Source: Candidatus Gastranaerophilales bacterium (GTDB taxonomy: Bacteria > Cyanobacteriota > Vampirovibrionia > Gastranaerophilales > Gastranaerophilaceae). Taken from it: a DNA stretch of 47,535 nt. The notes beneath the pieces are model-generated. The model did no database searches, had not been told where the DNA came from, and worked only from the letters and a program-made list of their open reading frames with translations. Of this stretch, positions 1 through 47,535 are shown piece by piece (position 1 is the stretch's first letter; every line of letters begins with the position of its first letter). Location of the stretch: NCBI GenBank assembly GCA_944323115.1, contig CALURG010000026.1:1-47535 (forward strand). Direction: 5' to 3'. Both the position numbers and the translations under genes were made by a program.

Positions 1-269
1 TCCTTCCTGCCAACCCGTTCTCTACACTTGATCAAGAAGGCGTTGGTCAACTGATGCAGATTGCTTTGGAAAAAGCTCTTCCTGTCAGACCTGACCTCAA
101 ACGCGGTATCTGCGGCGAACACGGCGGTGACCCTGCTTCCGTTAAATTCTGCCACAGAATCGGTTTGAACTACGTTTCTTGCTCACCGTTCAGAGTTCCG
201 CAAGCCAGACTTGCTGCTGCTCAAGCGGTAATCGAAGAAAAACAGGCTAAAGAAGCTTGCAAATGCTAA
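1..269 (+). CDS. ppdK: Pyruvate, phosphate dikinase, C-terminal fragment
   Basis: The window opens inside this gene; only the last 88 or so codons are present, read in the frame that starts at base 3. The peptide carries the PPDK/PEP-synthase C-terminal signature [13 protein letters not shown] followed by [20 protein letters not shown]. This includes the catalytic-loop cysteine of the PEP/pyruvate-binding TIM barrel. PPDK interconverts pyruvate + ATP + Pi and PEP + AMP + PPi in the cytoplasm. With pyruvate kinase and malic enzyme also in this window, it points to a reversible glycolytic PEP/pyruvate node. The frame ends at TAA and a good hairpin terminator follows about 80 bases later, so this is probably the last gene of its transcript. 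Identification is firm; N-terminal features cannot be judged. Confidence 0.96.
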
Positions 270-347
270 GTCAGAAGTAAAGTTTTCTGCGTTTGGCATA
301 ACAATTAAAAAAATAGCTGAACGTGCAGAAATTTCAGACTTATAAAT

Positions 348-381
348 AAAGACCTCGTGAGAAATCTCACGGGGTCTTTTG
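348..381 (+). terminator. Rho-independent terminator after ppdK
   Basis: Arms AAAGACCTCGTGAGA and TCTCACGGGGTCTTT pair almost perfectly with one G-T wobble around a small A-rich loop. The structure is followed by a short T tract (TTTTG). It lies about 80 bases past the ppdK stop and before the convergent GHL10 gene. Confidence 0.85.
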
Positions 382-524
382 TTTGAAATACTTTAGGTTT
401 TCACGGGGAAAAAATTAAAACCGTTAAAATTTACAATCTGATTCTTTGTGTTACCCGTTTATAAGTTAGCAATCCTGTTTTTTACACTTTGTTTTGTTTT
501 TTATTCACAATATTTTTATAACGT

Positions 525-2483
525 TTATGTACCTGTTTTTGCCGAAGCTTGAGTCAACTCACCGCCTCTTTTTTTGAAAAACAAAAATTTCCTTTTCTTT
601 TTAGGCTTTTCAACCGGTACATTTTTCTTAGACAATGTAGTTTGAGGCGGAGTACTTGGTGTAAAAGCATTCGCCAAAAGGACTTCCGTATATTTTTTGT
701 CCATATGTGCAAAATCAAACAGTACAACACCGTTGGTTTTTAGTTTTCTGGTTTCATGAAGCTGTCTTAGCAAATCATCAGGATTTCCGTTCATAAATGC
801 TACAAACAAACCGGGATAGATTTTTGTGTTGGGTTTTGAATTAAGTTTTATATCGTTTATAAGGTATGCAGCCGTATCCTTGTCACAGGTAAGTATCAAC
901 GGAGTAAACCCATCAACGGAACCATTGTCTGACCAGGTCTTCCAATCCTGCATTTTGACTTCTTTGCTGTTATTCAAATCAGGAAATATAACAGCCGTGA
1001 GCGGTATGTTATATTTTTTCGTAATCTTTTTAGCTTTAAACACAAAGCTTGAAATTTTATTTTGTCTGTATTTTGCCCAAGCATCCCATTGCGGAGTACC
1101 GTATTTCACATCAATGGGGTCAATATTCATAACGGATTTGAATTCATTTCTTGCAAATTCAGTATAACCCCAGTTGCTCATTTCATAACCCGAAAATTTG
1201 GCACTGATAGACTGAGGATAACGTATGTAGTCAAGGTTTATACCGTCGGGTTTGTAGCGTGTAATAATTTCTTCAAGCAGCGTCAAGAGGTATGTCTGGA
1301 CTTCCGGATTTGCAGGATCGACAAAATATCCGTTATGTTCGGAAATTGAAGCAACCGGAGTAGGCGAATTGTACTTCATTTTTGTTGTATTAGCCCATTT
1401 CGGATAAACAGAAATCACATTCAGCGGATTATTCATAGGATTTTCAGGTCCGGCATAAAAAGTTTCAAACCATATATATACCTTTAATTTCCTTTTGTGT
1501 GCCTCATCTATCCATACTTCAAGAGGGTCAAAGCCTGCAAACTCAGGTCTTTGTGTTTGAACATTATATTTTGCAAATGTTTCTGAGGGGAATATTGTTT
1601 TGCCTTGATAATAAGTTTCTAAAAACACTGTTTCTATACCGTATTTTTTAACTTTGTCGAGCGTTCTTGAAATTTCTCCTCTGGATTTTTCTGTAGGTCG
1701 CAGCCAAACGCCTTTAAATTCATTTTTGTAATACGGCAGAGCATATTGCATTGCTTTGTTTGCGGAATTTATTGCCATAGACGAATATTTTTGTGTATCG
1801 TCGGGATGACGATTTGCTCTTTTTAAATTGTCCAGAGCTTTTGTTATGTATTCGTGTGCAATAGAATCATCGTAATAAATATCGCTATCTTTGTAATATC
1901 TCATTACGTTGTCAATTTCTTTAATTTTTTCTTTTGTTGCAAATATGAAACTATCATTTGTCAAATAAGAGTTAAGCATCATATTTTTGTAATCTATAAT
2001 TATTTTTGAACCAACGGTCAAGTTTTCGTTCATCCAGGCTTTTGCTCTTCCATGCCCGCTTATTACAAGCCCGCCTTTTGGAATAATAGAATCCGCACCG
2101 CTTATTTGAACAACAGTATTGTCAATAACTATAGCCTCTGCCCCAAACTCGTTCGTACCCGTTCTTTCACCGTTTTCTTGTGTATAAATAACAAGCTGGT
2201 TTGTACCTCTGCCGCCGGGATAAAAATTGCCGGAAATATTCACCCCCGCAACAGGGTTTATGGAGCTTATTTTATACGACGACTGAGACAATATGCCTTC
2301 GAAAGGAACCGGTGGAGGCAAGGCTTCTTCATCTTTTTTGTCAGAATTTTTCGTTTCCACTTTTTGTTTTTCGGGAGGTTTTTTATCATCCTTTTTTAAA
2401 ATTTTTGCATAAGAAGGCAGTTCTGCACCCAGCAGAACAAAAATAAAAGTTAAAACTGACAACTTGATGAGAATTTTTTTCAT
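525..2483 (-). CDS. Secreted GHL10 (DUF187-type) glycoside-hydrolase-like protein
   Basis: 652 residues. The N-terminus (MKKILIKLSVLTFIFVLLGA, then SYAK) is a clear Sec signal peptide with cleavage likely near residue 26. A charged linker rich in K, E and D follows to about residue 55. Residues 65-185 form a separate beta-rich domain that I do not recognise. From about residue 255 (EFKGVWLRP) the protein matches the GHL10 TIM-barrel family: FDPLEVWIDEAHKRKLKVYIW and, near residue 418, DGINLDYIRYP. GHL10 proteins are predicted glycosidases of cell-envelope or exopolysaccharide substrates, common in Cyanobacteria and Bacteroidetes; the substrate is unknown. The C-terminal tail is strongly basic (KKKRKFLFFKKR). 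It is probably periplasmic or surface-exposed. The ribosome-binding site is weak. It is divergent from the downstream J-protein gene. Confidence 0.88.
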   Translation of the reverse strand: MKKILIKLSVLTFIFVLLGAELPSYAKILKKDDKKPPEKQKVETKNSDKKDEEALPPPVPFEGILSQSSYKISSINPVAGVNISGNFYPGGRGTNQLVIYTQENGERTGTNEFGAEAIVIDNTVVQISGADSIIPKGGLVISGHGRAKAWMNENLTVGSKIIIDYKNMMLNSYLTNDSFIFATKEKIKEIDNVMRYYKDSDIYYDDSIAHEYITKALDNLKRANRHPDDTQKYSSMAINSANKAMQYALPYYKNEFKGVWLRPTEKSRGEISRTLDKVKKYGIETVFLETYYQGKTIFPSETFAKYNVQTQRPEFAGFDPLEVWIDEAHKRKLKVYIWFETFYAGPENPMNNPLNVISVYPKWANTTKMKYNSPTPVASISEHNGYFVDPANPEVQTYLLTLLEEIITRYKPDGINLDYIRYPQSISAKFSGYEMSNWGYTEFARNEFKSVMNIDPIDVKYGTPQWDAWAKYRQNKISSFVFKAKKITKKYNIPLTAVIFPDLNNSKEVKMQDWKTWSDNGSVDGFTPLILTCDKDTAAYLINDIKLNSKPNTKIYPGLFVAFMNGNPDDLLRQLHETRKLKTNGVVLFDFAHMDKKYTEVLLANAFTPSTPPQTTLSKKNVPVEKPKKKRKFLFFKKRGGELTQASAKTGT

Positions 2484-2633
2484 AAAAATTTCACGCAGAT
2501 ATCTGTTAATATTAATCTCGGCATTTTTTAAAAATAGTTTATTAATAAATAATTAAAATCAACTAATTAGTCCATATTTTATACTACAATATAATAAAGA
2601 GGCATAAGTCCCTGAAACGGAGCTGTAAAAAAT

Positions 2634-3713
2634 ATGGAATATAAAGATTATTATCAAATACTTGGCGTAAAACGTGATGCAACACAAGCGGAAATAAAAT
2701 CCGCATACCGCAAACTTGCCAAAAAATATCATCCCGATGTAAACAAAACACCGGAAGCTTCTGCAAAATTTAAAGATATAAATGAGGCATTTGAAGTACT
2801 CGGAGACAAAGAAAAACGTCAAAGATATGACAGTCTCGGCTCAAATTGGCAGGCAGGTGCAAATTACACACCTCCTCCGGGTTTTGAGAATTTTGGCGGT
2901 TTCGGTGGATTCGGAAATGGCGGAACACAGTACAAATACAGCACTTCCGGTATAAATTTTGATGATTTGGGCGGATTTTCAGACTTTTTCAACAGTCTTT
3001 TCGGGGGCGGATTTACGTCCGCTTCAGGCAGGTCTTCCGGAAGCGGTGCAGGCTCTTTTTACGATGATTTAGGCGGATTTTCTTCATCCTCTGCACGAAC
3101 CCGCAGCAATACCAAATCACGTACTTCTCAAAGCAATGTAAATCTTGATATTACGCAGGATATAAAAGTCAGTGCCAAAGATATTTTTGCTCAAAAACCG
3201 GTCAGTGTGCGTATAAACAATCTTGAAAAATGTACTCAATGCTCCGGTGTGGGTTCTGTATGTCCTCACTGCAACGGAACAGGTTTTGTGACATTTTCAA
3301 AAACCTTGAATGTAAAAATCCCGCCGGAAGTAAAAGAAGGACAAAAGATTCGTCTCAAAGGCGAAGGAAAAACAGGCAGCGGCAACGTAAAAGGCGACCT
3401 GTATCTAATTGTCAAATTTGCTGATAAAAACTACACAATAAACGGTTCTGATTTGACAAAAACCATAGAAATTACGCCTGCTCAGGCTGTTGTCGGTATA
3501 AAAAAAGAAATCGAAACACTTCATGGCAACATAAACATAAAAATTCCGCCAAGAACTTCAAACGGTATAGTTTTGAGATTGAAAGAACTCGGACTGCCTA
3601 AAAAATCAGGAGGTTACGGCAATTTAAACATAAAAATAAATCTTGCCGTTCCGAAAAACCTCACTGAAGAAGAAATAAAATTGTATGAAAAACTTTTACA
3701 GCTTGAAAAGTAA
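2634..3713 (+). CDS. DnaJ-family co-chaperone with a reduced zinc centre
   Basis: 359 residues. Residues 1-68 are a J domain with the HPD tripeptide at 33-35, which stimulates DnaK ATPase. A long Gly/Phe/Ser-rich linker covers about 75-165. A substrate-binding C-terminal region follows ([39 protein letters not shown]). Classical DnaJ has four CxxCxGxG motifs forming two zinc sites. Here only CTQCSGVG (C200, C203) and CPHCNGTG (C210, C213) remain, enough for one zinc. This puts the protein between type I DnaJ and type II CbpA. The start ATG has GGAG about 10 bases upstream. A histidine-kinase gene follows 74 bases later on the same strand. Whether it is the main DnaJ of the cell cannot be told from this window. 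Confidence 0.9.
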
Positions 3714-3787
3714 AGTTTTCATCGTACAAAACCTGATAAACGGTAAAAAACATAAAACCAAGAAGAAAATTAAATTGTTGAACAGAT

Positions 3788-4789
3788 ATGAATAAAATTA
3801 ATTTTGAAAAAATTTTGGAAAATCTTGATGAAGCAGTACTTGCTGTAGATTATGACAACAAAATAATCTATGCAAATAAATACTTCTGTTCATTGTTCAA
3901 CACAAACAGTGAACTTGTTTCGGGAAAATACGTTTATGATTTTTTGCCTGAAAAAACAGATACCATAGTCATAAAAGACTGCACATATAAAATTTCGAAA
4001 ATTAATGATGAATTTTGTTCTTATTTTTATATGTCAGTCGTGGACAATCAGCTTGAAAAAATTTATTCGGATTTTATTTCCACTGTCAGCCATGAGTTGA
4101 GAACACCTCTTACAAGTATAAGAGGGTTTGCCGATACAATGCTTTTGTCATATGACAAGCTGGACAAAGACCAGATGCATAAATTTCTGACAATAATAAA
4201 AGAACAATCAAACAGGCTCATAAAACTTGTGGAAAATCTTCTTTCTATTTCAAAAATCCAGGTACAGCAGTCAAATTTTGTCTACAAATCGATTAATCCG
4301 AAAAGCCAGATAGAAAAAGTTATTGAGATTCTAAAAAATCAATACCCTTCTCATCCGATTGAACTGAAATCGCAGGCTGATATACAAAACATTCTGGCAG
4401 ACGAAAACAAATTTCAACAAATAATGATAAATTTGATTGACAACGCTGCAAAATACTCTTATGAAAGAGGAGCGGTAACGGTAAGAATTGCAAATTCTTC
4501 CCAAAATGAAAATTTTGTCAGTATAAAGGTGGAAGATCATGGAGTTGGCATTGAGCCGGAAAACCTTTCTCGAATTTTTGAAAAATTTGCACGTGTTGAA
4601 AATCATTTGACAAGAAAAACTCAAGGCAGCGGTTTAGGTTTGTATATTGTAAAAAATCTTGTCGAAAAAATGGGCGGAAAAATTTTTGTGGAAAGTTCTA
4701 CAGAGCTGCCTAACAGCGGTTCTGTTTTTGAAGTTTTGCTGCCTGCCGCATCATATATTGCCCAAAGTAAAAAGGTTTTGGAGGATTAG
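3788..4789 (+). CDS. PAS-domain sensor histidine kinase
   Basis: 333 residues with no predicted membrane segment, so probably cytoplasmic. Residues 7-55 look like a small PAS fold (ILENLDEAVLAVDYDNKIIYAN). The HisKA helix has STVSHELRTPLTSIRGF with the phospho-acceptor H102. The ATPase domain shows the N box (NLIDNAAKYS), the G1 box (VEDHGVGI), the F box region (IFEKFARVE) and the G2 box (GSGLGLYIVKNL). All residues needed for autophosphorylation appear present. The stop is five bases before the ATG of the double-receiver protein, so that protein is the obvious cognate partner. The signal sensed is unknown; without a membrane anchor it is presumably internal. Confidence 0.93.
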   Translation: MNKINFEKILENLDEAVLAVDYDNKIIYANKYFCSLFNTNSELVSGKYVYDFLPEKTDTIVIKDCTYKISKINDEFCSYFYMSVVDNQLEKIYSDFISTVSHELRTPLTSIRGFADTMLLSYDKLDKDQMHKFLTIIKEQSNRLIKLVENLLSISKIQVQQSNFVYKSINPKSQIEKVIEILKNQYPSHPIELKSQADIQNILADENKFQQIMINLIDNAAKYSYERGAVTVRIANSSQNENFVSIKVEDHGVGIEPENLSRIFEKFARVENHLTRKTQGSGLGLYIVKNLVEKMGGKIFVESSTELPNSGSVFEVLLPAASYIAQSKKVLED

Positions 4790-4794
4790 ACATC

Positions 4795-6108
4795 ATGCTT
4801 TCCAAACTTGTACTGATTTTAGACAAAAGAAAAGAGCTTCCGGCGAAGTATAAGAAAATTATAGAATCCGTCGGCATAAATGTGCTTTGTGCTTCAAATT
4901 TTGAAGCCGGTCTTGAAATACTCACAGCTTATGAACCTGATGCAATCATAATCTCAGACAGCCTTGATATGTCTCTTGCCGATATGATTAAAAAACTCAG
5001 ACTTTTGAGTTACCCGTCAAGACCTTGTATAATCGCACTTTCAAAATCAGCAGAACTGCAAGACAAACTTGACACACTGGATGCCGGAGCGGATGATTTT
5101 TTGAGCGAGCCGATTGAATCTGACGAGTTTCGTGCCAGAATCAATGCTCACTTAAGACGACATTTTGAAGGCTTGGTGAACGATGTCACACAGCTTCCGG
5201 AAATAAAATCATCCTTAAGAGTTTTTAAAAGAACAATTAATTACGACAAAAAATGGGCCGCAATGCTTCTCAAAATCAACAATTTTGAACCATACAGAGA
5301 AATTTACGGCGGTCTTGCAGCAGATAAAATGCTTCAAACATACACGGCAATAATAAATTCTGCACTGGATGACTGTGATTTTGTGGGAGAAATGGCTGAC
5401 GGCGAGTTTTTGGTTTTGACTTCTCCCCTAAAGGTTGAACATGTTGCGTCTTTTCTTGTATATGCGTTTGATTCGATAGTTGAAAAATTTTACAACGAAG
5501 AAGATGCAAAACAGGGATATATAATCCTGCACGGGGATGACAATGCAGGAAAAAGAATCAGTCTTGTTTCAACCGCAATAGGAGTAATCTCAAGTGAATT
5601 CCAGCAGTATTCCAGCGTAAATTCCGCAATGTCCGCACTTATCACCGCATGCAAACTTGCCGAATACAAAAACGGTTCATCCTACATTGTTGAAAGAGCA
5701 AAATTGAGTGCACAAGACGCTGTTGTAAAAAAAGAATACAACAACAAAATTCTCATTATTGAACCGGATGAGGCTTTGAATTTTCTGCTCAAAACAACCG
5801 CTCAAATGCAAGGATATGAAGCAGCATCATCTGAAGACTATGACAGTGCAATGACACTTATAAAAACCACCATGCCTGCATTGATAATCCTGGATGCAGG
5901 CGATGCAGACAGCTTGAAAGGTCTTGATTTGTGCACAAAAATCAAAAAAGACTCAAACCTGCAAAAAATCAAAATTATACTCTCTACAATAGTTCATGAC
6001 AAAAAAATGGTTTTGAACACGGGAGCAGACTTGTATATGCCAAAACCCTATGAACTTTTGAATATTTTTAACAGAATAGAAAATTTAATAAAAGAATTTA
6101 ATGATTAG
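4795..6108 (+). CDS. Response regulator: receiver, degenerate GGDEF, receiver
   Basis: 437 residues in three modules. Receiver 1 (about 4-124) keeps a candidate phospho-Asp D55 (IIISDS), but the conserved Lys is replaced by Glu (LSEPIE, E105) and the acidic pair is incomplete. The middle module (about 145-300) resembles a GGDEF domain. Its signature is ADGEF at 201-205, and the position of the RxxD I-site reads DDCD, so neither catalysis nor product binding is expected. Receiver 2 (about 317-435) looks complete: EPDE acidic patch, D367 (IILDAG), IILST and K417 (MPKPYE). The gene follows the histidine kinase by five bases with GGAGG upstream. It probably signals through protein contacts, since no DNA-binding domain is seen. 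Its 3' end overlaps the convergent kdsB by 11 bases. Confidence 0.85.
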   Translation: MLSKLVLILDKRKELPAKYKKIIESVGINVLCASNFEAGLEILTAYEPDAIIISDSLDMSLADMIKKLRLLSYPSRPCIIALSKSAELQDKLDTLDAGADDFLSEPIESDEFRARINAHLRRHFEGLVNDVTQLPEIKSSLRVFKRTINYDKKWAAMLLKINNFEPYREIYGGLAADKMLQTYTAIINSALDDCDFVGEMADGEFLVLTSPLKVEHVASFLVYAFDSIVEKFYNEEDAKQGYIILHGDDNAGKRISLVSTAIGVISSEFQQYSSVNSAMSALITACKLAEYKNGSSYIVERAKLSAQDAVVKKEYNNKILIIEPDEALNFLLKTTAQMQGYEAASSEDYDSAMTLIKTTMPALIILDAGDADSLKGLDLCTKIKKDSNLQKIKIILSTIVHDKKMVLNTGADLYMPKPYELLNIFNRIENLIKEFND

Positions 6109-6838
6109 TTTGTGAACTTACGGCTTTTTTAAATTCTTCCACATCTTCTTTTGTATCAATACCTATAGGCTTAAAGTTCACAACAGATGTAATAATTTTC
6201 ATTCCGGATTGTAACGCTCTCAACTGTTCCAGACTTTCAGCTTTTTCAAGCATGGTTTGAGGCAGAGAAGTCATTTTGAACAGAGCTTCTCTTCTGTAAC
6301 CGTATAGGCCTATATGACCGTAAAAAACAGCTTCGTTCAAGTTTCTTTCGTAAGGTATTTTTGAACGTGAAAAATAAAGAGCAAAATTGTTGTTGTCTAT
6401 GACACATTTTACAAGGTTCGGATTGTTCAATTCGTTTTCGTCTTCAATCACTCTTAACAGTGTAGCTATATCCGCATTTTCTTTTGTTTTCAATGCCGTA
6501 ATAACACTGTCAATGCTTTCGGGTGTAATCATGGGTTCATCACCCTGCAAATTAACTATATACTCCATTTCCGGATGTCTTTGAGCAACTTCGGCTATTC
6601 TGTCCGAGCCGCATTTGTGGTCTGCTCTTGTCATTTCTACCAGGCCGCCGAAAGATTTTACGCAATTGTAAATCTCTTCATGGTCTGTTGCTACTATTAC
6701 CTCATCCGCTTGTTTTGCAGCCGATGCTTTTTCGTATACCCATTGGATAATCGGTTTTCCTTCCACCTCAATCAACGGTTTTGCATGCAGTCTCGTTGAC
6801 GCATATCTGGACGGGATAATAATAGCTGTTTTTTTCAT
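6098..6838 (-). CDS. kdsB: 3-deoxy-manno-octulosonate cytidylyltransferase
   Basis: 246 residues, the usual KdsB length. The nucleotidyltransferase start [17 protein letters not shown] includes the CTP-binding loop. [16 protein letters not shown] and [10 protein letters not shown] are KdsB hallmarks, the last carrying a metal-binding aspartate. The enzyme activates KDO with CTP to CMP-KDO in the cytoplasm for the LPS inner core, so its presence argues for an LPS-bearing outer membrane. It stands alone on the minus strand, converging with the response-regulator gene (11-base overlap) and diverging from ruvB (69-base gap). No other KDO or LPS gene is adjacent. Confidence 0.96.
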
Positions 6839-6907
6839 AATTTTGCCTTCGTTATTTATTTTTTATTCTGTTATAATTATATTACAAAACAGGGGAGAAT
6901 TTTATCT

Positions 6908-7981
6908 GTGGCAATTTTTTCAGATGACGACGATATACAAAAACCTATTAAACCCGCAAAAAAAGAAAAAAGCGAAAATCTTGAATCAAAAGAAATTGCA
7001 TTTGACAAGTCTTTTGAAAACAATATCCGCCCTAAAAAACTTTCCGAATATATCGGCCAGAGTGCACTCAAAAACACTCTTCAAATTTCTATAGATGCAT
7101 CGAAAAAAAGACAAAAACAAATAGACCACATGCTTTTTTACGGCCCGCCGGGACTCGGAAAAACCACTCTGGCTTCTGTAATAGCAAATGAATTGGATAC
7201 AAAAATAAAAGTTACTTCTGCCCCCGCACTTGAAAGACCGAGAGATATTATCGGGATATTAATGTCTTTAAAAAACGGAGAAATTCTTTTTATAGACGAA
7301 ATCCACAGGCTGAATAAAGTAACCGAAGAAATCTTGTACCCGGCAATGGAAGACTTTTTTCTTGATATGACTACGGGAAAAACTCAAACGGTAAAAACGC
7401 TTCGTGTTCCTTTGCCTCATTTTACCTTGATAGGAGCAACGACAAAAGCCGGTGCTTTGTCCGGTCCTTTGAGAGACAGATTCGGAATTATACATAAACT
7501 GGAATTTTATACAAAAGAAGAACTGACTCAGGTTGTTTTGAGAACGGCAAAAATTTTGGACATAGAAATCGATGAAGAAGGTGCAAAAATTATTGCAGGC
7601 CGCTCAAGAGGCACTCCGAGAATAGCAAACCGCCTTGTGAAAAGAGTTGCGGATTATGCCATCGTAAAATCAAACGGAAAAATTACAAAAAACACCGCAC
7701 AAGATGCTCTTGATGCTTTACATATAGACGCAAGCGGCCTTGACTCCACTGACAGAGCCTTGATGAATTTGATAATTGAAAAATATGACGGCGGCCCGGT
7801 AGGTCTGGAAACCATAGCAGCAGCACTCGGAGAAGATGCAAAAACCATAGAAGACGTATACGAGCCATATCTGCTTCAAGAAGGTTTTATACAAAGAACA
7901 CCAAGAGGAAGAAAAATCTCCCCTCAAGGATACAGAATGCTGGGCTACAAAATACCATCCGCACAGCAGAGTTTGTTCTGA
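6908..7981 (+). CDS. ruvB: Holliday junction branch-migration ATPase RuvB
   Basis: 357 residues with a GTG start preceded by AGGGGAG. A short charged N-terminal tail precedes the canonical core. [11 protein letters not shown] opens the domain, and Walker [10 protein letters not shown] is at 79-87. Walker B is LFIDEIHRL, sensor 1 is [10 protein letters not shown], and the arginine-finger region is GPLRDRFGI. The winged-helix C-terminus includes [22 protein letters not shown] and the [12 protein letters not shown] tail. RuvB forms hexameric rings that drive Holliday-junction migration with RuvA. ruvA and ruvC are not in the window. The gene is divergent from kdsB and monocistronic as far as seen. 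Confidence 0.98.
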
Positions 7982-8059
7982 ATTTTTCGGCAAAACCGCA
8001 AAAACACAACAAGCCGGTTTATATTCGACTTTGTTTATTTCATGCAGTCATAAAAATAC

Positions 8060-8236
8060 TTATTCAAACACCAGCACATCATGACCCGGTATACCGCCGG
8101 ATTTTTTATCTTCTTTTAAAGATGCAAGCCTCAAATCAATACTCTTTCTGTATTTTTGAGGCGATATTGTTTTTAAATCCACATTTTTTGATGACAGAAC
8201 TTTTCTGAAATTATTATTATCATTGATATTATCCAT
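8060..8236 (-). CDS. 58-residue hypothetical protein
   Basis: The frame could be extended upstream to 8293, but I place the start at the ATG at 8236. AAGAGG lies eight or so bases before it, and the extension is a hydrophobic run with no ribosome-binding site. The peptide (MDNINDNNNFRKVLSS at its start, GGIPGHDVLVFE at its end) is polar and charged, with no signal peptide, cysteine motif or domain I recognise. It is divergent from fabI and convergent with ruvB. Its own ribosome-binding site argues for real translation, but with so short a frame and no family match the call is tentative. Confidence 0.5.
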   Translation of the reverse strand: MDNINDNNNFRKVLSSKNVDLKTISPQKYRKSIDLRLASLKEDKKSGGIPGHDVLVFE

Positions 8237-8352
8237 AACAAGAGACCTCTTTTTAAAAATATAAACACAAATCAGTAAAAAATGACTATTCACTATTATG
8301 TATCACTTTTCACTATTTGCCAATAGAATAAATAAAATCTTTACATAAAACT

Positions 8353-8401
8353 CATAGTCTATGTAACAAAAGTAGACAGAAAAATTTGTTGATACTATTA
8401 T
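8353..8401 (+). promoter_or_regulatory. fabI promoter with upstream palindrome
   Basis: TAGACA (8373-8378), a 17-base spacer and TATTAT (8396-8401) form a good sigma-70-type promoter, each hexamer one base from consensus. Transcription would start near 8408, giving a leader of about 20 bases. A palindrome CATAG-T-CTATG (8353-8363) lies ten bases upstream of the -35 and is a possible operator. The ribosome-binding site AAAAGGAGA precedes the fabI ATG. Confidence 0.6.
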
Positions 8402-8428
8402 TGTTAGAGTATTAAAAGGAGATTTTTT

Positions 8429-9244
8429 ATGAAATTAATGGAAGGTAAAAAAGGTATCATTTTTGGTGTATCAAACGCAAGAGGCATTGCTTATGCCATT
8501 GCAAAACAAATACACGAAGCAGGAGCGGAAATTGCATTTACATATGCAAATGAAGCTATGGAATCACGTGTACGTCCGCTGGCTGAAGAAATGAACTCAA
8601 AACTTATCATAGAATGTGATGTAACAAAAGAAGACCAAGTAAAAAAAGTTTTTGCGGAATATGAAAAAGTATACGGAAAACTTGATTTTGTTATTCACGC
8701 AGTAGCATTTGCAAACAAAGAAGATTTGATGGGTGATTTTATTGATACATCAAAAGAAGGCTGGGATTTGGCATTGAGCGTCAGTGCATATTCTCTTGTT
8801 TCTCTTGCAAGAAATGCAAAACCGTTGATGAATGAAGGCGGTGCTATGCTGGCTCTTACTTATCTCGGTTCTGAAAAAGTTGTTGCAAACTACAACGTAA
8901 TGGGTGTTGCAAAAGCTACTCTCGAAGCTTCAGCAAGATATCTTGCCGAAGACTTAGGAAAAATCGGTGTCAGAGTAAACTGCCTCTCTGCCGGTGCCGT
9001 AAAAACTCTTGCTGCAAAAGGTATTTCAGGATTTGACAGAATGCTCAAAGCCGCTATTTTGAAATCACCTTTGAAAAGAAATGTTTCTCTCGAAGATGTA
9101 GGAAAAACAGGTCTTTACCTTGTTTCAGACTTGGCTTCCGGCGTTACGGGAGAAATTGTTCACGTAGATTGCGGATGTCATGCCGTTTATGCCTCAATTG
9201 ACGAAATGGAAGCTACATACGCTTATCAAAAAGAACATCAATAA
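8429..9244 (+). CDS. fabI: Enoyl-ACP reductase FabI
   Basis: 271 residues, an atypical short-chain dehydrogenase of the FabI type. It has GVSNARGIAYAIAKQ as the cofactor loop with FabI spacing, and ECDVTKEDQ and HAVAFANKEDL downstream. The catalytic YNVMGVAK gives the Tyr-x6-Lys arrangement that separates FabI from ordinary SDRs. The C-terminal part contains VRVNCLSAGAVKTLAA. It reduces trans-2-enoyl-ACP with NAD(P)H in the last step of each fatty-acid elongation cycle. An excellent AAAAGGAGA site precedes the ATG. The gene is monocistronic, bounded by its own promoter and terminator, so it is regulated separately from other fab genes. This is the classical target family of triclosan-type inhibitors (family knowledge). 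Confidence 0.97.
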   Translation: MKLMEGKKGIIFGVSNARGIAYAIAKQIHEAGAEIAFTYANEAMESRVRPLAEEMNSKLIIECDVTKEDQVKKVFAEYEKVYGKLDFVIHAVAFANKEDLMGDFIDTSKEGWDLALSVSAYSLVSLARNAKPLMNEGGAMLALTYLGSEKVVANYNVMGVAKATLEASARYLAEDLGKIGVRVNCLSAGAVKTLAAKGISGFDRMLKAAILKSPLKRNVSLEDVGKTGLYLVSDLASGVTGEIVHVDCGCHAVYASIDEMEATYAYQKEHQ

Positions 9245-9251
9245 ATTCTAT

Positions 9252-9286
9252 AAAAAGGGTGACTACGATAATGTTACCCTTTTTTA
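9252..9286 (+). terminator. Rho-independent terminator after fabI
   Basis: AAAAGGGTGAC and GTTACCCTTTT pair (one wobble) around a nine-base loop. The right arm runs directly into a T tract. It starts about ten bases past the fabI stop. Confidence 0.88.
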
Positions 9287-9401
9287 TATCTAAAATACAG
9301 CCGAAATACATTAATAACAGAATTGCTTTTTAAATACATTTGCCAAAAATGCAAATTTTAGGATTGTATATAAAGAACAATTCTTGAAAAAGGAAAAGAA
9401 A

Positions 9402-10835
9402 ATGATTATGAAAAAAAACAAAACAAAAATAGTTGCCACACTCGGCCCCGCAAGCCGTAATGAAAGTACTATAGAAGAGCTTGTACTTGCCGGTGCAACA
9501 ATGTTTAGGATAAACACATCGCACAATACACCTGAAGAACATGCAGAAGCAATTGCTCTTATCAGAAATGTTGAAAAAAGATTAAAAACTTTTATCCCTG
9601 TCTTAATTGACCTTCAGGGCCCTAAAATAAGAGTGGGAAATTTGATTGAGCCGATTCCTTTGAAAGAAGGACAAGAATTAATTTTGCAATACGGTCTTGA
9701 ACAAAATGATCCGAATATTGTTCCTGTCGATTACAAGGGTATTGCCGAAGATTTGCATGTCGGTGAATACATACTTCTTGATGACGGAAAAATTAAAATT
9801 GAAGTCACAAAAAAAGAAGGTGAAAAAGTTTATGTAAAAGTTTTGCACGGCGAACTTCTGAAACCCAGAAAAGGTATAAATATACCGGGCGGAACAAAAA
9901 GTGTCTCTGCCATCACTGAAAGAGATGTTGATTTTATAAAATTTGCGGTAGACAATGATGCTGATTATCTGGCACTTTCTTTTGTAAGAGACAAAGATGA
10001 TGTTATGCTGGCAAAAAAATATCTCAGCCATTTTGGAGCGGATATTCCTATTGTTGCAAAAATTGAAAAACCTGAAGCTGTTAAAAATATCGAATCAATA
10101 CTTGATGTGGCTGATGCAGTAATGGTTGCAAGAGGAGATTTGGGCATAGAACTTGCTCCGGAGAAAGTACCGATGGTGCAGAAACAAATTATCGACGCCG
10201 CATTCACACACAGAAAAACCTGTATCGTTGCGACCCAAATGCTCGAATCCATGATAGAAGAGCCTATTCCGACAAGAGCAGAAGCGTCTGATGTTGCAAA
10301 TGCAATCTTGGATGGTGCTGACGCCGTAATGCTTTCAGGAGAAACCGCAGCAGGAAAATATCCTGTTGAAGCCGTAAAAATGATGGCTATGATTGCACAT
10401 GACGTTGAGCAAAGCAGTTTTGTCAGCTACAATTTGGATTTGCCCATGAACCCAAAATATGAGCCGACACCTCAGGCTGTTGCTGCCGCCGCTGTAAAAA
10501 TGGCAAATGATTTGGAAGCAAAAGCAATACTGGCATTTACTCATACAGGATATACGGTAAAATTGCTTTCAAAATTGCGTCCTTCCGTTCCGGTGCTCGC
10601 AATTTCCGACAATTACAAAACATGCAGAAAACTGAATTTGTTCTGGGATATGCACCCTTATCAAAAAGACTGGGATGTTGATTTGAATGATGAATTGCTC
10701 AAAAAAATTGATAAACTTTTGTTAGAAAAAACCGAATACAAAAAAGATGACAGAGTGATAATTATCGGTTCAATCCCTCAGCTTATTACAGGAAGAACAA
10801 ACTTCCTGAGAGTACACAGAATGTGTGCTTTTTAA
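9402..10835 (+). CDS. pyk: Pyruvate kinase
   Basis: 477 residues from the ATG at 9402. I chose this start because AAAGGAAA lies seven or so bases before it; the frame also permits a TTG at 9384. The fold opens with TKIVATLGPASRNE. Further motifs are the substrate/K+ region (FRINTSHNTPEEH), LIDLQGPKIRVG, the catalytic lysine region IVAKIEKPEAV, and MVARGDLGIELAPEKVP. Then come ATQMLESMIEEPIPTRAEASDVANA and DGADAVMLSGETAAGKYP. It converts PEP + ADP to pyruvate + ATP. The protein ends after the C-terminal allosteric domain and lacks the extra PEP-utilising domain found in some Gram-positive enzymes. The gene is monocistronic and ends near a strong terminator. Confidence 0.98.
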   Translation: MIMKKNKTKIVATLGPASRNESTIEELVLAGATMFRINTSHNTPEEHAEAIALIRNVEKRLKTFIPVLIDLQGPKIRVGNLIEPIPLKEGQELILQYGLEQNDPNIVPVDYKGIAEDLHVGEYILLDDGKIKIEVTKKEGEKVYVKVLHGELLKPRKGINIPGGTKSVSAITERDVDFIKFAVDNDADYLALSFVRDKDDVMLAKKYLSHFGADIPIVAKIEKPEAVKNIESILDVADAVMVARGDLGIELAPEKVPMVQKQIIDAAFTHRKTCIVATQMLESMIEEPIPTRAEASDVANAILDGADAVMLSGETAAGKYPVEAVKMMAMIAHDVEQSSFVSYNLDLPMNPKYEPTPQAVAAAAVKMANDLEAKAILAFTHTGYTVKLLSKLRPSVPVLAISDNYKTCRKLNLFWDMHPYQKDWDVDLNDELLKKIDKLLLEKTEYKKDDRVIIIGSIPQLITGRTNFLRVHRMCAF

Positions 10836-10890
10836 AAAGCGGACAACACGGGGCCGTAAGTGTAGCCCCCGTTTGAATAAAACAAAACAT

Positions 10891-10917
10891 GGCTCTAGGA
10901 CAGAGCCTGTTTTTTTA
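10891..10917 (+). terminator. Rho-independent terminator after pyk
   Basis: GGCTCT and AGAGCC pair around AGGAC, followed by TGTTTTTTT. A second GC-rich hairpin (ACGGGG/CCCCGT, 10848-10872) sits just upstream without a T tract. The rest of the gap to speB (10918-11095) holds no gene; it carries a half copy of a dispersed repeat (10975-10990). Confidence 0.85.
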
Positions 10918-10974
10918 TCCTTGTATATGCTGCGTAATTCGGTGACAAAAATTTTCATTCGATTTTTGCTTAAC

Positions 10975-10990
10975 CAAGTTCAAGATGACA
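10975..10990. repeat. Half copy of dispersed repeat
   Basis: CAAGTTCAAGATGACA matches 15 of 16 bases at the end of the larger element at 23739-23882. Only this terminal half is recognisable here, in the convergent gap between pyk and speB. Confidence 0.5.
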
Positions 10991-11095
10991 ATAAAGATTT
11001 TCTGACATATGACACAACCAAAGAGAGTTCGTCCTTGCAAAATCAGAAGCAAAACTTTCAAAATATAAATATATCTAGGGTACAAATTTAAAAAA

Positions 11096-11929
11096 CTACA
11101 TTGCCATCAAAACATCACGGATAATTTTTGTCACAACAGCCGTTGAAGCACCGCTGTTGTCATAATCCGGAGCGAGTTCGACAACATCTGCACCGACTAT
11201 ATCAAAATCTTTCAAATATTTTATCCATTCAGCAAGTTCCCTGTACAACAACCCGTCAGGTTCAGGTGTTCCGGTGCCCGGCATTACTGATGGGTCAAGT
11301 ACATCTACGTCAATAGACAAAAATATTTTTTTATTTTTGATTGATTCAAGGTCTTTAGAATTTTTTACCGGAGTATTAAACTTGTTCATCAGTTCAAATT
11401 CTTCCTGTAGACCTGAGCGAATACCTATTTGTTTAAGATTTTCAAAACCGATTATTTCACCGATTCTTCTCATCACACTGGCATGCGAGAGTTTTTCCCC
11501 GAGATAATCTTCCCGTAAATCAGTGTGGGCATCAAAATGTATAACTGCCAAATTGTCATACACTTTTTTGCAGGATTTTACGGCAGGAAGTGTCACCAAA
11601 TGCTCTCCGCCAATACCCAAAAATTTCTTTTTGTCGGAAAAAACTTGAAAAGCATTGTCTTCAATAATTTTTAATGCTTTTTCCGTATTGCCGAAAGGAA
11701 GCTCCAAATCACCGGCATCCGTAAATTTTGTGTCTTCCAAATGCATATTATAAACTGGTGAATAATCTTCCAACCCCCAGCTTGCACAACGAAGCCTTTC
11801 CGGTGCAAACCGACTGCCGGGTCTGTAAGAACATGTTCCGTCAAAAGGCAAACCCACCATAACAATTTCGGCTTCGGAGTATTTTTCTAAAGAGCCGAGC
11901 CAATATCTGCTAAGAAACGGTCCGAGCAT
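11096..11929 (-). CDS. speB: Agmatinase / ureohydrolase-family enzyme
   Basis: 277 residues of the arginase/agmatinase fold. The Mn-binding motifs are all present: GIGGEH, HFDAHTDLRED and SIDVDVLDPSVMPGTGTPEPDG, plus the downstream ADVVELAPDYD. The size and the GTGTPEPDG context favour agmatinase (agmatine to putrescine + urea) over arginase, but specificity cannot be proven from sequence. Its ATG lies one base past the pilO stop, so it is probably translationally coupled to pilO and co-transcribed with the pilus genes, an odd partnership. The gene converges with pyk. Confidence 0.9.
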   Translation of the reverse strand: MLGPFLSRYWLGSLEKYSEAEIVMVGLPFDGTCSYRPGSRFAPERLRCASWGLEDYSPVYNMHLEDTKFTDAGDLELPFGNTEKALKIIEDNAFQVFSDKKKFLGIGGEHLVTLPAVKSCKKVYDNLAVIHFDAHTDLREDYLGEKLSHASVMRRIGEIIGFENLKQIGIRSGLQEEFELMNKFNTPVKNSKDLESIKNKKIFLSIDVDVLDPSVMPGTGTPEPDGLLYRELAEWIKYLKDFDIVGADVVELAPDYDNSGASTAVVTKIIRDVLMAM

Positions 11930-11930
11930 A

Positions 11931-12593
11931 TTACATTCCCGGAATGTTCATAGGTGCTACGCCTGTACCTTCTACAGCCTGGTCACCCTGATTTGCAGCT
12001 TCGGCAGCTTGTTTTGCAAGCATTTTTTGCTGTTCGTTTTTGGTTGAATAGATTATTACATTTACATCTGCTATAAGAATCTTTTTATCTTTCTCATAGG
12101 GTTTTATGCTGACTTTATCAAGGTTAATCAGATAAGGATAGTTGTAAATGTCTTGAAAATATGAACGGAATTGCATATAATTACCGATTAGCTGCATAGA
12201 AATAGAGCAGACGTTATATTCCAATGACATATTTTTATTTACAATATCATGAGCAGGTGCTGTATCATAAGAGATGGATCTGAGTTTCAAACCGTTATAT
12301 TTTGCTGATTGTATAACGTCTTCAAACATTACCCCAAAAGAAGACATCTGGTCTGTAGTTTCCAAATCATTTTTATAAACCGGTTTTGTTGAAACTTTTT
12401 CTTCTTTTTCGTATTGAGCTTTTTTGTTTTTTATATTTTCAATTTCTTTTTTTGTATTTTCAGCAGTTTGAGTTTTTGCCTGAACATCTTTGTATGTTGT
12501 AACTGCTGTATTCACATTAGGAATTAAAAAATATAAACCTGCTGCTGCAAATATTACTATTATTGCGATATAGATTAACTTTTTATTTTCCAC
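11931..12593 (-). CDS. pilO: Type IV pilus inner-membrane protein PilO
   Basis: 220 residues from a GTG start at 12593, six bases after AAAGGG; a TTG at 12608 is less convincing. One N-terminal membrane helix (LIYIAIIVIFAAAGLYFLIP) is followed by a coiled coil (about 35-65). A PilO-like ferredoxin fold comes next, with YNVCSISMQLIGNYMQFRSYFQDIYNYP split over its core strands. The C-terminal tail is low-complexity (KQAAEAANQGDQ). PilO pairs with PilN in the periplasm to link the cytoplasmic PilM ring to the outer-membrane channel. It follows the PilM-PilN fusion by 32 bases in the same operon. No PilP or secretin PilQ gene follows. Confidence 0.8.
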   Translation of the reverse strand: MENKKLIYIAIIVIFAAAGLYFLIPNVNTAVTTYKDVQAKTQTAENTKKEIENIKNKKAQYEKEEKVSTKPVYKNDLETTDQMSSFGVMFEDVIQSAKYNGLKLRSISYDTAPAHDIVNKNMSLEYNVCSISMQLIGNYMQFRSYFQDIYNYPYLINLDKVSIKPYEKDKKILIADVNVIIYSTKNEQQKMLAKQAAEAANQGDQAVEGTGVAPMNIPGM

Positions 12594-12625
12594 TTTGCAC
12601 CCTTTCAATGGATTTTTTGTTATTT

Positions 12626-14275
12626 TTATGTGTTAGGTAATTGAGGAAGTTCAGATGAATTTGTGCTTCCTTGTTGGTTTTGTTGGCCGTTTTGTTCTTT
12701 GTTTTGTGCAGCTTGTTCTTTTGCAGCCACACCTTTATATCTCGGATTTGACAGTTCAAAAGAGTAAACAGCATTATCTGTTTGTTCAATGTCAAATGCA
12801 CCGCCGTTGTCATCAACACTAAGTTTTGACAAAATCAAATTTGAATCGGCAACTTGAGATTTTATATTTCTGAAGAAAAGATACACATCATCTACAGATG
12901 TTGTTTCACCTGCAATACCGTATGCACCTTCAGTGTCTGCATAGAAAGATGTCAACCATACATGCTGCGGGATATCTGCACCTATAGCATTGTAATACAA
13001 TATTTTTGTCAACATACTTTTATCTATGTTTTTTGCAGCTGTATAAATATCTATTTTGCTGTCTTCTTTTTTAAGATTTTCCAACTCGGCATTCATGTTT
13101 GTAATATCTTGTTCCAGTGTGCTTCTTTTGGCTTCAAGGTTTTTTACATAAGACCCTAAAGCAGTGTTGCCCAAGAATAATACGGCAAAAATTGCAATAC
13201 CGACAATCATTGAATAAATCAACAACTGATCGCTGGTCAATTCAAAACCGAGAACATTTATTGTATCTGCTGCTGTTTTTATTTCCGGCGAAACAAGGAA
13301 GTTTAACTTTAAGCCGAAATCTCTTGTTCTGTATATTGCAGCACCGATAGACTCCGGCGTAATTCCTTTAATATAATTCGGCAATACAGTCAAATCTACA
13401 TCCATGATAGGAGTTTTTGAATACTGGTTGCATTCAAGGAAAATAACATCTCCCGGCTGTTTCAACTGTATAGCAAGGATTTCTGCACTGACATCATTTG
13501 ATTCACTTATTATCAAAAGTTTGTCAGACGGGAATCTTTCGAGCACAGATGATGCAGCTTGAGCAATTGCAACATAAACCTCATCATTGCTAAAAGATTT
13601 TATTGCCAAAGGATCTTCATAATATTCAATTATGTTGTAATCAAGAAGTGAAAATACAGCATAACTGTTTTGTGAAACAAGAAGTATGTTCCAAGAACCC
13701 GGTGATTTTGCAAAATCTCTTGTGATTTCAGTATATTCAAGAGTTTTTAATAAAGATGAATAAGTATTTTCTATAGCAACAAGATCTGCACCCAGTTCCG
13801 CAAATATTTGTGTAATTATATCAACAACACCTTCTTGCAAAGCCGAATACAATACATATCTTTTTTCTGTCGTGTTATTTTCTTTTATTTCAGTCCAGCT
13901 TACAACAGGAACATTCTTTTTGAAAAGATAACTTTCTTCAACAATTGATGTCAATGCACCTGTAACACCTTCATCATCAAGAACTGTAGGCAAAAACGTG
14001 TGTCCGAAAGTAACACTCGGCAGATTCAGCACTACATGCGAATTTTTGGGATCAATCCTCAACTCGCTGAAAAGCTCTTTTAAAGCCACTTTAAATTCGT
14101 TATAATCCTCAATTTCCCTTGTCGAAGAGTTGTAAGCGAGCGGTCTTTGACCGTATTTCATAATTTTACGCTGTACAGCGTCAACCATAATCATCTCTAA
14201 ACCGACATTCGGAGAGACTGAAACTCCTACATTTACCTTTGTATCAGGTTTCAATTTTGATAAAAAATTTTCCAT
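12626..14275 (-). CDS. Fused PilM-PilN type IV pilus assembly protein
   Basis: 549 residues joining two proteins that are normally separate. Residues 1-320 resemble PilM, the actin-like cytoplasmic component (VNVGVSVSPNVGLEMIMVD; LNLPSVTFGHTF; LGADLVAIENTYSSLL; SIGAAIYRTRDF). LKLNFLVSPE at 323-332 matches the usual PilN beginning. It is followed by a membrane helix (351-372), a coiled coil (376-403) and the PilN-type periplasmic domain with PQHVWLTSFYADTEG. The C-terminus is a Q/N/S-rich tail. In other bacteria PilM holds the N-terminal tail of PilN; here that contact is built into one chain. It is the first gene of the pilMN-pilO-speB operon, with a good promoter upstream. Confidence 0.82.
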   Translation of the reverse strand: MENFLSKLKPDTKVNVGVSVSPNVGLEMIMVDAVQRKIMKYGQRPLAYNSSTREIEDYNEFKVALKELFSELRIDPKNSHVVLNLPSVTFGHTFLPTVLDDEGVTGALTSIVEESYLFKKNVPVVSWTEIKENNTTEKRYVLYSALQEGVVDIITQIFAELGADLVAIENTYSSLLKTLEYTEITRDFAKSPGSWNILLVSQNSYAVFSLLDYNIIEYYEDPLAIKSFSNDEVYVAIAQAASSVLERFPSDKLLIISESNDVSAEILAIQLKQPGDVIFLECNQYSKTPIMDVDLTVLPNYIKGITPESIGAAIYRTRDFGLKLNFLVSPEIKTAADTINVLGFELTSDQLLIYSMIVGIAIFAVLFLGNTALGSYVKNLEAKRSTLEQDITNMNAELENLKKEDSKIDIYTAAKNIDKSMLTKILYYNAIGADIPQHVWLTSFYADTEGAYGIAGETTSVDDVYLFFRNIKSQVADSNLILSKLSVDDNGGAFDIEQTDNAVYSFELSNPRYKGVAAKEQAAQNKEQNGQQNQQGSTNSSELPQLPNT

Positions 14276-14317
14276 TCACTAATTCCAAATTAAAAATTGT
14301 TACGTAAACCTTCAATA

Positions 14318-14346
14318 ATTATATTATAGTATAATTATTATGGCAA
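14318..14346 (-). promoter_or_regulatory. Promoter of the pilMN-pilO-speB operon
   Basis: On the minus strand TTGCCA (14341-14346), a 17-base spacer and a perfect TATAAT (14318-14323) precede pilMN. The predicted start is near 14311, leaving a 36-base leader. The same AT-rich stretch contains TATAAT on the plus strand (14330-14335), probably the -10 for the divergent rlmB, so the two promoters overlap. Confidence 0.65.
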
Positions 14347-14373
14347 GGATATTACAAAAGGCAAAAATACTGT

Positions 14374-15132
14374 ATGAGTATGAAAAATTTTATATACGGA
14401 AGAAACAGTGTAATTGAGTCATTGCAAGCTAATTCAAATAGAATTAACAAAATTTTAATATCAAAAAATGCATCAAATGATGTAAAAATTAATGAAATAA
14501 TCCAACTTGCAAAAGAAAAAGGTGTAATTTTTCAATTTGTACCGAAAGAAAAGTTTCATGAATACTCCGACCTCCCTCATCAAGGTGTTGTTGCGGCGGT
14601 TTCTCCGGTTGAATATCTGGACTTTTATGATTTTTTACATAAAGAAAAAAACGGCTATTCAAAAGTAATAATTTCAGACGGTATAGAAGATCCTCACAAT
14701 CTCGGTGCAATTATCAGAACAGCAGCGTGTGCAGGGTATGATGCAATAATAATTCCCTCAAGGCGGAATGCTCAAGTCAATGCAACCGTTGAAAAAACTT
14801 CGGCAGGTGCAATTAACCACATACCTGTAATTCAGGTTAATAGTCTTTCGAATGTCATAGACAAATTAAAAGATAACGACTATTGGATAATTGCGGCTGA
14901 TGCACATGGAAAAGATAATTACTTTGATATCAATTATTCTGACATGAATTTTGCACTGATTATGGGAGGAGAACAAACGGGTGTTTCTTCAAGTAACATG
15001 AAAAAAGCTGATTTTGTTGTAAAAATACCTATGTTAAGAGACTTTAACTCTCTGAACGTTTCAAATGCGGCGGCTGCTATAATTTATGAATCGGTAAGAC
15101 AGACGGTGCAAACTCAAAAACATATTGTATAA
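14374..15132 (+). CDS. rlmB: 23S rRNA 2'-O-methyltransferase RlmB (SpoU family)
   Basis: 252 residues. An N-terminal substrate-binding domain (IYGRNSVIESLQAN) is followed by the SPOUT knot. Its three motifs are DGIEDPHNLGAIIRTA (motif 1), IMGGEQTGVSS (motif 2) and IPMLRDFNSLNVSNAAAAI (motif 3). RlmB methylates G2251 in the 23S rRNA P loop; TrmH-like tRNA specificity is a less likely alternative. The start at 14374 has AAAAGG upstream at a long spacing; an ATG six bases later is possible. It is divergent from the pilus operon and followed 108 bases later by the sigma factor. Confidence 0.92.
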   Translation: MSMKNFIYGRNSVIESLQANSNRINKILISKNASNDVKINEIIQLAKEKGVIFQFVPKEKFHEYSDLPHQGVVAAVSPVEYLDFYDFLHKEKNGYSKVIISDGIEDPHNLGAIIRTAACAGYDAIIIPSRRNAQVNATVEKTSAGAINHIPVIQVNSLSNVIDKLKDNDYWIIAADAHGKDNYFDINYSDMNFALIMGGEQTGVSSSNMKKADFVVKIPMLRDFNSLNVSNAAAAIIYESVRQTVQTQKHIV

Positions 15133-15240
15133 TATTGTATAAGAAATTTTTTAATCAGTAATAATATACGGTTAATACAAACAAAATATTTTTGACTCTT
15201 AGAATATTGACCGGCTGTTACAGATTTTACAGGAGAATAA

Positions 15241-16245
15241 ATGACAAATAAAATAGAGAAATTCAGTACGGATGACGTCGATACAAATGATGAAAATACT
15301 GAAGTTTCCTTAGAAAAAATAAATGAAGAACCGGAAGATGAAGAATTGATTCTTTCGGTTGAAGAGCCAAAAACAGCAGAAAACGTTTCTTCCGTAAATG
15401 CGGATGATTCGGTTAAAATCTACTTGCAGCAAATAGGAAAAATTCCTCTTCTCACAGCAGAGCAAGAACTTGAAGTTGCAAAAAAAATTAAAGAAAAAAA
15501 TGATGATGCAGCCAAAGAAACTTTGGTAAATGCAAATTTACGTTTGGTTGTAAGTATTGCAAAAAAATACATAGGCAGAGGTTTGTCTTTTCTTGATTTG
15601 ATACAAGAAGGCAACATGGGGCTGATGAAAGCCGCAGAAAAATTTGATTATGCCAAAGGCTACAAATTTTCTACCTATGCAACATGGTGGATTCAACAGT
15701 CAATTACACGTGCAATCGCCGACAAATCAAGAATAATCAGGCTGCCGGTGCATATGATTGAAACGTTAAGCAAAATTAAAAAAGTCACGGTAGATTTGAC
15801 AACAGAATCAGGAAAAGTTCCGTCAAAAGAAGAGATTGCTTATCGTGTAGGCATTCCTGTTTCGAAACTTACCTCTCTCATAAAAGCCGCTCAATCTACC
15901 ATAAGTATAGAAACACCGGCAACGACAAAAGACGAATCTTCAAAGCTCGGAGATTTCATTGTCGATGAGTCTACAATATCGCCGGATTCCAGAGTTTCTC
16001 AGGAAAACCTTTTTGAAGATATTCAAAAAATGCTTAATCAGCTCAGTCCGAAAGAAAGAGATGTGCTTATCATGAGATACGGGCTTAATGATGACGGCAA
16101 CAGAAAAACGCTCGAAGAAATAGGCTCACGCTACGGTGTTTCAAGAGAGCGTATCAGACAGATTGAAAACAGAGCAATAAGCAAACTGAAAAAACTTTGC
16201 AAAAACAACAATCTGACAAAAAGTTTAAAAAATTACTTTAGCTAA
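15241..16245 (+). CDS. rpoD: RNA polymerase sigma factor, RpoD/SigA group
   Basis: 334 residues. An acidic N-terminal tail (about 1-52) replaces a typical region 1.1. Region 1.2 starts at [17 protein letters not shown]. Region 2 is highly conserved: [39 protein letters not shown], and [19 protein letters not shown] for -10 recognition. Region 3 is present, and region 4.2 has [20 protein letters not shown] for -35 recognition. It directs core RNA polymerase to TTGACA/TATAAT promoters, and several promoters of that type occur in this window. The conservation suggests the primary sigma factor, but a group 2 paralogue cannot be excluded. AGGAGA precedes the ATG. A gene-free 491-base stretch follows. 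Confidence 0.93.
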
Positions 16246-16382
16246 TACCTGAATATTGTGCGGTAATCAAACACAAAATTTTTAGCATATTATGTTTTTG
16301 TATTCCTGAACTTAATTTGTACAGCCGCAAAGTTGTGCAAATCAAGGAAAGTATCTTAATAAATTCCGGCAGAAAAACGCAT

Positions 16383-16415
16383 AAAAAAAAGCTATAAACT
16401 TAGGGGTTCATAGCT
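16383..16415 (-). terminator. Terminator of the candidate small RNA
   Basis: On the minus strand AGCTATGAAC and GTTTATAGCT pair (one wobble) around CCCTAA and run straight into eight Ts. No minus-strand protein gene upstream could explain it. On the plus strand it lacks a T tract, so it does not serve the sigma-factor gene. Confidence 0.82.
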
Positions 16416-16568
16416 ATTAGATTAGGGATATGCGTATCGTCGTCTTTATTTAAGGAGTATAGTGTTATTCTACACATACTTTAGTTGTAGAAAATCATAC
16501 ATTGTTATGAATAATTTTTTGTATCTTCATCTGTTTATTTGATACAAGCATGACTTTTGAGAAAAAAT
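16383..16568 (-). ncRNA. Candidate small RNA, about 186 nt, unassigned
   Basis: No protein gene lies between the sigma factor and the TPR gene (16246-16736), yet the minus strand carries a complete transcription unit. A near-consensus promoter (16575-16602) would start RNA near 16568, and a strong hairpin with eight Ts (16383-16415) would end it. The RNA can fold. Perfect 7-bp hairpins occur at 16519-16525/16541-16547 and 16468-16474/16486-16492. An alternative hairpin (16456-16465/16472-16480) competes with the second. A long-range helix (16430-16438/16541-16551) could close the molecule. Length and rod-like closure recall 6S RNA, but I see no diagnostic sequence, so the family is open. No convincing reading frame occupies the transcript. 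Confidence 0.6.
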
Positions 16569-16574
16569 CATTAA

Positions 16575-16602
16575 ATTATAGGAGTCTCAGACCTGTGGTC
16601 AA
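16575..16602 (-). promoter_or_regulatory. Sigma-70 promoter driving the candidate small RNA
   Basis: TTGACC (16597-16602), a 16-base spacer and a perfect TATAAT (16575-16580) on the minus strand. It is one of the best promoter matches in the window and points away from the TPR gene into the gene-free stretch. Confidence 0.72.
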
Positions 16603-16605
16603 AAA

Positions 16606-16705
16606 ATCGGCATGCACAACTTTAGTATAAACGTACGATTTCACACAAAAAAACTAAACTTGTGTGCATAAAAACCGATATCGACTATAGGGCATTATGA
16701 CCGAT
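16606..16705. promoter_or_regulatory. Repeated GCAT/CCGAT boxes upstream of the small RNA
   Basis: GCAT-N5-CCGAT occurs twice as a direct repeat (16666-16679 and 16692-16705, 26 bases apart). A related inverted copy, ATCGG-C-ATGC (16606-16615), abuts the small-RNA -35. The inverted copy pairs with the first direct copy to make a long imperfect palindrome (16606-16620 with 16660-16679). Inside it, CACACAA/TTGTGTG is perfect. These look like binding sites shared by the small RNA and the divergent TPR gene. The binding protein is unknown. Confidence 0.45.
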
Positions 16706-16736
16706 TGGGCAGTAAATTTAAAAGGGTATAAAAGTT

Positions 16737-18200
16737 TTGTATAACAGTATTTATCCTGTACAAATAAAACCTTATGTACCACCGCAGACTTCAAAGGGTG
16801 CGGTCAAAAACAGTGAAGAAGAACAGGAATCCCAAAAATCGGCCAATGACCCTCACAGGGAACGCTCAAACCGTACGGAAGCAAATTCTTCTACAGACCC
16901 TAACGGTAGAAGAAATGCATATTCTCACAATCAATTTCCGAACGGTCAAAAAACTACAATAGATTATTCAAAATCAAAAGTAAACATTGCCCAGATACTT
17001 ACCGATTTTAAAAATACTGCCCTTGCAATAGGCTCTCCTCCAAACATTATTCAAGAGGTTGACCAGTATCTTGCTCTTGCGGAAACCCAGTCTTTAAAAA
17101 ATGAACCCAACAAAAAGATTATACAGTCTAACCTGAAAAATGCTTCAACTGTTCTTGATGATTTTATTTCAAAGACTTTGAATAAAAAATCAAAAGTAGT
17201 TGAAAACTGGATTGATGCACTATTTTTACAGCAAGTTGACTACAAATCCGACCCCGAGACAATAAACCCTGATTTTCTTGTAAAACTGCCCGACAAAGAA
17301 ACAGGCGATATGAAGCCTATTTCTCAAAATTTGTCACAAAAAATCCAGCCTCAAGAAACACAAAGCCCCGACCAATCACAACCCCTGCAAAATGAAAATC
17401 AAGAGGAAACCAGTGCAGAAAACAAACACTCCGTATACATTCCTCAAAACGAACAGGTCAGAAAAGCCTTTATTCAAGGTAAAAAATATGCGGCAATAAA
17501 TGATACCGAAAAAGCCAAAAAAGCTTTTATGTCTGCTCTTGAAAATGCTCATCTTGTCGGTGACAACAAAGCCGAAGGTATGGCTTCATACGAACTTGGC
17601 CGTATTTTTGATAGTGAGGACAATCTTGAAGAAGCCTTGAAATATTATCATCAAGCCCACAAATCCACTGATGACAACAACTTGAAGGCAAAAGCTTATT
17701 ATTCTATGGCTCAAATTTACAATGATGTTGTATATTTTGAACCGGCAATGAATCACTATTTTGCCGCAATTTCCTTTGCCGGAGAAGCAGAAAACCTCAA
17801 TGCCCAAACAAAAGCCCTTGCGGATATAGGTGATATGTTTGCAGAAAGATATGACGTGTCAAAAACTCACGAATTTTACGACATTGCAAAAAATATTGCA
17901 CTGGAAACACAAAACAACAAAACAATGGGAGCAATTTGGTCACGTTGCGGAGATTCTATGGCTGTTATAAACGAAAATGTAAACGCCCTGCAAGATTACA
18001 AAGCTTCCGCACAATTTTATGAAGAAGCACAATCTCCCCTGAAAATGGCAAGAAATTACGAAAAAGCATCCGATGTTATGTTGAATCTCGGCAACAAACA
18101 AAAAGCAATAAACCTCTTGGACAAAGCACAAAAACTTGCTCTCAAAGCCAATGATTCCGAATATGCGGACAGGATTTCCTATCAGCTTAAGCTGTTATAA
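16737..18200 (+). CDS. TPR-repeat protein with unknown N-terminal region
   Basis: 487 residues from a TTG start; AAAGGG lies ten bases upstream and there is no alternative in-frame start for a long way. Residues 20-75 are polar and low-complexity. Residues 80-180 are a helical region I do not recognise (KVNIAQILTDFKNTALAIG). A Q/P/S-rich linker follows. From about 240 to the end, at least five tetratricopeptide-like helix pairs occur, for example KAFIQGKKYAAINDTEKAKK, GMASYELGRIFDSEDNLEEA and KAYYSMAQIYNDVVYFEPAM. There is no signal peptide or membrane helix, so it is probably a cytoplasmic scaffold. It heads a run of three plus-strand genes without recognised function and is divergent from the candidate small RNA. 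Confidence 0.8.
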   Translation: MYNSIYPVQIKPYVPPQTSKGAVKNSEEEQESQKSANDPHRERSNRTEANSSTDPNGRRNAYSHNQFPNGQKTTIDYSKSKVNIAQILTDFKNTALAIGSPPNIIQEVDQYLALAETQSLKNEPNKKIIQSNLKNASTVLDDFISKTLNKKSKVVENWIDALFLQQVDYKSDPETINPDFLVKLPDKETGDMKPISQNLSQKIQPQETQSPDQSQPLQNENQEETSAENKHSVYIPQNEQVRKAFIQGKKYAAINDTEKAKKAFMSALENAHLVGDNKAEGMASYELGRIFDSEDNLEEALKYYHQAHKSTDDNNLKAKAYYSMAQIYNDVVYFEPAMNHYFAAISFAGEAENLNAQTKALADIGDMFAERYDVSKTHEFYDIAKNIALETQNNKTMGAIWSRCGDSMAVINENVNALQDYKASAQFYEEAQSPLKMARNYEKASDVMLNLGNKQKAINLLDKAQKLALKANDSEYADRISYQLKLL

Positions 18201-18258
18201 TTCTTAAAATCTTAAAGAAAAATAGCAAAATAAATATTGTTTGTTTTTTAAAAGAAGT

Positions 18259-19212
18259 ATGATAAATTTTTATACTTCAATACCATCTTATAAAATAAAA
18301 TCAACAAAACAAAACACTGTTTCCCAAGAATGGAGAAAAAACACTGCAAAATCCTACAATGATGTTTTTGTAAAAAACTCTTCTTCAGTATCATTTGGAA
18401 ACAATTTAACTCTGGCGGAAAAATTCAAACCCTTTGCAAAGGAATTGGAAGATTATGTATTAAAATGCGAAAAACCGGATTTTTCCCGCCTGGAAAGTAT
18501 TATAAAAAAATATTCTCCTACAACCAAAATTAAAGAATTTAAAGAATTGCCCCAAAACTCAAATGTACATGACAGAACCAATGCATATTTCAGACAAAAT
18601 ATGAATTTTACGCAAGACGGTGAAATTGTTCCTGACGCAAAGGAAATATATATAAAACTTTCTGCGAATATGGACAAACAAGAAAAATTGGATTTTTTGA
18701 ATTCTTTAGAACATGAATTTACGCATATATTGCAGGAAGAGTCCCCTGACAGACTTTCTAAAATATCTTTTTTGCGTAATTTTATCGGACAAGGCTTGGA
18801 CAAGAAAAAAATTACAACCTTGCAGCTTATGCCACAGTTGTTTAATACTGTTGAATACAATATGTCCCTGCCTTTATACAAATTTCTCGGCAAGACAAAT
18901 AATCTGCCGAATCCGATAAAATCAGCTTCCGAAGATATAGTAAACTATATCTATTGTGAAGAAACAGGCTGTCACGTGAAGAATTTTATAAAACACATAA
19001 AAGAAGAAGCAATGGAAAGAGCAGAAGTTTTTGTCGGAAAATTTGATAAAAAAGCAGTAAATGACTATATTGCCCTTGTCGCTGACAAAGAACATGAAGC
19101 ATACAAAAATGCCACAAATATGCTCAACGAAAAATGCGGAATCAAAGGCTCTTCCGATTTGGATTTGAGAGTTATATTGTATGATATTTTTAAAAAAGTA
19201 ATGTTAAGATAA
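18259..19212 (+). CDS. Putative HEFTH zinc metalloprotease-like protein
   Basis: 317 residues from the ATG at 18259; a TTG at 18241 would add six residues, and neither has a strong ribosome-binding site. Residues 149-156 read SLEHEFTH, an HExxH zinc-binding and catalytic motif in a helical context. This suggests a gluzincin-like peptidase; the third metal ligand is not obvious (a candidate is the CEETGCH stretch further on). There is no signal peptide. The N-terminus contains SVSFGNN after a polar leader, resembling a short N-terminal motif in the small protein at 29636-30049. I do not recognise the family. It lies between two other orphan genes, with a 58-base gap from the TPR gene. Confidence 0.6.
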   Translation: MINFYTSIPSYKIKSTKQNTVSQEWRKNTAKSYNDVFVKNSSSVSFGNNLTLAEKFKPFAKELEDYVLKCEKPDFSRLESIIKKYSPTTKIKEFKELPQNSNVHDRTNAYFRQNMNFTQDGEIVPDAKEIYIKLSANMDKQEKLDFLNSLEHEFTHILQEESPDRLSKISFLRNFIGQGLDKKKITTLQLMPQLFNTVEYNMSLPLYKFLGKTNNLPNPIKSASEDIVNYIYCEETGCHVKNFIKHIKEEAMERAEVFVGKFDKKAVNDYIALVADKEHEAYKNATNMLNEKCGIKGSSDLDLRVILYDIFKKVMLR

Positions 19213-19298
19213 TTTAATTTTAATATTTTTTGGAGCAATTATCGTAATTCATTTGTTTTTAAAAGCATGTGTGAAAGTAAAATATTTGGAAGTGAATT

Positions 19299-19847
19299 AT
19301 GCAGCCTATAAGTTACGGAGTAAATCAAGCTTACGCTCAAAGTTATCCCATATTGCCGAACTGTTTTGACAATTTAACAACCAACGGCATAGTTGCGGAA
19401 GATGTGATGGGATATATAACCGGACAACCGTCTTTGTATTTACAAAATTATGTGGCACAAAGAGGATGGCCCCCGCACGGGCAGTTTGTACCGGGACAAA
19501 TTTTACCCGATGCCCTGCCTACACTGCCAAATCCGACACCGCTCCCTCGAGGAAAGGTTTACCCGTCATTCAAACCGGAGAAAGATTCATTAATTGTCAA
19601 TAAAGGCAAATATGACAAGGCCAGACAGATTGCATTGAGTATTTTGCTCACAGGGCTGGCTGTACTGGGTGTTGTAAAAGGCAGAAAACTTATTTCAAAA
19701 CTTAGAAACAGAGGTGCTTCTTCTGCCGCACCGGCCGGAAGCGTTTGGTATCAAAATGTCTGGACAAACATTAAAACAGGTTTCAAAAAAGTAGGTAATT
19801 TCTTTAAAAACTTGTGGAATAAAATTTTCCACAGAACAACCCCCTAA
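19299..19847 (+). CDS. Small membrane-anchored hypothetical protein
   Basis: 182 residues, not recognised. The N-terminal 100 residues are rich in Pro, Tyr, Gln and Gly without a signal peptide. One membrane helix follows at about 108-125 (ARQIALSILLTGLAVLGVVK). The C-terminal tail is basic and aromatic (VWTNIKTGFKKVGNFFKNLW), probably an amphipathic helix at the membrane. It is 86 bases downstream of the HEFTH gene on the same strand and converges with the malic-enzyme gene (23-base gap). The ATG has GGAAG upstream (weak). Good codon structure and length support a real gene. Confidence 0.65.
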   Translation: MQPISYGVNQAYAQSYPILPNCFDNLTTNGIVAEDVMGYITGQPSLYLQNYVAQRGWPPHGQFVPGQILPDALPTLPNPTPLPRGKVYPSFKPEKDSLIVNKGKYDKARQIALSILLTGLAVLGVVKGRKLISKLRNRGASSAAPAGSVWYQNVWTNIKTGFKKVGNFFKNLWNKIFHRTTP

Positions 19848-19870
19848 TTAAGGGATCACTTAACATCAGA

Positions 19871-21394
19871 CTAACTTCCTTTCTTAAACTTTTCAGTGAT
19901 GGTGTGTGCTATATTCAGCGGCACCATCCTGTCAAGTGATTCCGGCAGAATGTTTTCCGGTGAAAGTTCATCATCCGGTACCATAGATGCAATTGTCAAA
20001 GCACATTCCAATTTTATTTCGTTAGTAACTTTGTTTATATCACCTTCTATCAGACCTTTGAACAGTCCCGGAAATGCAAGGGAATTGTTTATCTGATTTT
20101 CAAAATCGCTTCTTCCCGTTGACATAATATAAACTCCGGCATGTTTTGCCTCGTCGGGCATGATTTCGGGTACAGGGTTTGCAAGAGCAAAAACAATCGG
20201 CCGGTATTCCATAGACTGAATCATTTCTTCTTTCAGCAATCCGCCTTTTGAAAGTCCTATAAAAACATCTGCGTTTTTTATAACATCTTTAAGCTCACCT
20301 TTTTCATTACCCGGATTTGTAACTTGTGCCAGATCTTCCAAGTATTTATCATTTTCCGGTCTGCCTTTGTACAGCACACCATTGATATCAAACATGACTA
20401 TATTTTTTGCTCCGGCAAAAATCAAAAGCTTTGCAACGGCAGTTCCTGCGGCACCCGCCCCCGCAATGACAATTTTAATTTTTGAAATATCTTTTTCTTC
20501 CAAAGCCAATGCATTCAGCAGTCCGGCAAGCACAATAATAGCTGTACCGTGCTGGTCATCGTGGAAAACCGGTATATGAAGTTTTTCACTAAGAGTATTT
20601 TCTATTTCAAAACATGCCGGTGCGGCAATATCTTCAAGGTGAATGCCGGAAAAAGAGCCTGAAAACATTTCAACAATGTTTATTATCTCGCTTGGTTTTT
20701 GAGTCTTTACACAAAAACTCATTGCATCAACCCCTGCAAGCTCAGAGTACAAGGCGGCTTTTCCTTCCATGACAGGTATAGAAGCCGACGCACCTATATT
20801 GCCATATCCCAAAACCGCTGTTCCGTCAGAGACAATCGCAACAGGTTTGTTTCTTTTTTCTTCTGTGAGTTCGGTTTCAACAACTCCGCCTGCCAGTTCA
20901 TGCAATTCCAGTGAACGCTGCGATACGTCACCCTTGAGTTTTGAAATATCAATCATAAAAACATTTCTTGAAATTGCTCCGAAAATGTCTTTTAAATCCC
21001 CCACAGTCGATTTCAAAACAGGAATTTCAACATCAAAAACTATGTCATTGGCAAAATCTTCCATAAGCGACAAATCAATTGCACAGAAATTTATTTCAAT
21101 ATTTTCAATTGCATACTTGAAATCTTCTTTTGACACGTTTTCTTTGACAACAAGAGGATATGCATCAATCAAAAGTATACTTTTAAGAAAAATTGCACGG
21201 TTTAAGGCTTTTTCATAATCAAATGCAATTACAGCAACAGAGTTTATTTTGTTTGTATAAACCGTTGCAGCTTCCGGGTTTTCTGCTATTTTGAGACAAG
21301 ACGCCCCGACTCCCGGCGTGTATACAAGCGACAAAGTTTCTTTGTCGTTTATTGCTATTTTGGGGATTACCTTAAAACCTTTGTATTGCGGCAT
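19871..21394 (-). CDS. Malic enzyme (malate dehydrogenase, decarboxylating) with large insertion
   Basis: 507 residues against about 380-480 for simple bacterial malic enzymes. The N-domain starts normally with LVYTPGVGASCLKIAENP and reaches INSVAVIAFDYE. A block of about 125 residues (57-182) then interrupts the usual VAV-SDGTAVLG motif, which resumes as KPVAIVSDGTAVLGYGNIGA. Downstream features are standard: PVMEGKAALY, HLEDIAAPACFEIE, PVFHDDQHGTAIIVLAGLLNA and the NAD-binding loop IAGAGAAGTAVAKLL. It converts malate to pyruvate + CO2. Cofactor choice is not resolved. The ATG is one base past the plsY stop, so the two genes are probably coupled. Confidence 0.93.
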   Translation of the reverse strand: MPQYKGFKVIPKIAINDKETLSLVYTPGVGASCLKIAENPEAATVYTNKINSVAVIAFDYEKALNRAIFLKSILLIDAYPLVVKENVSKEDFKYAIENIEINFCAIDLSLMEDFANDIVFDVEIPVLKSTVGDLKDIFGAISRNVFMIDISKLKGDVSQRSLELHELAGGVVETELTEEKRNKPVAIVSDGTAVLGYGNIGASASIPVMEGKAALYSELAGVDAMSFCVKTQKPSEIINIVEMFSGSFSGIHLEDIAAPACFEIENTLSEKLHIPVFHDDQHGTAIIVLAGLLNALALEEKDISKIKIVIAGAGAAGTAVAKLLIFAGAKNIVMFDINGVLYKGRPENDKYLEDLAQVTNPGNEKGELKDVIKNADVFIGLSKGGLLKEEMIQSMEYRPIVFALANPVPEIMPDEAKHAGVYIMSTGRSDFENQINNSLAFPGLFKGLIEGDINKVTNEIKLECALTIASMVPDDELSPENILPESLDRMVPLNIAHTITEKFKKGS

Positions 21395-21395
21395 T

Positions 21396-21995
21396 TTATT
21401 TTCTCACTTTGTTTTCTTCGCCTTTTGCCAAACGTTTGATATTTTCTCTGTGAAGCCATATTATGTACACAGCACCGACTGCACAGTATGCAATGTAGCC
21501 TACAGGCTGTTTAAACACCCACATAAGAAACGGCGACAGAGCCAATGCAATTATGGAACCTAATGAAACATATTTTGATATCCATGTTATTGCTGCCCAT
21601 ATGACGGCAACACATACCCCAACAAGCGGACTCAATGCAAGAATTGTACCAACTCCTGAGGCAACAGACTTTCCTCCGGTAAATCCGAGAAAAACGGATT
21701 TGCTGTGCCCCAAAAGTACAAATATTGCGGCAACAACAGGTGTCAGGCCGTATTTTGCATAAGCAGTGAGGAAAAAGTAGGCAAGAACTACGGGAACAGC
21801 TCCTTTGACTGCGTCAAGTATCATGACAATAAAAAACCATTTCTTGCCGAGTACTCTTTTGACATTGGTCGCACCGGTTGAACCTGAACCGACTTTTCTT
21901 ATATCTTCGCCTGTTTTTGCTTTAACAATAAGATACCCTGTAGGTATGGAGCCTATTATATAGCCGAGAACTGCGGCAAGGACTACTTGTAACAT
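21396..21995 (-). CDS. plsY: Acyl-phosphate:glycerol-3-phosphate acyltransferase PlsY
   Basis: 199 residues with five or so membrane helices, typical of PlsY. The three conserved cytoplasmic motifs are visible: GSIPTGYLIV with KVGSGSTGATNVKRVLG, then GHSKSVFLGFTGGKSVASGVG, and a basic C-terminal stretch IWLHRENIKRL. PlsY acylates glycerol-3-phosphate from acyl-phosphate, the first step of phospholipid synthesis; PlsX is not in the window. Motif 1 usually reads GSGNPGATN, so Ser-Thr here is a mild deviation. GAGGAAG precedes the ATG closely. It is upstream of, and abuts, the malic-enzyme gene. Confidence 0.95.
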   Translation of the reverse strand: MLQVVLAAVLGYIIGSIPTGYLIVKAKTGEDIRKVGSGSTGATNVKRVLGKKWFFIVMILDAVKGAVPVVLAYFFLTAYAKYGLTPVVAAIFVLLGHSKSVFLGFTGGKSVASGVGTILALSPLVGVCVAVIWAAITWISKYVSLGSIIALALSPFLMWVFKQPVGYIAYCAVGAVYIIWLHRENIKRLAKGEENKVRK

Positions 21996-22179
21996 ACTTC
22001 CTCGTTTCTGTAATGCTTTCGGAATAATTTTACATCAAAATAGCATATTTTAAAATTATTAATAAAAAACATGCAAAAATATACATTAATAATGTTGTAA
22101 TTTTTTAATATTGACTCTGTTTGCAGAGTAATAAATGTGTCATATAAAAAATTCATAAAAACCAGAACCTGCCGCTTGC

Positions 22180-22198
22180 CCCTCCATTGTGAGAGGAG
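22180..22198. repeat. Small imperfect palindrome
   Basis: CCCTCC and GAGAGGAG flank ATTGT in the gap between plsY and der. It is similar in composition and layout to the perfect hairpin at 30222-30242 and may be a degraded member of the same dispersed palindrome family. An unrelated perfect hairpin ACTCTG-TTTG-CAGAGT lies about 60 bases to its left. Confidence 0.35.
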
Positions 22199-22265
22199 AA
22201 GTTTATGAAACGGGCTAGATGAACCTCTTTTAAATTTTAAAATTTAGAGAAAGACAATGCCGAAT

Positions 22266-23600
22266 TTAGTTTTTCTCTTTTCTTTCCCTAAAAGACATTC
22301 GAATCGGCGTGCCGAAAAATCCGAAAGCTTCTCTCATTTTGTTTTCGAGATAGCGTTTGTAACTGTCTTGTACAAGATCTTCATCGTTTACAAACAAAAT
22401 AAATGTCGGCGGAGCCGTGCGAACCTGTGTGGCATAGTAGACTCTAAGTCTTTTGCCTCTTTTTGTGGAAGGCGGATTCATAGCCATTGCTTCTAACAAA
22501 ACTTTGTTTAAAATGCTTGTTGATACACGTTTGTTGCACTGTGCATAGACTTCTTGAGCCTGTTTGTATATGTTCACAAGACGCTGTTTTGTTTTTGCAC
22601 TGATAAAAATTTTCGGTGCAAAATCCAAAAACGGTGCTTCATGCAAAAGTTTTTGGGTATATTTTGCCGTAGGATCGCCGGACTTGTCTTTGTCTGCAAT
22701 CAAATCCCACTTATTCACTGCAACAATCAAGCCTTTTCCTGATTCGACAATTATCTGCGAAATCTTTTTATCCTGATCAGTAAGCCCGTCAACTGCATCA
22801 ATTACGAGAACGGCTATGTCACAGTCTTTAATTGCTCTAATTGCACGATCAACGGCAAATTTTTCCACACCCCAGTTTACTTTAGCTTTTTTTCTTATTC
22901 CTGCTGTGTCAACGAGTATGTACTCTTCGCCTTCGTATTTTACTTTTGAATTTATGGAATCTCTTGTTGTCCCGGATATGTCGCTTACAATCACCCTGTC
23001 TTCGCCAAGCAAGGCATTTACAATGGAAGATTTACCTGCGTTCGGTTTCCCAACAATAGCCAGTCTTATCAGAGAAGAATCTTCGCTGTTTTCATCTGCC
23101 TGAAAGTCAGATGTGACCGCTTCAAGCAAATCGCCTACACCGCCGGAACCGTGCAGTGCAGATATCGGCATTGGGTCTCCTATTGCAAGTGCATAAAAAT
23201 CCGAAATATTGTTAAAATGCTCGGGTGCATCAAGCTTGTTGACCGCAAGATATACCGGTTTTCCGCTTCTTCTCAAGACATTTGCGATATCATAGTCTAT
23301 CGGGTTTATACCTTCTTTTCCGTCTACAAGAAAGATTATTTTATCAGCCTCTTCGCAGGCAACTTTTGCTTGTGTAAAAATATTGAGCATGATTTCATCT
23401 TCGTCGCCCGGTATAATTCCGCCCGTGTCTATAAGTGTAAAATCTTTGTCCTGCCACTGTACATCAAAGTATATCCTGTCTCTGGTTACACCGGGCTGAT
23501 CATCTACGATAGACTGGCGTGAACCGACAACTCTGTTGACAAATGTTGATTTTCCTACGTTTGGTCTTCCTACTACGGCGACAATGGGTTTTGTGCTCAT
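22266..23600 (-). CDS. der: Ribosome-assembly GTPase Der (EngA)
   Basis: 444 residues from the ATG at 23600, where AAAGGAAG lies six bases upstream. The frame runs further upstream, but that extension falls in a repeat and has no start signal. Two GTPase domains are in tandem. G1 motifs GRPNVGKSTF and GKPNAGKSSIV, G3 motifs DTGGI and DTAGIRKKAK, and G4 motifs NKLD and NKWD are all present. The KH-like C-terminal domain includes RTAPPTFILFVND. Der acts in 50S subunit maturation. It is downstream of secA in the same direction but separated by a 324-base repeat-bearing gap. Confidence 0.98.
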   Translation of the reverse strand: MSTKPIVAVVGRPNVGKSTFVNRVVGSRQSIVDDQPGVTRDRIYFDVQWQDKDFTLIDTGGIIPGDEDEIMLNIFTQAKVACEEADKIIFLVDGKEGINPIDYDIANVLRRSGKPVYLAVNKLDAPEHFNNISDFYALAIGDPMPISALHGSGGVGDLLEAVTSDFQADENSEDSSLIRLAIVGKPNAGKSSIVNALLGEDRVIVSDISGTTRDSINSKVKYEGEEYILVDTAGIRKKAKVNWGVEKFAVDRAIRAIKDCDIAVLVIDAVDGLTDQDKKISQIIVESGKGLIVAVNKWDLIADKDKSGDPTAKYTQKLLHEAPFLDFAPKIFISAKTKQRLVNIYKQAQEVYAQCNKRVSTSILNKVLLEAMAMNPPSTKRGKRLRVYYATQVRTAPPTFILFVNDEDLVQDSYKRYLENKMREAFGFFGTPIRMSFRERKEKN

Positions 23601-23738
23601 GAAATACTTCCTTTGTATCTGCAACAATTTTAATATAAATAAATACGATTTACTACAATATATGATTTTTAAAAATATATATTTCTTTGAATCATCCTCA
23701 CTTGTAAATGTGTACACCCTACGCCCCGAAGCAGCATA

Positions 23739-23882
23739 CTGTCATCCTGAGAATCAAAGCAAGCTCAGAATCTTAAAAGCTTTGCAGCTGTATACCAAGC
23801 CGGCAAATCCTGCGGGAAACCGGATATTTTTCACAAAATCAAAGATTTTGGAAAAAGTAATCAAACAAGTTCAAAATGACAG
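23739..23882. repeat. 144-bp element with inverted ends (MITE/REP-like)
   Basis: The gap 23601-23924 between der and secA has no gene. It holds a block bounded by CTGTCAT (23739-23745) and ATGACAG (23876-23882), perfect inverted ends. Inside are the palindrome AAAATC-AAA-GATTTT and the pair CTGAG/CTCAG. The right end, CAAGTTCAAAATGACA, recurs at 10975-10990. The layout resembles the widespread non-coding 'GTCATCCTGAG...' dispersed repeats of many bacteria. Confidence 0.55.
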
Positions 23883-23924
23883 TGTAGTCATCAGATTTTG
23901 GCTCTGTTTACAAAACAATGAGAT

Positions 23925-26717
23925 TTACTTGTCTTTTCCGCAGCAATTTTTGTATTTTTTTCCGCTTCCGCAAGGACAAGGGTCATTTCTGCCTATTTTT
24001 TCTCCTTTTTGAATCGGAGCATGTGAAGGTTCTTCTTCCTCTGATGATTTAAATGTTTTTGCAGCTTGGGACAATTGTGTTTCAATCACCTCATCGTCGC
24101 GTCTGTTTACAATTTGTACACCAAAACGTGTTCTGAAAAGGTATTTAACAGTTTCAGACTGAATATCATACATCATGTTGTTAAACAAATCATACGCTTC
24201 ACGTTTGTATTCAATAAGAGGGTCTTTTTGCCCGTAAGCACGAAGTCCAATGCCGTCACGCAGCATATCTATGTTGTGTAAATGGTCAATCCATTTGTTG
24301 TCTACAACACGTAAAAGAATATCTTTTTCTATATTTCTCATTACATTTGTGTGAGAAAAAGGCTCTTCAGGAACAAAATCCGGCTCATACTGCATTTGAA
24401 TACCATTGTAAAAACTGATTGTTTCTTCTTCATGTTCTCTGTAAGCATCAATTGCAAGTTTTTTAAGTTTTTCAAAAATTGATTCGTAACTCAAGCCCTG
24501 TATGTCTTTTACTTCAAGGTAAGACAACTGTGGTATAAGAGAATGAACTTCTTTCATCATACCGAGCAGGTCTTCATAAATATATTCTTGAGGGTTTTGA
24601 CCGGGCGAGACATAACTTTTTATTATTCTGTCTATTTCTCTTTCAATCATGTAATATATATCAGGTGTCAAATCTTCGCCTTTAAGAACTCTTCTTCTCT
24701 GGCTGTAGAATTTTTCCCTTTGAATGTTCATTACATCGTCATATTCAAGAACACTTTTTCTTATATCAAAGTGATAGGTTTCGACTTTTCTTTGAGAAGC
24801 TTGAATTTGTCTTGTAATAAGATTTGATTCAATAGCCATATCATCTTCAACTTTTAAGGTATTCATAAGGTTTATGATATGCTGACCGCCAAAAATCCTC
24901 ATCAAATCATCTTCCAAAGATAGGAAAAATCTGGTGGAACCCGGATCACCCTGTCTTGCGGCACGGCCTCTAAGCTGATTATCTATACGGCGGGACTCGT
25001 GCCTTTCCGTACCGATTACGTGCAGGCCTCCGGCTTTGACAACTTTTGCGTGTTCAGCTTCCGTAATGGCTTTTGCTTCTTTTAATGCCGCTTCTTTTTC
25101 GGCTTCAAAATTGGGGCTGTCTTCTGTAATTCCTTTTGAATCAAGCATGTCTTTTGCAAGATATTCTGCATTACCGCCCAAAAGAATATCTGTGCCTCGT
25201 CCTGCCATGTTTGTTGCAATCGTAACAGCACCGAAACGTCCGGCTTGTGCAATAATATAAGCTTCTTTTTCGTGGTGCTTTGCATTCAGCACATTATGTT
25301 TTATACCTCTTTTTTTCAACAGGGCTGAAAGATATTCAGATTTGTCTATGCTTATTGTACCGACAAGAACCGGTCTGCCTATTGCATGCATTTTTACAAT
25401 TTCATCGACAACAGCAAGATATTTTTGCTTTTGTGTTTTGTACACAACATCGGGATAATTTATTCTTATATCAGGCTTGTTTGTCGGTATAGTTGTAACT
25501 TCAAGATTGTATATCTTGCCAAACTCTGCCTCTTCAGTCATTGCGGTACCAGTCATGCCTGCAAGTTTCGGGTAGAGTCTGAAAAGGTTTTGGAACGTAA
25601 TGCTTGCAAGAGTCTGTGTTTCATCTTGGATTTTTACACCTTCTTTGGCTTCAACAGCCTGGTGCAGCCCGTCTGACCAGCGTCTGCCTTCCATAAGACG
25701 TCCAGTGAACTCATCTACAATAACAACTTCGCCGTCTTTGATAACATAATCCGTATCTTTTTGATAAAGCTCTTTTGCTTTCAATGCCTGCAAAAGGTGA
25801 TGTGCATACTGGTTGTGGACATCAAACAAATCTTCTATATTAAGAAGTTCTTGTGCATGGTCAATACCCTCTTCTGAAAGAATAACATTTTTGTTTTTTT
25901 CGTCAACCTCATAATCCACATCTTTTTTCAATTGCGGAGCAATTTTTGCCATAACTTGATAAAGCTGTGCGGATTGTTCAAGACGGCCTGAGATGATGAG
26001 AGGCGTTCTGGCTTCATCAATCAAAATAGAGTCAACTTCGTCTATAATTGCATAATTGTACGGACGTTGAACAAGCATATCAAGACTGCCTGCCATGTTG
26101 TCTCTAAGATAGTCAAAACCGAATTCATTGTTTGTTCCGTACGTAATATCACAAGCGTAAGCTGCTTTTTTCCGTTCAAATTCATCGGCATCTCTTCCGC
26201 CGGAAAGTATTACACCAACTGTCAGGCCGAGAAATTTATAAATTCTGCCCATCCATTCGCTGTCACGTTTTGCAAGGTAGTCGTTTACTGTAATTACATG
26301 AACACCTTTACCCGTTAATGCATTTAAATATGCCGGAAGTGTGGCAACAAGAGTTTTACCTTCACCTGTTCTCATTTCGGCAATATGTCCGTTGTGGAGA
26401 AAAATTCCGCCTATAAGCTGTACGTCAAAGTGACGCATGTTCAAAACACGTTTTCCCGCTTCTCTGACAACCGCAAAAGCTTCCGGAAGAATTTCATCAA
26501 GTGCTTTCTTCTCCAAAGCACGGTCTTTTTTGAAATCTGACGAAGTTTCTCTTTGTGCAAGATATTCTTTAAATTCCTGTGTTTTTGCTCTCAACTGCTC
26601 ATCCGTCAGAGCTTCCATCTCCGGTTCGAGTTTGTTTATATGTTCAACTATAGGCATCATTTTTTTAACCTTTTTGGCATTCGGATCGCCTAACAGTCTC
26701 AATAGTGTATCAATCAT
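23925..26717 (-). CDS. secA: Preprotein translocase ATPase SecA
   Basis: 930 residues, full length. The N-terminal DEAD motor has [20 protein letters not shown] (Walker A, 115-122), [33 protein letters not shown] and the DEVD box ([18 protein letters not shown]). The second motor domain has [14 protein letters not shown] and [25 protein letters not shown]. The C-terminus carries the SEC-C zinc motif [15 protein letters not shown], used to bind SecB or ribosomes. SecA drives Sec-dependent export, consistent with signal peptides in this window. Its ATG follows AGGGGA at a long spacing. The gene is between der and glmU, all on the minus strand. Confidence 0.99.
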
Positions 26718-26924
26718 TGTATTAAAATTCCCCTGAGTCTATAATTATTTATCTCGATTTTACCACGCACATGACAAAAATTACATATCAAGACAAGAAT
26801 TAGGTCAACAGTACAATCAACCGCAAGAATACCGGATAAAATTTCTGCGAAATTTTCGTAAATCTGTCTGAGTACGACTTCGCTTGCAGAAGTGTACACG
26901 AATCAGCTGGCTATATAAAAAATG

Positions 26925-28214
26925 TTACTTTTTTAACTTCTCGAACCAGTTTTTAAATATTTTTAATGGTGCTCTTGTCAGTGCAAGAGCATTTGATTCA
27001 ACATCTTTGCTGATTACGGAACCCGCACCGATAGAAGCATTTTCGCCTATATGAGCAGGGGCTACGATAACGGAATTTGAGCCTGTTGACGCACCGTCAT
27101 CTATCACTGTTTGGAATTTTTCTTTTGTTATGTGGTTATAATTTGCTGTGATAGTACCCGCTCCGATGTTTACATTGCTGCCGAGAGAGCTGTCTCCTAT
27201 GTAGCTTAAATGAGAAACATTTGTATGAGCATCAATTTTTGATTTTTTGATTTCGACAAAATTCCCTATTTTTACAAACTCACCGAGTTCAACTCCTCCT
27301 CTGATTCTTGCAAAAGGACCTATTTTGCAATTTTTGCCGATTTTATTTTTACCCTCTATATATGTACAGGGATAAATTATTGTATCAGGTTCAATTTCCG
27401 TTTCGGGAGAAATGTAAGTTGTATCAGGATCAACAATAGTTACACCTTCTGCCAAAAGTTTATCAAGAACTCTTTCTTTCAAAACTTTTGCAGCCTGTGC
27501 CAGTTGTTTTTTTGAATTTATACCAAATGACTCCTCGTTATTTTCCAAAACATAAGATTGTGCTTTCAATCCGTGTTTGATTGTCCACTTAACAATGTCT
27601 GTCAGGTAATATTCATGCTGTGCATTGTCGGATGTCATTTCCAAAAACGACGGAGAAACTTTTTCCCAATTCAAGAGATATCCGCCTGTATTTATTTCCT
27701 TTATTTTTTTCTGTGCATCAAGAGCATCTTTTTCTTCGACAATAGCTTTCAGGTTTCCTTTTTCATCCCTGACTATTCTGCCGTAGTTTGTCGGATCATC
27801 AAAAATTGCAGACATAACAGTCAATGCTGCATCGCTTTTTCTGTGTGCTTCGATAAATTTTTTCAAAGATTCTGCTGTTAAAAGCGGGATATCTCCATTA
27901 AGTATCAAAACATCACCGTCAAAACCTTTTAAATCTTCATAAGCCTGAAAAGCTGCATGGCCCGTGCCAAGCTGCGGAGATTGGAGGCGGCATTTTGCAT
28001 TGTCATAGTTTTTTGTAACATATTCTTCAACAGCTTCCGCCTGATGGCCGACAATAACAATATTTTCTTGAGCCATGCCTGTATTGTTTACAGCATCAAG
28101 TACATAACCCAAAAGCTCCTTATTAAAAATTGTGTGCAAAACTTTTGATTTTTCAGATTTCATTCTTGTACCTTTGCCGGCAGCAAGGATGATTGATTTA
28201 ATTTTTCTTTCCAT
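26925..28214 (-). CDS. glmU: Bifunctional UDP-GlcNAc synthesis enzyme GlmU
   Basis: 429 residues. The N-terminal uridylyltransferase has IILAAGKGTRMKSEKSKVLH, SPQLGTGHAA, LNGDIPLL and NTGGYLLN. The C-terminal left-handed beta-helix acetyltransferase shows hexapeptide repeats with GPFARIRGGVELG, NFVEIKKSKI, THVSH-type NVSHLSYIGDSSLG (catalytic His) and NIGAGTITANYNH. It makes UDP-GlcNAc from GlcN-1-P for peptidoglycan and LPS. Slightly shorter than the usual 450, mainly at the C-terminus, and the usual FIGS segment reads ASTGSNSVIVAP. The promoter region lies in the divergent 433-base gap; a TATAAT on the minus strand about 30 bases upstream is plausible. Confidence 0.97.
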   Translation of the reverse strand: MERKIKSIILAAGKGTRMKSEKSKVLHTIFNKELLGYVLDAVNNTGMAQENIVIVGHQAEAVEEYVTKNYDNAKCRLQSPQLGTGHAAFQAYEDLKGFDGDVLILNGDIPLLTAESLKKFIEAHRKSDAALTVMSAIFDDPTNYGRIVRDEKGNLKAIVEEKDALDAQKKIKEINTGGYLLNWEKVSPSFLEMTSDNAQHEYYLTDIVKWTIKHGLKAQSYVLENNEESFGINSKKQLAQAAKVLKERVLDKLLAEGVTIVDPDTTYISPETEIEPDTIIYPCTYIEGKNKIGKNCKIGPFARIRGGVELGEFVKIGNFVEIKKSKIDAHTNVSHLSYIGDSSLGSNVNIGAGTITANYNHITKEKFQTVIDDGASTGSNSVIVAPAHIGENASIGAGSVISKDVESNALALTRAPLKIFKNWFEKLKK

Positions 28215-28355
28215 AATTCTTAATTACCATTTTTTACCTACTTTAATTATATTAGCAGATAAAAATAAGTATATGAATTTCTTAATATTTCAAGAAGCGA
28301 AGTTTTATGCAGCAAAAAGCTGTCTTTTGTCACCATTTTTTTGAAATAAATTATA

Positions 28356-28364
28356 TGATATAAT
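28356..28364 (+). promoter_or_regulatory. Extended -10 promoter for the structured leader
   Basis: TGA-TATAAT is a perfect -10 with the TGn extension (28356-28364). No good -35 lies at the right distance, as is usual for extended -10 promoters. Transcription would start near 28371. Confidence 0.55.
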
Positions 28365-28370
28365 TTGTTC

Positions 28371-28647
28371 TAGAAAAATTCGTGATAAGGAGCACTCTGC
28401 CGAATAAAAGCTGACTAAAAGTCAGGTTTTATGAGAGGAAGACGTGAACGAATTTTTGGAGTAACACATTGAAAAGGTGAGCAACTGCTGGCTGAGCTCA
28501 GCGAAATCAGACCGGCACGCCGTAGGCAAAACCCTCAGTGCCGCTACGAAGGAAAACGGTGAATTTTCCGTAGTGTCTAATATAAGACAGCCGGCAGCAA
28601 CTGCGACACTGGATTAGACTTTAAAACCGTATTATTTGGGAGAAATT
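28371..28647 (+). ncRNA. Structured 5' leader or riboswitch-like RNA, unassigned
   Basis: The gap 28215-28647 has no gene; its right part is noticeably more GC-rich and full of pairings. Stems: 28406-28415/28421-28430, palindrome GCTGAGCTCAGC (28491-28502), CGGCAC/GTGCCG (28513-28518/28538-28543) and CTAC-GAA-GGAAAA with TTTTCC-GTAG (28544-28573). GTCTAAT/ATTAGAC (28575-28581/28613-28619) encloses GCAG-CAA-CTGC. AGTGTC/GACACT (28572-28577/28605-28610) is an alternative to that outer stem, so a switch is possible. Fragments recall the cobalamin-riboswitch core (GTGCC, GAAGGAAAA, CGGTGAA, GCAACTG), but no B12 box follows, so I do not assign it. It leads directly to the MBL gene's ribosome-binding site. 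Confidence 0.5.
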
Positions 28648-29283
28648 ATGATTATAAAAACCTTTCCTATGGGATTAATTAGAACAAACGCCTATCTTTT
28701 AATTGATGAAAAATCAAAAGAAGCAGCAGTAATTGATCTTGGGGGAGATTTTGAAGTAATAAAAGATGAAATAGAAAAATACCAAGCCAAGCTAAAATTT
28801 ATACTAAATACTCACGGGCATTTTGATCACATCATGGGTGAAAAGGAAGCACAAGAAATTACGGGCTTGCCTGTTTACATACATGAAGAGGATAAATATC
28901 TCGTTGAAAATTTGCCCAAACAGCTTGAAAAGTTTGGTTTTGTTGCTAATGCACAGCCTCCCGAAGACATAAAAACATTCAATCAAAATGATATTTTTAA
29001 ACTGGGAGATTCTGAAATAAGTGTTATACACACGCCGGGCCACACACCCGGAAGTGTATGTTTTTTGACCGGTAAAAATCTGTTCTCCGGAGACACATTA
29101 TTTTATACATCAGTCGGACGAACGGATTTTGAAGGAGGAAGTTTTGCACGTCTCAGCGACTCCATCAAAAAATTATTCACTCTAGATGATGATATCACCG
29201 TATATCCGGGTCATGACACAAAAACAACTATCGGTTACGAAAAAAAATATAATTGCTATTTCGGTTCACAAAGTTCAATATAA
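28648..29283 (+). CDS. MBL-fold hydrolase, glyoxalase II-like
   Basis: 211 residues from the ATG at 28648, with GGGAGA just upstream; an earlier in-frame TTG at 28636 overlaps that site and is rejected. The metallo-beta-lactamase signature THGHFDHIMG supplies the HxHxDH metal ligands. VIHTPGHTPGSVCFL gives the next His, LFSGDTLFYTSVGRTDF the bridging Asp and VYPGHDTKTTIGYEK the last His. This subgroup of short YcbL-like hydrolases includes glyoxalase II homologues that act on thioesters; the substrate is not certain. It is the only gene behind the 277-base structured leader. The glutaredoxin gene converges on it (17-base gap). Confidence 0.92.
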   Translation: MIIKTFPMGLIRTNAYLLIDEKSKEAAVIDLGGDFEVIKDEIEKYQAKLKFILNTHGHFDHIMGEKEAQEITGLPVYIHEEDKYLVENLPKQLEKFGFVANAQPPEDIKTFNQNDIFKLGDSEISVIHTPGHTPGSVCFLTGKNLFSGDTLFYTSVGRTDFEGGSFARLSDSIKKLFTLDDDITVYPGHDTKTTIGYEKKYNCYFGSQSSI

Positions 29284-29300
29284 ATCTTTTGAAAAACATT

Positions 29301-29564
29301 TTATTTTAGATAAGCGTTGAGTTTTCCGTCTTTTACAATTTCTTTTAATTCCGAATATCCGCCGATATGTTTGCCGTTTATAACAATTTGAGGAACCGTA
29401 GCGTATCCGTTTATTTTAAATGTTTGTGCAAGTTTTTTCCGCAGGTTTGCTTCATCGTGCGAAATATCATATTCATTGTAGTCCAAATAATTGTCCGCAA
29501 GAAGCTCCTTTGCTTTTTTACAAAACGGACAAGTCGGTATTGTAAAAATTTCTATATCATTCAT
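29301..29564 (-). CDS. Glutaredoxin (GrxC-like)
   Basis: 87 residues from the ATG at 29564, six bases after AAGGTG; a GTG at 29573 is less likely. It begins DIEIFTIPTCPFCKKAKELL with the dithiol active site CPFC. It continues with the cis-Pro and glutathione-binding elements TVPQIVINGKHIGGYSEL. It reduces protein disulfides with glutathione or an equivalent thiol in the cytoplasm. It converges with the MBL hydrolase, a family that often handles glutathione thioesters, though the two are on opposite strands. Confidence 0.95.
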   Translation of the reverse strand: MNDIEIFTIPTCPFCKKAKELLADNYLDYNEYDISHDEANLRKKLAQTFKINGYATVPQIVINGKHIGGYSELKEIVKDGKLNAYLK

Positions 29565-29635
29565 TTGATTCACCTTTTTTGTAACAGAAATATTATGAAT
29601 CGTAAAAATACAAAATCATTGCCTGAAAGCATAAA

Positions 29636-30049
29636 TTATTTTTTTATAATTTTTTGGAATAATTTGTTGTGAGGAGCATTGTTCCCCATTTTGATAATTT
29701 GTTCCATAGCAAATTTTAGCGGATTTGTTTTTTTGTTGGGGTTCGGGTGTAAAACAGTTTCTTTTACGAGCATGTAATCTTCTTTTGAATTTGCAATGAG
29801 AATGCTTTTTTTAGGACGAAATGTCGAAAATTTTACAAAAGTTTCCTGGTTGCAGTCACTGCCTGTTGTAACAAGAAGTCTTGTTGTCAAAAATGATAAT
29901 TCAATATTCTTTCTTGCTTGGTTCAGTTTTTGAAATTTATTTTTCTCAACAGCGTATTCTGCAATTTGTTTCAATGACTCGCTGTGCCAGAATTTTACGC
30001 CAAAATTCGGGCAATAGGCTTGTTTATGATTGTTGTTATTTATTTTCAT
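29636..30049 (-). CDS. 137-residue hypothetical protein with N-terminal NFG motif
   Basis: An AGGAGA site lies seven bases before the ATG, so translation is well supported. The N-terminus MKINNNNHKQ is Asn-rich and is followed by CPNFGVKF. The rest is basic and helical (FQKLNQARKNIELSFLTTR) with a C-terminal KFAMEQIIKMGNN. There is no signal peptide, membrane helix or recognised domain. From memory, short Asn-rich leaders ending in an N/S-FG motif recur in proteins of gut Melainabacteria; a related SFG occurs here in the HEFTH protein. It is probably a lineage-specific gene. A 400-base gene-poor stretch lies upstream. Confidence 0.7.
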   Translation of the reverse strand: MKINNNNHKQAYCPNFGVKFWHSESLKQIAEYAVEKNKFQKLNQARKNIELSFLTTRLLVTTGSDCNQETFVKFSTFRPKKSILIANSKEDYMLVKETVLHPNPNKKTNPLKFAMEQIIKMGNNAPHNKLFQKIIKK

Positions 30050-30221
30050 TTATTTTCTCCTGTTGAAATTAAAAAAGTTCGTAAAGATTATTTTTTGCTA
30101 TAAACATTAGAAGCGGCCATGATTATACCAAAATGCGTACCAAAATGTATAACTCGTACTTTGCCTAAATCTCAAGCAGAAAATGTAAATCATCATTCTG
30201 GCACTTCAGAATAAAACGCCT

Positions 30222-30242
30222 CCCTCTCCTGTTTAGAGAGGG
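30222..30242. repeat. Perfect hairpin of dispersed-palindrome type
   Basis: CCCTCTC-CTGTTTA-GAGAGGG is a perfect 7-bp hairpin. It lies in the 400-base gap 30050-30449, which has no gene and otherwise shows AT-rich sequence and a weak CATTCTGG...TTCAGAAT pairing just to its left. An extended -10 (TGG-TATAAA, near 30409) close to the right edge may serve the next gene. The hairpin resembles the CCCTCTCC...GGAGAGGG repeats common in bacterial intergenic DNA. Confidence 0.5.
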
Positions 30243-30449
30243 CTGTGATGTGGCTATGAAATTTATTTTAAACATTTTCACTCTCTTTGGGAGCGTAGAG
30301 CAATTTCAAGACAAAGGGCAGGAATGAGAGATGGCAGAAGAAGAACAACTTCTTTAACACCATTTTTGAAAAAAGGATTTTTATATCTGTAGCAACATAA
30401 GGTGTTTTGGTATAAAATAATTTTAAATAGAAAATGTCTTGGAGCAAAA

Positions 30450-31679
30450 GTGCAAAACAGTATTGTTCTAATTACGGATAATCAAAAAATAGCCCAGCAA
30501 ACACTAAAAAAAATAGTTTTGTTGCGTAATTCCGACAATTTTGAAGTTTTGCCGTATGAAAACTGTTTTGACGAAATAAAAAAAAGAAAATCCATTCTTG
30601 TTTTGTATCATTTGAAACCCGAAGAAAAAGAATCGGAAAAGTTTTTAAATTTGCTGCAAAAGCTTAAACAAACAAAAGAGCTTCAATCTTCATCTGTTTG
30701 TCTTATGTATGAAGAAATTGACGAGAATATGTTGTGCAATGCATTTGAAAAAGGTTTGACGGATTTTTTGGATATAAATGCTACAGATTCGGAATACACA
30801 ATCAGGACAATATGGTGTCTTCAGAAAAGAGAAAAACTTTTTGAAACAGAAAAGAATAAAGACATTCTTTCGCAGTTAAAAATTGTAGACAAAAACAATT
30901 ATGTTTACACAGAAAATTACACTTATACAATTTTAAAAGAAGAAAGCAAAAAAAACTGGGGAACTTTTGCCGTTGTTGCTCCGGATATAAATATAAGAAG
31001 CAAAATTTCTCCGCAAATGCTGATGAATATTATAAAAAAGAATGTAAGAACTTCCGACATTCTCGGGTATGCCACTGATTTTAAAATATATCTTTGGTTT
31101 AGAGAGACTGACAAAAAAAATGTTTTAAAAGTTCTGGAAAAAATAAAACTTTCTTTGTCTTTGGATTTCACAATCAGTGCCGGTTATATTGAAACAAAAA
31201 ATATAGCCTTTGACAAAGCAGAAGAATATGCAAACAATGCCCTGTCAAAAGCACTTTTAAAAGGAAACTGTTTTTTGTATGCAAAAGAACCGAAAGAAAA
31301 AGAAGTGGACCTTGAACTAAACGTAAAAAACTTCAAATTACAGAAACAAAATTTTGTAAAAAAACTTGAATCAATACTTTCGCCTCTTTTTTATCAAATA
31401 CAAAAAAGAAATGAAGAAAAACTTTTTGAAACAACAATAAATCAATCTGTAGAAAAAGAAAAAAGTATTTTTACTCTGGAAAATGAAAAAGGAAAAAGCG
31501 TTTTTTCCGTCAGCTATCCCGGATATGCAAAAATTACCATAGAAATTATGCATGATATAAAAGATTCCGAACTCAAAGCGGAAAAACTGTTTTTGGATAC
31601 GGAAGAATTCAGTGAACAAAAAATAGAATATCTGCTTAATTCTTTTATAAAAGACTTTAAAAATTACACAAAATGTTAG
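30450..31679 (+). CDS. Degenerate receiver-GGDEF protein retaining an I-site
   Basis: 409 residues from a GTG at 30450, six bases after GGAG; a TTG at 30402 has no such site. Residues 4-125 fold like a receiver (SIVLITDNQKIAQQ) but lack the phospho-Asp (LVLYHL) and the Lys (FLDIN). Residues 165-290 align without gaps to the GGDEF region of the diguanylate cyclase at 37491-39356. RTSD (200-203) matches RSSD there, while the active-site GGEEM position reads TDFKI (209-213). So catalysis is lost but the RxxD c-di-GMP-binding site is kept, the pattern of known GGDEF-type c-di-GMP receptors. The C-terminal 120 residues are not recognised. The isochorismatase gene follows 11 bases later. Confidence 0.72.
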   Translation: MQNSIVLITDNQKIAQQTLKKIVLLRNSDNFEVLPYENCFDEIKKRKSILVLYHLKPEEKESEKFLNLLQKLKQTKELQSSSVCLMYEEIDENMLCNAFEKGLTDFLDINATDSEYTIRTIWCLQKREKLFETEKNKDILSQLKIVDKNNYVYTENYTYTILKEESKKNWGTFAVVAPDINIRSKISPQMLMNIIKKNVRTSDILGYATDFKIYLWFRETDKKNVLKVLEKIKLSLSLDFTISAGYIETKNIAFDKAEEYANNALSKALLKGNCFLYAKEPKEKEVDLELNVKNFKLQKQNFVKKLESILSPLFYQIQKRNEEKLFETTINQSVEKEKSIFTLENEKGKSVFSVSYPGYAKITIEIMHDIKDSELKAEKLFLDTEEFSEQKIEYLLNSFIKDFKNYTKC

Positions 31680-31690
31680 TTGGAGGAATC

Positions 31691-32236
31691 ATGACTATAG
31701 ATATAAATGCACAAAATTCGGTTTTTTTATTTATTGATTTTCAAGAAAAACTTGTGAATATGCTGAAAAAAAACAAATGTGAGAAAAAAGCGGAAATATT
31801 GGCAAAAACAGCAAGAATATTGAAAATAAAAACTGTTGTTACAGAACAATATCCAAATGGTTTGGGTTTGACAGTGCCTTCTGTAAAATATAATCTCCCC
31901 GAAGATGCAAAATTCTTTGAAAAAACAGATTTTGATGCTTTGAAAACGGAAGGAATTATGGATTTTGCGACCGGCACAAAAAACGTTTTTGTTTTTGGGA
32001 TAGAAACACATATTTGTGTTTTTCAAACAGCACTTTCTCTTTTGGAAAAAGGTTTTGAGGTTTTTGTCGTAAAAGATGCCTGTGCCTCAAGAGAAACGGA
32101 AGAGTTTAAAACAGCAATAAATCTCATGGAAAAAGAAGGTGCAAAAATTGTTACAACAGAGATGGTTTTGTTTGAAATGCTAAAAACGTCAAAACACCCG
32201 AATTTTAAAGAAGTACAATACCTAATAAAAGAATAA
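31691..32236 (+). CDS. Isochorismatase-family cysteine hydrolase
   Basis: 181 residues from the ATG at 31691, preceded by GGAGG. The isochorismatase-like fold is shown by SVFLFIDFQEKLV (catalytic Asp), a conserved Lys in FEKTDFDA and the nucleophile region FGIETHICVFQTALSLLEKG with the catalytic Cys. VVKDACASRETEEF follows. Members hydrolyse amide or ether bonds (nicotinamidase-like, YcaC-like, isochorismatase). Specificity is unknown; lack of a metal-binding DxH motif argues against nicotinamidase. It is co-directional with the degenerate GGDEF gene (11-base gap), probably one operon. Confidence 0.88.
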   Translation: MTIDINAQNSVFLFIDFQEKLVNMLKKNKCEKKAEILAKTARILKIKTVVTEQYPNGLGLTVPSVKYNLPEDAKFFEKTDFDALKTEGIMDFATGTKNVFVFGIETHICVFQTALSLLEKGFEVFVVKDACASRETEEFKTAINLMEKEGAKIVTTEMVLFEMLKTSKHPNFKEVQYLIKE

Positions 32237-32263
32237 TTTGCAGTTTTTGAAAAAAATGTAATC

Positions 32264-32300
32264 CGGCGGTCTATGGAAATTCTACAGGCCGCTGTGTGTT
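32264..32300 (+). terminator. Possible terminator after the isochorismatase-family gene
   Basis: CGGCGGTCTATGG and CTACAGGCCGCTG form a 12-of-13 paired stem (with wobbles) around AAATT. It is followed by an interrupted T-rich stretch (TGTGTTTCTTG). The stem is strong but the T tract is poor. Confidence 0.45.
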
Positions 32301-32360
32301 TCTTGTTGTGAATTATGAAATTTTTAGAGTAAAAATTAAGTTTTTTTTAAAATTAATCAA

Positions 32361-32405
32361 TGTTATAATTGTTATACAAAAATTATAAGTAATTTATAAG
32401 TAATT
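32361..32405 (+). promoter_or_regulatory. glgA promoter and tandem 11-bp repeat
   Basis: TGT-TATAAT (32361-32369) is a perfect extended -10; transcription would start near 32376. Just inside the transcript TATAAGTAATT is repeated head to tail (32384-32394 and 32395-32405), immediately before the ribosome-binding site AGAGGG. The repeat could be an operator or a leader element. Confidence 0.5.
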
Positions 32406-32418
32406 TAGAGGGTTTACT

Positions 32419-33870
32419 ATGAAAATAATGTTTGTATCGGCAGAGGTGGCACCGTTTTCCAAAGTCGGAGGATTGGCTGATGTAGTCGGCAGCCTGCCCA
32501 AAGTTTTGGAAAAAATGGGGCATGAAGTAGCTGTGTTTACACCACTTCACGGCTGTATAGACCAAAGAAAATACAATATTGAAGAAATTCCAAATTCAAA
32601 ATTGACTATAGATTACAGCTACGGCCAGTATTATTTTAATTTAAAAATGGCAAAACTGCCCGGCACAAAAAACGTAAACGTCTTTTTCCTTGACAACAGT
32701 AAGTATTTTGCACCTTTTCATGAAGTTTACCCGAGATATATTGATACAAGATATGAACATGAAAGATTTATTGCTTTTTCGCATGCTTCAATAGAATATG
32801 CAAAACTCTTAAATTTTAAACCTGATATTATTCATTCAAACGACTGGCATACGGCAATGATACCCGTATATATGAAAGTCAATTACAAAAATGACCCTTT
32901 CTTTAAGGATACAAAAAACTTTTTTTCTATTCACAATATTGCTTATCAGGGACAGTGGTTTGATGATGTATTGTATTTTGCACAAATTGACCACAAAGAT
33001 GTTTGGAACTGCTGGGGCTTGGAACATTTTGGCATGCTGAACTGGATGAAAGGTGCGATAAACTACAGTGACAAAGTTATAGTTGTTTCTCCGACTTATG
33101 CAAACGAAATAAAAACATACGAAGGAGGCAAAGGGCTTGATTGGACTTTGAACCATAATGCACATAAACTTTTGGGTATCTTAAACGGCGTAGATTACAC
33201 TGTTTACAACCCGGAAACGGATAAAAATATTGTAAAAAATTACGGTATAAAAGATTTTGAACATAAAGAAGAAAACAAAAAAGCTGTACTAAAAGAATTC
33301 GGACTTCCTTACGAAAAAGAAAAACCGCTGATAGCTGTAGTTTCAAGACTTGTGGAACAAAAAGGATTTGACCTTTTCGGGCCGGTTTGCGAAGAAATGA
33401 AAGGCCTTGATGCACAATTTATAATTCTCGGAACGGGAGCACAGCATTATGAAGATATGTTCAGATATTTAAGTTCGACAAGCTCAAATATAAGAGCAAG
33501 AATTGAATTTGCTGCTTCATTGAGCAATCTGATGTATGCCGGAGCGGATATGTTTTTGATGCCGTCGGCTTTTGAACCTTGCGGTTTGAGCCAGCTTATT
33601 GCTCTAAAATACGGTACAATTCCTATAGTCAGGGCAACGGGCGGTCTTGAAGATACAATTATCGGTTATCCGATGGATAAAGGAGACGGCTTTAAGTTTT
33701 GGAATTACAGTCCGTATGCCATGATGGACTGCCTAAGATATTCTATTGATATTTATAAAGATAAAAAAGATTGGAAACAGCTTATAAAAAATGCTATGAG
33801 TGCTGATTTCAGCTGGGATAGAAGTGCACAGGCTTATGTTGATGCATATAAAGAAGCAGCCGGTTTGTAG
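32419..33870 (+). CDS. glgA: Glycogen synthase (GT5)
   Basis: 483 residues, the usual bacterial/plant-type length. KVGGLADVVGSLPKVL near the N-terminus is the ADP-glucose-binding KxGGL motif. HSNDWHTAMIPVY, FSIHNIAYQGQW, GILNGVDYTVYNP and VSRLVEQKGFDL follow. MPSAFEPCGLSQLIALKYGT carries the C-terminal catalytic Glu, and RATGGLEDTI follows. It elongates alpha-1,4-glucan from ADP-glucose. Its expected partner, a branching enzyme, is the GH57 gene at 44624-46348, about 11 kb away on the other strand; glgC and glgP are not in the window. It has its own promoter. Confidence 0.98.
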   Translation: MKIMFVSAEVAPFSKVGGLADVVGSLPKVLEKMGHEVAVFTPLHGCIDQRKYNIEEIPNSKLTIDYSYGQYYFNLKMAKLPGTKNVNVFFLDNSKYFAPFHEVYPRYIDTRYEHERFIAFSHASIEYAKLLNFKPDIIHSNDWHTAMIPVYMKVNYKNDPFFKDTKNFFSIHNIAYQGQWFDDVLYFAQIDHKDVWNCWGLEHFGMLNWMKGAINYSDKVIVVSPTYANEIKTYEGGKGLDWTLNHNAHKLLGILNGVDYTVYNPETDKNIVKNYGIKDFEHKEENKKAVLKEFGLPYEKEKPLIAVVSRLVEQKGFDLFGPVCEEMKGLDAQFIILGTGAQHYEDMFRYLSSTSSNIRARIEFAASLSNLMYAGADMFLMPSAFEPCGLSQLIALKYGTIPIVRATGGLEDTIIGYPMDKGDGFKFWNYSPYAMMDCLRYSIDIYKDKKDWKQLIKNAMSADFSWDRSAQAYVDAYKEAAGL

Positions 33871-33900
33871 ATTGTCAAAAAGGCTTAATGTAACAAAACA

Positions 33901-33929
33901 TTGCAAACAGCTTTGTTTCCCGTTATTAT
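33901..33929 (+). promoter_or_regulatory. Promoter of the CDF-CBS fusion gene
   Basis: TTGCAA (33901-33906), a 17-base spacer and TATTAT (33924-33929); the start would be near 33936, 25 bases before the ATG. AAGGA serves as the ribosome-binding site. Confidence 0.5.
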
Positions 33930-33960
33930 ATAGGTAGTTTAAAACCAATAAGGATTTAGA

Positions 33961-35856
33961 ATGTCATCTGACAGTAACAACACTGAAATAGAATTAGATA
34001 ATAAAGACAATACAAATATTACAAACGATGATATTACAGAAGAAGAGAGCTGTCTTGAAAGAGAAAAAGCAGACAATTCAAAGTTCATGGCAGTTATAAA
34101 AGCTTTGATTGCAAATCTCGGAATTGCTCTTGTCAAATTGATTTGTTTCTTCTTTTCTTCCAGTTCTGCAATGCTTGCTGAGGCAATTCACTCAGGAGTG
34201 GATTCTTTCAACAGTATATGCCTTCTTGTGGGTATAAAAAGAGGTTCAAGACCGGCGGATAATGTTCATCCTTTTGGATACGGGCTTGAGGCGAATGTAT
34301 GGGCAATGTTTGCTTCCATATTAATGCTGGGAGGTACTTTTGTAGCTATTTATCACGGTTTTGAAAAACTTATACAAGCTCATGACGCTGCTGATTTGCT
34401 TCTTCATTACAATGCAATTGCTATAGCCTTGATGTGCAGTATCATGTTTGAGGCTTGGGCAGTTGCGAGTGCATCAAAAGCGGTTTTGCATGAAGTCGGC
34501 ATTGAAGAAAAAAATCCCGTAAAAGAATTTTTCCGCTCAATTAAATATATAGGCAGAATAAAAAGCCCGACAACAAAATTTGTGTGGTATGAAGATACCG
34601 CCGCACTTACCGGTGTAATTGTCGCTTTTGTCGCTTTGACTCTGGCAAAATTTGCAATGCCGAAAGGCCTTGAGTACATACCTGATGCCATTGCGTCCAT
34701 AATAATCGGTACTATTTTGTTTTTCCTCGCAATATATCTTTTGAAAAACAATGTTAACAGTCTTACCGTGCAATCGGCAGAACCGGGTGTTGAAGAAAAA
34801 ATAAGACAAGTGGCATCCACAATACACGGTATAACAGATGTAGTAGAACTGAAAACAATTGATTTGGGCTCTTCCGGGCTTATTATCAATATGACAATAG
34901 AAGTTGACCCGCAGACTCAGATGAAAGACGCTGATGACATTGCAGACATGCTGGAGCGTAAAATTAAAAAAGTTATAAAAAATATTACCCATATAACTAT
35001 AGAACTCCAGGCTCACGACGCAGAAGACAACTGGGAAGAAAAGTTCTACAAGTTGATTAAAGAAGGCGAAAAAATAGAAACCATAGACAGCCACGAAGCA
35101 AAAATGCTGTCCAATTTCTTTGGCTTTGCAAATACGGTTGTCAGAGAAATCATGATTCCGAGAACGGAAATAATCATGGTAAGTACGCAGTCAAACATAA
35201 ATGAACTTGCGGATTTGATAATAAGTTCCGGTCATACGAGAATTCCTGTATACAGAGACAATGTTGACAATGTTATCGGTATAATTAATGCCAAAGATGT
35301 TTTGAAAGTTATAAAAAATAATAACAATATAGACGAGACTTTTTCTATAGAATCACTTGCAAGAGAACTGTTGATTGTTCCCGAAAACAAATTTATTTCG
35401 GATTTGTTGAGCGATTTTATTTCTTCAAAAAATCAAATAGCGGCTGTTGTGGATGAACACGGCGGTGTAGCGGGTATTGTTACGATTGAAGATATACTTG
35501 AAGAAATTGTCGGTGAAATATATGACGAGTTTGATAAAGTTGAAACACCGGAAGTGGTCAGAATAGACGACAATACCTTGAATGTTTCTTGCAAAATGGA
35601 TATCGAAGACATAAATGAAAGATTTGACCTTGATATTCCGAATGAAGATTTTCAAACCATAGGCGGTTATGTATTTGGCTTGTTGGGCAGAGAACCGGAA
35701 TTGAATGATGTAATCGAAGACAAAAATATTACATATACTATTCTTGAAATAGACGGAAGAAGGATTTCCCGCATAAAAATGTATAGAGAAACGCCTTTTG
35801 TTGATTCGTCGGAAACAGAAGAAAAAGAAACAGAAAAAGAACAACCTCAAGAATAG
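33961..35856 (+). CDS. CDF cation transporter fused to CBS pair and CorC_HlyC domain
   Basis: 631 residues. An acidic tail (1-40) precedes a cation diffusion facilitator with about six membrane helices (43-265). H77-x3-D81 (IHSGVDSFNS) forms half of the metal site. The partner helix reads YEDTAALTGV, like the SLC30A9/ZnT9 branch rather than the DxxxD or HxxxD of YiiP. A cytoplasmic dimer domain covers 270-350. Then comes a module normally attached to DUF21/CNNM proteins: two CBS domains (395-520; MIPRTEIIMV, SGHTRIPVYRDN, DEHGGVAGIVTIEDILEEIV) and a CorC_HlyC domain (530-608; FQTIGGYVFGLLGREP). Both parts are intact in one frame. It is likely a metal exporter gated by nucleotide or Mg-ATP binding at CBS (inference). 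Confidence 0.9.
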   Translation: MSSDSNNTEIELDNKDNTNITNDDITEEESCLEREKADNSKFMAVIKALIANLGIALVKLICFFFSSSSAMLAEAIHSGVDSFNSICLLVGIKRGSRPADNVHPFGYGLEANVWAMFASILMLGGTFVAIYHGFEKLIQAHDAADLLLHYNAIAIALMCSIMFEAWAVASASKAVLHEVGIEEKNPVKEFFRSIKYIGRIKSPTTKFVWYEDTAALTGVIVAFVALTLAKFAMPKGLEYIPDAIASIIIGTILFFLAIYLLKNNVNSLTVQSAEPGVEEKIRQVASTIHGITDVVELKTIDLGSSGLIINMTIEVDPQTQMKDADDIADMLERKIKKVIKNITHITIELQAHDAEDNWEEKFYKLIKEGEKIETIDSHEAKMLSNFFGFANTVVREIMIPRTEIIMVSTQSNINELADLIISSGHTRIPVYRDNVDNVIGIINAKDVLKVIKNNNNIDETFSIESLARELLIVPENKFISDLLSDFISSKNQIAAVVDEHGGVAGIVTIEDILEEIVGEIYDEFDKVETPEVVRIDDNTLNVSCKMDIEDINERFDLDIPNEDFQTIGGYVFGLLGREPELNDVIEDKNITYTILEIDGRRISRIKMYRETPFVDSSETEEKETEKEQPQE

Positions 35857-36023
35857 TTTTTACCTGTTTTATAGGGAAGTTACGGCATTTAGTTTAAAAT
35901 TTATCCCGGCAGGAACAATGTATAAAGCCGGTAATTTCTGCCGCCAAAAATTGTGCTAAGAAATATTTGCCGGTGGTTTTTTGTGTAGTAAAAAATATCA
36001 TCCGCAGCGGCAGGTTAGATTTT

Positions 36024-36731
36024 TTAAATAAACTGTTCAAATACCTTGTAATAAAGAAATACCGCAAAAAGTATCAAAATGATACCGCTAATTTTTGTAA
36101 GAATATCAGTATATCGTGCAAAGGAAGACAAGTTTTTAAGCACGGATGTAAACAATCCGGCGAAAAGAATTATCATCCCTTGTCCTACAGAAAATAAAAA
36201 AAGCATTAATGCTGCATATACAATGTTTGCACTGATTGAAGCGACAGCCATTATTCCCGCAAGAATTGGTGTAGAGCAGGGAGTGGAAGCAAAGGCAAAT
36301 ATCAACCCCAGCAAAAAAGGATAAGTGATTGCGTTATGTTTTTCGCTTTGAGGAAATTTTTTGACAAGTACAGGGAAATTTATTTCTATTAAACCTACAA
36401 GATTCAACCCGAAAATCAGGATTAAAGAGGTTAATATCAAAACAAAATATACACGTTTTCCTGCACCAAAAACCTGGCCAGTCAGTGCGGCGATTACACC
36501 GATTATGGTAAGTGTAACGGAAAGTCCTAAAATAAAGAAAATTATTTGCAATGCCGATTTGGAAATCTTTTGTTCAGGAGATGCTCCGATATAACTTACA
36601 ACAATCGGCAGCATACCTATACCGCAGGGAGAAAGAGATGAGACGACTCCTCCCAGAAAACATAAAAGCAAAACCAGAAAAGAAAAATCTCCTTTTATAT
36701 GTGATTGAAAAAAATTTATAAAAGTGTCCAT
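36024..36731 (-). CDS. CcdA/DsbD-type thiol-electron transmembrane protein
   Basis: 235 residues with six membrane helices. The two redox cysteines sit in the conserved half-motifs SLSPCGIGMLPI (C36) and FASTPCSTPILAG. CcdA-family proteins carry electrons from cytoplasmic thioredoxin across the inner membrane to periplasmic thioredoxin-like proteins. It lies 15 bases after the membrane-anchored thioredoxin-like gene, and the two plainly form an operon. No cytochrome c maturation genes are nearby, so a role in keeping periplasmic cysteines reduced is as likely as cytochrome assembly. Confidence 0.9.
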   Translation of the reverse strand: MDTFINFFQSHIKGDFSFLVLLLCFLGGVVSSLSPCGIGMLPIVVSYIGASPEQKISKSALQIIFFILGLSVTLTIIGVIAALTGQVFGAGKRVYFVLILTSLILIFGLNLVGLIEINFPVLVKKFPQSEKHNAITYPFLLGLIFAFASTPCSTPILAGIMAVASISANIVYAALMLFLFSVGQGMIILFAGLFTSVLKNLSSFARYTDILTKISGIILILFAVFLYYKVFEQFI

Positions 36732-36746
36732 GATTCAATCCTATTT

Positions 36747-37151
36747 TTATTTTGTTATTTCTTTCAAAATATGATGGAGCTGTTCTTTCGCCAGACAGCC
36801 TTCCGTTCTTTTGTACAAACTGCCGTCTTTTTTAAGAAATACCATAGTTGGAACCAGTGTAACATTGTATTTTTGAACGAGACTTTCCGATATTTTGTCA
36901 TTTGACTGGCCGTTTATATTTTGGTATACAATTCTGTCCGAAAACTCCGGCAAGACTTCTTTTACGACAGATTCAAGTTTTTTGCAGTCCAAACACATTG
37001 GAGAATAAAATTTTATAACTACGGGTTTGTTAGCTGTGTTTTGTGCAGCCTGTGCTTCAAAAGCTGCTTTTTGTGCGGAATTTTTGTCCAACGCATAATA
37101 AACCGCAATCGGAAGTATAAGTATAATAAGAGCAATCACCCAGTTTTTCAT
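36747..37151 (-). CDS. Membrane-anchored thioredoxin-like protein
   Basis: 134 residues. The N-terminal helix (WVIALIILILPIAVYYAL) is an uncleaved anchor. The thioredoxin fold follows with VVIKFYSPMCLDCKKLE (CLDC, C53 and C56) and the cis-Pro region VTLVPTMVFLKKDG. The domain faces the periplasm if the anchor is N-in. It is upstream of the ccdA-like gene by 15 bases and is its likely electron acceptor. AAGGAG precedes the ATG, and an extended -10 (TGG-TATATT) lies about 60 bases upstream. Confidence 0.9.
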   Translation of the reverse strand: MKNWVIALIILILPIAVYYALDKNSAQKAAFEAQAAQNTANKPVVIKFYSPMCLDCKKLESVVKEVLPEFSDRIVYQNINGQSNDKISESLVQKYNVTLVPTMVFLKKDGSLYKRTEGCLAKEQLHHILKEITK

Positions 37152-37381
37152 AACAATTTCTCCTTGTATTACTTTTTGTCAGCGGTGTTTTTCCGCCCGA
37201 TTTCTTTTAATATACCATACATTACTTTGTCGGGTATTTATATTGGACAGATGAGTTAATAAAATAAGTAAAAATTTCAATTAATAAAACGATTTATTTG
37301 AATTCATATTTTGTAAAAATAAATATATCCCCATTGTATTAAAAACATGTACCCGACTATTAATAAAAAGAGAGAAAGAAT

Positions 37382-37516
37382 ATGAATCTGAATGAAGAAT
37401 GTCTTTTGAAGTATCTGCAAAATCCCGAAGAACTGATAAACCTTACATCCATTCTGTTAGAAATAAACACATCACTTGATACAAAAAAATATGAGTGCAG
37501 CTATGGACAAAATTAA
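37382..37516 (+). CDS. 44-residue frame overlapping the cyclase start; possible GAF relic
   Basis: ATG at 37382 opens a 44-codon frame that ends 26 bases inside the next gene, in a different frame. The middle reads NLTSILLEINTSLDTKK, which looks like the beginning of a GAF-domain signalling protein (usual form: SILLEINxSLDxxxLL). It then breaks off into an unlike tail. It may be a leader peptide that couples translation to the cyclase, whose own start has no clear ribosome-binding site, or the remnant of a fused N-terminal domain. Coding is uncertain. Confidence 0.35.
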   Translation: MNLNEECLLKYLQNPEELINLTSILLEINTSLDTKKYECSYGQN

Positions 37517-39356
37517 AGAACTTTTAAAAAACAAAACACTCTTAAAATATATTTTGTATTTTTTCTATATTATAATCACCGTAGGTGTTTTGTTCAGCCT
37601 GTTGAATCATAGTGCAATAAGAAATTTTTTCTCAACAATAGAGAACAAAACTTTTGATGTGAGACAAAATATTCTCGCCCCTTACAAAAAAGTGAATAAG
37701 AATATAGTAATTTTGTCGGCGGATGAAGAAAGCTACGAATATCTTATCGGAAAATACGGGGAATGGCCTATTTCAAGAAATATTTATGCAGACATAATTA
37801 CGTATCTTGAAAAACAAAAACCTGCCGTTGTGGCGTTTGACCTGATGTTTGTAAAATCTTTAAAAAGCTCAAACAATGCGGACGGCAATCTTGCAAAAAA
37901 TATTGCAAAATATGACAATGTGTATACATCCATAAACTTTGACAACCAGTCTTTTGATTTGAGAAAACCGGCTGATTTGCCGGCGTATTTAAAGGCAGAT
38001 GTCAAAAATTATTCAGACATAGATTTAAAAAACAGTGACCTCAATTTTTTGAATTGCAGAGTGATTATAGATGAAATATTAAATTCTACAAAAAATATAG
38101 GCCACATAAACCTGGTCAGAGGAGATGACGGTATAGCCAGAGACCTGCCGCCGTTTGTACTTTACAAAGGAGAATATTATCCTCATTTGGCACTGAAAGT
38201 TGCAATGAAATATCTTGAGAAAAAAGAAGGGCTTAAACAAAATGATTTTGTAATAAATAAAGACCTCAAGATGCAAATAGGCAAAAGAACAATACCTTTC
38301 ACACAAAACGGCTCTGTGATTCTAAACTGGTACGGCCCGAGCGGAATAAACAGCACATCTACTTTTGAATACATTCCTTTGTGGAAAGTTGAAAAATCAA
38401 TGTACGAAAACAAAAATCTTGTAGCTTATGATTATTTTAAAGACAAAATTGTGTACATAGGAACAAGTGCAACTTCTCTGTTTGATTTAAAAAGTGTACC
38501 TACAGACAAAATTTTTCCCGGAGTGGAAATACACACTACTTTTGTAAATAACATCCTGGATAACAACTTTATAAAAAGAGTACATCCGCTGGCAGATATT
38601 GTTATCAGCTTGTTGTTGAGCTTGTTTGTAGGATTGATTGTTGTAAGGAGCGAATCAACGGTTTTATCTTCTCTGATTGCTATTTTTACGGCAATAATTT
38701 ATTCCATCATCGCCACATCGCTTATGTATTTCTTCAATTTGTGGATTGGTATAGTTCTTCAATTTGCTTCTATACTGCTTGTTTTCATTGCCTGCTATCT
38801 GGCAAAGTACATCATGAAATCACGTGATTTGGAGTATACATATGCACTTGCGACAACTGACGGATTGACGGAATTGTACAATCACAGATATTTCCAAGAG
38901 CAAATGATTCAAAATATAGAGACTTGCAAAAGATATGTAAAATCCTTTTCTCTCATAATGATAGATATTGATTTCTTCAAAAAGTTTAATGACACTTACG
39001 GACACCAATCCGGTGATGCGGTGTTGAGACAAGTTGCACATATCCTGAAAAAAAATGTACGAAGCTCTGATATAGTCTGCCGCTATGGCGGAGAGGAGAT
39101 GGCTGTTATTCTTACACAAACCGCAAAAGAAGAGGCTTTGATTACGGCACAAAAAATATGTAACTCAGTGAGAGAAAACCCTCTAAAACTTGTAAACGGA
39201 AATAATGTTAATGTAACAATAAGTCTGGGTGTTTCTACATTTCCGGAGAACGGAGAAACTTCGCAGGAAATGATAAAATATGCCGATGACTGTCTCTATG
39301 CTGCAAAAGAACATGGCAGAAACCAAGTCGGGAATTTTGTAAAAGACAAGTCGTAA
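37491..39356 (+). CDS. CHASE2-domain diguanylate cyclase
   Basis: 621 residues from the ATG at 37491; an in-frame TTG at 37476 is possible. One membrane helix (about 20-38) leads to a periplasmic CHASE2 sensor with EWPISRNIYADIITYLE and VAFDLMFV. Three further helices follow (about 365-445). The GGDEF domain begins near 455 (DGLTELYNHRYFQEQM), has MIDIDFFKKFNDTYGHQSGDA for metal and GTP binding, and the active-site GGEEM at 533-537. RSSD five residues before it is a complete I-site for product inhibition. It makes c-di-GMP from GTP at the inner membrane in response to an unknown periplasmic signal. It is the only apparently active c-di-GMP enzyme in the window. Confidence 0.93.
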   Translation: MSAAMDKIKELLKNKTLLKYILYFFYIIITVGVLFSLLNHSAIRNFFSTIENKTFDVRQNILAPYKKVNKNIVILSADEESYEYLIGKYGEWPISRNIYADIITYLEKQKPAVVAFDLMFVKSLKSSNNADGNLAKNIAKYDNVYTSINFDNQSFDLRKPADLPAYLKADVKNYSDIDLKNSDLNFLNCRVIIDEILNSTKNIGHINLVRGDDGIARDLPPFVLYKGEYYPHLALKVAMKYLEKKEGLKQNDFVINKDLKMQIGKRTIPFTQNGSVILNWYGPSGINSTSTFEYIPLWKVEKSMYENKNLVAYDYFKDKIVYIGTSATSLFDLKSVPTDKIFPGVEIHTTFVNNILDNNFIKRVHPLADIVISLLLSLFVGLIVVRSESTVLSSLIAIFTAIIYSIIATSLMYFFNLWIGIVLQFASILLVFIACYLAKYIMKSRDLEYTYALATTDGLTELYNHRYFQEQMIQNIETCKRYVKSFSLIMIDIDFFKKFNDTYGHQSGDAVLRQVAHILKKNVRSSDIVCRYGGEEMAVILTQTAKEEALITAQKICNSVRENPLKLVNGNNVNVTISLGVSTFPENGETSQEMIKYADDCLYAAKEHGRNQVGNFVKDKS

Positions 39357-39408
39357 TTTCCGGTTATAAATTAGTAAGAAATTTTGCCGAAAGTTTTTTA
39401 AAACAGAC

Positions 39409-40245
39409 TTACACGCCTGAACGTGAGGGCATGTCAATTTTTTTCAAACGTTTTTCGAGCTTTTTGTACCATTTGAGTTTTTGCTTGTACAAATACTCAT
39501 ATTCTTCAATATTGCCTTGAGTAATATCATAAAACTGTTTGTCGCAAAGAGCTTCAAAATCTTTTTCAAGCTTGTGAGTCAGAGCTTTTCTGTCGATATT
39601 TTTATCAGTCAAAACATATGGTTCGCCGACTTCACAAAGGACTTCCGGTTTGTCTTCTCTCAAAAACGGATAATTTACCGCAACAGGTATAAGGTTTATG
39701 CCTCCTGCTTTTTTAACAACATTTTTTGCAATGTAAGCCATGCCTGTTTGAAATTCAATCGGGCGATACATAGGAGGCCTAATTATTCCCTGCGGAAAAA
39801 TCCAGAGTGATTTTGTTTTGTCACAGAGTTCTTCTACGGAATACTGCAAAGCTCTCATAGAAGCCTGAGGTGATTTTTTGTTTACAGGGAAAGCTCCTGC
39901 TCTGGCAAGAATAGGGAATCGGTTCATTTCTTCTATCATCATTCTTATGTCGGTTTTGAAGACTCTTCTGCACAGATTGTAACCGACAATACCGTCCCAC
40001 CAGTTGTTGTGAGGAGCATACAGTATGTTTGCAAAATCCGGATTTCTTTTTTCATAATTTTCTTCATTTTTTATTTTTAAAGAAAAGAATCTGTGCTCAA
40101 GCATGTTGTAAAAAAACATGTCAGCTACCCACCGCCAAAAGACTGTAGGTTTTGCAGCCCTGAATTTTTCCTCCTTGTTTCTCAATTTTGTCGGCGGAAC
40201 ATCAGAGTATAATTGTTGATTCTCCTTATGAAGTAAATTGTTCAA
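39409..40245 (-). CDS. PlsC-like lysophospholipid/glycerolipid acyltransferase
   Basis: 278 residues. The acyltransferase motif I is APHNNWWDGIVG (H-x4-D). Motif II lies around AGAFPVNKK, motif III is IFPQGIIRPP and motif IV is LIPVAVNYPF. These mark the LPLAT superfamily. The protein lacks an obvious membrane helix and ends in a basic helix (KWYKKLEKRLKKIDMP) suited to membrane contact. The acceptor is unknown; it need not be the main PlsC. The start is TTG with AAGGAGA about 12 bases upstream, and no better in-frame start exists. It follows the TPR gene by 86 bases on the same strand. Confidence 0.8.
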   Translation of the reverse strand: MNNLLHKENQQLYSDVPPTKLRNKEEKFRAAKPTVFWRWVADMFFYNMLEHRFFSLKIKNEENYEKRNPDFANILYAPHNNWWDGIVGYNLCRRVFKTDIRMMIEEMNRFPILARAGAFPVNKKSPQASMRALQYSVEELCDKTKSLWIFPQGIIRPPMYRPIEFQTGMAYIAKNVVKKAGGINLIPVAVNYPFLREDKPEVLCEVGEPYVLTDKNIDRKALTHKLEKDFEALCDKQFYDITQGNIEEYEYLYKQKLKWYKKLEKRLKKIDMPSRSGV

Positions 40246-40331
40246 TAGTCCGTATTTCTCCTTATAGTAATTTTACTCTTTACAATGAAATTTTTGAAGA
40301 ATTTTAATATTTTTTTTTACAATTTATTCAA

Positions 40332-41618
40332 CTATTTTTTTAATTCAACTGTATAAACAGGTATTTTTCTCATGTTATCTTTTTTGCCTGCGTAAAAATA
40401 CAGCTTTATTTTTTGTGCCGCAAATAGTTCATCTTTGTCCGTATATGTATATTCAAATTTGTATATTTGAGACTCGGTTCTGGATTTTAGAGGTTTCTTT
40501 TTAGAGAAAAATCTTTGATTATAAATTTCTCTGTCACATACAACATTGTTTTTATCATCATATATAAGTTTTGCTATGACATATAGTGAATTGAAATCAT
40601 ACTTTGAATTGTTTTGAATTTTGTATTTTACTTCAAGTTTGTATTTTGTAGAGAAAAAATTACTTTTGTATTTTATGTTAACAATATTTATACCTACATC
40701 ATTTTCTGTTATTACATATCTTTTTTGGAAAGTACGAATTGATTTTAGTTTATGCAGATACAAATCCTTTTCTATGTCCATACCGTTTAGGTAATACAAA
40801 TTTACAAGACGATAAAGTATTTCTTCATAAATATCAAAATTTATTATACCGGGATCTGCGGCATATGTTTTTTCCATATATTTGTTGGCCGTAACAGGGT
40901 CAAAGTCTTTGTAAAGAATGGCAAGTTTGTAAAACAAAAATGGTGTTTCTTTGTACAACAATGCTGTTTCAAGACTTTCTATAGCTTTATCAATTTTGTG
41001 ATGTTTAAAATCTTCATCCGCAATTTTGTTGTAACAGTCAATAATCCCCGATATTGCACTGTCTTTCTTTTTGGAATCAACTTTTTTATAGTAGAAAAAT
41101 GCAACTTTATATTGTTTTACAGCTTCTTTGTATTTGCTGTTTTGCCATAGAGCATCTCCAAGATTCATATAAAAATCGCCTTTTGCAATAAGAAGAGGTG
41201 CATAGTCTTTGTTGTCCAGTTTTTTTACAATTTCCAAAGCTTTTCTGTATTTACCGGTTTTTATGTATAAATTTGCAAGTCCGAAAAACGGACTGTAAAC
41301 ACCGTAAGGTGATTTGTTTATTGCTTTTTTGTATTGGTCTTCCGCTTGAGAATAACTGAATAACAACTCATACAATCCTCCCAAGCGTACGTTTATTGTG
41401 TAATCGCCGGGATTTTTTGCTGCTTCTTGCAAATATCTTGTGATTAGATAACCTATCATTTCATTGTCTTTTGCGGTATTTGCAAATTTTGCAAGCATTT
41501 TGGAATGGTGTTCAGCAATAATTTTTGAACATCCCGTAGCAACCCCCGCAAGAAAAAGGGCTACTATCAAAGCTATTATTATTGTACGGACATATTCCAG
41601 AATTTCTTTTTTATTCAT
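40332..41618 (-). CDS. Membrane-anchored TPR protein
   Basis: 428 residues from the ATG at 41618, which overlaps the end of mgtC by eight bases, so translation is probably coupled. The N-terminal helix (TIIIALIVALFLAGVATGC) is a signal anchor. A Cys follows, but ATGC is not a good lipobox. Residues about 60-290 contain TPR-like repeats (DYTINVRLGGLYELLFSYSQ; SPFFGLANLYIKTGKYRKAL; LLIAKGDFYMNLGDALWQNS). The C-terminal 130 residues are a beta-rich domain I do not recognise (KYKLEVKYKIQNNSKYDF). It is probably a periplasmic scaffold. Next to mgtC and an acyltransferase it may serve envelope homeostasis (inference). Confidence 0.8.
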   Translation of the reverse strand: MNKKEILEYVRTIIIALIVALFLAGVATGCSKIIAEHHSKMLAKFANTAKDNEMIGYLITRYLQEAAKNPGDYTINVRLGGLYELLFSYSQAEDQYKKAINKSPYGVYSPFFGLANLYIKTGKYRKALEIVKKLDNKDYAPLLIAKGDFYMNLGDALWQNSKYKEAVKQYKVAFFYYKKVDSKKKDSAISGIIDCYNKIADEDFKHHKIDKAIESLETALLYKETPFLFYKLAILYKDFDPVTANKYMEKTYAADPGIINFDIYEEILYRLVNLYYLNGMDIEKDLYLHKLKSIRTFQKRYVITENDVGINIVNIKYKSNFFSTKYKLEVKYKIQNNSKYDFNSLYVIAKLIYDDKNNVVCDREIYNQRFFSKKKPLKSRTESQIYKFEYTYTDKDELFAAQKIKLYFYAGKKDNMRKIPVYTVELKK

Positions 41619-42318
41619 ATAATTCTTGTATTGAAACTGACTCAATTCCTTCGATTGCGTTCAACTCTTTGTGCAGTGCCTGAACAGGGTTGTTGTCATA
41701 GATATCCAGTTTAAAACTGATTTTCATCAAACCCTCATTTGAATTGGATTTTGTTTTGTTTATTTCAAAGATTGATTTAAATTTATCAATAATCATTGTG
41801 TATACATTGTCAGCGGCTTGTTGTGATGAATAAAAGCTTACCTTAAATTTTCTTGGATTTTTTGAGCCCTTGTGAATATACTGTTTTTCAAAAATACGAA
41901 TCAAAACAAGAGTTCCGACAGCCAGAACTGTGCAAACAACGGCAAGTGAAGTAAATCCGCAGCCGCAAGCCATACCTATACTGGCTGTAATCCATAAAGT
42001 AGCAGCAGTGGTAAGTCCATATATTGAATATCCGTGTCTGAGTACCGTACCACCGCCTATAAAACCTATACCGGTTAAAATCTGTGCAGCTATTCTGGCA
42101 GGGTCAGCCTGAGGGCTGTGTGCATAGACAGGGAAAGCATGGATAGAGAGCAAAGTGAAAATACAAGAACCCAAACAAACAAGCATGTGTGTACGCAAAC
42201 CTGCCCATTTGTTTGTAATTTCACGTTCAAAACCTATTGCGAAACCAAGAATAATTGCAAGAAGAATATCCAACAACATACTTTTTTCTATTATCAAATT
42301 TGAAAAAAATGCTTCCAT
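41611..42318 (-). CDS. mgtC: MgtC/SapB-family membrane protein
   Basis: 235 residues. The N-terminal membrane domain has the family signature: GFAIGFEREITNKWAGLRTH, QILTGIGFIGGGTVLRHGYS and GLTTAATLWITASIGMACG. This is followed by a cytoplasmic ACT-like domain (about 150-235; KFKVSFYSSQQAADNVY; EGIESVSIQELYE). MgtC proteins act in magnesium homeostasis and, in pathogens, inhibit F-type ATP synthase. Its end overlaps the start of the TPR gene by eight bases. It is probably the first gene of an mgtC-TPR-acyltransferase operon; the oppC-type gene lies upstream in the same direction (48-base gap). Confidence 0.92.
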   Translation of the reverse strand: MEAFFSNLIIEKSMLLDILLAIILGFAIGFEREITNKWAGLRTHMLVCLGSCIFTLLSIHAFPVYAHSPQADPARIAAQILTGIGFIGGGTVLRHGYSIYGLTTAATLWITASIGMACGCGFTSLAVVCTVLAVGTLVLIRIFEKQYIHKGSKNPRKFKVSFYSSQQAADNVYTMIIDKFKSIFEINKTKSNSNEGLMKISFKLDIYDNNPVQALHKELNAIEGIESVSIQELYE

Positions 42319-42366
42319 CTATCCTCGTCTTTTCATTAAATCAAATCACTAAATCTTATTTAAATA

Positions 42367-43437
42367 TTACCTTATCCTGCTTTTAGGGTCCAGAATATCT
42401 CTTATTGTATCACCTATGAGGTTAAAAGATAAAACTGCAATAAAAATTAAAAAACCGGGAGTCAAAAGCCAAGGACGGTACAAAATATTTACATATTCCT
42501 GTGCTTCTTTAAGCATGTTTCCCCAGCTTGCATCAGGCTGTTGGATTCCAAGCCCCAAAAAGCTTAAGCCGGATTCGGAAAGTATGTAAGAAGGTACGCT
42601 CAAAGTCATTGCTACGATAACATAGCTCATGGTCTGAGGCAGAAGGTGTTTTATTATTATTCTCAATTTTGAGGCACCAATAGATTCTGCGGCCTGCACA
42701 AATTCCTGATTTTTTATTGAAAGCACCATGCCTCTCACTACTCGGGAAAAACCTGCCCAGCCTATCAATGCCAGAATTACGACAATGAGAGAAAATCTCT
42801 GTATGCTGGTCATGTTAGACGGCAAAATGGCTGCCAAAATAATCAGCAGATAAAAGCTCGGTATAGACATTATGGCTTCGGATATTCTCATCATAATATT
42901 GTCCACAAATCCGCCAAAATACCCTGAAATTCCTCCATAGAACATTCCTAAAGGAAAAGAAATAAACAGTGCCAAAAAACCTATTGTGAGTGAAATTCTT
43001 CCGCCAAAAAGTATTCTGGAAAAAATATCTCTCCCGTTTATATCCGTGCCCAAAAGGAAAAGTCTGCCGGAAGGCTCTACAGTGACAAGATGTCTCTGCA
43101 TCGGAATCAAGCCTAAAAATTTATATTTTTCTCCTTTAGAGAAAAATTTCAGGTAGTATTTTTTGCTTCTGTCCAGTTTATAACTTATTTTTAACTCTTC
43201 CGGGTTAAAATATCTTTCGTAATTGTATGTATAAGGACGTGACAGCTTTCCGTTTTCATCAATAGTAAAAATTTTTGAAGGCGGAACATAAGCCCTGTGC
43301 CTGTCTGAAAACTCTTTTGAATAAGGAGCAAGAAAATCCGCAAAAAGAATACCTGCGTACAAGATAAGAAGAACAATCATTGCGATTGAAGCGTATTTGT
43401 CTTTGAAGATTTGTGAGATAACGGAAATTTTTTTCAT
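42367..43437 (-). CDS. Peptide-type ABC transporter permease, OppC/YejE-like
   Basis: 356 residues. After the first membrane helix there is a long periplasmic segment (about 35-115; SDRHRAYVPPSKIFTIDENG, RPYTYNYERYFNP) as in the YejE/OppC branch. The permease core follows with LFLLGTDINGRDIFSRILFG and the EAA-loop region VQAAESIGASKLRIIIKHLLPQ that contacts the ATPase. Together with OppB-like it forms the membrane channel of a dipeptide/oligopeptide importer. Its ATG overlaps the upstream stop by one base (TGATG). No binding protein or ATPase gene is adjacent, so those must be encoded elsewhere. Confidence 0.93.
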   Translation of the reverse strand: MKKISVISQIFKDKYASIAMIVLLILYAGILFADFLAPYSKEFSDRHRAYVPPSKIFTIDENGKLSRPYTYNYERYFNPEELKISYKLDRSKKYYLKFFSKGEKYKFLGLIPMQRHLVTVEPSGRLFLLGTDINGRDIFSRILFGGRISLTIGFLALFISFPLGMFYGGISGYFGGFVDNIMMRISEAIMSIPSFYLLIILAAILPSNMTSIQRFSLIVVILALIGWAGFSRVVRGMVLSIKNQEFVQAAESIGASKLRIIIKHLLPQTMSYVIVAMTLSVPSYILSESGLSFLGLGIQQPDASWGNMLKEAQEYVNILYRPWLLTPGFLIFIAVLSFNLIGDTIRDILDPKSRIR

Positions 43438-44405
43438 CAGCTCACACTCACTCTCGGATCAACAATTTTAAGCAATATATCGGCAATTAAATTACCTGCG
43501 ACAAGCATTATAGTCCCCATCATCAAAGAAGCCATGACAAGGTTAATATCCGATTTCATGACAGCTTCCAGTATAAGGCGGCCAAGACCCGGATATTGAA
43601 AAACATACTCTGTCAACGCCGCACCGCTCAACAGTGTTGCAAACTCAAACCCCAAAAGAGTGACCATAGGATTTATTGCATTTCTCAAAGCGTGTTTGTA
43701 TACAACTTTGTTTTCGCTCAAACCCTTTGCCCTTGCAAATTTTACATAGTCAGACCCCAAAACATCGAGCAGGTTGCCTCTCATCTGTCTTTGCAGTCCT
43801 GAAAGAGAAATTGTAAACAAAACAATCACGGGAAGCACCAGATGATGAACAATATCAAAAATCTTTCCGGGCAGAGAATAAGTTGAAAAATTGTATCCCG
43901 TCAAACCGCCAGTCGGAAACCATCCTGTTTTTACGGCAAAAATAAGCAGCAAAAGTGCAAAAAAGAAAGACGGTATAGCCATGCCTATACTTGTAATAAC
44001 CGTTAAAATCCTGTCTATAGGTTTTTTCCAATTTAAAGCGGCATAAATCCCAAGCGGTATTCCGACCATCCAGGTTAAAAGAATTACAACAACGGTTAAA
44101 AGCAAAGTGTTGGGTATACGTTCCATGAGTTTTACGCTGACTTTTTCACCTGTTACAGTCACGCCTAAATCTCCTGACAAAAAACTTTTCAACCAGAGAC
44201 CATACTGTACGATTTTTGGCTTGTCCAGTCCGAGACGCTGCTGTTCTGCTTTCAGAGTTTCTTGCGAAATAGCGGGATTTAATCTAAGTTCCGCAAGAGG
44301 GTCAACAGGACTCAGCCTTATTATGAAAAAACTGATAATTGATACCAGAAACAACAAGGGTATTGCCTGTAAAAGTCTCTTTGTAATGTATATAAGTAAC
44401 TGCAT
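43437..44405 (-). CDS. Peptide-type ABC transporter permease, OppB/DppB-like
   Basis: 322 residues, six membrane helices. The OppB start YITKRLLQAIPLLFLVSIIS is followed by IIRLSPVDPLAELRLNP and RIPNTLLLTVVVILL. The EAA loop is FARAKGLSENKVVYKHALRN. The C-terminus has ALTEYVFQYPGLGRLILEAV. It pairs with the overlapping OppC-like permease downstream. The substrate may be peptides, nickel or glycans; the family does not settle it. Upstream is a weak promoter (TATAAA near the expected -10) but no ribosome-binding site; the GH57 gene upstream ends in a terminator, so the pair is transcribed independently. Confidence 0.94.
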   Translation of the reverse strand: MQLLIYITKRLLQAIPLLFLVSIISFFIIRLSPVDPLAELRLNPAISQETLKAEQQRLGLDKPKIVQYGLWLKSFLSGDLGVTVTGEKVSVKLMERIPNTLLLTVVVILLTWMVGIPLGIYAALNWKKPIDRILTVITSIGMAIPSFFFALLLLIFAVKTGWFPTGGLTGYNFSTYSLPGKIFDIVHHLVLPVIVLFTISLSGLQRQMRGNLLDVLGSDYVKFARAKGLSENKVVYKHALRNAINPMVTLLGFEFATLLSGAALTEYVFQYPGLGRLILEAVMKSDINLVMASLMMGTIMLVAGNLIADILLKIVDPRVSVS

Positions 44406-44574
44406 AAAACTATTTTACAGTAGTACATGAGTTTTGCAATTAGTTTATAGTTTAATTGTTTGAAAATTGTCTGAGAGCATCCTAACATGCATTCAAAAAC
44501 ATTCTGATATAAAGTTTAAAACATGGCTCAGCCCTGTTGCCCGTTTGTTCTCAAATCGTTGGTCAAAAAACCAT

Positions 44575-44605
44575 AAAAAACCTCTCATCAAAAATGAGAG
44601 GTTTT
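44575..44605 (-). terminator. Rho-independent terminator after the GH57 gene
   Basis: On the minus strand AAAACCTCTCAT and ATGAGAGGTTTT are perfect inverted arms around TTTTG, followed by TTTTTTATGG. It starts about 20 bases past the GH57 stop. The plus strand also has a short T run, so it may work in both directions. Confidence 0.9.
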
Positions 44606-44623
44606 ATACGTTTATTAAATTTA

Positions 44624-46348
44624 TTATTGATACAACGGTTTGAGTTTTTCCTCCTGCTGAGGTATTTTTCCTTCTTCAATCGGCAGATATGCTCTGTAAT
44701 CTATCACAGGGAAGCAATTGTCGATTGATTCGATTTCTTGCAGTTTGTTGTTATCAATATTGCCGGACTCAATCATGTCAGCAATAGTTTCAAACCTTTC
44801 AACATGCTCTCTGAATCTGTCTGTTGCATAGTCTTTTGCCTGCCATGTCGTAATCAAAAACGGCCAGTCAGAGCTTTGCAAAAGCAGGTTCTCTCTGGCA
44901 AGCTGATTTAACGCTCTGTGCAAAAGCTTGTCTTCAGGAATTTTTTCGTATTTTGAAACAATATCGATAATACGTTTTTCACAGCCGTGAATAATAGGCC
45001 ACATCCATTCTGTAAGATGGTTTTGCCATACATAAAAATGTCCGCCCTGACCCCAAGAAGATTCCGGAATCTGGATAGCTTCCGTCGGCGGGTGAGCTTG
45101 CAGATATTCACCTGCTGTCATTCTGTCAACCTGCGGAAGGTAGTTGTTGAATTTTCTTATTACCTGTTTAATAAATTCGACACCCTCAAACCACCAGTGG
45201 CCGAAAAGCTCTGTATCAAATGATACCATTACAAGTCCTTCTTTTCCGTTGTGAGAAAGTTTGTAATCATTAAGCAGATGATAAATCAAAGTTGTGTAGT
45301 GGTCAGAGTTCAAATTAACCTGTGACATAGCAAGTACAGGGTCATAAAGCATCTTGTCACCCAAATCAGTTGTTGAAGAAGTAATTCTCCAATAATGAGC
45401 ACCTGATTTGTCATCTTTTTTGTGGAATTCTCTGTAACAGCCGTCACCCGGATATCCGTCAGCAGCCGACCATACCTGGAAACCTGCTCTGTCATTTCTT
45501 CCCATTACTGCCACTTGTGCGTCAGGAAGCCAGTAAGCCGAATATGTGTCATATCCTGTCGGTTCTCTTTCTGGCAGAGGAATGTATTCAATGTTTCCGT
45601 AAACACCGATTACACGTCTGTTGCCGATAGAATTTCCGCCTTCTATTACGTGAGATTCCGTAAAGAAGTATTCAATGTCATTGTTCTGAAGAGTTACTTC
45701 GATAGCAGGACGCCATTTTTTCTGGCCGTCTTTGCCAATGTATTCATAACCCTGCCTGTAAGCACATTCCGGCAGCCAGCAGCCTTTTGCTTTTTTGCCG
45801 AATAGTCTTTTTGTTGTGTCAGAACCGATTTTGAACTGTGCATTGAGGTTGGAATCAGTTGCAAGAAGCGGTGAAAAACCGTGTGTTGCACCGGAAGTGG
45901 TAATTTCTATACAGCCCAAATCCTGGTATTTTTTAAATGCACTGATTAAATCTTTATGATATCTGTTTACAAAACAGTCTTTGATATGGTTGAACCAGTC
46001 AAAGTAATATTTTGCAAGATATTTTAAATGCTGCGAATGAGCAACTTCCGGATCGGGATATCTTTCCAAATCTTTTGAAATTGCTGCAATTCTTGTATCC
46101 AGATATTTTATAAATCCTTCTTTTAAATGCTCGTCGTTTAATTGTTCCGCCAAAATCGGAGTGATACCCACCGTCAATTTTGCTTTTATTCCTTCGTCTT
46201 CATACAACTCAGAAATAGCATTCAACAGCGGTACATACGTTTCAGCCATACATTCGTACAGGTTTTCTTCCCCGAAAGGCCACATGCCGGCTTTTCTGTA
46301 ATAAGGGAGATGGGAGTGTAGCATAAATACAAATTGTCCAACTGACAT
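44624..46348 (-). CDS. GH57 1,4-alpha-glucan branching enzyme
   Basis: 574 residues, GH57 fold with the C-terminal DUF1957-type helical domain. The N-terminal motif is FMLHSHLPYYRKAG. GCWLPECAYRQGYE carries the catalytic Glu nucleophile, SFDTELFGHWWFEG the acid/base Asp, and SSWGQGGHFYVW is diagnostic of the branching-enzyme clade. It introduces alpha-1,6 branches into glycogen and is the natural partner of GlgA at 32419. AAAGGAG precedes the ATG. It is a single-gene unit with its own terminator, diverging from mlaE. Amylase activity is an alternative for GH57 in general but not for this clade. Confidence 0.95.
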   Translation of the reverse strand: MSVGQFVFMLHSHLPYYRKAGMWPFGEENLYECMAETYVPLLNAISELYEDEGIKAKLTVGITPILAEQLNDEHLKEGFIKYLDTRIAAISKDLERYPDPEVAHSQHLKYLAKYYFDWFNHIKDCFVNRYHKDLISAFKKYQDLGCIEITTSGATHGFSPLLATDSNLNAQFKIGSDTTKRLFGKKAKGCWLPECAYRQGYEYIGKDGQKKWRPAIEVTLQNNDIEYFFTESHVIEGGNSIGNRRVIGVYGNIEYIPLPEREPTGYDTYSAYWLPDAQVAVMGRNDRAGFQVWSAADGYPGDGCYREFHKKDDKSGAHYWRITSSTTDLGDKMLYDPVLAMSQVNLNSDHYTTLIYHLLNDYKLSHNGKEGLVMVSFDTELFGHWWFEGVEFIKQVIRKFNNYLPQVDRMTAGEYLQAHPPTEAIQIPESSWGQGGHFYVWQNHLTEWMWPIIHGCEKRIIDIVSKYEKIPEDKLLHRALNQLARENLLLQSSDWPFLITTWQAKDYATDRFREHVERFETIADMIESGNIDNNKLQEIESIDNCFPVIDYRAYLPIEEGKIPQQEEKLKPLYQ

Positions 46349-46469
46349 AATTTCTCCTTTTCTCTTAATTAGCCAATGTATTATATATAAAATCGGTTTG
46401 GACTGTTTAGAAATATTTACATCCGCCCCAGCTTAAATATTGTTATATCACAATTATAGATAAAATATA

Positions 46470-46495
46470 ACCCCTTAGAATTAATTCTATAGGGT
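46470..46495. promoter_or_regulatory. Operator-like palindrome between GH57 and mlaE
   Basis: TAGAATTAATTCTA (46476-46489) is a perfect 14-base palindrome flanked, after two mismatches, by ACCC and GGGT. It lies in the 234-base divergent gap, about 120 bases from the GH57 start and 95 from mlaE. No T tract follows on either side, so a protein-binding site is likelier than a terminator. Confidence 0.45.
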
Positions 46496-46582
46496 AATAT
46501 TTACAAAAATACATCTGAAGGAGTAGATTACTACTTTTTTAAGTATTTTTCAATTGCCTGAAAGTTTGATACAATAAAACTC

Positions 46583-47410
46583 ATGGACTATACAAAAGCT
46601 ACAGAGATTTTCAAACAAAGTGCAACATATAATCTATCCCGCCTGCTTATAAAACAGGCACAAGATTTTTTTGAAACTCTGGGAGAAATCGGCATAAGAA
46701 CCTGCCAGGTAATAAAACTGATTTTTTCTGATTTGTTTAAAAGAGAAATGAATTGGAAACTTGTTATCGAGCAGTGTTCCAGATTTGCTGTTGATTCACT
46801 GCCTATTACACTTTCTATTGTAGGGATGTGTTCAATAATTATTTCCATGCAGGTTGCACCCGAGATGGTAAAACAAGGCGGTGAAAAGTTTGTCGGCATG
46901 CTCATGGGTGTTGTTATGACAAGAGAAATGGGAGCTATCATGTCAGGTTTTGCAATAATTTCGATGATAGGTTCCGCATATGCGTCAGAAATTGCGACAA
47001 TGAGAGTAACCGAACAGGTCGATGCTCTCAAAGTTTTGAAAGTAAATCCCATAGATTATTTGTTTGTTCCAAGAGTCACGGCCGGTTTTATTATGATGCC
47101 TTTTATTGTCATCATAGCTTCAACATTCGGCTTGATTTGCGGAGGTATAGCTGCCTATTTGAGTGCACATGTAAGTCGTTTGAATTATGTAAGCTCTCTT
47201 TGGCAGGGATTGTACATAAAAGATATTTCCGTAGCATTGGCAAAATCAGCATGTTTTGGTGCTGCTATTGCGGTCATAAGCTGTACATGCGGTTATTTGG
47301 CATACGGAGGTGCGAAAGGAGTAGGACTTGCAACAACAAAAGCAGTAGTATGGTCATTTGTAACAATATGCATAATTGACTATATCTTTGCGACAATATT
47401 TTTCTTCTAG
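46583..47410 (+). CDS. mlaE: MlaE-family lipid ABC transporter permease
   Basis: 275 residues. An N-terminal amphipathic stretch precedes five or so membrane helices. Family motifs are GMCSIIISMQVAPEMVKQGG, GVVMTREMGAIMSGF, SAYASEIATMRVTEQVDALK and NPIDYLFVPRVTAGFIMMP. MlaE forms the core of complexes that move phospholipids between inner and outer membranes; the ATPase (MlaF) and MCE protein (MlaD) are not seen before the window ends. No ribosome-binding site is obvious and a TACAAT lies about ten bases before the ATG, so the message may be nearly leaderless. The gene supports a diderm cell. Confidence 0.93.
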   Translation: MDYTKATEIFKQSATYNLSRLLIKQAQDFFETLGEIGIRTCQVIKLIFSDLFKREMNWKLVIEQCSRFAVDSLPITLSIVGMCSIIISMQVAPEMVKQGGEKFVGMLMGVVMTREMGAIMSGFAIISMIGSAYASEIATMRVTEQVDALKVLKVNPIDYLFVPRVTAGFIMMPFIVIIASTFGLICGGIAAYLSAHVSRLNYVSSLWQGLYIKDISVALAKSACFGAAIAVISCTCGYLAYGGAKGVGLATTKAVVWSFVTICIIDYIFATIFFF

Positions 47411-47422
47411 CGGATTCCGTGC

Positions 47423-47525
47423 GGGCACGCCGTGTGAGCGAAGCGAACCCAGTGCCCATGTGAACAAGGTTGATGAAATGGAGAAATTTTAGAATAAAAT
47501 TTCGAAATGGAATACTAAACCTTGT
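47423..47525. repeat. Structured intergenic repeat with nested hairpins
   Basis: Directly past mlaE, GGGCAC/GTGCCC (47423-47428/47452-47457) encloses AGCGAAGCG. A second, nested structure follows: ACAAGGTT/AACCTTGT (47464-47471/47518-47525) around GAAATTTT/AAAATTTC (47483-47490/47496-47503), with GAAATGGA present on both sides of the inner loop. The window ends soon after, so the full extent is unknown. The first hairpin shares a 10-base block with the leader RNA at 28514-28523. Confidence 0.55.
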
Positions 47526-47535
47526 GAACGCCGGT

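Follow-up and report, generated by a model that had tools for sequence, protein, structure and literature searches.

A predicted C-rich small RNA of the Gastranaerophilales and a putative operator shared with a sigma-28-type gene

The window, a stretch of 47,535 nucleotides of Candidatus Gastranaerophilales DNA, contains on the minus strand of 16383-16602 a conserved RNA gene, which comparison between genomes marks out as real but which differs in outline from the one drawn in the preliminary description. The predicted product is an RNA of ~78 nt (16383-16460, minus strand; both ends inferred), in which a C-rich and mostly single-stranded 5′ part is followed by a terminator. We consider it fairly probable that this is a single-copy, trans-acting C-rich small RNA (sRNA) of the Gastranaerophilales, sharing its operator with a sigma-28-type gene and acting as a repressor that pairs with Shine-Dalgarno (SD) sequences. 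The preliminary description had reported a transcript of ~186 nt with its own promoter and terminator, and had suggested either a divergent 6S RNA or a new regulatory RNA; its observation was partly confirmed here and its interpretation partly supported.

The gene lies in a gap correctly described as gene-free, with no open reading frame of 80 aa or more between an rpoD-type primary sigma factor gene (15241-16245, plus strand) and the gene for a TPR-like protein (16737-18200, plus strand), whose TPR matches are weak and under the Pfam cut-offs. The sRNA appears to have its own promoter and intrinsic terminator and is not the leader of a conserved gene; as it runs toward the 3′ end of the convergent rpoD, it leads no downstream gene here. 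The position beside a sigma factor gene, to which attention had been drawn earlier, is true of this genome but specific to it. Within the ~1.5 kb examined, rpoD was found at 1 of the 21 loci from the genus (two of these loci have less than 0.5 kb downstream), and a functional link between the sRNA and rpoD was rejected on this adjacency. The divergent TPR gene is present beside the sRNA at all 21 genus loci, and the neighbouring genes differ between groups of loci.

Conservation in relatives had been set as a test of the original proposal, and a DNA similarity search with the interval matched 52 of 59 genomes, its own included, at E ≤ 1e-3; in one of the 52 (G005) the match lies only outside the conserved core. 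A covariance model, R1, which scores the window's own copy (G000:C26:16385-16460, minus strand) at 83.4 bits and E 1.8e-17, that sequence being itself in the model's alignment, matched 161 of 289 genomes of the class at E ≤ 1e-3. All 161 belong to the same order, with one match per genome except in G303, which has two, at contig ends. Within the genomes searched, comparison places the predicted sRNA in the order Gastranaerophilales. When 27 genomes, comprising earlier negatives and members of other orders, were searched with relaxed model scoring, only G045 and G048, of family f6, yielded convincing matches, and the sampled members of genera g39, g40, g44 and g3 contained no credible copy. Extending the model search to the phylum (292 genomes) added only weak cyanobacterial matches, in five genomes with E values from 6e-4 to 9e-3, which we judged to be chance and for which Rfam gave nothing credible. 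Four of the five have in common a stretch that appears to be antisense to an SD-bearing gene leader; this conserved stretch (L263, L265-L267) resembles the sRNA core (ATACTCCTTA..ACACATAGTCCCAAT).

A pattern scan of named genomes returned at least 114 stretches. Among the 80 listed, 53 carry the names Gastranaerophilales, Melainabacteria, Caenarcanum or Cyanobacteria, 23 are named only as 'bacterium', and four as Muribaculaceae, Fusobacterium or Acinetobacter. Three of these four contigs (L093, L119 and L122; Muribaculaceae, Acinetobacter or Fusobacterium) have clusters of neighbouring genes in common with other sRNA loci and look mis-binned. L103 is also a foreign-labelled contig with the sRNA and is probably mis-binned. 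Viral contigs gave no exact match to the sRNA pattern.

Outside the genus the 3′ part alone is kept, and reads [A/G]UACUCCUU, a variable linker, GAUACACAUAUCCCUAAUC and a GCUAUG..CAUAGC-U terminator. Motif 1, AUACUCCUU (16452-16460, minus strand), contains an anti-SD-like CUCCUU and would begin at nucleotide 2 of the RNA, given the inferred +1. Motif 2, CAUAUCCCUAAUC (16420-16432, minus strand), follows after a linker that varies across loci. Its core CATATCCCTA is present at 51 of the 52 loci fetched by DNA similarity, the sole miss being L022, which is cut by a contig end, and motif 1 as TACTCCTT stands ahead of motif 2 at 50 of the 52, the misses being L022 and L072, the latter lacking motif 1 only. 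These 52 loci provide the selection-free motif count. Alignment A1 (35 sequences, made up of L166 and 34 of the 89 distinct RNAs) includes loci from the pattern scan; since that pattern contained segments of motifs 1 and 2, the invariance of these columns in A1 is partly by construction. The two f6 loci found by the model only, L384 and L385, keep UACUCCUU and lack motif 2; a UCCCU motif is nevertheless kept, since AUCCCUGA sits in the terminator loop.

The terminator proposed earlier, a minus-strand hairpin at 16415-16390 followed by Ts to 16383, is confirmed. Its loop is C-rich (AACCCCUAAGU) and its stem is conserved and covaries: four of the seven pairs change on both sides, 99.6% of cells are paired, and the covariation score was reached by none of 500 shuffles. 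By a scan of the region alone it would be at chance level (two terminator-like sites found, against 1.9 expected). At the other end, the block conserved across families starts right after a -10 box, TAGAAT (16467-16472, minus strand), and for this reason we place the +1 near 16460, which with an end at 16383 would give an RNA of ~78 nt. The fold of this RNA has a z score of -3.13, owing mainly to the terminator, and the consensus fold consists of a 4-bp helix and the terminator. Most of the modelled RNA is single-stranded, and it does not form the long, bubble-bearing rod typical of 6S RNA.

The inferred promoter of the sRNA has a conserved -10 box. TA...T at -12, -11 and -7 is common to 77 of 81 distinct promoters, and TG at -15/-14 is found in 65 of the 81, the window's own promoter being without it. 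Further upstream lies a dyad, TCAT-AACAATGT-ATGA (16495-16510, minus strand), at -50 to -35, which we interpret as an operator. As TCAT-N8-ATGA it is exact in 53 of the 81 promoters, compared with 0.48 in shuffles, and with at most one mismatch it is found in 77, compared with 9.9; in most it starts at -50 or -49. A search with the combined pattern of dyad and -10 box found 112 sites in 58 genomes, compared with 8 sites for a reversed control. At loci L024, L041, L074 and L151 we observed TTTACATTATTTTACA direct repeats upstream of the operator, which we take to be reminiscent of the cyanobacterial HLR1/RpaB element. A second dyad, TTTAATGATTTTTT..AAAAGTCATG (16549-16575, minus strand), appeared in secondary matches of the DNA search and is confined to the genus; several members also have it upstream of a second fliF-like gene.

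The same operator precedes other genes. A FliA/WhiG-family sigma factor gene (TIGR02479; 237.7 bits, cut-off 189.6) is present in all 25 genomes searched, including some with only a weak FliF match, and in 11 of these 25 genomes, fetched by protein, an exact TCAT-N8-ATGA lies upstream of it (9 of 23 distinct regions, two having been merged as duplicates). In the examples read the dyad stands ~25 nt before a TAGAAT-like -10 box. The wider set comprises 37 distinct regions upstream of the sigma gene, 14 of which entered it through a search with the operator pattern. The exact dyad also stands at the sigma gene in single members of g39, g40 and g44, and one g3 member has it with one mismatch. The dyad and -10 box also mark the promoter of an SF1 helicase gene (AAA_11/AAA_12), directly upstream of it at the six genus loci inspected and in four further genera (L343, L345, L348, L353, L355, L364-L368). 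As judged from sequence, the sRNA is part of a small promoter set that shares one operator with the sigma-28-type and helicase genes. Exact dyads upstream of fliF-like genes (10 of 30) were not counted, as outside the genus they fall, as read, within the last part of the preceding gene's coding sequence.

A simple flagellar tie by co-occurrence was rejected, as the sRNA and strong FliF matches do not coincide. FliF (TIGR00206) matched in 230 of the 289 class genomes, in 104 of them above the cut-off; by eye, the sRNA is absent from g39 and g40 genomes with strong FliF, among those listed, and occurs in genera whose FliF matches are all weak. We also observed a second, divergent FliF-like protein of ~540 aa, below the TIGR00206 cut-off (L059-L070, L295-L314), which seems nearly universal in family f1 and occurs also in f1 genomes without strong FliF.

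How the RNA should be drawn has two competing answers, both of which go back to the preliminary description. One is a 186-nt transcript from TTGACC-N16-TATAAT (16575-16602, minus strand), in which the conserved upstream blocks would be RNA. This promoter is indeed present and matches the consensus at 11 of 12 positions, the upstream block is conserved within the genus, and the 186-nt interval folds with a z score of -3.03. Its hexamers are not conserved, however (by eye, TTGACC at 1 and TATAAT at 4 of the 21 genus loci), and such sites occur at chance in the region, with seven promoter-like sites found and 9.3 expected from shuffles. The 5′ helices of the longer transcript fared unevenly in alignment A2, which holds 19 of the 21 genus loci (L018 and L020 were left out). 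One is mostly broken, with 49.6% of cells paired, and the other two are kept at 90.5% and 95.9%, with 12 of their 19 pairs invariant and none changing on both sides; one of the kept helices includes the -10 DNA. Taken together the 5′ helices covary no more than shuffles (81.8% paired against 81.4%; covariation 0.047 against 0.049). With the nearer upstream block being the dyad at a fixed distance from the -10 box, and the farther blocks vanishing outside the genus, we regard the longer transcript as very improbable, and its boundaries were rejected on conservation and on the pair counts.

The other answer is a divergent or second 6S RNA. 6S RNA is a long rod with a central bubble that mimics an open promoter; it binds RNA polymerase and templates pRNA. 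The likeness of our RNA to 6S is limited to the 186-nt size estimated earlier, which no search supports, and in contrast to the rod its consensus fold is the short helix and terminator described above. The 6S family model, RF00013, gave no match in 16250-16750 at E ≤ 10; the only match in this genome lies elsewhere (G000:C12:1153-1334; 33.4 bits, cut-off 46.4; E 3.8e-5 in a 501-base scan). Across 40 genomes RF00013 matched in 36, in 13 above the cut-off. We therefore rejected membership of the 6S family, and hold an RNA that binds polymerase in this manner to be extremely improbable here.

As had been noted earlier, the RNA bears no family signature: no Rfam family reached its gathering score in the whole window, the interval itself had only chance matches at E ≤ 10, and in six relatives none matched across the sRNA at E ≤ 1. 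A weak cmscan match to sbrA (RF01489; 16 bits, E 1.5) is far under the 45-bit gathering score and at chance level. Closest in spirit is Yfr1, described in PMC2190773 as an RNA of 54-69 nt, near-universal in its clade, with an ultraconserved unpaired ACUCCU-type motif and a 3′ terminator; there a 5′ stem-loop of 6-10 bp precedes the motif ACUCCUCACAC. Judged against that description, our sRNA is likewise small and clade-wide, with an unpaired ACUCCU-type motif and a 3′ terminator, but it does not contain ACUCCUCACAC: motif 1 reads ACUCCUU and is followed by the variable linker and a second motif. Nor does it have the 5′ stem-loop, motif 1 standing at the 5′ end if the +1 is placed as above. There is also a likeness to the C-rich sRNAs of Staphylococcus and Bacillus (IsrR, FsrA, RoxS/RsaE), likewise unpaired, C-rich, SD-pairing and from AT-rich genomes; for IsrR and FsrA, PMC9410917 describes unpaired C-rich stretches that pair with SD regions in AT-rich genomes. 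These RNAs differ from ours in showing no sequence relation by cmscan, and in their clade and promoter control. Search listings of the literature contained no small RNA or 6S RNA paper for Melainabacteria, Gastranaerophilales or Vampirovibrionia. The earlier suggestion of a new regulatory RNA is supported by the conservation, the single copy per genome, the predicted promoter and terminator and the lack of an Rfam family, and our best reading is a new family of a known kind, a base-pairing sRNA.

By analogy, the sRNA most likely works by pairing its unpaired C-rich motifs with SD regions. A putative activator would bind the dyad near -42 and recruit the housekeeping RNA polymerase in a class II geometry. 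The sRNA would then use its CUCCUU and (C)AUCCCUA-type motifs to pair with the SD regions of several mRNAs and lower their translation, probably without Hfq. An Hfq model matched in none of 30 genomes; it also missed a control cyanobacterium, so a divergent Hfq could escape it. Using 1097 open reading frame starts, guessed from the loci examined rather than annotated, complements to motif 1 (CUCCUU-type) were found at 48, compared with 14.9 expected, an enrichment that is unspecific because ordinary SD sequences would give it. Complements to motif 2 were weakly raised at the same guessed starts (39 compared with 21.2, sd 13.3). The motif-2 11-mer TTAGGGATATG occurred 67 times in 50 genomes, 33 of these being the sRNA gene itself; that leaves 34, fewer than the 52 of the reversed control, and the 11-mer was rejected as a target tag.

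The absence of a conserved mRNA target in the 11-mer and sigma-28 leader tests, together with the strong sequence conservation, would also suit an RNA that binds a protein through its conserved stretch, as a sponge or ribonucleoprotein. We think this unlikely, although it is the main rival to base pairing: the motifs are C-rich and resemble anti-SD sequences, the linker differs between loci, and where motif 1 (L072) or motif 2 (L384 and L385) has been lost, another UCCCU motif is still there. An incoherent loop, in which the sRNA represses the co-regulated sigma-28-type mRNA, is suggested by the same operator on both promoters and by G-rich sigma leaders in several genomes (by eye). Here the duplex energies between the sRNA and the sigma-28 leaders were no better than for shuffled leaders (mean z -0.14, 17 genomes) and gave no support to this mRNA as a target, which makes such a loop very improbable.

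It is possible, though we put this forward tentatively and with considerable doubt, that the base-pairing sRNA serves as a master riboregulator throughout this order of non-photosynthetic gut cyanobacteria, independent of Hfq and co-activated with the FliA/WhiG-type sigma factor and the SF1 helicase, also in lineages with weak FliF. If true, the alternative sigma factor, the SF1 helicase and the C-rich sRNA would belong to one regulon. With its single copy, its conserved C-rich motifs and a defined operator, the RNA is a well-bounded riboregulator candidate for these little-studied gut bacteria. The putative operator gives a handle on the regulon, including the sigma-28-type factor of the Gastranaerophilales, and both the sRNA and the operator regulon can be searched for in existing metatranscriptomes.

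The leaders of ffh and fliF-like genes contained scattered short complements to the sRNA only. In genus g42, two leaders of the second fliF-like gene (L301 and L313) have GAUUAGGGAU, a 10-nt complement to motif 2, at the SD position; by a rough estimate this is about chance over 1097 leaders. Many ffh genes (L041, L083, L121, L144 and others) look leaderless, with a TATAAT-like box a few bases before the ATG.
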